Part shown: positions 1 through 64,000 of the stretch, piece by piece | Layout: every line of letters begins with the position of its first letter | Numbering within the stretch: position 1 is the first letter of the stretch | Origin: Phorcus lineatus | Taxonomy: Eukaryota > Mollusca > Gastropoda > Trochida > Trochidae | NCBI GenBank assembly: GCA_921293015.1 | Contig: OV121087.1 | Coordinates: 36,129,235 to 36,193,234 of the forward strand | DNA length: 64,000 bases | Reading direction: 5' to 3' | Translations under genes and position numbers: made by a program | Notes under the pieces: model-generated | The model's input: the letters and a program-made list of their open reading frames with translations, nothing else | Database searches by the model: none | Told to the model about the DNA's origin: nothing

Positions 1-309
1 CAGTTAAACCAAATAATCATTTATCAACGTTATGCAAAAATAGGAAATTCCGCCAGTTCCGTTCTAATGCTGTAAGGTTTGAAGTTTATCGTATAATTCA
101 TTTCTTCATACATGCACATGGTGTTTCAGATTTTCATTTCTGATAATCATTTTCCAAACTACCAAACAATCTTTGCCCAAAGTACACATACTCTTGTAAC
201 ATATCATTGCTTTGAGACGGTCTTTGCAATCATATCTCCTTAAATGCATTTCAGTTGGTGCTAAATATATGCTGTTAATGTAGAACACGAGTAGAACTGT
301 GAAGGATAC

Positions 310-630
310 AGCGAAAACAACATAAAACGTGATCTGGAAGCCTCGAGGTGCATAGCAACCCTGTGTTTTGGAAGAAGCAACTTTTTATCCAGCTTATTTA
401 TCATCCCTGTACGACGAGATTGTGTTATGTTACAATCTACGTGTAGCTTGAATTTCGGGTTTGAGCAGCCCATTTATTTTCATCATCTGTTTTACTTCGT
501 AGGTCGTAAACGGATACAGTACACTTGCCTTTCTATTCATCTGTGACGGACACATCTTACCAAGCGTGTTTAACCCTGCATCACCGTTTCAAAAAGATAT
601 TCTGCCATACACGATCTGTAACAAATACAG
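310..630. repeat. array module a, copy 1
   Basis: This is the fullest copy of the module that contains acgtgatctggaag, ttttatccagctta and tgaatttcgggtttgagc. The 4405-4580 copy matches it closely over about 165 bases; the 10035-10400 copy matches on both sides of a small inserted MITE. A minus-strand frame through 261-473 is not kept in the other copies, so I do not call a gene. Confidence 0.65.
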
Positions 631-2093
631 CTGCATACCGAAAGTTTGTTCACATACCTGTGTATCCAAGTGCAAATCACACGTGATTTAGCATCTCTTT
701 GAGGCATCGTAGAATTGTGAAAAAGAAACGGAGGATTTTGAATTTTCAAAACAGAAGTGAGGATCCATTGCAATTCACGCAATCGTGTAACATACCCAAC
801 AGTTAACCGTAAAAGATTTTGGCAGGTCACTTAAGTGCCATGGGGTCAAACATTGGAAAACTGTAAATTTTATTTTTTGCTACAAAATCCTTTAAAAGTG
901 ACCAACAGTTTTAAACACAAGTCATGTTTACTCGTGTGCATTAAGTCGATAAATCTATTGATTTTGTTCTCAGGGAGTCAAAATGTAATATTTTAATCGA
1001 AATTTAAGGAAATCAGAATTTCGAAAATGTGACCCCTTCTGTCTTTTTAATCATGCCAAAGTCTAATTTCTTTTCTAGAGACGAGACAATCCCACAATGA
1101 ATAAAAAAAATGTCAAGTTTACACATTGACAAATGGAGATCATGTGTCAGTTCTACTGAAGTTATTTTATTGACCCAAATAACAAGATATTTGCACTAAG
1201 ATACAGTAGTAAGTGAACAAACTTTTGATATGCAGCTGTAGGTTATATATCAAGGCTAAGGGTTTCCTTACTACTTCTTCCTTGACTCGAACTCAGAAAT
1301 CAACAAAATGAATCGCGATTGGTTTAGCTTTGACTACTTGGACCCGAGATGGAAATCAGACCTACTGAAATTACCTGACTAAACAAGATATTGAACAAGA
1401 ATCATTGACTAAGCACGGGATCACGACATTAACATATCCTAACCATAGATGGTTGTAGGATTTAATTGAACTCATGTATTTCATGGTTATCGTGCTTGTT
1501 ACTTTTCATTCTTGAAAACAACTATTTAACTTGACATAATGTCCCATTGGCACTTGGCAGTCATTCAGTGTTTCTTATCATTGAAGCTATTTATGAATGA
1601 ATTAGTTACACATAACATTATATTTTGTTAGGAAACAGTAAAGAAATTAACAATACCTGATTCACTGAATATCATATTTGTGAAGGGATAACATTTATTT
1701 CAGTCTGAACAGTTTATGAATGTTTTGTCTAGGAAAACCCCGGTTGTTAATCAATCATCAAGTAACATCAGAGTTGTATAACCATGTGAATCTCATTAAT
1801 TGGTACAGCGTTTCGTAAAATCATGTTTTCGTACTGGACCCTTTTCTCAAATTTCTCCACATTGTAGTGTCATTATTTTCTATGCATTCTTGAAAACTGA
1901 AGATATCTTTACATCATTCGTAAAAGGCTTCACACTGAACTGGCACATGAGGTACAAAAACAAATATGCTTTCTTATTTCAACTGTGATCTTTTAATACT
2001 TCATAATGATTTTTTCAGCCTCAATTCTATTTAAATCAAGTTATACCATGCGAATTGGTATGAATGAATTGTATTCAAAATGTCATTGCAAAC

Positions 2094-2755
2094 GATAGGA
2101 AAGCATGTCTGTATTTTCCATAGAACTCTCCTCCATATAAACACAAAAATCCTATTTGGGAATATTCAGTATGCATTTATGCAATTAAAAAAACTTCATT
2201 TTTCTTGGAGTCTTGACTGAAGGGATACACAATCTAATAAAAGTGTATAAAGAAGGTTTGGCATCCTTGTTTGGCCAACCCAAAATTCGCGATTAGTGAT
2301 TTAAAGCATTGACCTTATTCAATATTATGCAAGATTGATATGATTAAAAAAAAGTATTTTTCAGGTAAAAGAAGCATGTGTGTAAACGAAATGTCTGTAT
2401 ATCTATTAAGAAATGTTTTTTTCAAAATATAGGAGTCACCTACATGTATGGTGATATCATTTAATTCGTTATGAAATATTGCTTATGAATATCTCTGTTA
2501 ATTACTTCTAAAATATTTTCTAATTTTGTAACTTTTTCATATTATCATTAGTTACTATCAAATGTATCATTTCCTGAAAATAAACATCTAACGATGATCG
2601 ATCGGTAAATTTGCGCACAACTACATGTAGCCTTAAATACCGAGTGTTGAATACCACTCTGTCTGATAGGAAAGCATATTTGTATTTTCCAGAAAACTCT
2701 CCTCCATATAAACAGACAAATCTTATTTGGGAATATTCAATATAAAAATGCAATG
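2094..2755. repeat. local direct repeat, ~90 bp units 571 bases apart
   Basis: The words gataggaaagcat, ctctcctccatataaaca and atttgggaatattca occur in the same order from 2094 and again from 2665. This is a small direct duplication inside the larger array; nothing coding is visible between the copies. Confidence 0.7.
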
Positions 2756-2799
2756 TATTACATATTTAATTACAGAAATGATCGTTGATAAAAGTATGT

Positions 2800-3250
2800 C
2801 ATAGATGTGTCACCCCTGTCATGAACCAACCATGAAGCAACAGCGTGAACCCTTTCTGTAAAGCTTCATGTACATGACAATGATAATATATAAAACATTA
2901 TGTATATATAGTTTACTTTGGTCCCCCTTGCTCAGTTGGTAAACATCTCTTAACATTTCTTAAATGATGACAAATGTGTCTCGCCAGATAAGAATATATT
3001 ATAAAAGGATAAGTTGAAACTGATTTTTTAAAATTAAATCACATATCCTTCTTTGTGAATGTCTTATATTCAGAAGGTATATTTAGATATCAGATAAGAC
3101 TTTGTCATTACAAGAAGGATGTCGTTGACTTAAAAGAATTAAGGACTGGAATTTATACCATAGATGTGTCACTCCGGTCATGAACCAACCATGAAGCAAC
3201 AGCGTGAACCCTTTCTGTAACGCTTCATGTACATGACAATGATAAGATAT
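2800..3250. repeat. local direct repeat, ~85 bp units
   Basis: A segment with catgaaccaaccatgaagca, acagcgtgaaccctttctgt and cttcatgtacatgacaatga occurs from 2801 and again from 3162 with only a few differences. A third, more diverged copy lies at 7165-7290, where it continues into the same words (acattatgtat, then tccccttgct) as the 2801 copy. Confidence 0.75.
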
Positions 3251-5541
3251 AATGATCATGTAAATGTACTTTCCTTTTGCTTTGTTTGCAAACTTATGTT
3301 TGCATTTCTTATAGGTTATAAATTGAAAATTTTTTTGATAATTAGATATGTTACTTACGTTCCCTTTATATTTGTCATAAATAATAAATCCAACTTTTTG
3401 TAATTCTCAATGAGGTAAAGTATTTCAATGTCATGTTTGGTCATAACAAACGGAACTTGTTGGTCGAAAATTAAAGTTAATGACAAGAAATTAAAATGTA
3501 ACGCTTTCTGATCTAACTACTTGGTATATGCATATATAAATCTGAGTGTTAATGCCCCCAAAGGTCGACAAAATATTAACAAATATTTTACACAATCAAA
3601 CATCACTTGTGTCATGTTTTACATTCAAAAGGTATCAAACATAAGAATCAACTGGCAATAAGTGTATGTTTTGTATCAGCAATAATCAAGTAGTTCTGCA
3701 ATTTAAAGTAGAAGTCATAAAACATATGATACATAAGCAAACAATGATGTTTCCAACTTGTTTTACTGTAATGTATTCAAAAGCAATGAAACTCTGAAAT
3801 AAAGTGAGTAGGCATTGTAAAGTGTTGATATTTAATCACAGTGTATATTGGTTAGGAAAGATAATAAAAGTTTGAAAGAGTTATCAAGTTATCACCATGA
3901 TTTGGTTACGTTTCAAGACCGTTGTCTATGGATGGCCAATAACGAATGTCCAACTGCTTCACAAACATACTTTCTTCAAAATTCTAGAGATAACCCATAA
4001 TAATACACACACAAAACTTTTAGGGTCAAAAACAGGATACAAATTATGTTACTCTTCAGCTAGATCCTGGAAAATCTAACTTGCATTTAAAGATAGTTGA
4101 AACCTTCAACAAATAGTATAAACAATCATTCTTTTATGAATGGCAAGCCAAATGTTTTAAATGATGTGTCCCTTAGTTACGTTGATATGATACTTCGTAA
4201 TGATGAAATAGGATCATCACAAAATCACACCCTTTGTCAATTCATTAAGATATAAAAACCAACCATTTTATATCTGTTGCTTAACGCTTATGATCGTATA
4301 TCTTTTTAATTCTCACAAATAGAAGTTTTATAACCATATTAACCAAATAGCGTAATTGTAACAACTTTATACCTGCGTCTTAACTGGGTGGACAAAATCA
4401 GGAACAAAATAGGAAAAACAACATAAAACGTGATCTGGAAGTTTCATGGTTTATCGCAACCCTGCGTTTTGGAAGTACATTGTAGCAGCTTTTTATCCAG
4501 CTTATTTATCTACCCTGTACGACGAGATTTTGTTACGTCTACGCGTAGCTTGAATTTCGGGTTTAGGCAGCCTAATTTATTTGAATCAAGCACCTGAATT
4601 TGTATTCTACATAAATGGTAATCCTTGCAAACGATATAAGACGTTATTCGTTCGAAATATATATTGTTTTACAAATAGTAAAGGAACATAGCTGTCTATG
4701 ATAAATAAAAACAAAAGTTAAAATGGCTGTCAAAAGTTCAGTTCACGAGTTGATGCTTCACAAGAATGTCTTTCAAATATACTATGTGAGTTACCTCAGT
4801 GTAATAAAATGTTATTTAATAAGGCTGTAATTCACATAAACAGGGTTACAATTTATGTTATGTAACATAAAAGTATCTGACTAAATTGACATTCCTCTCC
4901 TTACATAAACGAAATATATGCTTTACATAAACGTCCGATAAAATATGTGGCCCACAAAGTGTCGTCTTGTCCCATGAAATAAATATTTCGATGACACGAA
5001 GCTGTTAATGCTCCTTGAATAACCTTTAGTCATCCAATGCAGTTGAAGAAAGAGGTTACTTTAGAGGTTTCTCGCCTTATCGAAGTGGCTACAAGTCTCC
5101 CAACTCGTGCGTCACCCGCACCAGAAGTTTCTGAACTGAAGTGACACTGGTCGAATTAGTTATGCTTAAGACCTCGTGGCACCAGGTTATTATAAACAAT
5201 TCTGATTTTCGTTAGACTTTGGTCACATGGATACATACAAACAAATGTGAGAGGCAGACATACAGTATGCATGCGTTAATACACAGTGTCCATGTTGAAG
5301 ATAAGGTACACTGGTTAGATGATCTGTGAATAACATAATTCCAAATGGCATTCAATAGTAAAATTAAGCGTCGTTTGATGCTTGATACCATTCTATTGCA
5401 TTATTAATAATATAAAGCCCCAAAATTCATGGATAACAGAGTCCATATGTTTATTCCATCAAATGTATACAAGAGCATATGTTTCACACAAAAAGATAAC
5501 AAATTTGGCAGCATCAGGCGTATATACTTGTGTTACTAGCA

Positions 5542-5543
<2 letters not shown>

Positions 5544-5610
<67 letters not shown>
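5544..5610. repeat. (CT)n microsatellite
   Basis: A nearly pure CT run that passes into ATCT and AT repeats at its right end. The apparent serine-leucine reading frame over it is only the translation of the repeat. Confidence 0.98.
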
Positions 5611-5620
<10 letters not shown>

Positions 5621-5649
5621 ATATATCTATATGAAATTTGAGTGAGTGT

Positions 5650-8400
5650 GTAAGTTTGGGTTTAACGTGTTTTGTTGAAACTTGGGGGGTTAATACTAAG
5701 GTGATCGTAACTTAATGTTTTATATATGGGTTAAGGATTAAGCACTATAGGTAAGGAAGCAATGTAACATTAGGGCCATGAGAATTTGAGCTGAGACACA
5801 TAAATACATGCTATAATTTTATTCAAACATATACAAATTATAACAGTCGTGGGTGTTAATGAAATAAGAGAAGTATTACATTTCTGCATTAGTATGGATA
5901 ATACACTGAATGACATTAGGGTTTATTGTTAAGTTGAAAAGTGTATCGAGTTACAATTATACAATCATATGCATGTTCAACATTAGAAGACACTTTATTG
6001 TTGAAGAGATTGCTGAAGCGGATTAATTTCAACCCCGAAGCTTCAAATTTGTACCAGGAAACAACTGGCCATTGTTCCGACTATCCTGTTCTTTTAAAAA
6101 ATGTGAAGTAAATTAGGGTTTAATTTCGTTTAGGTAACATTATTATAAACATGCACGCTTAACTTATGGCCTTTCATGAACGTGTGTTGAATAGCAGTCT
6201 TCTTGATAAGAAAGTTTGTATTACCGTGAATTTGTGGCATGGAGTATTATGAAGGAAATAAGTAATTCAGATCAACTGACCTTTTAAATATTTAGTATGA
6301 GTATTAGAACATAATATTTAACTGTCGATAAAATGCATTGAGATTGGAAAATGTGTAATTTTGGAATGTCATGAATGCTACATTTTGCAGTCACGAAAGC
6401 TTCTACATCCAACATGCTGTTCTTTGCCATTTACTGTCGAAAGTAAACATACAATTGCAATGATAAAGTTGTTCAAAGTGACGAAACAAAGGAGTTAAAT
6501 TCTTAGTTGAACAAACAGATTAGTGGTGAAGTTTAACTGTTTTGCCAATTATCGGTTTCAACAGGTATTGGTGATAACTTAAAAACTCATTCATAAAAAT
6601 AATCAACGACAAAATCCAACACATTTTTTTAATACGTCAAGTTATATTTGAGGGTGTATTACTTTGGGCTATAAATATAAAAACGTTGTCTAATAGAACA
6701 TTATTTTAATTCCATATTTTGTTAAACGATCTTATAACCGTACAAGATAGTTGTAGTAAGTTACATAACATGTAAATAACATTTTGCACTATTCCCAAAA
6801 TTTTTGTGCATCGTTGATCCTATTATCCCAAACATGTTGCATGTTTCACTTTGAGCATAAAAATAGATGCCTCTTGTTAGCAAAAATATTTTAGTTTGAT
6901 ATATCTTGTTTAAAGATTTTTTAACCGTACAAGATACATATAATTACTGAGATGATATGTTATTAATATTTTGCACTAAACCCAAAATAATTATGCATCG
7001 TTGATACAAGTACTAGAAGAACTTTGTACAAGACGTTTAATATAAACGTCGTGAGATATCAAATAAAGAAGTTGTTATCCATAAGAATTGTCTAGTATTA
7101 TTACACTAACTTCTAAATGCCTTTGAAGAATTTCGTTGATACAAGTGTACAACAAACATGGCATACCAGTACAACATGAAAAACCCAACAGCGTGAATAA
7201 TTTCTTCATCGCTTCATGTACATAACAATGATAAGATACAAAACATTATGTATACGTAGTTTCCTTTGATCCCCCTTGCTTAGTTTTAAACCTCTTTACA
7301 TTAAAATGGTTAAGATATAACAAAAGACTTCTAAGGCTTGCTATGATTAACTTTTAGCTAGCAGTGGTTGATTTAGACATACTTCCAGATAACCTCCAAT
7401 GCAATGTAGATGAACGAAAATAATTTTTATGTAATTTGGAAAGCTTCTTCGAAAGTATTAAAAGTGTAAAGAAATTCGGGGTAGATATATACTGCGATTT
7501 GCATTTGTATCATTTTTTTTAATTACTACTGAAAGCCGTATTAATCGATGTGTTGTGAGTTTTACAACCTTGTTCAAGACGTTTAATATAAATGTTTAAA
7601 GCAAAGAATGTGCGACAACCCACAAACTAAAATAGTCAAGACACTAAATTACGTTTTTCAACAATATGTGAAGATACATTGGCCTATAAAAGCTCTTAAA
7701 GTTATTCATATAAAGTTTTATATATGTGATTTCTTATCATATCCTTTATCAGCCATTCCAGGTTAACGTGATTTTGTGTAAGAACAATGTATAAAGAGAT
7801 CATATGAATCATATCATAATAATCTATAATAAGTTAATTTACATAGTGAACAACAAGTAGGAATTGTATATCATGAGTGTCTGTGACCAAAGACGTATAT
7901 AGATCTCCATATACGTCTTTGCTATGACTCATTGTATTGTGCATAAATGTTGATAAGTTGTGAACAGTATCTTGATTTTAAGTTGACATGGGTATTCAAG
8001 AATTGTTGGGATTGTTGTAAAATAGTTTTGGTCACGTTGACATACCAACAGGACATGACGTTTCAATTTCGATTCAAAGGCGATGTGAAGAACATTTGAA
8101 TCTAGCAAGGGCTGTATATAATTTTGATAAGATGCTTATGTAAATTTCAACACCAAATATGAGTTCAAAACAACTTTTACAAGTGACGGGTGCTATCTTC
8201 GTCGGTAGTAGTAGCAGTAGGTCGGTAAGTGAAAATATATATCCCAAATGCATACAACAATTTGCAGACTCATTTGACTGGATTCAACAGGCATAAAACT
8301 CAAGTTGAACAGACGTTGTGTAACGTTGATTCCTTAAGACCGAGAATTCAATTATGTAATGTTGGCTTTTTTAAATAACAAGCTAAATGAATGTTCAAAA
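5650..8400. other. no gene recognised; diverged local repeats
   Basis: The stretch is AT-rich with no long frame. Two neighbouring segments (about 6700-6830 and 6885-7010) share aaccgtacaagata, attttgcact and atgcatcgttgat-type words about 190 bases apart. Another pair near 7025 and 7565 shares caagacgtttaatataaa. These are part of the old duplicated array. Confidence 0.55.
7873..7931. repeat. perfect 13-bp-arm hairpin with outer arms
   Basis: The arms caaagacgtatat (7888-7900) and atatacgtctttg (7909-7921) are perfect reverse complements around an 8-base spacer. Outside them atgagt and actcat pair again. The flanking array shows no matching copy, so this may be a small palindromic element, a cruciform or a structured RNA. 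No terminator function is implied. Confidence 0.6.
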
Positions 8401-10121
8401 GAGTTATCATCATTTGGTGATTGACTTCAGATATAAAGACAATAATTGGTGTGCAACTGTTTCATAAGAGTTTGAATTCGACTCAAAATGATGAACCATC
8501 GTCCTGCTTTTCAAGTGGCTCCTGTAAATTCTAAGCTGCAGATGAGCGTAGATGAAATTTTCGACAAATATTTATTGAAATATGACTACATATTTATGAG
8601 TGAGATGTCATATTTGATAAGTTTTAATTTAACATATATTCATTTATGATATTGAAATTTCATTTCTGTTGCATGTCTGTTGTCAGTTACAGTTTTAAAA
8701 ATTATCAATTCCATACTGGTCGCAACCTTTATCTTTTCAGCTCTTACTATATTAACCATTTCAACCGAATATCCAAATTTAAACCATTAAATTCTGGCAA
8801 AATACGCACAATCAATGTGATGGAAAAAGCCTTTCCCTTTATTCGTTGCTGAACATTGCAGTTTACAAAAAGGCCAAACAAAGCATAAGATAGTTTTTCA
8901 TTCGAAATATCATCATTTTGTTTTAAAACAGTCAATGGAATATCTTCCAATGATAAATAAAGGCAAAATCTAGACCCGCCGTCAAAAGTACAGTTCACCA
9001 GGTGACGCTTCACAAGAATTATTTTTAAATATACCAATTGAGTTATCGCAATGTAATAAATTGTCTTCAAGCTTGTTAGAGTCACATAAACTCAGTTATA
9101 CCTTATCTTACATAAACGTCTTATGAAATATGTAACTCACAAAGTGACGCGGCTTCCCATGAACTACATATTTCAAGGACACATAGGGGTAAAAGCTGAA
9201 GCAATTAGATGTATATGAAATATTGAGGAATAAACAAACCTGGTTTTTGACGCGGTTCCATTTTGTGTTGTTTTTCAATATTTGTTTTATTCCTGATTCC
9301 ATTGTGTGTTTATTGATAATGTATTTAAGAAGAAGTCTGTTGTTGAGTTCCATGGGTATGAAATCAAACTTTGTAACTAATCCTTACTTATGCATATACA
9401 CAATGTTCTACTTTAACTTTTTGTTTCTAAGCGAAACATTTATCAGATATTGAATGACATATATATGTTCTCTATATTGAAGTAAACACAAACATAACTG
9501 GACAGTTACAGGTATAAGGGAGCATAGCATTACACGTTCACTGTATGTATATTCATAAAGTCTTTGATGACACAAAACCTGGTCTTGTGTTCTATGAAAT
9601 GTGTTGCAAGCATACGTTGTAAAGGTAAAGACATATATTTCTTGCAAGGGCTTACTTATAAACCACCATTATGTTTCAATTGCTCAATTAAGCTAGATCA
9701 TATAAGTGCATTAGTTTGATTGAGGAAAGTTTGTATCCTCGTATCGCTCTGCATCTTTACAGGGAAACATGCTAAAAATGGGTGTATTTGTTATACTTTT
9801 CATAACATGTTAAGATTAACGTCACAATCAGGAATGCCTGAAAATAAATCTGATTCAAGGGAAAGGCATAGGAAATATGCAGCTTACAATAGAAGTCATG
9901 CATAAAATCTTCAAAATAGTTATTTCAGAAAAGTCTTTAGGATTGTAAACATGATGAATGTCTTGATGTTATCAATGAATTTTCTGCATTTGAATATTGA
10001 ATAAGATAAAACTAGTAAAACGGGTATAAGTCATAAAAAACTGTTCGTCTAGCCTATATATCTACCCTGCATGACAAGATTTTGACCTACGTGCAGCAGG
10101 CATTTCGGGATGTAGCCCACT

Positions 10122-10243
10122 GGGTCTACTTTCACAAAGCAACATTAACTAAGGTTCATTAACCTTAACTCTCATTCTGTAACATTGCACTAAGGTCAAC
10201 TTATGGACTTACGATCACCCTAGGGCTTTGTGAAAAGAGGCCC
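10122..10243. mobile_element. 122-bp MITE inside array module a
   Basis: The ends gggtctactttcacaaagc and gctttgtgaaaagaggccc form an imperfect 19-base inverted repeat. The homologous copy at 310-630 reads straight across this point, which serves as an empty site. The superfamily is not clear because no target duplication is certain. Confidence 0.7.
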
Positions 10244-12426
10244 TGTTTAATGAATAATCCTCCTTTACTTTTTGGTTGTAAACTGATAAAGTACATTTGT
10301 CTTTCTATTCATTTGAGCCAGACACATCTAACCAAGGGAAGTAATTCCTGCACACCCTTTAAAACAACGTTTTAACCATACACGACCTGTAAAAAAGGCA
10401 AAACGTTATTTAAAGGAGAAAGTGATACATTCTGCATTCTTGTCTCGAAGTCAGATCACGACTGGCCTGGCTTTGACATGTCAAATTAATATTTAGTTTG
10501 ATAAACTTCGACCCAGATGTGAATGCAAATCATCTGACCTTGTATTGTGGTAGTTTTAACTCATTTCATTGAACAAACTCACGATGACAATTTGAAGCTA
10601 TTGCAATTAGATTGTCAATGTATCCGCTCGTATAAGATTTTCTCAACTACTCTCCCAAATTACCTAACTGTACTAGAAACCAATCATGTATCACTGAATA
10701 ACACGATCGGTCATCTATAAACAGCTCATTGACATCTTCTAACCGTAGGTTGTTGTCATTACTTGAACTCGTGATAGTTGCTTTTTTATTATTTAATAAA
10801 ACATACTTAACCTGCCCCAGTTTTCCATTTGCAGCCTCTCAGTATTTGTTATCAAAGAGGCGGCTTCCATTCATGAAAGCAGCTTCCACACAACCGAATA
10901 TGCTATCTAGAAACAATACAGAAGATTTACAATACCTGATATAAATAGGTTGTTGTCATTATTTGAACTCATGGCTATTATGGGTTTGGAGGAAATCTTG
11001 ATAGTTGCTTTTCATTATCTAATAAAGCATACTTAACTTGCCCTTCATGAATGAAAGTAGCTTCCACACAACCTAATATGCTATCTAGAAACAATACAGA
11101 AGATTTACAATACCTGATCCAAAATCAAAACCATATCAAGGATCTTTTTAAAATGACATGAGAAAAAAAGTATTTCAGTCTAAACTGTGCATGAAATTGT
11201 TACACAATACCTGAGTTATATAATGATGTACATATAAGTTATTGGTTAAGCGTTTCTTTATTAGACGTCTTCATAGTTGACCATTTTCTAAAAAGAATTC
11301 AACTGCGAACATACTCATATTGTACTGCCATCGTTTTTTATGCGTCACAAAAAAATAGATCATTTATATCATTTGTATGATTAATAACCTCATATGGATT
11401 ATTTGTCACAAAACCTAATTAGACTTATTAAAACTGTACAAGCAGAGATTTTTGTGACAATTGTCTTTAATCTGATTGATAAATTAGATTCGAGCAGACA
11501 CGTGTGTTCAGACTTGTTTACAATTAACCTTGCTGATAGACACACGTGAGATTAGAAAACGTGGGATGAAACACATCAGGGCTTTAGTAAAACATGTATA
11601 TTAAAAGTGGAAATATAACATATCATATTCAAAATGGTCACCTGTCTGAACTTAAGCTAATATTTGTTCATACATATTATCCATTTCTGCCGCTTTATTA
11701 AAATCAAAGTTTACTAGAAATTGGTGCATTTGGTAGGTATTCAAAACGTAAATGTCATCTATTCATGTACTCATAGAATTTCCTAATAATTCATATTTTT
11801 CAACTATCCTTTTCTTGACAATTTAAGAAAAGCTGGATAGGTCATCTTCATTATGCCATATCAGCCATTCCAAAGTTATTTGCCTCTAGTTATATTACTA
11901 TGCTATCTAGTACAACATGGGATGTTTATTGAAGACTTAGAGAACAATAATAGAAATCTGTCCGATGTGTTGGAAGTATTTTAACACGACAGAAGATGTT
12001 GGTGTTTATTGATTTTTCAACGTCTCTGAGTGACCATGACCGTCTCAGTTATGGGACTGCAAATGACATCGATATTTACATAACATCGAGATGTTATCGT
12101 TGTATAATCAAACTTATCTGATAATTATATTCGGTCAAATATTAAACTGTTCAAGATATCTTATTCGTATGTATATAAAAATGATCAGGTCAAATCATGA
12201 AGGATACTTAGGTAAAAATATCACTGTTGTATAATACAATTATGTAAGGAGCATTTCAAACGTCTTCAGATGTTTGATAAAGATATTCTCATGTCAATCA
12301 AGAAAACTGTTTTATTTAGAATCGTCAAAGCATACTCCAGTACTGAATGTCAAGTCATTAACCTTATTAAATCGACCGAACTCCAGTTTTCTCGTTTCTC
12401 TGAGACACTTTGACAGTCTCAATGAT

Positions 12427-12943
12427 GGAGGGTGCGGGATAGCGCAGTGGTTAGCGCGTTCGGTCTCGGACGAAGAGGTCCGGGGTTCCATTACCGTTCG
12501 GGGCTCGGTAAATTTGAATGCAGTAGAGAACTGTTTTACACGCATTAGGGGGCGGGATAGCGCAGTGGTTAGCGCGTTCGGCTTCGGATCAGGAGGTCCG
12601 AGGTTCGAATCAATGAAGCACCACAACTCAACATTAATGCGTGTAAGGTGAGGTGAGTTGGTGTTTAACGCCGCTTTCAAAATTATTTCACTTATATCGC
12701 GGCTGCTAGTATTATTGCAGGGAGAAAGCCCGCAACACCATTGTGGCTATGCATTGCGGTGAAAACTGCGAGCATCGACTGGAAGTAGCGAACCATGGGT
12801 GATACTACGCTGAATTTCAGTGTAGCATTGCATCCAAACCTGACTGCGTGTAGAACAGTTCTCTACTGCAGACAAAGTTGCCGAGCCCCTGGCGGGATTT
12901 GGACCACGGACCTCCTGATCCGAAGCCGAACGCGCTAACGTAA
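12427..12943. mobile_element. cluster of tRNA-derived SINE copies (two forward heads, one reverse)
   Basis: Two tRNA-like heads lie on the plus strand at about 12430-12497 and 12549-12611. Each has a box-A-like tagcgcagtggttagcgc; the second has a box-B-like ggttcgaatc. They are followed by a body and by a 3' core around 12640-12720 (gagttggtgtttaacgccgc). From about 12720 to 12943 the same family runs on the minus strand, ending in gttagcgcgttcgg-type head sequence at the right edge. The heads lack the pairing expected of working tRNA genes, so these are SINE copies transcribed, if at all, by RNA polymerase III. Confidence 0.75.
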
Positions 12944-15101
12944 GGGACAGGGCAACAAGAGATAAGGTAGCAACATTTAAAGATACCATATTGATTTTAT
13001 TTACATATCTTACTTACATATAACATACATATAACATGCTTGGTAAAACTCTTATTCGTTTGGTTACTTTTTCCAAAGACAATAATGTTATACTAATGCG
13101 GATAATGATAATTTTCTAATGTGGGTAGAAATTACCCCAACGTAGTATATATTGGACTTTAAAAGCTCTTGAAGACTGTTGAACCACAATTCACATCATG
13201 CAAAAACACATTACCATGTAATATTTTTCATTCAAAAGATATCAAAACAAGATTTAACTAACAAAAACACTAGCTTTTATATATCAGAAATAAATAGTTA
13301 CGTGACTGAAAATGGATGTCACGAAACATATAAAATATATGTATACAAAGATTTTGCTCAATCATAAGAATTGATTTAAACCATAGGAATTTTTTTTATT
13401 GTGTAACATTTAAGTATTTGGGCTACATTAAGGAGGCTTCCTTATATAACAAGATGATAAAACTTTAGAAAGTTATCATCGTGACTTACATGCAGTTGCA
13501 TTTTAAGACTAGTGTCATTGAGTTGGAAAAATGATGAAACGACAACAGTCGCTAATAAGGACACTTACGTGTACGCTACTTTTCTTCACATGAGTTTGTC
13601 ATCGACTTGAATTTTATATAGAAAAATTGCTAATAGAAAAACATTATTGTGATAAGAAATTACACATCATGTATGGTGTTATGGATGCTCCTGCTCTGTC
13701 TTGAAATCTCATATGAAAAATGCTAAAATAGGAATGCGGTCATGTGTACTGTCTTTTGAGATATTTCATAACTAGTAAATGTTCATAAATAATTAATTGA
13801 TAATATACCTTTGGAATTTTTCTTTTGACTAAACTATTTAAACTTTAAAATTTACCTTTTTATAACCAGTGCCTGACCTTTAAATTTTCAACTCTCACAA
13901 ATATTAACCATATTAACAAATAATCAAATTAAAACCATTTAATCTATTCAAAATTAATGTGAATTATAAATTTAATATCAAGATCATTCCCTTCATTCAT
14001 GACCTAAAATTGTATATTGCATAAAACATTAAACCAAGCAATAGATTTTTGAAGTTATTCGTTAATTTTGTTCAAAAACGACAGCCACTGAATATTTTAG
14101 ATTCATCTTTTAAAAGTGCGATCAAGAGTACACTTCACAAGTTGATATACAATAAGCATATCTTTTGAAAAATTCAATGTCAGTTATCGTAATGACATCA
14201 AATGCTCTTAAAGCTTAACTACACCTGATATACTTTATCTTATATAAAAGTCTCCGATAAGATTTACAACTATTCGCTCCTTATGTAAATGTGATGTATC
14301 GCTTACATAAACGTCTAATTATGTTTTCCCCGCTGAGTGGCGTGTGTTCACCTGAACAAAAATTACATGAGATATACTTGTTATTCTTTCGTGAACAACC
14401 TTTTGTCATCCGATGCAGCTAAAAATAATGTGATAAAATAAGTCTGTTTTCTACACAATTCCATTCAGTATATAATATTCATATTTTGAATAAGCTTTTA
14501 TGATTTTTTTTATGAATTGATAATCTTTTTTTTTTGGTTGAATCACATCGGATCGAGGATGTAATCTGGATGAAATAACTTCTTCAAAGTGTCGTTTTTG
14601 CCATTTTGAAGAGATTGTATGAGAAAAATAGTGTCACATAGAGTCACTTGAAATGTAAAATTCAGAAAGGCCTTATTCACAAGAATAAGAGGAGGGGCAG
14701 ATAAGGTCACTTCTTCTCAGAAAAAAAGTAAGTGATATGATTGAAATCTGTACCAAATCATACTTGACTCTATTTTTTTTATTTATCAACGTCATATGAA
14801 AGAATATTTTATTGATATATAAAAACAATTTAAAAAATAATATTCGTTTTTTTTCATTCATGATTTTTTTGTTCTAAAACCTATTTTTAAAATTCGTTCT
14901 ATTCTGAATAAAAACGAAGAACTCTTGTCAAACTGTGAACAGTATTAAAAAGAGCTTAGAACGTGATCTGGAAGTCTCGTGGAGTCACGTTGTGTTTTCG
15001 AAGTAGCATATGTTCATCCAACCTATGCATGACTAGATTGTGTTATGTAACAACTGGCACCTCTCAAGAGAAGTTTATTTGCATTATATGTAAATATAGA
15101 C

Positions 15102-15103
<2 letters not shown>

Positions 15104-15144
<41 letters not shown>
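15104..15144. repeat. (AT)n microsatellite
   Basis: A pure alternating AT run of about 40 bases; the surrounding short frame is an artefact of it. Confidence 0.97.
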
Positions 15145-15146
<2 letters not shown>

Positions 15147-16807
15147 CAAGAAAGGTGAATAGGTTTCTCACGGGAAGAAAAGTTATATATAAGAGTGAGT
15201 ATATATGATAGAGATGATATGTAGATGTAACCACAACATGATAAAATAACATATTTTGATGATTTTTTGGCGTATTGCGATTAATTTGTCAGTGGTTACA
15301 ATGGTCGTTTTATATTTTCAACTGAAACTACCTGACTAAAACGAAACCCATTAAGAATAATTCCGGCTATTCACAAAGGGCTCATTTCTCATTATTTTAG
15401 ATCATCGTCATTGATTGAACTTAAGTATACCATGATTTAAAAGACACATCGTGAGAAATACTTTCCATTCTTCAATTAAATATGATTATCTGACACGTGT
15501 CTTCAAAGTTAATTACATCTGAGCATGTTGTTTGTTACCCTTGAGATGGGATAATGTGCGGTTAAATACACCAATGTATTTTGAATGAGAAACTGTGTTT
15601 ATTTCCGTAAAGGATCACCGGCCCATTATACAAGTACATGCATCAGAATATAAGGACAATGCATTGGTAACAAAAGATAAGAAAAATTAAAATTGGAGAT
15701 AACACATTATGTATTTTGATCCAGACAGATAACCGACATATTGTTTCCTCCCTTTAAGCCTTCGTACTTTGCAATGATTTATGCAGCTACATGTCTATCA
15801 TCAGTTTTACTTTGCGGATTGTGGATGGATTGTGTTTCAAAACGTCAAAACGTCAATATTCAAAGAATTTCATATCATGACACAAGTCTCATCTGTGGTC
15901 TTCTTGGACGATTAAGAAATATTGTATTGATTATATGCATTAATCCGTGTCCATTATACTAAAGTCTCTGCTTTTGGTTGTTGTCTATGTTATTTTGTAC
16001 TGCAATATATACTAATTAAACATGTAGTGGGTACTAAGACGGTAGAAAACTGTCTCTTGTGTTGGGACTTTCGTAACAGAGCAGAAATTGTTTGTGTTTA
16101 TTGATGATTCAAATGCTTACCTTGACCTTGATGGGACAAGAAATGACAACAATATTAGGATATTAAAGATATTTAGGAAAATGTTCAGCTTTCACGACTG
16201 TTGAATCTGTCCTACTTTACTCTGTATCAAAATGATTGTCAGATAAAACTATGAAGAATTCTTACATAAAGTGGAAATATCATTGTCGTATTATGGGGTT
16301 TTTTTGTTGCTAAAAGCATTTTAAAAACCGTTCGGTTCTTTATCGGTTTTGAAAAAACAGTCAAGAGTGTTGTCAAGTCAACAAGATAGAGTGTTTGATT
16401 TATATTCGATAAAAGTTTCAATATGTTTAAAAATATGTATAAAGTACAATTTATAAGATGATATTTGTCAAAATTGATTTTCGAATATTCTTCGTGGGTT
16501 AATTGAATTAATCAAAGATTCTTGAAGCTTTTTACTTTCACGTTAACTCGGTTACACCTGATAGCAATGGGAAGTATAAATTACATGTCCATAAATGTCC
16601 ATAAAGAGCTAACCAAGATGTGGGTATTCACACGATGGAGGTAATTTTCAGCTATATGATCAACAGATACAGTACTCAATAGTATGTTAATTTTCAATGT
16701 AAATTACCTGACTAAGCGTAAAGACAATTTTCAATCATTAAGAAAGCATGATACCACGAAGATTTACGAACATGTCTATCAATCAACTATCATTGATAAT
16801 GGTAGGC

Positions 16808-16919
16808 ATTAATTGAACTCGTACATTTCGTGGTTAGGGGAAGAATCGTAACATTTACTTTCCATTAATTGAACTCATTCATTTCGTGGTTAGGGGAAGA
16901 ATCGTGAGATTTACTTTCC
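16808..16919. repeat. 56-bp tandem duplication
   Basis: Two units of 56 bases (16808-16863 and 16864-16919) share attaattgaactc, atttcgtggttaggggaaga and atttactttcc with few changes. The duplication is inside one copy of an array module and is absent from its relatives near 1440 and 15420, so it is younger than the array. Confidence 0.85.
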
Positions 16920-18118
16920 ATTCTTCAATAAAAAGAATAACCAACTTGATCCAGTGCTCCACTTTTCTGTCTTCTTATCAATGAGCACTGTTTCATGTGT
17001 ATTCAATTATTCATACGCTTTTCAATTATCGGAAAAACAATGGAGAAGATAGGCGATGGTCAAAAGTTTCACGAGTCTTATCATTTCTTCAACTGATACA
17101 CGATAACTTTGACGTTATAATTAGAAAAACATGATTTGTATAACCACGTTAGTTAAATTGATCGTCTAAAGTTTACTTACTAGTTGTTTTATGGGAGAAA
17201 GTGTAGGTGCTTGTCCTTTCATATTATATTTTGAAATGGACTCTTAGTGGTTTGAAAGCGTATATATATATATAGACTGCAGAGAGTTTCGTGACAAGAT
17301 TCTTTAATATCATTTTTAAAACTATATTCTAGCAGAGACGTGTTTTACAGGTGTGTCCTTTGATCTTGCTGATAAATACTCATGAGGTGTGGTTACGTTC
17401 AATCAAACATGCCCAGGCTTTAGGTACCAAAAATGTGGTCAAAATTTAGAGAAATAACATAATATATTAAAAAAGGACACATGTTGTAAGACTATCATTC
17501 CTTTAAAGTTCTGATTGATTTTAGAAGCTCATTGTCTCTAGGAATCAGTTTCTACCTTTTGATTGGTATGTGTGGATTGTTTTTAAAACGTATAGATAAT
17601 CAATACATATGTAAAGAAATGAAAAAAATGCCATGAAAACTACTTTTTGTTATCTTTACAATTACATAAATGTCGTACATCGAGTTGATTATGTGCAAAA
17701 GCGTATAAGGCATACCAGAACCATCAGCTCCGATTGTTTTGTGTGTTATATCAATATATTGATAGTTTATTACCTGCTTTGCTTATGGAACACAGAAATA
17801 GTATAGATTAGAGTAGAAATCTATTAGATGTGTCGAGAGTTTCTTAACACGACATGGATTATTTGTGTTTATTGATTTTCAACATATCTGAATGACCTTA
17901 ACCTTCTCAAAGATGGGAAACCAAGGAGCAAAAATATTTACATAACATCACGATGTCAGCGTTGTATAATCTAATCTATCCTAGAAAGAAAGTGTTCAGC
18001 TATCACGACTGTTAAAAATATCTAACTTTTCTGTCTATCAAAATGATTGTCAGGTCACATTATGAAGACTGCTTACATAACGTGGTATTATCTTTGTTGT
18101 GTAATAATTTATTTTTAA

Positions 18119-18596
18119 AGGTCCACAGAGTATATTGTTGGCGTTAAATATGTCAAACTTCATAAATAGTTTTATTCTATCGAGAAGAGTTGATTTGTTC
18201 TGAATATCAGCATCTAAGTGCTTAAGGTTCAGTATTGTGACTATAAACAGGTTACAGTCGTGATTTGTGATCGAATAACGGACAATGGCGCGCGTCAATG
18301 ATTCAAAGGTAATTTTTAAAACTGATTTACAGAGGAAACAAAGACAAATATTGATTGGTAGTGTTTCGTAAGTCATTTAACTAATATATATGTAAATTGC
18401 AAGCAGAATTTAGTATTCCTGATATGTCAATGCGCGTCTTTTTATAAATCTTTGAAACAAGAAAATTACATAGTTTAAGTATTTTAGCGATAAATATGCA
18501 ACTTCAGAAGGGCGATTTGAACATAACTTAGCACTTATAGTATTTTGGCTCTTATTTCAGCCCCAGAAAAAATAATCAAACATACTCAGTGTCACT
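18119..18596. mobile_element. TTAA MITE, family 2 copy A
   Basis: The 478-base insert is flanked by TTAA on both sides (18115-18118 and 18597-18600). Its ends, AGGTCCACAGAGTAT and the reverse complement AGTGACACTGAGTAT, are imperfect inverted repeats. The related array copy at 12180-12300 continues across this point (ataatacaattatg, then catttcaaacgtctt), so it gives an approximate empty site. There is no coding capacity. An internal core around 18260-18320 resembles the core of family 1. Confidence 0.85.
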
Positions 18597-18639
18597 TTAA
18601 GAATCATTTCAAAGGTCTTTAGATTCTTTATCAGTGTTG

Positions 18640-19960
18640 CAATCTCACCCTTATGCAAATATGATAAAAGTGTTCATCACACCAATCATGAACATTTTAA
18701 AAATCTGGTATCGGTGATGAGTACTTGAATACTAAACGTCGAAAGCATATATCTTTTCTCAACCTGTCTGATCACTGTATCGAGTATCGAGATTACAGAC
18801 GGCTGACCTTGACTTTGGGATACTAAGTGACAGGATGATAAGAGAAATGGAAGCCATATGGACATTTGGGAATCATTAAAAATCTAATTTATTTATGAAA
18901 TATATTTTAAAACAATTATTGTTTCTATTGTTTTTTCTAAAAAGTAAATAATGTGAATAACGACAACTGTCCTATCTGAGTGAAAATGTTCATCACTATG
19001 GCTTTCACGTAAATATGAAATCAAACTGGTGATTCTGAGAAAAAAACATATATGTGTTTGTTCCTGTGTATTTATGTGTGTGTTTGCGTGCGTCCGTGTG
19101 TGTGTGTGTGTGTGTGTGTGTGAGGGGGGGGGGGTGTACGTGTGGGTTTTTGTGTTTGCGTGTGTTTGTGTATGTGTTTCTATGTATGTTATACATCTTT
19201 TAGTTATGATATGGATACGATTTCTAAAATGTTATAGTTGTCCTTTCTGAACCCTATCAGATATATAGATTTGCAATACTACCAGCGATAAATACCCCAT
19301 GCACTTTTTCTCTTATAACGTAGAGTTCCCCTTTTAAATCCCTTAAAATACCAAGTCTATCGTTTGTGTTTGTGTCCTTTTTCATAGTTGACAGTATTCG
19401 CGACATTATAAACACGCTCTCGTGATATTAAGGGTCATGGAAACCATGCGGAAAGTTCCGTGGAGGAAGCAATGCCATCGTGCATTTCTTTGTAATTTTA
19501 TTGTTTTAAAAGTCAAACAAGAACTAACAACAGCACGCTTCCACGGCGAAATGTTTTCCGGACGAGGCCATAGTTGTTTAAAAATTTTAGACTTTGGGAT
19601 TGACAAATATCAACCTCAGTAAATTTCACAAGAGCGGGATTCTACATTCCGTAAAAAGCTTGGTTGTTTGTTTAGCAGTACACCATTCACCTTACTCCAC
19701 GCGTTTTTTTCAAATCATAGTACAGCATAAATGAATCCTTTATTAGCTGCAATGAAACAGGCATGCTTCATTAAAGTCAATCACTTTTACATAAATTATT
19801 ATTATTATTTTAATGTGTATTTCAAGTGACATTCATCCTTAAAGTAAACCCTTAACTCAATACTAAAAGTTCTTGTGTAGCTTACACGTCTCTTAAACTT
19901 ACAACACACAATTGGATGCTTACATCACGTGTGTCTCCATGTGATGAGAGATACAGCGCC
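18640..19960. other. no gene recognised; GT microsatellite inside
   Basis: AT-rich DNA with a GT run at about 19095-19122 followed by about eleven Gs. Complementary short frames at 19406-19622 overlap each other on opposite strands, have no family likeness and are not called. Confidence 0.5.
19095..19134. repeat. (GT)n plus G-run microsatellite
   Basis: Alternating GT passes into a run of G broken by a single A. Both short frames over it are repeat translations. Confidence 0.95.
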
Positions 19961-19968
19961 ACACTTAA

Positions 19969-20425
19969 AGAGTCACTCCGTTGTTGGAGTCATATATGCC
20001 AAACTTAATCAATGGTGTCATTTGATCGCAAAGTATCGACCGTTACTAAAAAAGACACATTTTAAAGCGTATTGTTTTTTACAGTGACAATACGAAGGTA
20101 GAACGTTGCAATTTATGATCGAAAACCGGACAGCGCGTCAAATAGTCAAACGTAATTTTGGAGACTTATCTAAAACATCCAGGAGGGCAGTTAGGAGTTC
20201 ATAGTGTTTATTAGGTTATATAACAAGTATCAATGTATGTTGGACGTGATATCTACACCTCTGTGCATATATAAGGCTGCTTTTAGATTTTCATGGAAAA
20301 ACAGTATTTGTCATTTAATATTTGGACATGAAAAGTTAAGATGTTTTGAATTTATATCACCACATATGACATTGAGGTTCGTATCAAAGGTGAATAATAT
20401 GTTATGAAAATCACGGAGTGCATCT
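19969..20425 (-). mobile_element. TTAA MITE, family 1 copy 1
   Basis: The 457-base element is flanked by TTAA at 19965-19968 and 20426-20429. Its ends are agagtcactccg and, reverse complemented, agatgcactccgtga, an imperfect inverted repeat of the family consensus AGAGCCACTCCGTGA. The interior carries the family landmarks gatcgaaaaccggacag, gtcaaacgtaattttg and ccaggagggcagttagga. It has no open frame and depends on another element for movement. Confidence 0.92.
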
Positions 20426-20429
20426 TTAA

Positions 20430-22200
20430 CCGACAACAATGGCAGCGTAGTCAGCAGACAAATCACGTTGACAAAAACCGGTCAATGTCAAGAATGAATC
20501 ACCTTTTAAAATAGTTGACTTGTTGTATAATGTGCGGGGAACTTCTACAAGTTCTTTTGGGATTTTAGGAAGTAGACACTGTGGATGGTGGATTAATACT
20601 TTATATTTACAGATGAAATGCTGAATTTCGGAAAGAAAACACCATCGGTGACTTGGCCACATTGCGTATATCTACTCAAAACGATTCTCGAACACAAGGA
20701 GAAAAATTTGTAAACATATATAAATATCAATTTTAATGAGAGGGTTTCGACACTTGGAAAGCATATTCACAGGCCTTAAAAGCATGTATTTAAGAAGATG
20801 CAATTAAACATTAAACCAGAATGGGTCCCTTATAAACTTTTATTATCTTTATTAGCGTCGCCATAAAATGTCTAATGTTAGTTAAGAGAATGTCACCGCC
20901 TTATGTTATCTTATAACAATTCAGATTGAATGCACTGACAAATTTACAATAATCATAACTGTTAATTGTTAAAAGATGAAACAAGTCATGCTGTTATTCT
21001 TCATAAGGTTTACACAAATAAACTTTATAAATATGGGGTTGATATTGGTGTAACACTTGATACTGAGGGATGCATGAGTGGTTCTCGGAAGAGTAATGGT
21101 TAAATTACACAAAACGAGTAAGGGTTAATTTGTGCAACGACCCCACATGCATGCTCTGTCATTTCAACTTCCTTTTGGAAGTTATAGAATTACAAAACCA
21201 ATAATATTTAAGATAAATTTAATCTCAGCATGCTAACAAAGTTAATGTTTGCATGGTATAAGTGCATGTATGTGTCAACGCATTTTTAAAAAAAAAACGC
21301 TTTTATTTTATTTCCCCTGGATAATTCCTTGTTACATTGCATCAAAGCATTAAGATGTCATTATATTATATTATTATGTTCATTATGCTTAGGTTCTAGG
21401 TCATGGATTTCCAACACATATACAATCTTACCAGGGGTTTCATGACAAATGCATCGCCACGTGAAATAAAAGAGCTGACTCAGCATTTTCTTCTTAGAGT
21501 ATCTCAGAAACATTTCTTTGAATATTTAAGGGCAACAAACACTTCAAAGCTTTCAGCGTTGGTATAAAAACTGTCATTCAAATCTTGCTTTTGAAATTAT
21601 CTCATGTTGAGAGGGATCCATTTTAATAATCAAGTTCTGACTGCATGCAGTTTCTTGAGTGCCATGGTTGATTTCCTGCATTTATCTGTTGTATGATATA
21701 CATAAATCTCATTTTATACCATTATTAATATTTTTTTCATAAACTGCAACTGTGTATAACCGCTTTCGTTCAAGTTAACCTCTTTCATTATCTCATTCAT
21801 AAGTACCTTGAATATGAAATTTAGATGTAGTGAGAATCCATTTTAGAATAGCCCAGGCAGCCTTACAAAGAGACATTGTTATTGAAATTGAAATATCTAG
21901 AAAACTTAAACTCAGCAATAAATCTTATAGGGCGAATAGAACTTTTTCAGGTTACAAATATATCCCGAGCTATGAGATGTTGGACCCTCATATGAGGATA
22001 AATTTACTATGAAATAGGCATAGCCGAACAATGAAACATGAGTTAAGATTCTTTGATTGGCATTCTTGAAATGTGCATGATGAAGAATAAAGACTCTTTC
22101 CATTTCAACTTCCTTATTCTGAAAAGGCCATGTTTCAGGACACAAGGTATACAATCTAAGCAATATGAATGAAGTGTCAGCATAAACTGATATGAAGCCT
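20430..22200. other. no gene or element recognised
   Basis: AT-rich sequence with only short frames (20426-20662 minus, 21830-22225 on both strands) that have no recognisable motifs, splice context or codon pattern. Confidence 0.5.
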
Positions 22201-22203
22201 TAA

Positions 22204-22670
22204 AGAGCCACTCCGTGATTTTCATAACATATTTTATACCTTTGATACGAACCTAAATGTCGTATGTGGTGATATAAAATCAAAACATCTTAACTTTCAT
22301 GTCCAAAAGACATATCTATGACAAATACTGGTTTTCCATGAAACTCTAAAAACAGCCTTATAAATGCACAGATGTGTAAATTTCACGTCCAATATACATG
22401 AATACTAGTTAAATATAACCTATCAAACACTATGAACTCCTAACTGCCCTCCTGGCTGTTTTAGATAAGTCTCCAAAATTACGTTTGACTTTTTGACGCT
22501 CGCCACTGTCCGGTTTTCGATCGTAATTGCGACGTTCTACCTTCATATTGTCTCTGTAAGAAAAAACAATTAGCTTTAAAATGTAAACTCTAACAGTCGA
22601 TACTTCACGATCAAATGACACCATTGATTAAGTTTGCCATAATGACTTCAACAACTCACGGAGTGGCTCT
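22204..22670 (+). mobile_element. TTAA MITE, family 1 copy 2
   Basis: The 467-base copy has both TTAA flanks (22200-22203 and 22671-22674), the start agagccactccgtga and the matching inverted end tcacggagtggctct. It is a good reference copy: ends, core and internal landmarks are all present. There is no protein-coding frame. Confidence 0.95.
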
Positions 22671-22674
22671 TTAA

Positions 22675-23630
22675 CGATACTATTGTCAATGAAAATTCAA
22701 TCGAAAATTTCGTCACAAAATTGACATATGGTCACAATAACACCATATCGTCATTGCCAAATCAAAAGATGAAAAATCTCTTTCCAACAAAAGCGAAAGT
22801 GACCATAAAGGCGTTTACTGCGAACCGTTTTTTGGAAAACTCTGATAGAGTAAATTGTGGATGGCTATAGTTTACAAATTTCTTCTTACACGTCCGTGAA
22901 ATGCAGTAATGACAGGTAAAATGACGTCAAAGATATTTACATCAAATGGACATAACATGAACTTCTGTGAGGTTGACAAAAAAGGATTGTTATCCGCAAA
23001 CAGCGAATCCACTTTTTACAATTTATCAAACATCTAATAACTATGATTTTATGATAAATCGTAATATACTTTAATTTCATTGTAATAATTTCATGTATTG
23101 CGACCAACACCATAGGGAGTCTGTCATATGACTTCTACGAAAAGAGGGGGAATTTTTATTGCCCGAGTGACAGCAAGGGTTATGTTCAGGAGTTTCGTAA
23201 AAGTACTTCCGAGTGTTACAATTTCTTTTTGTCGATTCTTTTCCATCTAAATCGCATGAAATGTTCTTAGAAAAAACTACCTGCGTTTATTGCGACGGCC
23301 AGCTACAGTGACGTCACAAACGATGGTTTAATGACGTTGCAGACGTCGAAATAACTCGCGCTGAAATAATTCTTGCTAGGCAAGATATTAACATTTTCCC
23401 ATGAAAGTGAAAAGCCTACAAGTTACTTTATCATGTTATGTACTCTATGTGAACATACGATTGATTGACTCGCTTATGAAATATGTATATTATATAAGTC
23501 TCATATTCACGCTTATGTAATATTTAATATTATTAACTGTTTCATAACATCAGCCAATAAATCCTTGAACATATTTTTTTCCAATAGTCTGGTAAACCGA
23601 TTTGGGAACAAATGTGACAAAATCTATGTC
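22675..23630. other. no gene recognised; CRE-type sites near 23310-23350
   Basis: No gene-like frame is seen. A short patch at about 23305-23360 holds tgacgtca, tgacgttg and gacgtc close together in otherwise AT-rich DNA. This resembles the promoter-like ends of the 42813-47100 element, but no inverted repeat or TTAA boundary was found to match. Confidence 0.4.
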
Positions 23631-23632
23631 TG

Positions 23633-23633
<1 letters not shown>

Positions 23634-23680
<47 letters not shown>
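23634..23680. repeat. (AT)n microsatellite
   Basis: A pure AT run. The minus-strand tyrosine-isoleucine frame across it is a repeat artefact. Confidence 0.97.
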
Positions 23681-23684
<4 letters not shown>

Positions 23685-23900
23685 AAAGGTATTCGATATA
23701 GAAAAATATGAAGTTAGAAGTAAAAACAATCCATTTTAAAATATATACATATATACATATAATGCCAAAAGGCTGCTTAACGTCTCTAAGGCAAGAAAGA
23801 GAAAACAATTATTCATTATGACAGGGATATCACACATGAATGGGTTTCTAGACATATAGCTATATATATGAAGAATTTATCATACAGGGTGACACTTTAA

Positions 23901-24220
23901 AGAGGCAGCAGCAATTTATTTTCGAAATAGTATATCTTTAAATTTTCCTCAAATTTATGCCAAATGCATTTTTCGATAAGCTCAAGCCCTTCATTATTCA
24001 ACCCAAGAAGAAAAAAGTATCATGTACAAACATGAATTGTTGCCCACCATTTTTGTAATTCACCTTTAACAATTTAGGGTTGAGAAATAGCTTTGTGGAG
24101 CTTAACCGAATTCAGACTGCTTTTTGTGATCAAAGACAATTGCACTGAAGCTGGTAAAATTTATTTTCGTCTTTGTTAGAACCCTTTTTTACCTGGAAAA
24201 ACTTGCCACTGCCACCTTTT
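23901..24220. mobile_element. TTAA MITE, family 3
   Basis: The insert is flanked by TTAA at 23897-23900 and 24221-24224. The ends agaggcagcagcaa and, reverse complemented, aaaaggtggcagtggcaa share GGCAG-GCAA. The length is 320 bases with no coding frame. Distant relatives may lie at 33153, 40424 and 41539. Confidence 0.75.
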
Positions 24221-24224
24221 TTAA

Positions 24225-25470
24225 AGTTTAAAAAGTTTAGATTTTGAATAAAATTGGATAGTATGTGTATACTTGAATTTCTTTCATGACGCTGCACAAG
24301 CAATCGATCTTATAATTAAACCATTCTTTACATTATTTTTCGAAATTGATAATAAACTGTACTACTACAGTTTTAGCTGCAGTAACGACAAATGAATATC
24401 GAAAGATGGCCTTCTGTGACCGTTAAAGATCGACTGAAATGCCCCAAGGAAACTTTCGTGATTCATTAGAATATATTCGGATTCGCCAAGGTTAACTTCA
24501 AATTTCGGAAATAGGCTTAGATACGGCTTTTTCAAAACACCAGCTAGTTAGCACCAATGAACAGAGTTGTAAGGACCCGTGATCACTGAAGCGTGAGTCC
24601 TCTCTCGTGACGTGATAGGCGGCGCCCCTATATCTTCCTTATTGACAAAAGGACCAAAATTTCGCTGTTTAAAACCGTTTAAACATATAAAAAGTCATCC
24701 AAACAACTCCAACCTTCGATTAATTTATATCTAACATATCTTTGGTATTTTGTATTGATCCAAGCGAAATAAAATGCTTTGATACGATGCTATGCACACT
24801 ATCCTACAGCATGTGTACATCAATTACAAGTTTACAACGTCTGTAAATGTTGTCACAACAATCAGACTGGGGTTACAAGTTACATATATGCCTACCTCAC
24901 TGTGTTAATGCAAATCCTTACCTTGCGATATAGCCAATGTCAAAATAAATCGATATCGTTCGTAAAATAACAAAAGTGGTGATTAGTTGTAGGATAGCTA
25001 ACCTCTCATTTTATCTTGGTATAATGATAAAATCAACTATTATTTTGGTACTAAAATGATTGAAGTTTGACTGAGGAAGACTTCTGTGGATTTCTTAGTT
25101 GAAAACCCATACATTTCAACCTCATTCATCTAAACAACTTCATAATGTCTCTAAAAAAATCCAGGATTTAACTTTCTTTTATATAAAGGATTGCCGATCG
25201 CATTTATTGCCAATTATAGTTTCATCGAAACATATTCTACCACGTGGTGAAAACTAGTGGTTTTCATCAATGTGCAAAGCATGTCATAATCCTAAAAATA
25301 ATTATACTGAGCAGATCGCTGTAGAGGAGTTGCCGTGCTCAAATAGAGATTCGAACACAGAATCACTATAGAAAGTAACAGTATGTTGGTTGTGTAAGCA
25401 TCGAGACGTTTGTAAATGATAAATGTTATACATTATTTCATAACAAAATATGCATAGAAATAAATTTTCT
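24225..25470. other. no gene recognised
   Basis: AT-rich DNA with a slightly GC-richer patch at 24540-24660 (contains gtgacgtgata and ggcggcgcccc). No frame, splice signals or repeat boundaries could be supported. Confidence 0.4.
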
Positions 25471-25479
25471 CGTTATCGT

Positions 25480-26200
25480 TTCATAATACGACAGGAGATG
25501 CATATGTTTATTGATTTTTATCATCCCTTTTCGACCTTAACCTACAAAATTGCACGTGACCATCGGTATGAATGTGGGTAATACTTATGTAACATAGTCA
25601 AAACGCTGCCATTCAAATTTTGTTATCACTGGATATTTCGTAGACAGTATTTTAACTTGAATTATCCTCAAGTTAGCATCATTAATATTAGATCAATAAA
25701 ATATCACGGGGAAAGTAATAAGACCATTACCTTGTGAGGTTTGGTGAATATGTATCCTGAGTTATCCAATAAAAGTCCAGGTTTAACGTGGATATTAACA
25801 TGTTTTTAGATTATAAAATAAGCAACGACACTTGTCTATGTTTCCTTTCATTCTATATAAATATGAATTCATAAAATGCGTTGATCGTTATTTTGGAATG
25901 TATGAAATGTATATGTAAGAACTTACATAAGAGCTTGTTTTCGTAAGTAAATACCCATTTATTACTTTCCAAAAACGCGACGTATTTAAAGTACCTTGAC
26001 CTGGCATGGAACGAGTATAAGTCTGTTATAGATGTGTTTATATATGCGTAACAGAACAGGGGATGTTTGTATTGATTTTCATCATCTGTCAATGACCTTG
26101 GCCATCACAATACCACGTGATGAGACATCACATTAAATGTCATCAATAGTTACATAACACCATTAGTCAATGATACTTGTGTAAGATGTTATCTAACAGA
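25480..26200. repeat. two distant copies of an array module
   Basis: Segments at about 25480-25620 and 26040-26200 both read cgacaggagatg or acagaacaggggatg, then a tgtttattgatttt-like word, a tcatc block and a gaccttaacc or gaccttggcc word. They match the module at 11960, 16060 and 17830, showing that the 1-18.6 kb array once extended here or sent copies here. Confidence 0.5.
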
Positions 26201-27070
26201 TAAAAACTACATTGGGATAATTATTTCCATGGCTTTGAATTTTTAACATTGAATTGACATTGACAAAATTTGAGAAAATAACACCTGAACAGGTAAGTAG
26301 TACCACAGACTCGAAGTAGGGAACAAATTTAAGTTTTTTGAATATAAGTGTCATTCGTCGTGTGTTGATGAGAAATTATATTTTCTTAAGAAATGACTTA
26401 TGTAAAACTAACCTGTACAATGCCTACTTGTACATAAATCTTTATTCGTTCAAATGTTTTTAATTATATAAAGTACTACGTAAACGTTGGTAAACAACGC
26501 ATTGATCCAACCGATTATCGATAGTCTTAGAATCAGGCGTTACGTTTCAAAGCCAAAAATGCATTTGGCCATTTTAATGTGAACACCTTTTAATTAATGA
26601 CGTAAGATAAAGGTATTCATGTAGCTAATTCGAACTAGTTACGTCCGTATAAAAAAAATCACTGTATTGAATTAAAGCTATTACCCTGTAATTTAGCAAC
26701 ATTCAGATTCTATTTCTTGCTTTGCTTTCGTACGAAAACGTTCTACAGTGATTTTAATTAACAAAATACCCTATTTCTTAGTTTAGATTGAGAGTGAACC
26801 TGAAAATAATGTTTATGTGTTTTTGTCACGCGGTTCGAATTTTCGACCTTTTTCCCCGCCTCTCCTCTAATGTTCTTTTATAAAATGTCACCCATTATTG
26901 TATATATCGAAAGTACATATTACGTACTTTACATTCATGTATCCATGTTATCATTCATGGCTTTATTCGCCGACTGTGGCTATTCTTATGTCATTTTCAT
27001 GCTATATTTACAAGCTTTTTTACATGTAGCATTAATATGTCAATGCTAATGTTATATATATTTATATCTA
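26200..27070. other. no gene or element recognised
   Basis: AT-rich DNA with no frame above background and no clear repeat boundaries. Confidence 0.5.
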
Positions 27071-27072
27071 CT

Positions 27073-27650
27073 TGTAGAGGAGTTTGTGCCCTTTACAATA
27101 AGCTATTGTATTGCACCGTAACCCCAGCATGAGTGGAGATAGGGCTAATTTAGTTTAGTAAAGAAACACAACTTCGTGTTATCTTGAAGTTAAGCTACTA
27201 TCTTCCCATGGTGCTATAGGCGGCTCTAATTGAAGTCCGCACTCTCCCTATAAATACGCTGGACCTCTTCCCAGCGGCCAGTTACGAGCTGGGCTTGGCC
27301 TGCAAGAGGACTCTCTGCCCTGCTGGGGGCAAGGACGCGGCTGAACTTTGGGACAAGTCGGGACTCTTGGACGTTGGAAGTTGGATTGGTGAGGTCAATA
27401 TACCTTTATTTCTCTGTACCTCTCTGGAGTATGTGATCACTTCCTTATAAGGCTTACAGTTTTACCTGACCATCCCTTAATTTTCATAAGTCCTACTAAA
27501 CCTTTTTGGTGGTTCTTATTTATTACTCACTCAAGTAGTGGTTAGGGATTATCTACAGTACTCTGCACTTATTGTTTATTCATCCCTATTTAGTCCTGTC
27601 CCGTCAGTCCCTTGTTAATTCACGCCAGGTTGAGTTTAGATTTCGTTACA
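27073..27650 (+). mobile_element. LTR-like fossil, probably a solo LTR of a Gypsy-type element
   Basis: The stretch is richer in GC than its surroundings, starts with TGTAG, ends with TTACA and has a promoter-like ctataaatacgctgg near 27250. The base following the end reads tcgtgacag, which could be the start of a primer-binding site. No second LTR and no internal genes are seen in the window, so it is a remnant. Family and age are uncertain, and no target duplication was found. Confidence 0.4.
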
Positions 27651-27689
27651 TCGTGACAGTTTTGCCTTTGATGGTTTAGACATACATGA

Positions 27690-27790
27690 AAAGAGAACAA
27701 GTTATATGGATTTACAACTTCTTTATTGCAGGATATCAATCCTGCTATAATAGCTTGTTCTCTATTCATCTCACCACCATGCTTTCAAAG
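27690..27790. mobile_element. inverted pair of Penelope-like tail fragments
   Basis: The 27693-27733 part is the reverse complement of the tail at about 54034-54072 (gaacaagttatatggattta on this strand). The part from 27736 reads in the direct sense with the same tail (tgttctctattcatctcacc). The two halves meet around gcaggatatcaatcctgc, giving a fold-back. Such inverted tail pairs are known for Penelope-like retroelements; the assignment rests on the 54 kb copy. Confidence 0.45.
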
Positions 27791-28500
27791 AAGTAGACTT
27801 ACATGTATAGAAATGTTCTCCTTTTTCCAAATAACAAAAGATTATTTTTTAAAGTGACATCTTCTTTAGATAAACTATTCAGCAAATATCTTGCTTTGAT
27901 CTTCCACTGATGGTCTTTACAATCAAATGGTAAATTTTATATGCTGAGCAGGTTAGCATAATTCTATCACAAGAAAATAAAGGGAACCGTTGTTTGAACT
28001 AAAGTCAGGTTTCCAAACTATAACTGTGTTGATAGAGGAAAAACTTGTAAAAAACTTGTGTGAAAGTCTACAGTGTATTTACAATATTAAGAAATATCTA
28101 CGATCGACCAAGCGACATGGTTTTTTTAAATTGATAATTCATTAACTATGTCTTTGTACGCGTGGATACATTTTACATTATGTTTTATTCCGATTGGGAC
28201 GTCATTCGGAATATATGTGTAATATGGTAAACTGATTATGAACACATTCTATAAATTTCACTCATAACATTATTCCATTGGCTTCATATCAAGATGGCAT
28301 TTTCTGCTTGTAGTTAACCTTTCAGCACTTTATGGCAAAACACTTTTGACTAAACTAAAGGAATTTATGAGGTTTGGCTCAATCTGAATGGTTCAATGTT
28401 ATACTTGAAACAGTCTTGTTTATTACAAATAATATTCTCTTGTTTTCCAGCCGTTTCAGTTACCCAAGAAAACAGAAATGACCGACACGTACCAATGAAC

Positions 28501-28742
28501 TTATTATTATAATTATAATTATAATAATAATAGCATTCTTATACCGCGCATATATCCATGACAAAGCATGCTCAAAGCGCCATGAGTATTATTACCCTGG
28601 AGGGATAGTATGTTCGGTGCAGCCGATTAACATGCGCTCCGCGCGACCATATAGGTCCGTACTTCCCCCTTGATCAGGTACCCATTTGTACAGCTGGCTG
28701 AACTGAGTGCAAAGTGGATGAAGTGTCTTGCCCATTATATAT
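28501..28742 (-). mobile_element. SINE family B fragment
   Basis: Minus-strand copy of the SINE seen better at 38757 and 49517. Reading plus, it starts with an AT-trinucleotide tail, then a catgctcaaagcgc block, gtgcgatc-like and gactgagtgcaa-like words, and stops near gtcttgccca. The tRNA-like head is missing, so the copy is truncated. Confidence 0.7.
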
Positions 28743-28745
28743 ATA

Positions 28746-30040
28746 TACTTACATAAAGAATCTTTAAATATTTATAACATAGATACCGTTAACATGGTTG
28801 GTTACAAATTAAAAATTCTTTTTGCATAATACTACTACTAGTGCACCGCACTTGAGAGTCTCAACACTGTGGACGTCCTAGGTATTGGCTTTTACATCAT
28901 ATGTAAGTGTCTTAACAACATCGTATATGCGGGACTTCGCTGCTTTGAAACATGATATAAAAATACCACCTCTTGTCTGAGCCTGGATTAAGAAACTGTA
29001 AAAGTGCTAAGATAGCTTCAGCAAATATGCACAAGAAATATCTCTGTGCCTCGAGACCATGTTATTTCGAAGATCTCACTCTTTCATAGAAACATTTCTC
29101 CCAAAATTTTATTTTATTTTACTGTTTTGATAAACATCAAAAAAGACATTCCCGATTGAGAAAGGGATTCATATAACATTATGGGTGTCCATTGAAAATT
29201 TTAATATTAAAAGTTTGGTCTAGACATCACATGACTGCCACATGGTGACTGTCATTATCCAGTTTATGATCATTCACGAAGTCAAATAATATGCTATATA
29301 TATGTCATATATCCACTGATGCAAAACATTAACCTGTGTAACAATCACTGCTTTCAGGCATTATTGTAAACACCTGTTTTTACATAAGTCAAGGTCGATG
29401 TGCATTTCATACCACAAATAAAGTTGATGTCAAATGATATATCGTACTCTTAAACTTTTCGAGAAAGGTGATGTCAACAACTGCTGAACTAAACTTGATT
29501 TGTTTGTTGATTAAATTTCTTAGCCCAATTTGATATGGTTACTAATTATATATAACCTATTAAACACAATCATTTCAAACCTGTCCTTCTATTTGCTTTG
29601 TAAATGAAGATGCAGAAATTACATTTGAGTGATTGACGAATTCCTGCAGTAATACAAAAAAGCTGCTTAATACATTTATTCTGTCACTGTATTTAACCAA
29701 ATTGCCTTAAAAAAAGTTCATTACCAGTCGGCTCTTGACGATAACGTGTCATTGATAAGGTTCAACGCGTTTGTACATTTAGTCTAATGGCACTTCAGTA
29801 ACTTTTGAACACTTAATGCCGAAGAATTTCGAATATGTTGTAAACTGTTTATTTCCTATATGAAATTACCTAATAACATTCTGACAATTTGCATTTTCCA
29901 ACCTGTAACTTTTAAGGCAATCTTTCAAGGCAAGGGTTTAAAAAAGAAGCATTACATCATTGAGAGAATCCGTTATTGGCGTAATTGACTCTGTTACTGA
30001 ATTGTTAGCCGAGGAGTTTGTCACTACGACTTATGCAATG
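28746..30040. other. no gene or element recognised
   Basis: AT-rich sequence; no long frame, no repeat pair and no RNA gene could be supported. Confidence 0.5.
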
Positions 30041-30330
30041 TAAATCTATGAAAATTGCACTGTTGGAACTCTTCATTGTATTCTATGCACAAAGATGTCC
30101 CGAAATGTTCAACAGGGTTGAGATCAGGGCTGCTAACATGCCATGATATTTTGATAATAGAGTTTTGCTAAAGAAACTTCTTCACCCTTATTGATTCTAT
30201 GTTAGTTATCATGTAAACGTTTCGCTGCAAAGCGGCTTGTTTTCAGTGTCAGTAACGTCGTAATGACGTCAAAGATTGATGAACGTTTAGAGCAGTCAAT
30301 ACCAAACTCGTATGGCCGTCCTTACAGTAG
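30040..30330 (-). pseudogene. Tc1/mariner transposase remnant
   Basis: On the minus strand, 30098-30153 encodes WHVSSPDLNPVEHFG, a clear match to the WPxxSPDLNPIEHLW signature at the end of the DDE catalytic domain of Tc1/mariner transposases. Upstream sequence fits that family only weakly (an N-I-x-x-x-x-W spacing before the signature, and a GRPY word near 30310), with in-frame stops and apparent deletions. Downstream the frame soon ends. No terminal repeats were found. It is a dead piece of a plain DNA transposon; the exact family is not determined. Confidence 0.65.
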
Positions 30331-30334
30331 CCTC

Positions 30335-31105
30335 AATAAAAGACTAGTCAACATCAATTTAGAGAGACGACTTCTATTGGACATGTCTTACTTCAGATGA
30401 CACTTGCTATTGAAACCAGCATCTGTATGAATGGACAAGACCGTTTGGAAGAGCGTCAACAACTTCGTATTTGGTCTATCGATTGTCCAAACAAAACACA
30501 TGTCTGAAATCGGGAGCATTCAGCGGTACCGAAACCGAAAGTGGACATGTAATATCTATTTCAGTCTCGTTGTACATTTATCGATAAGGTTCTTCTTAAC
30601 TGTGAAGGACGTTCGTGGCTTTTCATTTACCAAGTGAACGTCAATTTAACGAAAAAACGTTTGTATAGTTCAGTCACATCAATAAGAAATGTTTCGTAGA
30701 TACATGTAATAAAAAAGGAGAACTTGGTCGTGTTGATATTTCAACTAGAATGATAAATTCACATTTAACGCTGATTAATGATAATAACGACTATCTTCAT
30801 TGCCAATCGATCGCCACTTGGTCATTACTAAGAATTGAATTGAATCACTACCGGCATGTATAGAAGGCAATGGTATGTTATTTAAACCCGAATAATTCTA
30901 ATATCGGGCTAGAAATCAGAAATGTCAACCTTTGATTAAAACAATATAAGGCCCTTTGCAGCTCTAAAAAGATCCCAGTTAATGGCTAACCTTCAAACGA
31001 TTTTAGTGACAATAAGTGGCCTTTAAACAGTATCCAGTATGAAGCTAGACTTGATATATCAAGAGGTATTAAACACTGGTAACAAAGCATAAGGTCACAG
31101 AGGAT
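30335..31105. other. no gene recognised
   Basis: May include further, unrecognisable remains of the Tc1/mariner copy to the left. The plus frame at 30431-30637 has no family likeness. Confidence 0.35.
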
Positions 31106-31115
31106 CAAACATTAA

Positions 31116-31160
31116 AGGGCCACAGAGTATGTTGTTGGAGTCAAACTTCATAACATATGC
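31116..31160 (+). mobile_element. TTAA MITE family 2, left-end fragment
   Basis: TTAA at 31112-31115 is followed by agggccacagagtatgttg and ttggagtcaaacttcataa, the left end of family 2. The match stops after about 45 bases, so the rest is lost. Confidence 0.75.
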
Positions 31161-31974
31161 AAGTCACTAATTTCCTGTCACTTCCAATAAAAAGATTTAA
31201 TGTCTTCTTCCATTCTCATCAATTCAGCTGTGTCCGTATCAGCTTTTGTTTTTCACGTTGATACTCTGAGAGAGACCATTGTTTTGATGTATTCGTTCAT
31301 TTGACCCTGAAATATAGTAGGTGTTTGTCTGAATAATATTTGTCTACCAAATGATCGCGACAACAACCAACAGGTCACACTGATCTATGTCCGTGTCCCG
31401 TGAATGACATTAGTACACACTTATCAATAAGAAGACAAGTTAAATCCTCATGTACGTTGCGAGGGCTCATGGCTGAGAACAATATTGTAGGGTTTTCCTT
31501 CTCTCGATCTCGAGAGGCGTGCATTGTATCATTGACGAAGTTTCTCATGCAAAATCATTGGTTGTCGTAAAATTAGATTCTGAAATGAAAATGTATCAGT
31601 TAATCGAAAAAAATGTAAAATAAATAAAATGTAATATATTAATTAAATGAAAAAGAGACTGAAATTTCTTCATTTTCAGAATCAAGCTCTAAAGTCTTTT
31701 TAAAGACTTGCTTCGGCTTCTACCTTATTTCAGGGTCTGGCCTACAGACTAAATCATTGAGTAAACATGCTAATCGTTAAAGCGGTGTATTTCATACATG
31801 TAAACAGTGTGCATTTAATTATGAAACTATGGATGCCCGTTCAAGCCTTCAGTCTTTGGGTCCTTTCAAAGAAGAATCCACGTTTGTAAAATCATCTTAT
31901 TCCAATACAAACATATCAATTACCCATTACGGGAGAAATATTGGGCTTATGCGTTGACCTCATGCACCTAATCC

Positions 31975-32520
31975 TAGTGGTGTAACGATTCATCGATAGT
32001 ATCGATGTTTGCATCGTCTACTACGCGATACGAATGTATCGATACAAAACACATTAAGACAATATATCAGGATATTTATATCGTGAGGGTCCACGATACA
32101 TCGATGTATCGCCATAAGAGGCAATATATCCTGATACTGTTAACAAAATATGTTTCAAATAAATAACTCTCTGTTTCAGAGATAAGAGTGATCACACAAA
32201 CAGAACATTTATGATATTTGTGATATTTTATCTGCAATTTCTCAACCTCTCTAATTTTGTGATTTCTACATTTGTGATGTAATGTTTATGACAGTTTGTT
32301 ATCTAAGAAAAAACATTACTTTCTATTTCCTTTATATTCTTTTTCATGAACTGTAGAGCATCGTGATACGTATTGTATCGCAACCACTGTATCGTGATGA
32401 TAATCGTCTCGCAGGTTCCTTTGCAATACTTCAATGATATATTGTCTCGTCTAATAAAACTGGAATCGGGATATCTCGTCTCGCCACTGAGGCCACGTTG
32501 CACGATACACAGGTCTAGAG
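31975..32520. mobile_element. hAT-like non-autonomous element, boundaries partly unclear
   Basis: The left end tagtggtgtaacgattcatc is followed by many atcgat and gtatcg words, a layout seen in hAT-related short elements that start near (T)AGGGGTGTAACGAT. Similar words return at 32350-32510. The right end was not pinned down and no target duplication was found. The overlapping short frames at 32303-32561 are not genes. Confidence 0.4.
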
Positions 32521-33150
32521 AGGGTTACAATATCTCATGTCTAAACCCGATCAACCTATAGAAAACCTATAGTTTAAAGCAAAAACCACCGTTGGTCAAT
32601 TTTGTGCGAACACCTTTCAAGTATTAAGGCAGTGTTGATAAAGCATCATTTGATATTATAAAAAACAAAAAAACATTGTCTTGTCAACTGGGATTACGTA
32701 TTTTGTTTTTCCTTCGATTCAGACTTTATATATCTACAATAACAATCTACCCTTTTAAGTTATGTATGTCTAAAATGTTGTTAATCCTCCAAAAATCGCT
32801 ATTGTTTACAATTGAAAAAAAATTCATAAATTTTAAGCTTTTCTACTGCATAATAGTGTAACTAATTCATCATGTCATCTACTCGTGAATATGAGACTAA
32901 AATTTCTACAAACATGTAAAATTATTCAAATCATTCTTCCTACGAGCTTCACCAGGAGCAATGAAGGGTATCTATTACAAACTATATGTTTAGGTGACGG
33001 TTGCGTAATGTTATATACATTTATATGGGGAAATGTTTTATAATAGCGTGCTAATAATACGCCATCTACATATAAACCATGTTCAAAGTGGATTTAATTA
33101 TATTACTTTGGTGTAAGACTTTAGATTTTTAGTAAAATGTGTACTATCCT
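32520..33150. other. no gene or element recognised
   Basis: AT-rich spacer; a 61-codon frame at 32676 is mostly hydrophobic AT-codon translation with no motif. Confidence 0.45.
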
Positions 33151-33152
33151 AA

Positions 33153-33466
33153 AGAGGAAGTAGCACGTTGTTTTAGATAAATAAAATGATCTTGTCAAAA
33201 ATGAAATAAATGTTCCAAATTCAAGGACAATGTTTCTCAACGCAAAGAGGCAATTTTAAAACGAACGCACCATGATCAGTAAAGCTATGCGAATCCACAT
33301 AAAAGTGGTGTTTGCTTGATATATGATTATTTTCTCTATGACTACTGACGATCGGGTTGTCTAATGAGATGTTTTGACCCTATGAAATAATACATTTGGC
33401 AGAAGTTTATGTTTATTGGAGACATTTTTAAGAAAAAATATTCAAAAAGTGTGCTTTTGACTACTG
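33153..33466. repeat. TTAA-MITE-like segment, family 3 relative
   Basis: Starts ctaa then agaggaagtagcacg, close to the family 3 end agaggcagcagcaa. The interior agtggtgtttgcttgatat matches 40438-40456. The left flank is CTAA rather than TTAA and the right end is blurred, so this is an old copy. Confidence 0.45.
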
Positions 33467-34515
33467 TCCCAACAAGCCACATGTCCATTTACGAAAAGTC
33501 AGCTAAACTTCTTCTTATGAAGTCTAGATCCTGTTATTAATGCTTAATAGATTCTTCCTCAGAAGTAGGGCTTCGATACGTTTATGGTTCCTTTTATCAT
33601 CTTTTTATTATATGGTTTTCACCTCTCCTCACTGTGTTTAAAAATACATGTTTAATTTATTTCAACCGAAGTAATGAGCATGATTTCTGAAATGCCTCAT
33701 GTTTAACCTTTTTAATCCGTTACAAAGAGACACAACTTAATACAAACATCATACAAAGTTTATTGACCTTTTTTTACAAACACGACCACAAGTATTCTAA
33801 AGTATAGGTCAATGCAATTGCCTCTTTTGTTCATAGAACCCTGTCATGTTTAAGCCTAAACTCTGCCATGGTCAATCGTCCACACGCAAAAAGCTCTTCA
33901 GTGAAGGTATTTTTTAAAAATAGGTATTATGTTTATAGATTTCTATTGTCTTGTTTTGCTCTGTCGGTCAGACGTAAGGGATCATTAAGTGTATGTCGTA
34001 AAAAAAGAGACACTTGCTTCTGCAGCTCATCAGGCCTATATATCAGGTAAGGTAAAGTTAATACTCAAAAGCATGAAAAAAACTGTTTACAAAAGTAAAA
34101 CAAAAGAAAAACTTTGACACTTACTCCCCCACACTTCTGTCAATTGCAATATCCAAACCCTCATCGAGTTCCATTAATAAACATTACGGTATTTTCCTTT
34201 CGGTGCTACGGACATCGTTATCGGAGTTTGTCACCACCTTGGTAAAAAACAAATATCATATTTAACCCAAACTGCTTATTACTATGTAATAATGAATATA
34301 TAATAGGACATGGAAATAAGCAAACTTATTCAAATATCCATAGGTGTAACAAATGAAATGGAAATTGATTATGCACGTAGTCATGATTACAAATTACACT
34401 CGGTATTATCCTCCAATTGCCCACACCAGGCCTAGGGGTTTTCTTCAGGCACAAGATAACACAGACTCTGTTTGTTAACTAGCTTGATGATCTTATTTCG
34501 TTTGACCTTTGACCT

Positions 34516-35155
34516 CAGGTTCAGAAACTAGATTCACTGCACTGACGATGGAAGCTAAGATAAGCCTACTGTTCCCCGTGTTTCTGTTATACCCTGTATT
34601 CAAATTTAGAAACTATGTTCACTGCACTGACGATGCAAGCTGAAGATACGCCAACTGTTCCCCATGTTTTTTTATAGTCCTTATGCTCGAATTCAGAAAT
34701 TAGATTCACTGCACTGAAGATGGAAGCATAAGATAAGGCAAATGTTCCCCTTGTTTTTATGATCATAATGTTCGAATTAAGAAAGTACATTCCCTGCACT
34801 GTCGGTGCAAGTTTAAGATAAGCAAACGCTCCTCTTGTTTCTGTTATACGCTGTTTCCAAATTCAAAAACTAGATTCACTGCACTGACGATGCAAGCTTT
34901 AGATAAACCAACTGTTCCCCTTATTTATATATTAATAATGTTCGAATTCAAAAAAGAACATTCACTGCAATGTCAGTGCAAGCTTTCGATAAGCCAACTG
35001 TTCCCCTTGTTTTTATATTCATAATGTTCGTATTCATTGACGTACATTCACTGCAATGTCGGTGGAAGTTTAAGATAAGCCAACGCTCCCCGTGTTTCTG
35101 TTATACGCTGTATTCTTATTTAAAAGCTTGATTCTCTGCACTGTTGGTGCAGCTA
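34516..35155. repeat. ~85-bp minisatellite, about eight units
   Basis: The unit core ttcactgcactgacgatgc recurs near 34533, 34618, 34705, 34792, 34875, 34960, 35047 and 35131. Between cores lie aagataagccaactgttcccc and tgtttctgttata words. Two unit subtypes alternate in the array. The paralogous place in the other copy (41735-41830) has about one unit, so the array expanded on this side, or contracted on the other, after duplication. The minus-strand frame at 34587-34799 is repeat-driven. Confidence 0.9.
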
Positions 35156-35517
35156 AATTTAGACCTTGTTTATGTCTTTTTTCTGTTATCTGTTGTGCTT
35201 TTATATAAGCATTTACTGCACTGTACCATATAGGGTTACTGCCTTGTTATTTAACAGGTGTGTGTAGGTAGGAGAGTTCAAAAGTTGTGACTCAGAGTTA
35301 CGTAATTGAGGGCAAAAGTTGAATGAAATGTTCATACATGAGACATATGTGTATTAAAAATTATTACTTAATCATAGTGTTTATAAATATCTATCTTTAC
35401 TATTCTCACAAAAGAAAATATGTCAATGTTCTCGTGCATTGTCTTTACACGTAGAAAGAAATGTACTGTCGATTGACTTATACAAGGTGTCTGTGTATAT
35501 AGTAGGCATAAGGTATC

Positions 35518-36100
35518 TTTAAGTGCATTTACATCAGTTATTATTGTTTTGCAAGAATATTGGAATTTAAGTGTCTCGTGAAACTATTTGTGGCATAGAT
35601 GAATTTAAAGTTGACCTTGACGATCATATTCTATTTTGTAGGGCATAGTGTTTTGGGCATGCATATCACCTATTACTTGTATACTTTTTTAAACCTATTC
35701 TGAGAGAAATAGGTCGACTGCCCTCTTTTCTGACCTTCACGTCGTAAATGTATGATAGGTGCACAGTAAAAGGATAAGCTTGTTATGTAATGGTGTACAT
35801 TTCTGTATCTTTAAGTGCATACCAATTATTGTTGTTTAAAATTTGAAAGTATATATTGGAATTTAAGTGTCTCGTGTAACTATTAAATTTCGTGAATTTA
35901 AAGTTGACCTTCACGATCATATTCTATTGTGTAGTGCATAGTGGTTTAGGCATGCATATCACCCATTACTTGTATACTTTTTTTAACCTATTCAGAGAGA
36001 AATAGGTCGACTGCCCCCTTTTCTGACCTTCACGTCGTAAACGTATGATAGGTGCACAGTCAATGGATAACCTTGTCATGGAACGGTGTACATTTCTGCA
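35518..36100. repeat. ~293-bp tandem pair
   Basis: Two adjacent units share gaatttaaagttgacctt (35601 and 35894), aggcatgcatatcacc-type and gagaaataggtcgactgcc words. The paralogous region at 47110-47310 has one unit. Confidence 0.9.
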
Positions 36101-36883
36101 CTCCTACTGTACTCTTTTTATACCTTTAAATGATAAGTTTTTATCTAGTTTATTTCTTCAAAATTTCCCCAAAAAATCATTTTATGCCATCTTCAGAGGG
36201 TCAAACATCTTTTTACACAACCCGGTCATCTCTAGTCGTAAAAGAAATTGTCCAGTATCACGCAAAAAGTTCTTGCGGCCATTTTTGTGGAGGGACATCT
36301 TGATCTTGTATGTTCGTTTTAGAACTGCTTCTTTTGATTAAAACATAATCATGAAATTGGTAACATTAGGTTTCGTTTACTGAGAGATCACTTTGTCTGT
36401 CTTAAAACGTGCTAATGTTCCTTACACAAGTTTGAAACTGTTTGAACAGACCTGGATCCGCCATATTATACGTCAATTGTTAGCAATTCTTATTGTCGCA
36501 TGTATGTTTATCAAACATTTCGACTATACTTGTTTTAAACTCCGTCAAAATGAATAAGCTTCGTGCAAATGACTTTGGCCTTGTTTATGGAGACATGACC
36601 TGAGTAAAAGTTTTATAACACGGAAGGTCATTGTCAATGCTACTATAGCTAAAAAAGCCACTGTTCTGAGTACGCCTGAGCGTGTTACCCTTAATGCCCC
36701 CTTCCCCGCCCCACATAAAGCTGATTTAGCCCAATGCAGAAAATACTTATGTCAGAACATACATATATCTGAGCGTAATGATTATATTTTGCTTCAAGAT
36801 AACAATTACAATCAAGCATTTTGGTTGCGAATATTGATAAAAGTTGTGGTAACAGTTTATGAGATTGTTTTAAAAAATGAAAG

Positions 36884-36965
36884 AGTGAGTCCCTTACGGG
36901 ATTCGAAACCCAGACCTCTCGATCTTAAGACGAACGGTCTTACCACTGCGCTATCTCGCCCCCGC
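36884..36965 (-). mobile_element. SINE family A head fragment
   Basis: Read on the minus strand it gives gcgagatagcgcagtggtaa, a box A match, and later gggtttcgaatccc, a near box B. It looks like a tRNA, but the extra T in box B and the lack of clean acceptor pairing argue for a SINE head. It is missing from the paralogous place near 48020, so it inserted after duplication or was lost there. Confidence 0.65.
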
Positions 36966-37344
36966 CAGCAAAACGTAAAGATGCGTAACAAAGATATGAA
37001 TCATCGATGGTGCAATCATGATACAGTCTTCTATGGTCTATTTCTCTCTCGATTCCTGTATTACACATCTCAAAAGTATATTAATTTCAGTCTTGATTTC
37101 GTAAAGAGATGATCGGTTGCAAAGCGGACGTTGAAAGAAAGAACATCAGTGAAAGAACGAACACATAACATGACATTTGTACATTAATGAACAATCGCGT
37201 GTTAATTCTCGTTTAACAACATATTAATTGTTTTACTTCATGCGAAAATTTAACGCAATAGGAAGACTTGAGTGGATAAGAATTATTAGTAAAAATTGTT
37301 TATACATGTATTTATCTTTGTAATTCAATGTACGACAATGCTTG

Positions 37345-37733
37345 TTGATATGCATTCTCTCCCAGCAGAGGTAGCTCCGTCATAAATTCCCATACAACTT
37401 CAGTCATAATACGAAGCTTTCTCGGACACGAAATGTAGAACGCTGATTGGATACAATCAAAGTTAGTTGTGCAATCATTCAAATTGCCTAAGTTATTTCC
37501 GTAAGCTTTACAGAAGAAATAGGCCTCATATTGCGACTGCATAGGCCTATGTGACAGCAAATATGTTATTCATGCTTTGGTGTTCATTGGCTGAAATATT
37601 GCCAGGTAGTTTAAGTTGCAAAATTGTCCCGCTAGAGGAAACTGCCTGAAGCCCGAGAAACCTTCGTATTAAGACAGAGTTTGTATAGGAATATATGACG
37701 GAGCTACCTCTGTTGGGAGAGAATGGTTGATAT
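37345..37733. mobile_element. fold-back element with ~80-bp inverted arms
   Basis: Arm 1 (37345-37425) and arm 2 (37653-37733) are reverse complements over about 80 bases with roughly one difference in eight. Shared words are cattctctccca, agaggtagctccgtcata and aatacgaag. The 227-base loop has no likeness I recognise. The minus frame 37312-37560 runs through one arm and is not called. Target duplications were not identified. Confidence 0.75.
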
Positions 37734-37734
37734 G

Positions 37735-38655
37735 TAGAACTGCAACTACAGTAGAAAATGATAGTTCATGCTTCTTCTATTCTATTTTGCTTATTGCATG
37801 AACTCTACGTGATATGTCAATTTTAACATTTCCTATTCATAGACAAACATGATACTAATTGTCTTTATACCATTTTCATTGAAACTAATCTGTCGTTATC
37901 TATGTAATTTTGTAATTTCAACAGAAGGAAAGAAAATTCAGGTAATTATATTTTTGAGAAAATTTATGCATGTCGATATATTCAGTAGAATACTTATATT
38001 GATAGAATTACAGGACTGTCACCTACAATTGATGAAAACACTATAATCAAAAGACACCAAAGTCGAAGAAAATGACAGGACGACAGTCAATAACATGTAA
38101 GTAGCCTATATATGGTACGTCACTTTATTCTACATTATGAGAAGGGTTCGTGTGAACTTAACATTCGTTTGATTGCTCTCATTAGACCTGGGCGTATGTC
38201 CATCTGATCAATCTTTTTCAGCTTAATAATTGCTTAACCAAGAAGAAAAATGCACCATTTGAAATTGATTGGCATGATAAACAGCGAAACAGCTGTTCTT
38301 CGATATTGAAGAGATTAATAGTAAATACTTTGAGTGAGAGAGTTGAATTAAACGTATTTTTATTCATGGTTCATATTTTTTGGTGAAACCGTCTTCACGA
38401 GTAATTCTAGCGATAACTCATCTGAGTTGCACCGAGTTGATGACATCATCTTTACGTAGGGTCTATCAATGTCACTTAAAATCACTTCAATTACAAGGAC
38501 AACAGACTCTGAGGTTAGTTTACTATATTTTTCACAGGTTGTGACCGAGAGAATAGTTGGTGTTACAGATTTTTTCGAGTGAAAAAGTTTAGCTGTTCTG
38601 AGTTAAAGAGTATCAATTTAGTGAGGTTGAACTATATGTTTTTACTGAAATCGCT
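37735..38655. other. no gene or element recognised
   Basis: AT-rich; the plus frame at 37849-38046 is hydrophobic AT-codon translation without a motif. Confidence 0.45.
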
Positions 38656-38756
38656 AACAAGCAAAGAGAATAAAAACAATGATTGGTAGTTACAATGAGC
38701 AACATCTTTATCATTTTTACTCATAAGTTGGAGGAGAACGTTGTAATTTCATCACA

Positions 38757-39097
38757 TAAATAATAATAACAATTATAATGATAACAGTAATAATAATGTG
38801 GATTTTTATGTAGCTTTTATCAACGAACTAATACATGCTGAAAGTGCTATCATCATCACCCTTGGGGAACTGTACATTCAAAGCAGCTACTTTGCGCCAA
38901 GTGCGATCGTATAGATCCAAACATTCCGGTTTTCAGGTACCTATTTAACATCAGGTGGACTGAGTGCAATGTGGATGAAATGCCTAACCTAAGGACACTT
39001 CACAGTATTTGACCAAGGTTATAATATTTAGGTGCTATATCAGCGGGATGTCAACCTAGGCCTTAGGCGTGAGAGGCCAGCATGCTAACTACTACAT
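38757..39097 (-). mobile_element. SINE family B, near full length
   Basis: Minus-strand tRNA-derived SINE. At its right end the minus strand reads tagttagcatgctggcct (box A-like) and ctaggttgacatcccg (decayed box B). The body includes caatgtggatgaaatgcct on the plus strand, and the left end is an AAT-rich tail. The same SINE is present at the paralogous site 49517-50279, so it predates the segmental duplication. Confidence 0.8.
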
Positions 39098-39717
39098 ATA
39101 AAACGGCGATCCACATGTGTACATAAAACGTTTAAATAGCAAACATTATTCAAGCGAGGGTGAAATAATATATTACACCAACTAGTGTACCAGGTGGGTT
39201 TTATTACCCATAACTAATAATCATAAAAAAGTTATTCGTGATTCCAGACGCTATCTGGCTAACTTATCATACTTGAATAGGACAAAATGGGCCATACAGA
39301 GTTAACATGCTCAGAAGTGGGCTATGTTATTATCATAAAAGTGGCTTGGAGGAGGAAATTCAATATTCAATATACAAAACCCATTAATATTTGTATTTGA
39401 TCCTCGCTTGCACTTGGGTAAACAGAATTTTTTGTAAAATGTAAATACCTGATATCAATAACAGTTATAGAGAAAATGTTTTCATGATTATTATTCGGAT
39501 TCCTATATTGCTATTTCCGCTCCTGATTCCTCCCTGGACGAAGGAGGAACCCGCTGAAAGACAATCAGCATTTCTGTCAAGTAAATCCCACGATCAACGA
39601 ACCAAGTTGAAAAACAGACATTTTTCTATCAACAAATGAATACACGTTGATAAGGCCACCATCATATAAGATATTACTGTTTTCACGTTTATCGAGAAGA
39701 AATAATACTCTCTATTG

Positions 39718-39810
39718 TATGGTGGCTGATTTCTGCTATGTCGCTATTTCGCCCTAGGTTGGCATATCACGAAATAGCGAAGACGCGAATGGCAGAAATC
39801 AGCCACCATA
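39718..39810. mobile_element. 93-bp palindromic MITE with 6-bp target duplication
   Basis: The 19-base arms tatggtggctgatttctgc (39718-39736) and its exact reverse complement (39792-39810) bound the element. An inner pair cgctatttcg/cgaaatagcg adds to the fold. CTATTG flanks it on both sides. The paralogous copy near 51000-51020 reads ctatttattgatgag without the insert, an empty site. Confidence 0.85.
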
Positions 39811-40035
39811 CTATTGTGATATATTGTTAGGAATTCAAACAGATGTTTATGACAATGTCGTTTCAGACTAACACGATCGGATGTGGGTGTTTTCGTTGAC
39901 ACGGCAGGTATATATTGTCCACACCGACTTACTCATGATTGATTAGAAACAGGAATGGTCGTTTTACGTGTACCTTCCTGGAAAGACCCGGGTATTTACT
40001 TAGTTTTGAAACTTAAAAAGCGGCTAACTCTTCGA

Positions 40036-40195
<160 letters not shown>

Positions 40196-40395
40196 NNNNN
40201 NNNNNNNNNNNNNNNNNNNNNNNNNNNNNNNNNNNNNNNNNNNNNNNNNNNNNNNNNNNNNNNNNNNNNNNNNNNNNNNNNNNNNNNNNNNNNNNNNNNN
40301 NNNNNNNNNNNNNNNNNNNNNNNNNNNNNNNNNNNNNNNNNNNNNNNNNNNNNNNNNNNNNNNNNNNNNNNNNNNNNNNNNNNNNNNNNNNNNNN
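40196..40395. other. assembly gap (200 N)
   Basis: Exactly 200 Ns, a common fixed gap size; the true length is unknown. Frames reported across it are meaningless. Confidence 0.99.
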
Positions 40396-40423
40396 AATCC
40401 ATTTCCCTTACTCAATGATTAAA

Positions 40424-40594
40424 AGGTGTTCTACAAAAAGTGGTGTTTGCTTGATACTTGATTATTTCCTCTACGACCACGGATGATCAAGTGAGATGAT
40501 TTGACTCTTTGAAATTAATAATTTGGCATAAGCTTATGTTTTTTGGTAAAACTTTATTATTATTATGTTTTTTAAAAAACTTGCGACTGCCCCT
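40424..40594. mobile_element. short TTAA-bounded repeat, copy 1
   Basis: Begins atgattaaaaggtgttc and ends gactgcccc before TTAA at 40595-40598. It pairs with 41539-41718 and with part of 33153-33466; all share a gtttacttgg- or gtttgcttga-like word and a gactacggatga-like word. Confidence 0.5.
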
Positions 40595-41538
40595 TTAAGT
40601 CCCAACTAACCACATGTCCGTTTACACGTACGAAAAGTCAGCTAAACCTCTTCCTTGGCGTATTTGGGGGTTTTCAGGGGAGGGTTAGGAAAAATTACAG
40701 CCAACAGGGGAGGGTCATGAAAATAAATAGGAGAGTTCATTGTAAGGGTCATTGTAAAATAGATAGGTATAAATCTATCTTTCTTTAGGAATTGAAAGAG
40801 GGGCTTAAACATTATCATAAAGCTTTTTTGAATGAAAAAAGATCAGAATTCATATTATATTTATATATAGGTTTATAATATTAAAATGATGCTCATTTAA
40901 AAATTCTCTGCCTTATTCATTGTTGTTTATACTTATAGAACAAAAAGTAGAAAAGTAGTTCTGTTGGACTGAGAATTTATACAAGTAGTTAATATATAAA
41001 AGGCGTTTGCTACTGTTTGCTATATTTTCACACAAGATAGATGCATATTTGATACTAAATAAAATTTAGTCTTGTGTTGCTCTGTCGGTCAGAGGTAAGG
41101 GATAATGAAGTTGATGTTGTAAAAACAAAAGAGACACTTGCCCCTGCAGCTCATCAAGCTTATATATCACGTAAATTGAATACTCAAAAACACAGAATAA
41201 AATTTCTACAAACGTATCACAAAATAAAAACATTGACACCTATTCCCCAAACTTCTGAGATTGCCGACAACCCTCCCTCTGAGAGTTTGGTTAATTGACT
41301 TCCATTGCTAAGGACAACTTCCCAGAGCTTGTTATCTTTAAATAGCACAAATCAATATTGCATCATGAATATATAAGAAAATATGGAAGTTAGAAACTTA
41401 TTCAAACATACAAAAAATTAACAAATTAAACTAATATTTGTTATGCACATATTGATGATTTAGAATGAATATTACCATTTGCATAACATGTTTGTTAAAT
41501 GAAGTTTACAAACGTATTATGTTTAGTTAAATGATTAA

Positions 41539-41718
41539 AAGGTGTTCACACAAAAATGGCCGCCAATGGTGTTTACTTGGTACTTGATAATTCATTCTAC
41601 GACTACGGATGACGGGGTTGAGAAACTAGATGTTTTTCCTCTGAAGATAATACATTTATCATAAATTTTACTTTATCCAGGAAAATTTGTAAATTTTCGA
41701 AAAACGTGTAAGTGCCTC
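41539..41718. mobile_element. short TTAA-bounded repeat, copy 2
   Basis: TTAA at 41535-41538 is followed by aaggtgttcacaca; the right end agtgcctctt joins TTAA at 41719-41722. The 180-base interior matches 40424-40594. It has no coding potential. Confidence 0.6.
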
Positions 41719-42366
41719 TTTAAGATAAATCAAATGTTCCCCATTTTTCTTTTGATTCATCGAGTTCGACTCTAAAAACCTGATTCGCTTCACTGCTTAT
41801 ACAGCTAAATTTAAATAAATTTAAGTATATGTATCGTTTCTGTAATCTGTCGTGTTTTTATGCAAGTACACTTTCTTACCTTTAGAAATTTCCCCTTCCT
41901 TTTTTTCATATGATCAGCACGAAAGACTTCACGTTTTGAATGTAAAAACATAACAAACCATGTTCCTCTTGGGAAATAATTCTTTCATATTCAACTTTGA
42001 TGAGGTGTAACATTTCTTTTTGTGTTTATTTTCCCACTATACTGTTTAAGGCTACTGCCTTATAATTTAACAGGTGGGTGTAGGTAGGAGAGTTCAAAAG
42101 TTGTAACGCAGAACTGAGGGCAAAAGTTGAATGAAATAATCATGCATGAGACATACGTGTGTAAAGAGTTATTAATTTACAAATCAAAGCGTTTATAAAT
42201 ATCCATCCTAACTGAACTGTTTTTAAAACATAATTTATGTCGATGTTCTTATTTCATGCCTTTACACGTAGAGAAAAATGTACTCTCATCTACCCTAATA
42301 CATAGTGTATTTGTATACAGTAGGCATAAGGTGCATTAATATCAATTGCTGTTTTGTTAGGTTTAA

Positions 42367-42779
42367 AGGCACTAGTGCACGCTTTTACGGTTTAAATTGG
42401 CTATTTTAAGGTTTACGAGGACTTATGCATTCACTTAAACTTTCTATCGATGCAATGAAATACTAAAAATTCTTTTACCTGCAATCAACAATGAAAACGT
42501 TAGGACAGCCGCTGTCGGCTTGGACATATAAAAATCTATGGTTAGCTGTGCACAAAACGGATAAATTATTGACACTTGGAAACGGCTGAACTAGTACTGT
42601 GTGCAGTTAACATTAAATACTTCCGGCCTTTAAAATCCACTTTACTACCTGAATACGTCAATATTTGTTAAATAACTTACGAGGTAGATTAGTTGAGTGA
42701 GGATAGTGAGTAATATCGAGAGATATGCAATATCTGTGCATTTGTTGTGTTTACGAAATATTGGCGTGCACTAGTGCGT
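42367..42779. mobile_element. TTAA MITE, family 4
   Basis: The 16-base ends AGGCACTAGTGCACGC and, reverse complemented, ACGCACTAGTGCACGC differ by one base. TTAA flanks are at 42363-42366 and 42780-42783. The paralogous region 35840-35875 has no insert. The 413-base interior has no open frame. Confidence 0.92.
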
Positions 42780-42974
42780 TTAAGGTATACTTGAATGTAA
42801 GTGTCTCGTTAAAGGGAATAGGAAATATGACCTATTTTGAAGATTAAAAATATTATTTGAAGTGCAAAGAGACTAATGAAGCAAACAGATAATTTTTAAC
42901 CGAACGGAATATTTAGTAATTGGCTGCTGAACTTGATCACCTATGAAAACGTAAACAAACTTTGACCTCTGACC

Positions 42975-43000
42975 TAATGACATCACGGAGGGAACACGTT
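42975..43000 (+). promoter_or_regulatory. promoter-like block in left end, CRE-type site
   Basis: The sequence tgacatcacggagggaac lies about 60 bases before the THAP start codon. The right end of the same element has tgacgtcatgaagggaac in the opposite orientation, about 15 bases before the start codon of the ballast gene. TGACGTCA is the classic CREB/ATF site; that it drives transcription here is inferred from position only. Confidence 0.5.
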
Positions 43001-43061
43001 ACGTCGACCCGCCATATCGTTACACAGCGCCGAATAGAAGCCGGGAACAGAGGAGTCGGAA

Positions 43062-44057
43062 ATGCCTCTTATTTGTGTGGTAGGGGGCTGTAGACTGTAG
43101 TCAAACCACACAAGAGAACTTAATGCTTCATATTTTGCCACGGATATCGATATCGCAAAACGATGGACGAAAATTGTGCAAAGAACCCGAGCCGACTGGA
43201 AATCAGCACCCAGTACGGTAGGCCTAGATCTAGTAGTCAAGTATACAGCTACATTTGTTCAGCACATTTCAACGACGGTTCCCTCATCCAACCTAATTAT
43301 GTAGCTACAACGGAAGGATCGAAACCTAAAATGATGCCGGATGCATGTCTCGCGGTCTTCCCAAAAAATGTATGCCACAAGAAACTGTTCGCGCAACTGC
43401 GAAAGTACAAAAAATGGGCGAACAGGCGTTCAAGTCGAAGTGACCTAGCTCTCGTCGGTTCGGAAGAGGGAATTTTAAAGGGTGAGCGTTGATCATGTTT
43501 AATACAGTAAACAATATATGTCTGTAATTCTGTATGTAATCATCAGCAACATTTATTACGAAAAGCATAACCTTAAAGAATGTCAGCTAACATGACAGTT
43601 TTAACGTGCTCTTGATTAAATATTGTCCTGTTTTCGATCATTTGAAATTCAAGGAGAATTATTTCACACATATTCGAAATTTTTTTAATTCACATTGTTT
43701 TACATGACAGGATGGAACAGTAAATATGGTAAATTAAATAACATTTGTGAATTTACAATTAGGCTATTATAACATTTTGAAATTGGAACTGTAAAAAGTA
43801 AGCTTTAGTCTTATTGAATATATATAACCCGTCCCATTATTTATGACTGACCAAACGAGATAGAATATCATATGCTACGATGGCCTGTATGATATGGATA
43901 CTTTGAGAGTCAATACTATGTCTGTGTGTCCTTTTTCAGTGGATTTAATGTTGAAAACATTAAAATTTAATTTCCTTATTTTTGTAGTCTTAACCTGTAC
44001 TTATTCCCTGTTCCTTTATTTTTTCCAGATGCTACACACAAGAGGAAATCATCCTGA
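43062..44057 (+). pseudogene. THAP-type zinc-finger gene, decayed
   Basis: Starting at 43062 the frame reads MPLICVVGGC, the C-x4-C start of a THAP (C2CH) DNA-binding domain. After an in-frame stop at codon 13 the same frame gives IAKRWTKIVQRTRADWKSAP, the tryptophan-bearing middle. The second half of the finger, ICSAHF (C-x2-H), followed by the THAP end motif CLAVFP (AVPTIF in other members), is in another frame from about 43230. Between the halves lie about 32 extra bases bounded by tac words, so the gene has at least two breaks or a tiny intron. A donor g|gtgagc at 43481/43482 and an acceptor ttccag|at at 44028/44029 join in phase and end after KDATHKRKSS. THAP proteins bind DNA; here it would probably recognise the element's own ends. 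This is the 5' gene of the TTAA element. Confidence 0.7.
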
Positions 44058-44987
44058 TGTCAGGGTACTTCCAAACAAAAAAGTTTTTGATGATTGATGA
44101 GGGAAATACAGCAGTCCCCAGTATTATGGATGGTGCCTTTTTAAAACATCAACCAAGCAGATGGAAGCCAAGCAAAGGACAAAAATATTCAAGTTCAATA
44201 ATCTTGAAGCAAAGAGAGTAAAGGTTTGTGAAATACAACAGTGATGGAAAAATTACTCTAATTATGATATTAATTGTCTAAGTACCTAGTAAAAAGTGTC
44301 ATATTGAGATATTAACATAAATATCTAAGTTTTCAAAGAATGTACACATTAGATGAAAGATAAAAGTGAATACCTTTTATTTAGGATTTTTTATTTGTTA
44401 ATGATTTTGTATTGTGTGAAAATCACTAAAATAATTATTTACATTGTCAATTCCTCATGATGAATTTCATTTTGTTTTGCAGGTGTTTCTACTCCCAACA
44501 ATTGATTCCTGATGAGATACAGAGCCAATTGATTTGTGGGGGAAAATGTAACCGTGCAGTAACAAAATTGCCTACTATTTTCAAGCCTAGGCAAAATAGA
44601 GTTATTTAGTTGTTTTACAGAATCTCATTACAAGATTTTGATACATTTGGAGGGGGAAAATGTTGCAATGGATTTTTTCTCAAAAAAAAAGGAATAACAA
44701 TTTATCACCTTTTCATAGACTTTTGTCACTATTTGTTAGAACATTGAACTCATGGCACTAAATTCTTCATCTGTCTTCTAAATGATTGGCATGTAATTTG
44801 AATACACACAGAGAATGAACAAGAAAATTTTATGAGTTCAGAATCATTTATTAGTTAGGCAGTTTGTTTATAACAAGTTTGACCACTTGAAGTTATTGTA
44901 TAGTTTATAAACTATATAGTTTATTTGAAATTTGAACTTATGTTTTCAAGAAATAAATAATTCATGTCAGATTTATCTTCATTTTTA
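44058..44987. other. spacer between the two convergent genes
   Basis: Two weak splice-like sites occur (gag|gtttgtg-type near 44224 and ttgcag|gtgt at 44480/44481), so extra 3' exons of the THAP gene are possible, but no domain was recognised in either frame. If a transposase once lay here it is gone. Confidence 0.4.
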
Positions 44988-46891
44988 TCACTTTGACTTG
45001 CTATCTGGTTGTTTATTTGAGTCATCAGTTTGGTATTGCTGCCTGAACTGGTAAAATGCTGTGTCTAGCACATCAGTGTTCGGGCAAACAGCAAAAAACT
45101 GGGGTGGAGGATGAGGCAGCAGACAGGTGGGTCCTCAACACTGAACGTGTACCTGTACTTGTCTACCTCCTGACAACACCAGCTCTCTTTGGCTGTGGGC
45201 ATCATATAACAATGGTTACAGTCCCTCCTGAAGAAAAGAATTTGATTATGTGAAGTGATATAAAAGTTTATCCATTCATAAATGATGAGTGGAGATTTGA
45301 GAAAAGTTAAACATTCATATGCTCTCACTTTCGTGTCATGTATTTTCGTAGTATTAAGAAATCTACTGCTGTGCACTTCTTAAACATCACAAGTTGATTA
45401 TGATAAAACATACTTCAAACATTTTAAACTAAACAAACAATTATTCTTTATATTTAAATATTATTCGAAGAGATGCCAACTTTTACAAATTATTTTGGCG
45501 TCACTTTTTTTAATTGTATTTGTCTTGGGTCAAATAATGACAATACAACCAATGAGACAAGGTAATCTTTTACTGATTTTCAAACACAATTTTTTTTTTT
45601 TTTTTTTTTTTTTTTATTGTTCCCAAGTCATATATACAAGTAAAGTTGTAAGCGATACATAAAGATTCCACATATTTTCAAACACAAATGGTGACTTAAG
45701 AATATCATTTAAACTAAACTTGTTACATGTTTAAAACGTTCACAAGCTCAATTATGACATTGATATAAATATTTCAGGAAAAGTAAGTGTGCACTGTTGT
45801 AGATATAAAATTCTTCTTAACAGATTAATATCTTCTATATGAAATAACACCAATTTCTATGAATACGTTCAAAGCAAAATTTTAAATGTTAAAAAGATGC
45901 ATCATTTATTTTTCACTGAAAAATTCTACAAATGCCCAAATGTAGATTAGCAATAACCCTTTCAGCATTTGCACAGATTTAAGAATAGATCAGGGTTTAT
46001 TCTCTGGTTATACCTGAGAATAAGAATCATGCCAGCATTGGGAAGAAACCATTAAGATACTTTGATGACGTATATATTTCGATCAAACTACTGATAAAAA
46101 AATGTTCTAGAAGTGTATCAAGTGAAAAGCATGAAATAGCACTTGATTTTCATTAGTGACATCTGCAGTTGGATAGATTTATTGAAAATTGATCGTGTTC
46201 ATGCAAAACAACTGATCAACAAAATAAGTGCTATCTAGCTGGGACCAGTTTATGTCAAGGGTCGTTGTCTTATGTAAATACCACGAAAACAGGTGACGCA
46301 TTTAAATAATTTACTTGCTTTCTATTTTAAATAACTTTGAATGAGAGTAATTTATTTCGAAATATATATAGATGCAAACATGTTAAACAAGATCAACTAC
46401 ATGTATAATTAAAATCTAGGATAGATAATCCTACAACTGACAGAATAATCAAGAAAGGAACCGAATTATATGGTCCTTCATACGATCAATGGCCAAGGGA
46501 AATAACTCTAATTAACAATATATTATTATTTTCAAGTTATGTTTTTATGTTAAGTCATCTGCTTAACATATATTTTGATTAAGTCCCTTTTCACATTAAA
46601 TGTTAATACAGCATTGACCTAAAATGACAAGCCTTTCATTCCTATGTAATAACTTTAATTAGGCCTACCTTGCACGCAGCTGTTCAATCGGTCATGGTCG
46701 TCAGAGCCATTGCCGTCAGAACTTGAGGAGGAATCCCTCACTGGCTCGAATCGGATTGTGCGGTTCGGTCGGACTTGTCGGCAATAAAATTTAGTCCTAT
46801 CCGACTCATCTCAATTGTCAGATGAGTCGAAAGGCCACGGGGAGCCATCACTGTGGACACTGAGTTGGTACTCAATACGTGTTGACGCCAT
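44988..46891 (-). pseudogene. P2X7 ballast-domain-like gene, two exons, decayed
   Basis: Exon 1 (46891 down to 46668) starts ATG-GCG-TCA and encodes an acidic, serine-rich N-terminus with the motif RFEPV and a run of five serines. Exon 2 (45227 down to 44988) encodes CNHCYMMPTAKESWCCQE, then V-C-C and HPSF, then NTDVLDTAFYQFRQQYQ and a stop after DSKSK. These are the cysteine clusters of the P2X7 intracellular 'ballast' domain (zinc- and GDP-binding in mammalian P2X7), also found alone in many invertebrate proteins. The donor caag|gtaggc and acceptor ttcttcag|gag join in phase across an intron of 1440 bases. There is one in-frame stop in exon 1 and one frame change in exon 2 between HPSF and NTDVL. 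The second half of the domain (the IPSC...IR..FP...G.Y.GF part) was not found. The predicted length is about 154 residues. Confidence 0.72.
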
Positions 46892-46894
46892 ATT

Positions 46895-46930
46895 TACGTT
46901 CCCTTCATGACGTCACATTATCACGTGACA
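46895..46930 (-). promoter_or_regulatory. promoter-like block in right end, CRE and E-box
   Basis: On the minus strand tcacgtgataatgtgacgtc and then atgaagggaacgtaaat precede the ATG at 46891. The palindromes CACGTG and TGACGTCA are intact. The word TGACRTCAYGRAGGGAAC is shared with the left end in inverted orientation. Confidence 0.5.
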
Positions 46931-48024
46931 TAAAACTTGTCTTTTTACTAGGTCAGTCGATTTCAGCTACTTTACTTAGCTTGTATCTTTTAAATGCATG
47001 GTCCCAAAATTTTTGTTTTCAATGGAATTTAATATCATTACGTTTATAAGTAAGGTGTTACATGTGGAAAGTGTAATTTCAACATGATTTCCTAAACCCT
47101 TTAAAAGATTTGCAGCATCTGACCATCAAAGATGAAGTAAAAGTCGACCTTTATGTTAATATGCTATTTTGTTGATTTTAATGACATGACTTTAACCACC
47201 TATAACTTGTGTACTTTGTTAACCTGAGAGAAATAGGTCGAGTGCCCCATTTTCTGACCTACACGTCATAAACGTCTGACATGTGTACAAGAAAGGGACC
47301 ACCTTGTCAGTTAACTGTTCACAAGTCTACACTGCCACTGCACTCCTTTTGATTCGTTATATTTTGAATTTCATTTCCTCAAAATTTCGTATAATCTTCA
47401 GAGGATCTGACATAAGTTTACTTAACATCATCCGTAGTCCTAAAGGAAATTATCAAATATCAGGTTATAACTACTTTCGGCCTTTTTTGTGTGAACACCT
47501 GTTATTTATTTGCGGAGATGGATTCGGAGAACGTAACAGCTTCTTTCGATTAAAACATTATCTTGCAACTGGTAAAATTGGTTTTCGTTTCTCTTTGTTT
47601 ATCTAAAAAACATGCTTCTCTCCCTTAAACAATTTTGAAACTCTCTGAACAGACCTTGATCCGCCAATACGTTAATTTGGTGTTAGCAATTCTCCTTGAA
47701 CAGTGTGAAAATGAAAGTTTATAAAACATTTTGAGGAAATTCTTATGAATTCCGATTACGAATAAGCTACGTAAAGATGACATTGACCTTGTTTATAGGG
47801 AGATTACCAATGTGACTATTACATAAAGGCACCATTACGTGTACGCCGAAGCGTATAACCGTTAATCTTTCTCCCACTTAAAACTGATCAAGCCAACCGC
47901 TATATTATACTTATGTCAGAACATATATATGATTATATTTTCTTTCAAGGCAGCACATGCAATCAACAATTTCGGCTGCAAACGTTGATAATATTGTGAA
48001 ATATTTTAGAAAATTAAAACGTTT

Positions 48025-49200
48025 ACTTCATTCATGTTCGTGGGTTAATATTTAACATACCGATAAATTGATATCTAATATTATGTTCATTGCTTCTTCA
48101 ATTTTATATAATGATATTGACGTGTGGTTTTAACATTGAGTCTTTTAAATTTGTATGTGTCCTTGCATGAATTTCAGCGCAGTGTCAACTACGTCTTCAA
48201 ACTTCTACAACTTTGAGCAAAATCACGTGACTTCAAAGGGGTAATGAATGCATAGTACATAGCAAAATTGGACACCATCCGAATAATTAATTTAATTTAT
48301 ATATCGGGCCGTTTTTAACACCGATCATTACTTCATCACAATATGATACATTATGTTGTATTGCGCTGTGGTTTCATACAACATATTTCACTTACGTTAG
48401 GGTTTTATTTAATGATATTGCTATTCAAAGTCAGCTGTCCCATTTTCCCCGTTCTCCTTTCATATTGCACAAAAAGTTCTTTTTTTTCAATACACGATTT
48501 ACATGTTTGATTTTATTTGTTTACATGTTTCCTGCAAAGTGATATAAATAGCGAGTTCATAAGAAAACCCGTACTCCAAAATGGCAGATTGGGCTTTATG
48601 ATAAGGTGAGATGAGATGACTTTGGCTTTTTGGTCCCTTTCAAGAGTATGTCACTCATTTCATACTATTGCAATGAAAACTAGCTGTAATATAATACGTC
48701 CCGAAGTCCGTTATTACATCTAGCAAATTACAGGTCTATTCCGTGTCGAGCAGGCGCGAACATCAGCCTATCAAAATAATGCTGGCCAAGCTCTTCGAAT
48801 ACCGGGTCAGTGCCGTTTTGCCGTTCTTCGCACTTCGATTACAAAATTTGAATGTAACCAATGTTTCGCAGTGAATTATGTTAAAAAATATTACGACAGC
48901 ATAAATTCTGTGCTGATAATGTTGACGGAATATTTTTGGGTTGTTTGTTTGGTAATTTCTGCAAAAGCAAATCAACACATTTGGTCAAACAATGACAAAA
49001 TAAGTTTTAAAGGATAAATATAGACAAACGTAGGGTAAACGTCAGGATGTGACATTAACCAAGATGCAAAAGAAACCCGTCTTTGATTGGTTGAAAGCTT
49101 TCTTCCTGCCCTCATTTGGTCGGTTCAAAGTTAGTCAAAGGTCAGCTGAACATGACCTCAATCAGTAATTCTCTAGATGTATTGAGGGATCAATATAATA
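48025..49200. other. no gene recognised; small palindromic-MITE relic
   Basis: Mostly AT-rich. At 48676-48722 the words aaaactagctgtaatataa, tacgtcccgaagtccgttat match the hairpin element at 53572-53656, so a degraded copy lies here. The minus frame at 48763-48978 has no motif. Confidence 0.45.
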
Positions 49201-49206
49201 GATTGT

Positions 49207-49436
49207 CACGGAGAAAGCCCGCAACTCTACTGTGGCTTTGCATAGCGGCGAATTCTGCAACCATCGGCCGAAAATAGCGAACCATGGTTGGTCTTGCGAT
49301 GAAATTCAAAGAAGCATTGCATCCAAACCTTACTGCATGTAGAAAAGTTCTCTATGGCAGACATAGTTGCCGTATATAGGGACTCGAAAACCGGACTTCT
49401 TGATCCGAAGACGAACGCGCTTATCACTGCGATAGC
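49207..49436 (-). mobile_element. SINE family A copy
   Basis: Minus-strand relative of the reverse unit at 12720-12943: it shares ggagaaagcccgcaac, atagcgaaccatgg and gcattgcatccaaacct. The tRNA-like head at its right end reads gcgttcgtcttcggatcaag on the minus strand. Boxes A and B are both damaged. Confidence 0.75.
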
Positions 49437-49516
49437 TTTTTGGGTATTTATAAGTGTTTTAACTTATCTTTATTACTCATAAGTTGAAGGAGAATCATGA
49501 AATTTTATCACATAAA

Positions 49517-50279
49517 TGCTAATAATATTTGGATATTAATATGGCCCTTTTTCCACGAACTGGTACATGCTCAAAGCGCTACCTGAAATCACCCTGAAGG
49601 AAGTGTACTTTTAAAGAGCAACTCCGTGATTTTCATAACGTATTATTTACCTTTAATACGAACCTAAATGTCATATGTGGTGATATAAAATCAAAACATT
49701 TTAACTTTTCATGTCCAAAAGACATATATATGACAAATAATGGTTTATAATGAAAATCTAAAAACAGCCTAAAAATGCACAGAGGTGGAGATATCACGTC
49801 CAATATACATGGATACTAGTTATATAACCGAACAAACACTTATCAACTCCTAACTGCCCTCCTGGCTGTTTTAGATAAGTCTGCAAAATTACGTTTGACT
49901 ATTTGACGCGCGCCACTCTCCGGTTTTCGATCACAATTTCGACGTTCTACCTTCATATTGTCACTGTAAAAAAAAACAATTAGTTTTAAAATGTGTCTTT
50001 TTTTAAACAGTCGATACTTCGCGATCAAATGACACCACTGTTATGACTCCAACGACTCACGGAGTGGCTCTTTAAAGCAGCTACTTAGCGATAAGTGCGA
50101 TCATATAGACCCATATATTTTCAACACCTAGGTGGATTGGGTGCAATGTGGAAGAAATGCCTTATCTAAGGACACAACAGCATATTTGACAAAGGTCATA
50201 ATAGTTTGCTGTCTTATGCGGGATTTGAACCTAGCGTGAGAGGACAGCAAGCTAACCACTATACTAACTGCGTGCCACG
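49517..50279 (-). mobile_element. SINE family B, split by a MITE
   Basis: The left part (49517-49610) and right part (50076-50279) form one SINE interrupted by the 49615-50071 MITE. The head on the minus strand has tatagtggttagcttgctg (box A) and taggttcaaatcccgc (box B), better kept than in the 38757 copy. The joined order matches the unbroken paralogue there. Confidence 0.85.
49615..50071 (+). mobile_element. TTAA MITE, family 1 copy 3, nested in a SINE
   Basis: TTAA flanks at 49611-49614 and 50072-50075. Removing the insert and one TTAA leaves gtacttttaaagcagctac, which matches gtacattcaaagcagctac in the unbroken paralogue at 38870. This shows directly that the target and its duplication are TTAA. 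The ends are agagcaactccgtga and tcacggagtggctct. Confidence 0.96.
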
Positions 50280-51294
50280 TGTGTACCTACCACTTTTTAC
50301 CAGCAAAGATTGTTCAAGCGCGGGTGAAATAGGATAGAAGTGTAACATATGGATTTTATTGCCCATAAATAACAATCATAAAACAGTTGCTCGTGACGCC
50401 AGCAGCTATCTGGCTTTTTTTTATCATAATTGAATAGAAAAAAATTGGTCATAAAGACTTTATTTTGCTCAGAAGTAGGCCATGTTATTATTATTATCAT
50501 TAAAGTCGTCAAAAGTATGTAATTCTCGCTAACGCTCGAGTGACACAAAATTCATAGTCGTCTCGAAAAACGTCACATGACGAACTTCTTCGGGGTGGGG
50601 AAGAAGGAAATTCCCTGTGTGAAACTTCAGCAAATTTGTGTTGATCCTCGCTTGCGCTCGGGTAGGAAGATATGACTCGTAAAATGGAAAAACCTGATCG
50701 GGTAATAATCTCTATTTATTTCTAACTAAAGCTGATTGTTTTAGTGCTAGATCATCTGTTGAGATATCAATAACAGTTATAGAGAAAATCATTTCATGAT
50801 TATCATTTTGGATTTCTATATTGCTATTTCAACTCCTGATTCTGTCCTTGAATGAAAAAACGGCTTAAATGCAATCAGCATTTCCGTCAAGTTAATCTCA
50901 CACTCAACCAAGTTGTAGAACTGAGAATATGCTATCAACACATTGATATCGCCACCATCATATTATCTATCGTTGTTTTCAAGTTTAAGGAAAAGATAAA
51001 AGTCTGAATTGCTATTTATTGATGAGATTTTAAACAGATGTCCACGACAATGTCGTTTCAGACTGGCTCGATCGAGTGTGGTGTTTTCCTAAAGACATAA
51101 TAGAGGTAAATATCAGCAGATTCGTAGATAGATTGATGAGGAAAGGCATCGATGGTTGGTTCCTAGACGTTCGTTGCCCGCACCGGTTCTCTCACGATTG
51201 ATAATAGACAGGAATGGTCGCTTTTCCTTAATCAAAACGACCATATAGTTTAAATATTCTATATATATATATCTATTGAGGCATGAAATGCGGG

Positions 51295-51815
51295 CTTAGT
51301 CATCGACTTTCTTCTCTCTGCTGCATATCGATGAAAGTTCCTTGTTGCCCTAGAAAATGTTGCCCTAGAACTCTACCCTCGATTGATTCGCTTACGTTCA
51401 TGTGTATCTCTCAGCTTAATTCTTCCTGACCTCGTTAATGGACTTCGCTGGACAGCAAAGTTTATACGAGTCGGTGTAGTTGAGGTTTATCAAAATGTAC
51501 GTCAAATGATGCGGGACAAAATCGCTAGAACTTTCAACAGAAAAAACAATCGTTATGCTAAATAATAAATCTGCACTTGCCTAACCTGATCAAGGAAACA
51601 ATATTGGCGACCTTCACCTTCACCGATGTGTAGGCTACTGATCTGGATATAGGACATTGGGTCATATAAAATGGGTTAACTGTTTATGTTTTTGGTAGGT
51701 AACGTTTGGAACGCGTGGAGGTGACCACTTAGTTGGCATCACATTTAATTGATAAATCTTTTGTTTACTAAATTGTATCTACCATCAGAGTCATACTAAT
51801 CATAGCTATGAAATG
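51295..51815. other. no gene recognised
   Basis: A 60-codon plus frame (51383-51565) looks slightly more protein-like than its surroundings but has no splice context, family likeness or copy elsewhere in the window. Confidence 0.4.
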
Positions 51816-51822
51816 TTTAGCT

Positions 51823-51955
51823 GTATATTATATTATATTATATTATATTATATTATATTATATTATATTATATCATATCATATCATATCATATCATATCA
51901 TATCATATCATATCATATTATATTATATTATATTATATTATATTATATTATATCG
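51823..51955. repeat. mosaic pentanucleotide repeat
   Basis: A run of ATATT units, then a block of ATATC units, then ATATT units again, about 130 bases in all. The variant block in the middle is clean, with sharp borders. Confidence 0.97.
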
Positions 51956-52127
51956 CATATATATTGACTATGTATAGTATAGATAATATAAAAATAAAAC
52001 AATAGGAACTAATTCGAGCGTGGGAACTGTGAACAAGGGTGGCAGTTACCCTACCATGTTTTTCAAATTACTTATATCATTTGTTCTATAGTGTGTACAT
52101 AGATTGTAACCCGATATAAAACGTTAA

Positions 52128-52597
52128 AGAGCCACATCGTGATTTTCATAACATATTATTTACCTTTGATACGAACCTAAATGTTATATGTGGTGATATA
52201 AAATAAAAACATTTTAACTGCTCATGTCCAAAAGACATATATATGACAAATCCTGGTTTTCCATGAAAATCTATAAACAGTCTTATAAATGCACAGAGGT
52301 GTAGATATCACGTCCAATTTACATGGATACTAGTTATATAACCTAACAAACACTATCAACTCCTTACTGCCCTCCTGACTGTTTTGGTAAGTCTCCAAAA
52401 TTACGTTTGACTATTTGACGCGCGCCACTGTCCGGTTTTCGATCATAATTGCGACGTTCTACCTTCATATTGTCACTGTAAAAAAACCAATAAGCTTTAA
52501 AATGGGTCTATTTTGGTAACAGTCGATACCTCGCGATCAAATGATACCACTGATTAAGTTTGACATATATGACTCAAACAACTCACGGAGTGGCTCT
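52128..52597 (+). mobile_element. TTAA MITE, family 1 copy 4
   Basis: TTAA at 52124-52127 and TCAA at 52598-52601, one flank having mutated. Ends agagccacatcgtga and tcacggagtggctct. It is 470 bases long and close to the consensus throughout. Confidence 0.94.
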
Positions 52598-52694
52598 TCA
52601 ATTTGATTTATTTTAATGGCTTTAAATGAGATGGATGAACAGTTTCCTTATTTCATGAGTGCAACACCTAGTTGGAGATGCTAAAACCGTTTAA

Positions 52695-53165
52695 AGGGGC
52701 ACAGAGTATGTTGTTGGGGTAAAATATGGCAAACTTTATAAATAGTGTTATTTCATCGTTAAGTAGTGGTTGTTTCTGAAAATCAACATCTCCATGCCTA
52801 TCAGTTAGCATAATGATCATAAAAAGGAAATTAGTCAAGATTCATGATCGAAAACCGGACAATGGCGCTCAAATTATTCAAACGTAATTTCTGAAACTTA
52901 TTTGTAACAGACACAACGAGAAACATAGGTTGTTTAGTAGGTCATTTAACTAGTACACATGTAAATGGGACGCTGAATTACGACCTCTTTACATTTATAT
53001 TGCAATTTTTAAATCAAAATCAAAATCAAGAAGATGTCATAATTAAGGCAATTAAGGTGATAAAGTTACAACTAAAGACAGGCGATTTTAACTTAACTTA
53101 GGTCATATGGTATTTTGGTTCTATCTTAGCTACGAACAAATTCATGAAACATATTCTGTGTCACT
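52695..53165 (+). mobile_element. TTAA MITE, family 2 copy B
   Basis: TTAA at 52691-52694 and 53166-53169; ends aggggcacagagtatg and, reverse complemented, agtgacacagaatatg. The core near 52850-52910 reads gatcgaaaaccggacaatgg then caaacgtaatttctg, the same words as in family 1. It lies only 93 bases from a family 1 copy. Confidence 0.93.
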
Positions 53166-53502
53166 TTAAAACAACTAATGATTTTTTTTGCTCCATAGAT
53201 CTTCTGTTTTCCCTCGCAAAACAGCATAGACTCACTAAAAACTCGCACATCACACACAAGCAATTGGAGATATTTCGTAATTTTACGTACGCTTTAATCA
53301 TTCATGCAAACACATTTTTTTTGTTCCGGTTGGTCAGAGAAGGTGATAAGAAGACAGTAATTCTAATTGACACATTAAGGAAAGTCATTAGGTCTCTAAG
53401 TGAATTGAATTAATATATTACTTAAGGTTAAGCTATTTTTCGATATTTAAATGATCATTTTGTTAACGTTAATCAAACTCAACGTAAAGGTTATAGATCT
53501 CA

Positions 53503-53656
53503 CAATCTAGTCAAAACTAGTTGTAATATAACTCGCGATTGCAGCTAGTTTTAACTAGATTGTATATATCTAATCTAGTTAAAACTAGTTGTAATATAAT
53601 ACGTCCAAAAGCCCGTTATTGTGACGGGACATTACAGCTAGTTTTAACTAGATTGT
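53503..53656. mobile_element. two adjacent palindromic MITE copies
   Basis: Both 53503-53563 and 53572-53656 start with aatctagt-aaaactagttg and end with cagctagttttaactagatt, so each is a hairpin with arms of about 20 bases. The second has an extra internal tacgtccaaaagcccgttat. A decayed copy is at 48676-48722. Confidence 0.85.
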
Positions 53657-53859
53657 CACTCTTAAGTACATCATTACGTGTTGATAAAGTATACAAATAT
53701 CCGAGGCTTGTCGAAATTGTTTTTAAATTTACCAACGAGTGTTGACTTATATGATATTAGAAGACACAAGGGTGAGAACCTATTTTGCATACAAAATGAC
53801 TTTTCATTTTGTTTTCATGAAAATGTACGTCAGCACCTGTACTGTAACAACAACAAATC

Positions 53860-54110
53860 ACCTTGTACATCAACCTTATCAACCTTGTTAAACTTATCAA
53901 TATATTTTTTTTAAATATTTGTACTTCAACCTACTCAATTGTACAAGCCTATTCCCATTTATGTATATATTCCTTCTCAAATCATGTCCAATATCACTTG
54001 CTTGATAACGGTGTTAGTATCTACACCGAAACGTGGCAATCCTGCAATAAAGAAGTAAATCCATATAACTTGTTCTCTATTCATCTCACCAACTTCTAAA
54101 TGCCTCTCAA
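53860..54110 (+). mobile_element. Penelope-like element tail with hammerhead-like fold
   Basis: The tail includes gtgttagtatctacaccgaa acgtggcaatcctgcaataaag at about 54010-54050, followed by tccatataacttgttctcta. The piece ttgataa, a stem ggtgt/acacc and gaaac resembles the catalytic core of the hammerhead ribozymes carried by Penelope-like elements, with the first core part differing from CUGAUGA. No reverse transcriptase or GIY-YIG frame is left. An inverted pair of the same tail lies at 27690-27790. Confidence 0.45.
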
Positions 54111-54607
54111 AGAAGTCAGCACTGCACTAACCAATGGGGTTGTAGTTGACGATGACGTCGTCGTGTCAATGACATCATAATTATTGCATTGTGATATCAT
54201 TATAATTGTGATGTCATGTCCTAGACGATGTCAGAGCATTGTCCAAAGTCTACTGTCAATATTTCCCAGGAGATATTGCTTGATCCCCCTCAACCGTTAA
54301 TCTGATTATTCTCAGGTGTATCACCGGTTTGAATGATAACTATTGAGTTGCACTGTGTTTCCTACTTCTCTCTTCCTACAAAGTCTTTATAAGCGTTTCT
54401 GTTCATTAAGCTTGTTTCAAAGAGTAATTAAAGAAATTGCGGACTCAGTCCCGTTATAATACATCTTAATAGAAACCATCGAGTGAGGTAAAAAAAGGTA
54501 AATATTTTACGAGTGGCGCAGCCATGGGAGAAGATTACCTTTTCAATCTCTCGAGATGAGACAAACATGTCACTTATTCAAGCAAATACGTATATTCTAT
54601 CTATTAA

Positions 54608-55059
54608 AGAGCCACTCCGTGATTTTCATACTGACATATCATTTACCTTTGATACGAACCTAGATGATATATGTGGTGATATAAAATCAAAACATCTTAA
54701 CTTTTCTTGTCAAAAAGACATATATATGACAAATACTGGTTTTCCATGAAAATCTGAAAACAGCCTTATAAATGCACAGAGTTGTAGATATAACGTCCAA
54801 TATACATGGGTACTAGTTATACATGTATAACCTAACAAGCGCTATCAACTCCTAGTTGTCCTCCTGGCTGTTTTAGGTAAGTCTCCAAAATTACGTTTAA
54901 CTATTAAACGCGCGTCACTGTCCGGTTTTCGATCAAAATTACGATGTTCTACCTTCATAGTGTCACTAGCTTTAAAATGTGTCTTTCTGATAACAGTCGC
55001 TACTTCGCGATCAAATGAAACCATTGATTAAGTTTTGCAACAACTCATGGAGTGGCTCT
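54608..55059 (+). mobile_element. TTAA MITE, family 1 copy 5
   Basis: TTAA at 54604-54607 and ATAA at 55060-55063. Ends agagccactccgtga and tcatggagtggctct. At 452 bases it is the second shortest copy and more diverged than copies 2-4. Confidence 0.93.
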
Positions 55060-55138
55060 ATAATCATACCAATAAAGTTTAATAGATTTTGAATATCAGT
55101 GTTTAATTATCCTTAACTGTGATACCGTGCCATACATA

Positions 55139-55230
55139 TTATGCTGCAGGAAGGCTACCATGATGAAATATTATACTGCAGGAAGGATACCATGATGAAA
55201 TATTATAAAGCAGGATAGATACCATTATGG
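55139..55230. repeat. 36-bp tandem repeat, 2.5 units
   Basis: The unit contains tgcaggaaggataccatgat and gaaatatta; the third unit is diverged. Confidence 0.85.
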
Positions 55231-55559
55231 CGTGCGATACGATTAAACATGAATGTATACATGAATGGATATGCCAACAAGCTCCGAAGAGCTTTTATCA
55301 AGGCCGCTCCAATACAGCTATACATATAGATAAATACAAACTCATTTTAGTGACACATGTCCGATTCACAACATAGCTTCAAAGATAGTGGTTTTGCATG
55401 AATATCAAGTTGTTTGCGTGGCAGTCATTACACATTCAAGTGCTTAAAAGGAGTCAAATCTATCATATAATATGATATATTGATAAATAGACTTCAATGA
55501 TTTTTTAAGATCGTCGTTTGAGAGCAATGTAAATCCCCTAAGTACTGTATTGTTACTAA

Positions 55560-55705
55560 ATCCTTTCAAATACAAGACTGAATTCTGTCTTAATTCTGTG
55601 TATTTGTGCCATGTTAAAAATCTAGTCTAGCAGTTCAGTATAGTGACTCAAACGTAATTTCATCTAAATACATGAAAATGGGAAGCAGAATGTCGCCTTT
55701 TTAAT
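55560..55705. mobile_element. possible decayed family 2 MITE fragment
   Basis: Words gttcagtatagtgac, tcaaacgtaattt, acatgaaaatgggaagcaga line up in order with the middle of family 2 (18230-18420). Ends and TTAA flanks are not visible. Confidence 0.35.
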
Positions 55706-55849
55706 ATTTATATATGCACCTGTCCTTACCATCATATGATCTTATTCCCATCCTAAAAATGTTCATTTGTTAAATATTATTCTTTGATGTGAAGTATTTT
55801 CTGGCTTGAATTAAATAAACAATATGAGAATACAGCAATTACGATGCAA

Positions 55850-55877
55850 GGGGGGGGGGGGGGGGGGGGGGGGGGGG
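55850..55877. repeat. 28-base G homopolymer
   Basis: An uninterrupted G run; the length may not be accurate in the assembly. Confidence 0.97.
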
Positions 55878-56049
55878 AGAACAACAATCGGTTATAATGG
55901 TCATGAGAGCTGTAAATTGTAATAATATTTCAAACGCAAGCTTGAGAAATATTGGCATTAAAACATATTCCTTATAAGAAAATATATGATTAATGTGGAC
56001 GTTTCCAAAGCCTGATCTTTCAATCGGGCGTCAGTGATAGCCGTTTCAA

Positions 56050-56418
56050 GCAATCTGCCTTTCCAATTTGTGCACATCATGGTAAAAAAACGTGCGAAAA
56101 GGATGGATTTATTCAGAGTTGCCTCCCTTTATTCCTCGTTCGTTACAAATTACAGCGAACGATACGGCTAATTTTAATAATTTTGTGAAAGTTTACGAAA
56201 TGAAGCGTAGTTGTTTATGAGTAATCTTACTCTTAACGCTAAGAATATGTCATCCTATGCCTTGGCAATGTCTAAACTACAGTACGTTATGTCTAGGCCT
56301 AGTGCCCTAGCTTCGTGACGTTGGTTGCCGCGCTTTCTTCATCCCTGGAACTCTTGATTGGATGTCGTAAATTGAAATTTCAAGAGCCAAAACGAAAAGT
56401 TAAGATATACCTGCTAAA
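56050..56418 (+). promoter_or_regulatory. putative promoter and 5' leader of the pogo-type gene
   Basis: The stretch before the ATG at 56419 is less AT-rich than the surroundings and has several CpGs (for example cttcgtgacgttggttgccg near 56310). No TATA box stands out. The call rests on position only. Confidence 0.35.
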
Positions 56419-56433
56419 ATGAGGTTCAAACAG
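56419..56433 (+). CDS. putative first coding exon of pogo-type gene (MRFKQ)
   Basis: ATG AGG TTC AAA CAG is followed at once by the strong donor gtaaga. It ends in phase 0 and would join the exon at 60900, which opens in phase 0 after tttag and continues VIPVKARPSYRKYS. The joint MRFKQ-VIPVKARPSYRKYS has the short basic N-terminus usual for pogo-type transposases just before their pipsqueak helix-turn-helix. Transcript evidence is needed; an alternative upstream exon cannot be excluded. Confidence 0.5.
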
Positions 56434-58360
56434 GTAAGACTATCGTTAAAACGTTTTTAAATATCTGTAAAAAGCATTAAATTATTTTGGTAGGCCTATG
56501 TAATCTTTCCTCGAGTGCCTGAAGTTCGTGTCATTCAGATTTCGTGTTCTAAAATGAAATAACAACTTTCTGTTTTATTTGACAAATTGATTGATTGATC
56601 ATTAACATGCATTGATAAGGAGAAAAAGTTGTCAAAAAACGAGCTGAGTGGTCATGTACCCTAAGTTCGTGGACTTGGCTCTGGTGCTGCATTGTTTCTG
56701 CAAGACTATCAATTGACCATGTTGACTAATTGAATTATATTGGTCAAGTCATCTTTTGAATCGACAAAATATTATTACAAAAAAAGAACAACAAATTTTA
56801 GAAAATTCTATTTGATCTAAAAAGTCAGCTTTCAGGCCTATTTAATTTTTAATTCTGCTGCAAAATTGTGGAAATAAATGCATGAAACCCTTTCTTGAAT
56901 TGTAACATTCTGAAACATCTTAAAACATTTCTTTAACTTTCACAAATTTGGGCTGTCAAAGAAACATTTTGAAAACCTTTGACCAAGGAGAAAAAGGTTC
57001 TCCAAAAATATTGTGGTGACCTTGGTAATGAATTCTAATTTCTTTGTGAAGAAAATTTGAACTTATGTCCAGAGTTGAACTAACAAGCTGAACGTTACAA
57101 TCATGACAAAGACAAAAAGTTTAAAGGACAGGGAAATTTAAGATAATAATTCATACAGAATGTACATGGTTGTAGAAGCTGAAATAAAATCCCCTCACTC
57201 CATGTTACTATGCCACAAGCCAGTAATACTACTAGGAGGGTGAGAAGGATTACATTTTAAGCAAGTGCCGTTCCGTGCTGTGTCGGTTACGTGCCACTGC
57301 ATCCTCTGTAATCCATGTGAGATATTCAAATATTTAAAGTTTAATTACAACTCAGGGAGGTAACTTCTCCAATATGACAAGCAACAAAGCTAAAGCAACA
57401 AGAAAAGCCTTTAAAAAGGCAAACTTGGCGGGCCAAATGGCATAATTATTGGATTGGAGAGGAGGAGTATATTAGTAGTAGTAATTTGAAACATAGCTAT
57501 GTGAAGGCGCCAATATTATGTATGTTATTCAGGCTACTATATTTGCCAAACCTCATTCGACAAGCGACTATAATTAATACAAATGGAAAAAATCAAATAG
57601 GTGTGCAGATATGGCATTTACTGTGTTTATATTGGTAAAGAGAACCTAAACTATATCAAAAGTTCCAATTTCAATTAGCTCGGGGCATTTCGAATCACAA
57701 TCGGCCTACTAGAAGAAAAAATTCATCCTTTCAATAATTTTCTCGCGGCAAGTGAATTTTCAAATAAAACAATTTATGTATTTAAATACTTATTTTCTAT
57801 ATAATTTGAATAAATGTTTTGCAATTATTTGCAATTATATTTGTATATAAATCCCTTAAAAAATTAAAAGCTGTTGTTTGGAAAGTTGATATTCATAAAG
57901 ATTTGAAAAACTTTTGTTGAAACGTCAAACCTTTTAGCATAGAGAATCATATGTCTTTGAATATAAAGATTTTTTCTAAATTTTATCATGGAACGGTTTT
58001 AAATTCATATTTGTTATGAATGATAACTTTAATTGCAACCGAAAAGTTTACAAACAAATATTGGAAAAAAAACCAATTGCAAATGATCTTTAAGACAAGC
58101 TAGAATTATTTCGTGATTTGTTAACAAAGTAATTCAAGAAATAATATATAGGACAAGTGAGATACAAAGGCAATGGCCGTCTGTCATCTTCGAAGAATGC
58201 GTGATCTCGCATTCGATATGTAGATCACCATGCACAAAGTTGCTTTGATGAATCCTGGCTGATAGCAATATGAAGGATGCAACGTTTGACGAGATGTTAA
58301 CGTGATTTCAACCAAAACTAGTAAACCAAAATTAATCTTATATCTTTTGCGTTTGATATC

Positions 58361-58580
58361 GAGTGAGTGAGTTAATGTTTACCGCCGCTTGACCAATATT
58401 TCAGCCATTAGCGGCGAGGTTTTATAACGATGAGAGAGAGAGATGGGAGGCGAGGAGAGGTGGAGGCATGTTCAGTAGCGTAAATTACGGTCCTCCGTTA
58501 TGAGCCCAGGATGGCAGGCACAGTGATTGAGGAGAGTGTGTGACTCGTGCGCTAAGCGCTCACATTACTGAACATGTCTA
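58361..58580 (+). mobile_element. SINE 3' core fragment
   Basis: Starts gagtgagtgagttaatgttt then accgccgct, and later ttcagccattagcggcg, the same core as 12640-12700. The sequence after 58430 is not shared with other copies here. The tRNA-like head is absent. Confidence 0.6.
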
Positions 58581-59200
58581 TTTGACGATTCTTGGAAAAC
58601 TGTCAGCTGTTTGTTGAAAAAGCGTGGGTTGTTACAAAAATAGAATGATGACTCCGATTCTTGAATGCCAAATAATGGATCAAACTTGAAAAAATGTTGC
58701 CTCTTTTTTGTGTGACATTATTTACAAATGAGAATTTACACTTTTATCAACGTATATGAAAGAAAATATAATTCTTCTCTCAATATGACATTTGTAGGGA
58801 AATCAAATTCCACATTAAAGCATGCCAAATATTTTGTGGTACCCACAAGGTCACATGGTTAATATTTTGTTACATCTCTTTTCATTGGTCATTGGATACG
58901 CCATGATACAAATAGAACACCTAGCATTGGCTAAAACCTCTCTCTGAAAATTTCCAACTGTATTATAGAGTGAAATATCGGCAATGAGTGTCATTTATCA
59001 AATGTATAATTACTTGGCGGCTTTGGCCGCCAAGCAATAAAGCCGAAACTACTTCTTGTTAAAAACTATTTTAACTAAAATAACACAAAAGATTTAATGT
59101 CTTTAGTTTGGTATGTTTATTTTTTAATTTGGCATAATATCTTTATGGAATATATGTTATATTTTTATGTTATCATGTAGGATTTTCAAATGTAGATTAA

Positions 59201-59647
59201 AGAGCCACTCCGTGAGTTGTTGGAGTCAGATATGCCAAACCTAATCAATGATGTCACTTGATCGTGAAGTGTCCACTGTTACCATAAAGACACATTTAAA
59301 AGCTCATAATTATTGTTTTTTTACAGTGACAATATGAATTAAGGTAGAACGTCGCAATTATGATAAAAAAACGGACAATGATGCGGGTCAAAATTGATAG
59401 TCAAACGTAATTTTTTAGACTTATCTAAAACAGCCAGGAGGGCAGTTAGGAGTTGATAGAATTTGTTAGGTTATATAACTAGTATCCATGTGTATTGGAC
59501 ATGATATCTACACCTCTGTGCATTTATAAGGATGGTTTTAGGTTTTTGTGGAAAACTATTATTTGTCATATATATGTCTTTTGGACATGAAAAGTTAAAT
59601 TCGTATCAAAGGTAAATCATATGTTATGAAAATCACGGAGTGGCTCT
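59201..59647 (-). mobile_element. TTAA MITE, family 1 copy 6
   Basis: TTAA flanks at 59197-59200 and 59648-59651 are both perfect. Starts agagccactccgtgag and ends tcacggagtggctct. It is 447 bases long with a deletion near 59600 relative to the other copies, and sits in the intron of the pogo-type gene. Confidence 0.95.
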
Positions 59648-60899
59648 TTAATAAATTTATCACAAGAACAAATGAACTTGCTTCAATTGCATACATATAT
59701 ATATTTATATGGAATTTAGGTAAAAGTAATTTTCATGCAATCATTTGTCATGAGAGGTTTCATTTCATCCTACATTTATTTTTGCTGTTTTCATCATGAA
59801 AATAGTTAGAATACCATCCAATAAACAGGGCTACTGATAATTATTTGGACTCAGGGGTATTGCAGTCCTTAAAATAAAATTTGAGGAGTAAACTTTCCAC
59901 AGGAAAAAAACTAGGAGTATTTCAAGGTTTATTGTTTTGAAATTCACATCCTCATTCCAAGTTAGCATCTTTTTCGATTTTAGTCATTGATTATATTTTC
60001 CACATGATTAATCTGTAAATAAACGAATGATTTCTCTTTGGCAATCTCTTTGATAATCTTTGTTTTCATACAGTTTGGCATCAAGTTAGCTATTGTTCGA
60101 AATGTAAAGATCAGACATGTAGAAATAAAACTTTATTTTGACAAGTGAAGATCACTCCTGTAAACAAATATCTGACTCGTATGCTTGGAAGGTTGTGCAT
60201 ATCTGTCACTCATTGATTTAATTTTTAATTTGTATATATATGATTTACCATATTTTACATAGATACGCATCTTATCTGGAGCCCTGCATAAACACATTGG
60301 CCTTTCATGCCTTAGGAGCTATATAAATGACCATGCTAGGTTAATAAATGAAAATAAACCAAATGTCTGAAAGAAATGCAATATATGGCTACATGATATG
60401 TTTCAAGTTATTAATGCTCCTGTAATCAAATTTTGATTTTTAATACAACAGAATCTGGTAAAATAAGGATACCATTCAACAAAGTATCAACAAAGATATA
60501 CAATTATGAAGAGGTTTCTGTTTGAGTTGAAATAAATGAAATTGTATCAATGGTCAGAGATGCCACTTCATGAAACCTGTGAATGAAAAGCCATAGAAAG
60601 TCAATATATTCTGGAAAGACTTCAATGCCAAGGAGGAAAAAAAATTTTTAATGTGTTGGTCCTTGGAATCATTGAAGGAGCTTAACTGGTTACAACCCTG
60701 TAAAATATTTCTGTCTCCTACCTCTGGACAAAAAGAATTCTAAAATCTTGTTTTTACCAAAAAAACTTTCTGATGATAGGAAAATTTGTCATAGGTTTTG
60801 GATCGATTTATAAAATATCAAAAATTCTTGACAAGCTACAGAGCTTTTTGTCTGCAATATAAGTCTTGTTAAGATAACAAAACGATTCATTCATTTTAG

Positions 60900-62327
60900 G
60901 TTATCCCCGTAAAGGCAAGACCATCATATCGCAAGTACAGCGTCGAGTCACTGACAGAAGCTTACATAGCTGTAAAAGAAGGAAACATGCCTGTAGCAAA
61001 AGCATCCCGGATTTACAAAGTCCCAATGCAGACACTTCGTGACCGAGTACTGGGCAAAATCAGCATTGATACAGTCACAACTGGCAGGGCACCTGCTATG
61101 AATCTAGAAGAGGAGGAAAAGTTAGTATCCCGTTTCCAGCAACTTGCCGATATTGGATATGGATATGCCAGATCAGAAGTTGTTAATATCGGAAATGACT
61201 ATGCAATTCAGTTAGGAAGACGTTCAAAAGATAATCCATTGACTGTCAGTTGGTATGTTCAATTCACAAAGCGTTGGCCAGAAATCGAGATTTTTAAGAA
61301 AAGCTCAGTTGAATTCAAAAGAGACATCCGAAAGTCCTCAGAAGCTGTGAACAGTTACTTTGAACAGTTAAAGGACATATTCAGCAAATACCATCTGCAT
61401 GATAAACCTCATTTAATCTTCAATGTTGACGAAAAAGATCTCTGTCATAATCAAACAGCGGCTGGCTATAAACGTCAGAAGGTTTTGCCTGGACTAAAAG
61501 GTAAGACAAAAACCATTATTGGTTGTGGAAGTGCAAGTGGTATGTTGATACCTCCTTTCTTTGTATTTGAAGGGAAGAAACTTACCCATGGGCTCATGAA
61601 AGGATCAACAACGGGGGCAAAAGGTGTTATGTCTGACAATGGTTTGTCAAATGCAAACATCTTCAGAGAATACCTAAAAGAACATTTCATCAAGTTTGTT
61701 CCCGAGCGGGATCCTGACCAACAGCTTCTTCTCCTCCTCGATGGCCACACGTCTCACATCAGCCCTGACCTCACTGAATGGGCAAACAGCAACAACATCA
61801 TCTTGTTCTTTCTACCAGCACACACCTCCGATGTGCTCCAGCCCTTGGATGCTGAGTGTTATGGTCCTTTTGACCGGATGTTTCATGATAAGTGTCAAAC
61901 TCTCAAAAGGAAATCCTCAACTCCTGACAGGAGACTTAATATATGTCAACTATCTTGTCAAGTCTATGAAAAGGCTTTGTCAAAGGAAAACCTTCGAAGT
62001 GCGTTCAAGAAAACAGGTGTGTATCCACTTGACAAATCTGTTGTTAGCTTGGTAGTTGAAACACCAGCTGAAGAGTCAAGTGTGGAAAAGGAAGTTGGTG
62101 GTCCTGTGATCTTTTCAGCTGCTGAAATTCCTGAGCAAGAACCTGAGATGTCTCCCACAACGGAAGAGTTGACTTCAAAACTTGAAACAAAAGTTGGCCA
62201 GAGGGGAGAGTCTGAGAACAAACGCAAGAAGAAGAAACCAAATCGGAAGGTTGTCCGCAAGAAACAAATAACAAAGAAGGATGATCCAGAGAAGGTACGT
62301 GAGCTAAAGAAAGACAATACTAAGTAA
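60900..62327 (+). CDS. pogo/Tigger-type transposase-like protein, main exon
   Basis: The frame is open from the acceptor at 60899 to the TAA at 62325 (475 codons before the stop; 446 residues from the first internal ATG at 60987). Domains in order, numbered from that ATG: a pipsqueak-type helix-turn-helix up to about 25 (its first part lies upstream: KYSVESLTEAYIAVKEGN), a CENP-B/Tc5-type DNA-binding part at about 30-105 (ending WYVQFTKRWPEIEIF), then a DDE_1 domain at about 110-310. The three catalytic acidic residues are present: D148 in FNVDEKDL, D252 in LLLDGHTSH and D288 in LQPLDAE, with 35 residues between the last two. A lysine-rich tail follows (about 410-446), probably nuclear targeting. 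Members of the Tc1/mariner pogo branch cut and paste DNA at TA sites; many have become host DNA-binding proteins. No TA-flanked inverted repeats were seen near it, and a spliced first exon is likely, so it may be a domesticated or multi-exon gene. No stop or frameshift is visible. Confidence 0.85.
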   Translation, partial: VIPVKARPSYRKYSVESLTEAYIAVKEGNMPVAKASRIYKVPMQTLRDRVLGKISIDTVTTGRAPAMNLEEEEKLVSRFQQLADIGYGYARSEVVNIGNDYAIQLGRRSKDNPLTVSWYVQFTKRWPEIEIFKKSSVEFKRDIRKSSEAVNSYFEQLKDIFSKYHLHDKPHLIFNVDEKDLCHNQTAAGYKRQKVLPGLKGKTKTIIGCGSASGMLIPPFFVFEGKKLTHGLMKGSTTGAKGVMSDNGLSNANIFREYLKEHFIKFVPERDPDQQLLLLLDGHTSHISPDLTEWANSNNIILFFLPAHTSDVLQPLDAECYGPFDRMFHDKCQTLKRKSSTPDRRLNICQLSCQVYEKALSKENLRSAFKKTGVYPLDKSVVSLVVETPAEESSVEKEVGGPVIFSAAEIPEQEPEMSPTTEELTSKLETKVGQRGESENKRKKKKPNRKVVRKKQITKKDDPEKVRELKKDNTK

Positions 62328-62500
62328 AAGCTTATACTTAAATCACTTAGGATTCATCTTCTGGTTGCTTAAGTTGAATAATTGTAGGTAGCGCTTTGAG
62401 CATGTTTTAGGACGTGGAAAAGGCGCCATATAAATATCCACATTATCATTACTATTATAATAAATGAATTTTTTCTGATTTGTCAAACAAGCATCTTCCC
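62328..62500 (+). other. 3' flank of the pogo-type gene with a SINE-borne AATAAA
   Basis: After the stop comes about 57 bases of unique DNA, then a plus-strand 3' fragment of SINE family B (62385-62463; tagcgctttgagcatg and ggcgccatataaatatccac). AATAAA at 62459-62464 in the SINE tail is the nearest poly(A) signal I can see. Confidence 0.5.
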
Positions 62501-62930
62501 CAGCACGGCATTAAGTGGCACCAGTGTCGACCAATTGTTAATTTTAACCTTGCTGCCAATCCGACCGGCAAAAAGTTTATTTCTCATTGGACTATCAACA
62601 TCTTGTATAACTAGCAAAGAAAAGTAGGTAAAATGCGGCAAGGCCTATCTTAGCAATTCATTCGGGCTAGCAAAAGTATAGGCCATGTGTGGGAACATGT
62701 CAAACAAGATCTGATCTCATTTAGCATTTTACACCAAATTTGAATTAAATAACCATAAGTAATTTAATTCTTAGGAGAATACTAAATGGCTCAGTTTGTT
62801 ATCCCACTGGTAGATAATAACTTGGGATAAAGTCCTACCCCTGGACGCTATTACACAATTTCAGGCCTCTCCCCCACTTTTTTTAATGCATGGTGGACCT
62901 TCCCCTCTTTGTTAAAACCTGGCTGCAACA

Positions 62931-63400
62931 AGGGGTGTAACAATATATCGAACTATCGATGCATCACAAAAGTTATCCTTGCAATAGTACTCTATCGAAA
63001 GGGAACCTGAAAACACTATTGATATATCAATAGGTAAACTATTGATACTATCGAAAGTGTTATTTTTCCTGGATTAGTTATATTCTTATTGACTTTTCCA
63101 AATATTTCAAGCATGTTTATTTGAATTCATTTAACTTCATGATGTTAAAGATGAGAAATTTTCTTTTAGAGTTGATAACCCTGGTTGCAAGACTGGAAGA
63201 TGGCTGAAATCTGTTTCATCAATCAGATTATCCTCATGAAATCTTTGGAAATCGCAGCATAAATACATTTTTGTTTGGATCTAAAACTATTGCAATAGCA
63301 ATTGCAAAAGTGGGTCACAATAGTGTATTGCTATTGCAATAGTAGACTGCAATAGTCTATTCCTATCGCAATAGTTCAATTAGGCCAATAGTCACCCCTA
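62931..63400. mobile_element. hAT-like non-autonomous element
   Basis: Starts aggggtgtaacaatatatcg and ends caatagtcacccct; flanks gctgcaaca (62922-62930) and gctgccaca (63401-63409) are a near-perfect target duplication of 8-9 bases, as hAT elements make. The interior has many ctattgcaatag words and no open frame. Confidence 0.65.
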
Positions 63401-63514
63401 GCTGCCACATTGAAATTTTCTCAATATACTTTTCTAAAAAGCATCTAAAATAAAAACTAAATTTCAGTGACTTTAGGTTGAAACTGAAAAAGCCAAGTCA
63501 TCATACTGTCGATA

Positions 63515-63998
63515 CAACAATCAGGTAGAATAAGATACAATCGCTCAGAACTAACAAAGAAATATCATTTCAAGAGGCGTCTGTTTGCTCGAGTTGAAAT
63601 CAAGAAAATTGATGAGTTATTGACCTTGTCACAATAATGGGCCACTCCTTGAAAAACTATTTAATAAATATCTTCTCATAAATGAAAAGCCAAAGAAAAT
63701 AAACACATTCAGTAATGACTTCTTTGAAAGTTATGTTAATTTTGTGTTCTTGGGTTCCACTATAGGAAACAAAAGGGTTTCAACCCTGTTAACTATTAAG
63801 GTCTTTCACTTCTGAGCTACAAGGCAATGGTGAAATCTTGTTTTTAAAAACTCCATTGCTAATGGGGAAATTCAATTATATGTATTGTAACTTGCATGAA
63901 ATATATAAAATTTTGACATACTAAAGAGTTAATTGCATTTTGTTCAATGTATATTTAGATTTAAAAAAGATGAAATTTCATTAATTTTAGGATGGAAC
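63515..63998 (+). repeat. paralogue of the intron end before the pogo exon
   Basis: Aligns along its length with 60450-60899. Shared words in order are tctgttt and gagttgaaat, aatgaaaagcca, caaccctgt, gaaatcttgttttta or aaaatcttgttttta, and finally a cattaattttag or cattcattttag acceptor. The copy ends at 63990-63999, where an exon starting gatggaactg may begin. This suggests a tandem duplicate of the last exon just beyond the window. Confidence 0.65.
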
Positions 63999-64000
63999 TG

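Follow-up and report, generated by a model that had tools for sequence, protein, structure and literature searches.

A TTAA-flanked segment in the genome of the gastropod Phorcus lineatus raises the question of why a THAP exon and, on the opposite strand, the cysteine clusters of a ballast domain should lie within a single insertion. The segment sits in a window of 64,000 nucleotides (assembly GCA_921293015.1, contig OV121087.1, positions 36,129,235–36,193,234), and comparison of its sequence with relatives in the same genome makes it very probable that it is a non-autonomous, internally deleted Kolobok DNA transposon of the Kol0 type. A preliminary description of this DNA had read TTAA together with THAP as fitting a Kolobok element that carries a ballast gene, and the host-genome relatives support that reading.

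Ends, target site and copies

The element spans 4,288 bp (42813–47100), reads AGGG...CCCT and is bordered by TTAA on both sides; the imperfect terminal inverted repeats and flanks described earlier are confirmed to the base. The left end from 42813, AGGGAATAGGAAAT, and the right end reversed from 47100, AGGGTTTAGGAAAT, match at 12 of 14 positions. As a control, 56,755 TTAA pairs 0.5–10 kb apart in the window were compared, very A+T-rich left 14-mers being dropped; ten pairs reached 12/14, the other nine of which represent a different repeat family, and the next best among 20 listed AGG...CCT pairs reached 8/14. The likeness of the ends past the first 20 bases is marginal (score 244 vs 252 for the 99% point of random window pairs).

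A DNA search of the organism's own genome returned 121 matching pieces and one complete copy elsewhere that is 99% identical. Of 32 copies selected from these matches, 28 retain both ends, and 27 of the 28 are flanked by TTAA left and right. The AG...CT termini of the window element and of the two-ended copies are of the 5′-RR/YY-3′ type. No relatives were found in viral contigs by protein scan and DNA pattern, or in genome contigs by DNA pattern. Among the rows listed, the T-run segment of Table 1 is spanned only by the window and a copy on contig C2; the other genome matches break there, at about positions 2777/2862 of the query.

An empty paralogous site had been placed at about 35855–35900. 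The right flank of the element matches 35893–36490 (69% identity, E = 5e-57), but resemblance on the left is confined to the ~20–30 bp adjoining the insertion. Compared over 120 bases, the left flank reaches a score of 188, the average of 300 random stretches being 119; three of these stretches (240, 550 and 600) beat it and may overlap the flank itself. The empty site is therefore supported, in a diverged state.

Table 1. Features of the window element and of its larger relative (window positions unless a contig is named)
Feature	Position	Strand	Basis or remark
TTAA target-site duplication, left	42809..42812		sequence; copies in host genome
Left terminal inverted repeat, AGGGAATAGGAAAT..	42813..42828	+	end comparison; copies
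Candidate subterminal inverted repeat, left arm	42978..42995	+	83% of 18 to 46898–46915
THAP exon of Kolobok transposase gene, broken by in-frame stop and frameshift	43062..43482	+	Pfam PF05485
Further 5′ part of transposase gene region	43837..44495	+	71–76% alignment to C11 relative
Internal-deletion junction zone	44495..44684		~6 kb of C11 relative (candidate DDE exons, KolX exon 3) without counterpart
KolX exon 2, ballast domain N-terminal half, one frameshift	44988..45227	-	genome matches; C11 alignment
Segment of ~85 bp beginning with a T run	45589..45674		genome-match breaks
KolX exon 1 (MASTRIEYQL..., acidic/serine-rich), one in-frame stop	46673..46893	-	C11 alignment; open in other copies
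Candidate subterminal inverted repeat, right arm	46898..46915	-	directly upstream of KolX exon 1
Right terminal inverted repeat, ..CCCT	47085..47100	-	end comparison; copies
TTAA target-site duplication, right	47101..47104		sequence; copies in host genome
C11 relative, 11,683 bp	contig C11 21508210-21519892		same terminal bases, TTAA both ends

A larger relative with the same ends

The relative on contig C11 aligns to the window at 71–85% over both ends, the THAP exon and KolX exons 1 and 2, and its THAP-side end is 95% identical to the KolX-side end of the window copy over 21 nt, in line with the candidate subterminal inverted repeat of Table 1. The multicopy window element thus has ends in common with a larger element that contains an intact THAP exon, candidate exons for the DDE transposase and a KolX of three exons, among them the one for the C-terminal half of the ballast domain. 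Compared with this relative, the window copy lacks ~6 kb, in which the candidate DDE exons as well as KolX exon 3 are situated; it is therefore a non-autonomous deletion derivative that retains just one half of the ballast domain, the N-terminal one. This alignment revealed no counterpart of the candidate DDE exons in the window copy. A six-frame family scan of the window also returned no families, a weak test for DDE since the same scan missed the THAP domain.

The plus-strand THAP C2CH finger noticed earlier is present, in a broken copy. Its longest open piece scores 17.6 bits, under the cut-off of 23.9, and reading the exon with X over the stop and the frameshift gives 35.4 bits (E = 1.9e-8); the exon of the C11 relative is unbroken and scores 48.8 bits (E = 1.3e-12). 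Minus-strand frames of the C11 relative read VTDRHVSIRK, DVWHVAK (a DxxH motif) and TSHLEAYH, such that a DVWH motif, comparable to the C/DxxH motif of Kolobok DDD/E transposases, is readable between candidate D and E residues. All four frames tested stay under the Pfam cut-offs (MULE, E = 0.011; Mutator, E = 0.23), and an unrelated Pfam family reaches E = 0.0039 on the same frame as these scores. The candidate exons may encode the DDE part of the transposase. The full-length relatives that the preliminary description called for, with matching ends, TTAA, THAP and KolX, accordingly exist in the host genome, the DDE exons being candidates that score under Pfam cut-offs.

In the full element, a THAP-DDE transposase and KolX, with its ballast fold, would run inward from the two ends on opposite strands, KolX possibly acting as a transposition helper. 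The window copy would have lost its DDE exons together with KolX exon 3 through a deletion of ~6 kb, and point damage would have broken the remaining THAP and KolX exons. As it retains its ends, the window copy was probably moved in trans by the transposase of a relative, by cut-and-paste at TTAA.

KolX and the half ballast domain

The minus-strand ballast gene of the preliminary description is recognizable by its cysteine clusters and HPSF (CNHCYMMPT...CCQE...HPSF) and by VLDTAFYQFRQQY, which lie in two frames, but the window holds only the N-terminal half, in broken exons. The frame of exon 2 runs open to a stop at 44988 and probably extends into what is an intron of the larger relative. The GC content of exon 2 is 49% vs 28–29% in the adjoining introns; over the element, exon islands have 46–51%, introns 28–29% and end regions 32–40%. 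Exon 1, which is absent from the preliminary description, has no clear in-phase donor in the window. The C11 relative and two further copies, L012 and L022, have this exon open; copy L022 has an insertion with no match to the C11 element. In the C11 relative, exons 1 and 2 join in phase, by manual reading, as W-C-E-C-N-H-C, comparable to WCQCGSC of P2X7.

The hit of the ballast model to exon 2, whose failure the preliminary description had set as a refutation, did not materialize: Pfam P2RX7_C (cut-off 23.5) matches neither exon 2 nor any other window piece tried, and its genome-wide list has no row within the window. The model hardly sees the N-terminal half, given that this half alone also stays under the cut-off in a ballast probe (10.3 bits) and in the C11 relative (11.8 bits). 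Same-ended relatives exceed it by virtue of exon 3, absent from the window (43.1 bits in C11, 44.4 bits in a relative on contig C7), which explains why the window is missed. A KolX with a ballast domain, as characterizes Kol0, is thus present above the cut-off in the C11 and C7 relatives, the window retaining the N-terminal half only. In tblastn, a ballast probe reaches 39.7 bits at exon 2, compared with a maximum of 24.3 among 20 shuffled windows, and its C-terminal half has no match within the element; a P2X7 sequence found nothing in the element, and searching PDB for the window KolX returned no match. Direct BLASTP of the window KolX against P2X7 is not significant (E = 6.6); the link between the two rests on the relatives.

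It is conceivable, at a low probability, that the deletion derivative has been retained because truncated KolX, the N-terminal zinc half, still acts, e.g. by repressing relatives or helping them. Judged by a fixed pattern, exon 2 is open in 7 of 33 copies; this number is too low, as copy L015 does not fit the pattern in spite of its open frame. The best open copies are 85–96% like the window query. Against this, the pattern is missing from the window and from 25 further copies, and open frames may just mean youth.

Two further readings are contradicted by the C11 relative. A piggyBac-type transposon carrying a ballast gene would share the TTAA duplications, and piggyBac families of such a kind are described by Kojima & Bao 2022 (PMC9587614); we consider it highly improbable and reject it, as the window element has AG...CT termini, a Kolobok type contrasted with piggyBac in that paper, both the window and C11 have a THAP domain, the N-terminal-half cysteines are retained here and most of the seven are lacking in the piggyBac versions (PMC9587614), and the THAP-type features are largely found in the full-length relative with the same ends. 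A TTAA MITE holding two captured, unrelated host gene fragments, which the window copy alone, with gene fragments and no DDE, might suggest, has next to no likelihood and is likewise rejected, since in the larger same-ended relative both genes occupy the same positions and comprise more exons, and KolX exon 2 has 84 genome matches.

Relation to known elements

As a deleted Kolobok transposon, the window copy resembles the Kol0 lineage with KolX (PMC9587614) in its TTAA duplications, RR...YY termini, and transposase plus ballast-like KolX, and differs in being deleted, without DDE and with half a ballast domain; by these features it probably belongs to Kol0. Kojima & Bao 2022 named the accessory protein KolX, showed its ballast similarity and derived the P2X7 tail from it. 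The earlier suggestion that a ballast domain in a transposon could explain its spread and its capture by a receptor had already been published (PMC9587614). The word THAP does not occur in the main text of that paper; THAP in Kolobok transposases was reported separately (PMC6004289). The Xenopus XKol elements and T2-MITEs (PMC6004289) likewise have TTAA, AG-initial inverted repeats and a THAP-bearing transposase, and their short derivatives are thought to be mobilised by larger ones, as here; they differ in animal and sequence, and KolX has no occurrence in the main text of that report. The P2X7 C-terminal ballast domain and nanor (PMC7016195) share the zinc-cysteine domain, and C11-type KolX exons score on P2RX7_C, whereas ballast there forms the tail of a receptor or a gene of its own, and 'transpos' occurs 0 times in the text.

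What is added beyond the 2022 paper is the deletion-derivative family and a second ballast family in the same genome, with 73 open copies and equal P2RX7_C scores; BLASTP between pieces of the transposases of the two families is not significant (E = 13). There is a slim chance that a Kolobok family without transposase, with open truncated KolX in some copies, has spread half of the ballast fold, perhaps for separate use; if true, it would be a natural halfway step to capture by host genes such as P2X7. These results provide independent support, from one genome, for the 2022 finding that the P2X7 tail domain travels in TTAA transposons, and they identify near-identical copies in which the role of KolX in transposition could be tested.

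Ends and gene remains of the window element

The placing of the element in the preliminary description is borne out: AGGG begins at 42813, CCCT runs up to 47100, and TTAA stands at either side. The terminal repeats match at 12 of 14 positions, and past 20 bases the likeness of the two ends is only marginal. Exons 1 and 2 of KolX, the accessory protein gene, belong to a second gene facing the THAP (transposase) gene. Read with X at the disrupted positions, the THAP exon passes the Pfam THAP model (35.4 bits, cut-off 23.9). The three exon islands have a GC content of 46–51%, the introns 28–29%, and both end regions 32–40%. KolX intron 1 holds approximately 85 bp led by a T run (45589–45674) that, among the listed genome matches, is spanned only by the window element and a copy on contig C2. 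Direct repeats at 34520–35151 and 35513–36098 are offset by about 85 bp and about 290 bp; the latter set lies at the diverged empty site.

Features of the window and their state or domain scores
Feature	Position	Strand	State or score
THAP exon	from 43062	plus	one stop, one frameshift
KolX exon 1	46893–46673	minus	one stop
KolX exon 2	about 45227–44988	minus	one frameshift
Repeat of roughly 455–480 bp, six copies	19969–20429, 22200–22670, 49611–50071, 52123–52601, 54604–55069, 59197–59651		
Open transposase frame, 475 codons	60900–62327		DDE_1 65.7 bits, HTH_psq 22.6 bits

The six-copy repeat has inverted ends of its own (AGAGCCACTCCGTGA...TCACGGAGTGGCTCT). TTAA borders four copies on both sides and the remaining two on a single side, and the repeat is similar to solo KolobokP long terminal direct repeats or to a Kolobok MITE. 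On contig C2, the copy of the main element starts directly after the end of a sequence like this repeat. The 475-codon frame is pogo/Tigger-like by its domains.

A larger relative and the missing half of the ballast domain

The preliminary description asked for full-length relatives carrying both genes, and a larger relative was found on contig C11 (21508210–21519892; 11,683 bp), with TTAA at both ends and first bases identical to those of the window family. Its THAP domain is unbroken (48.8 bits) and lies on the strand opposite KolX. Frames opposite KolX also carry VTDRH, DVWH, and HLEAYH, which are taken for a candidate DDE core, with Pfam scores under the cut-off. After the THAP exon come an insertion that scores weakly for zf-RVT (E = 0.011, under the cut-off) and a repeated part of the THAP exon. 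Another copy, L022, has about 2.7 kb of additional DNA at nearly the same spot in the THAP exon as the C11 relative (element position about 563–571); the L022 insert gave no match to the C11 element.

On our reading of the alignment, KolX exon 1 of the C11 relative ends in NNTSW, and an in-phase join to exon 2 gives WCECNHC. Exon 3 (RRYRHISYRQVVRWCYGWLGRDVRRVIPSC...FPSPTEEYEGFKYK) is the same in a further large relative on C7 and scores above the cut-off of 23.5 bits for the Pfam ballast model, P2RX7_C (43.1 bits in both relatives in the genome-wide search; 44.4 bits for the C7 exon in a separate scoring).

The same model, whose failure on exon 2 the preliminary description had named as a refutation of its own reading, gave no match to the window pieces tried, and none of its genome-wide matches (150 of 228 candidates scored) lies inside the window. 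A complete ballast domain is absent from the window copy. The model hardly sees the N-terminal half of the domain, since the window-equivalent half of an animal-type ballast sequence scores 10.3 bits (49.8 bits for the whole) and C11 exon 2 alone scores 11.8 bits, under the cut-off, at model positions 82–133. Because elements sharing these ends encode the absent half in an additional exon that scores above the cut-off, the failure of the model on the window is not taken to refute homology.

Spread of the deletion derivative

Compared with the C11 relative, the window lacks some 6 kb that would lie between about 44495 and 44684 and that include the candidate DDE exons as well as the third exon of KolX. 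A six-frame scan of the window found no DDE domain but missed THAP as well, and thus says little on DDE. Nine other listed DNA matches and the C2 copy align unbroken over query positions 1–2777, through the deletion zone; the family therefore spread after the deletion.

In the 957.8-Mb host genome, the window element has at least 121 matching pieces (40 of 355 candidates scored), and the complete C2 copy is 99% identical to it. From the listed matches, 32 loci were chosen as a non-random sample of mostly near-complete-looking copies. Both ends are present in 28, and four are without one end within the stretch cut out. TTAA flanks 27 of the 28 two-ended copies on both sides, the remaining one having ATAA/TTAA. 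Flanks differ between copies, except for a right flank common to L028 and L037, which lie about 19 kb apart on C2 and may be a single insertion, later duplicated.

KolX exon 2 has 84 matches in the genome. Scored with a fixed exon-2 pattern, 7 of 33 copies are open, an undercount as L015 fails the pattern despite an open frame; the window is among the 26 failing. The THAP pattern is open in none of the 33 copies but is open in the C11 relative.

A second ballast family and the published record

The ballast family search of the host genome, in which 150 of 228 candidates were scored, gave at least 150 matches. Of these, 73 have one score in common, 120.6 bits, together with an open frame of 192 codons. 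Two loci of this second family, both on C12, align in three blocks of 476, 1849, and 2338 bp at 99.8–100% identity; their left flanks are unlike each other, and the element border is at TTAA in both. The ballast frame scores 121.2 bits, and a frame on the opposite strand, with GDGRNDSPGHTAQY, gives a Mutator-like transposase score just under the cut-off (PF20700, E = 2e-5). At the left end, the one that was mapped, TTAA is followed directly by AC rather than by RR. The family is apparently young and recently amplified.

Kojima & Bao 2022 (PMC9587614), in the text available, report that KolX is encoded by Kol0 Kolobok elements and that its fold is that of the cytoplasmic ballast of P2X7, and they conclude that P2X7 originated when a P2X4-like gene fused with KolX; the word THAP is absent from its main text as available. 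THAP within Kolobok transposases is covered in the accessible part of PMC6004289. The ballast domain across animals was described by Rump et al. 2020 (PMC7016195), in whose available text "transpos" occurs 0 times. Our literature search listed only PMC9587614 for the KolX–Kolobok and Kolobok–ballast pairings, and for the P2X7–Kolobok pairing that paper and one review (PMC9319628). The TTAA/THAP/KolX element is real and well supported, and its kind has been published before; new here are a deletion-derivative family and a second, apparently young ballast family in one genome.
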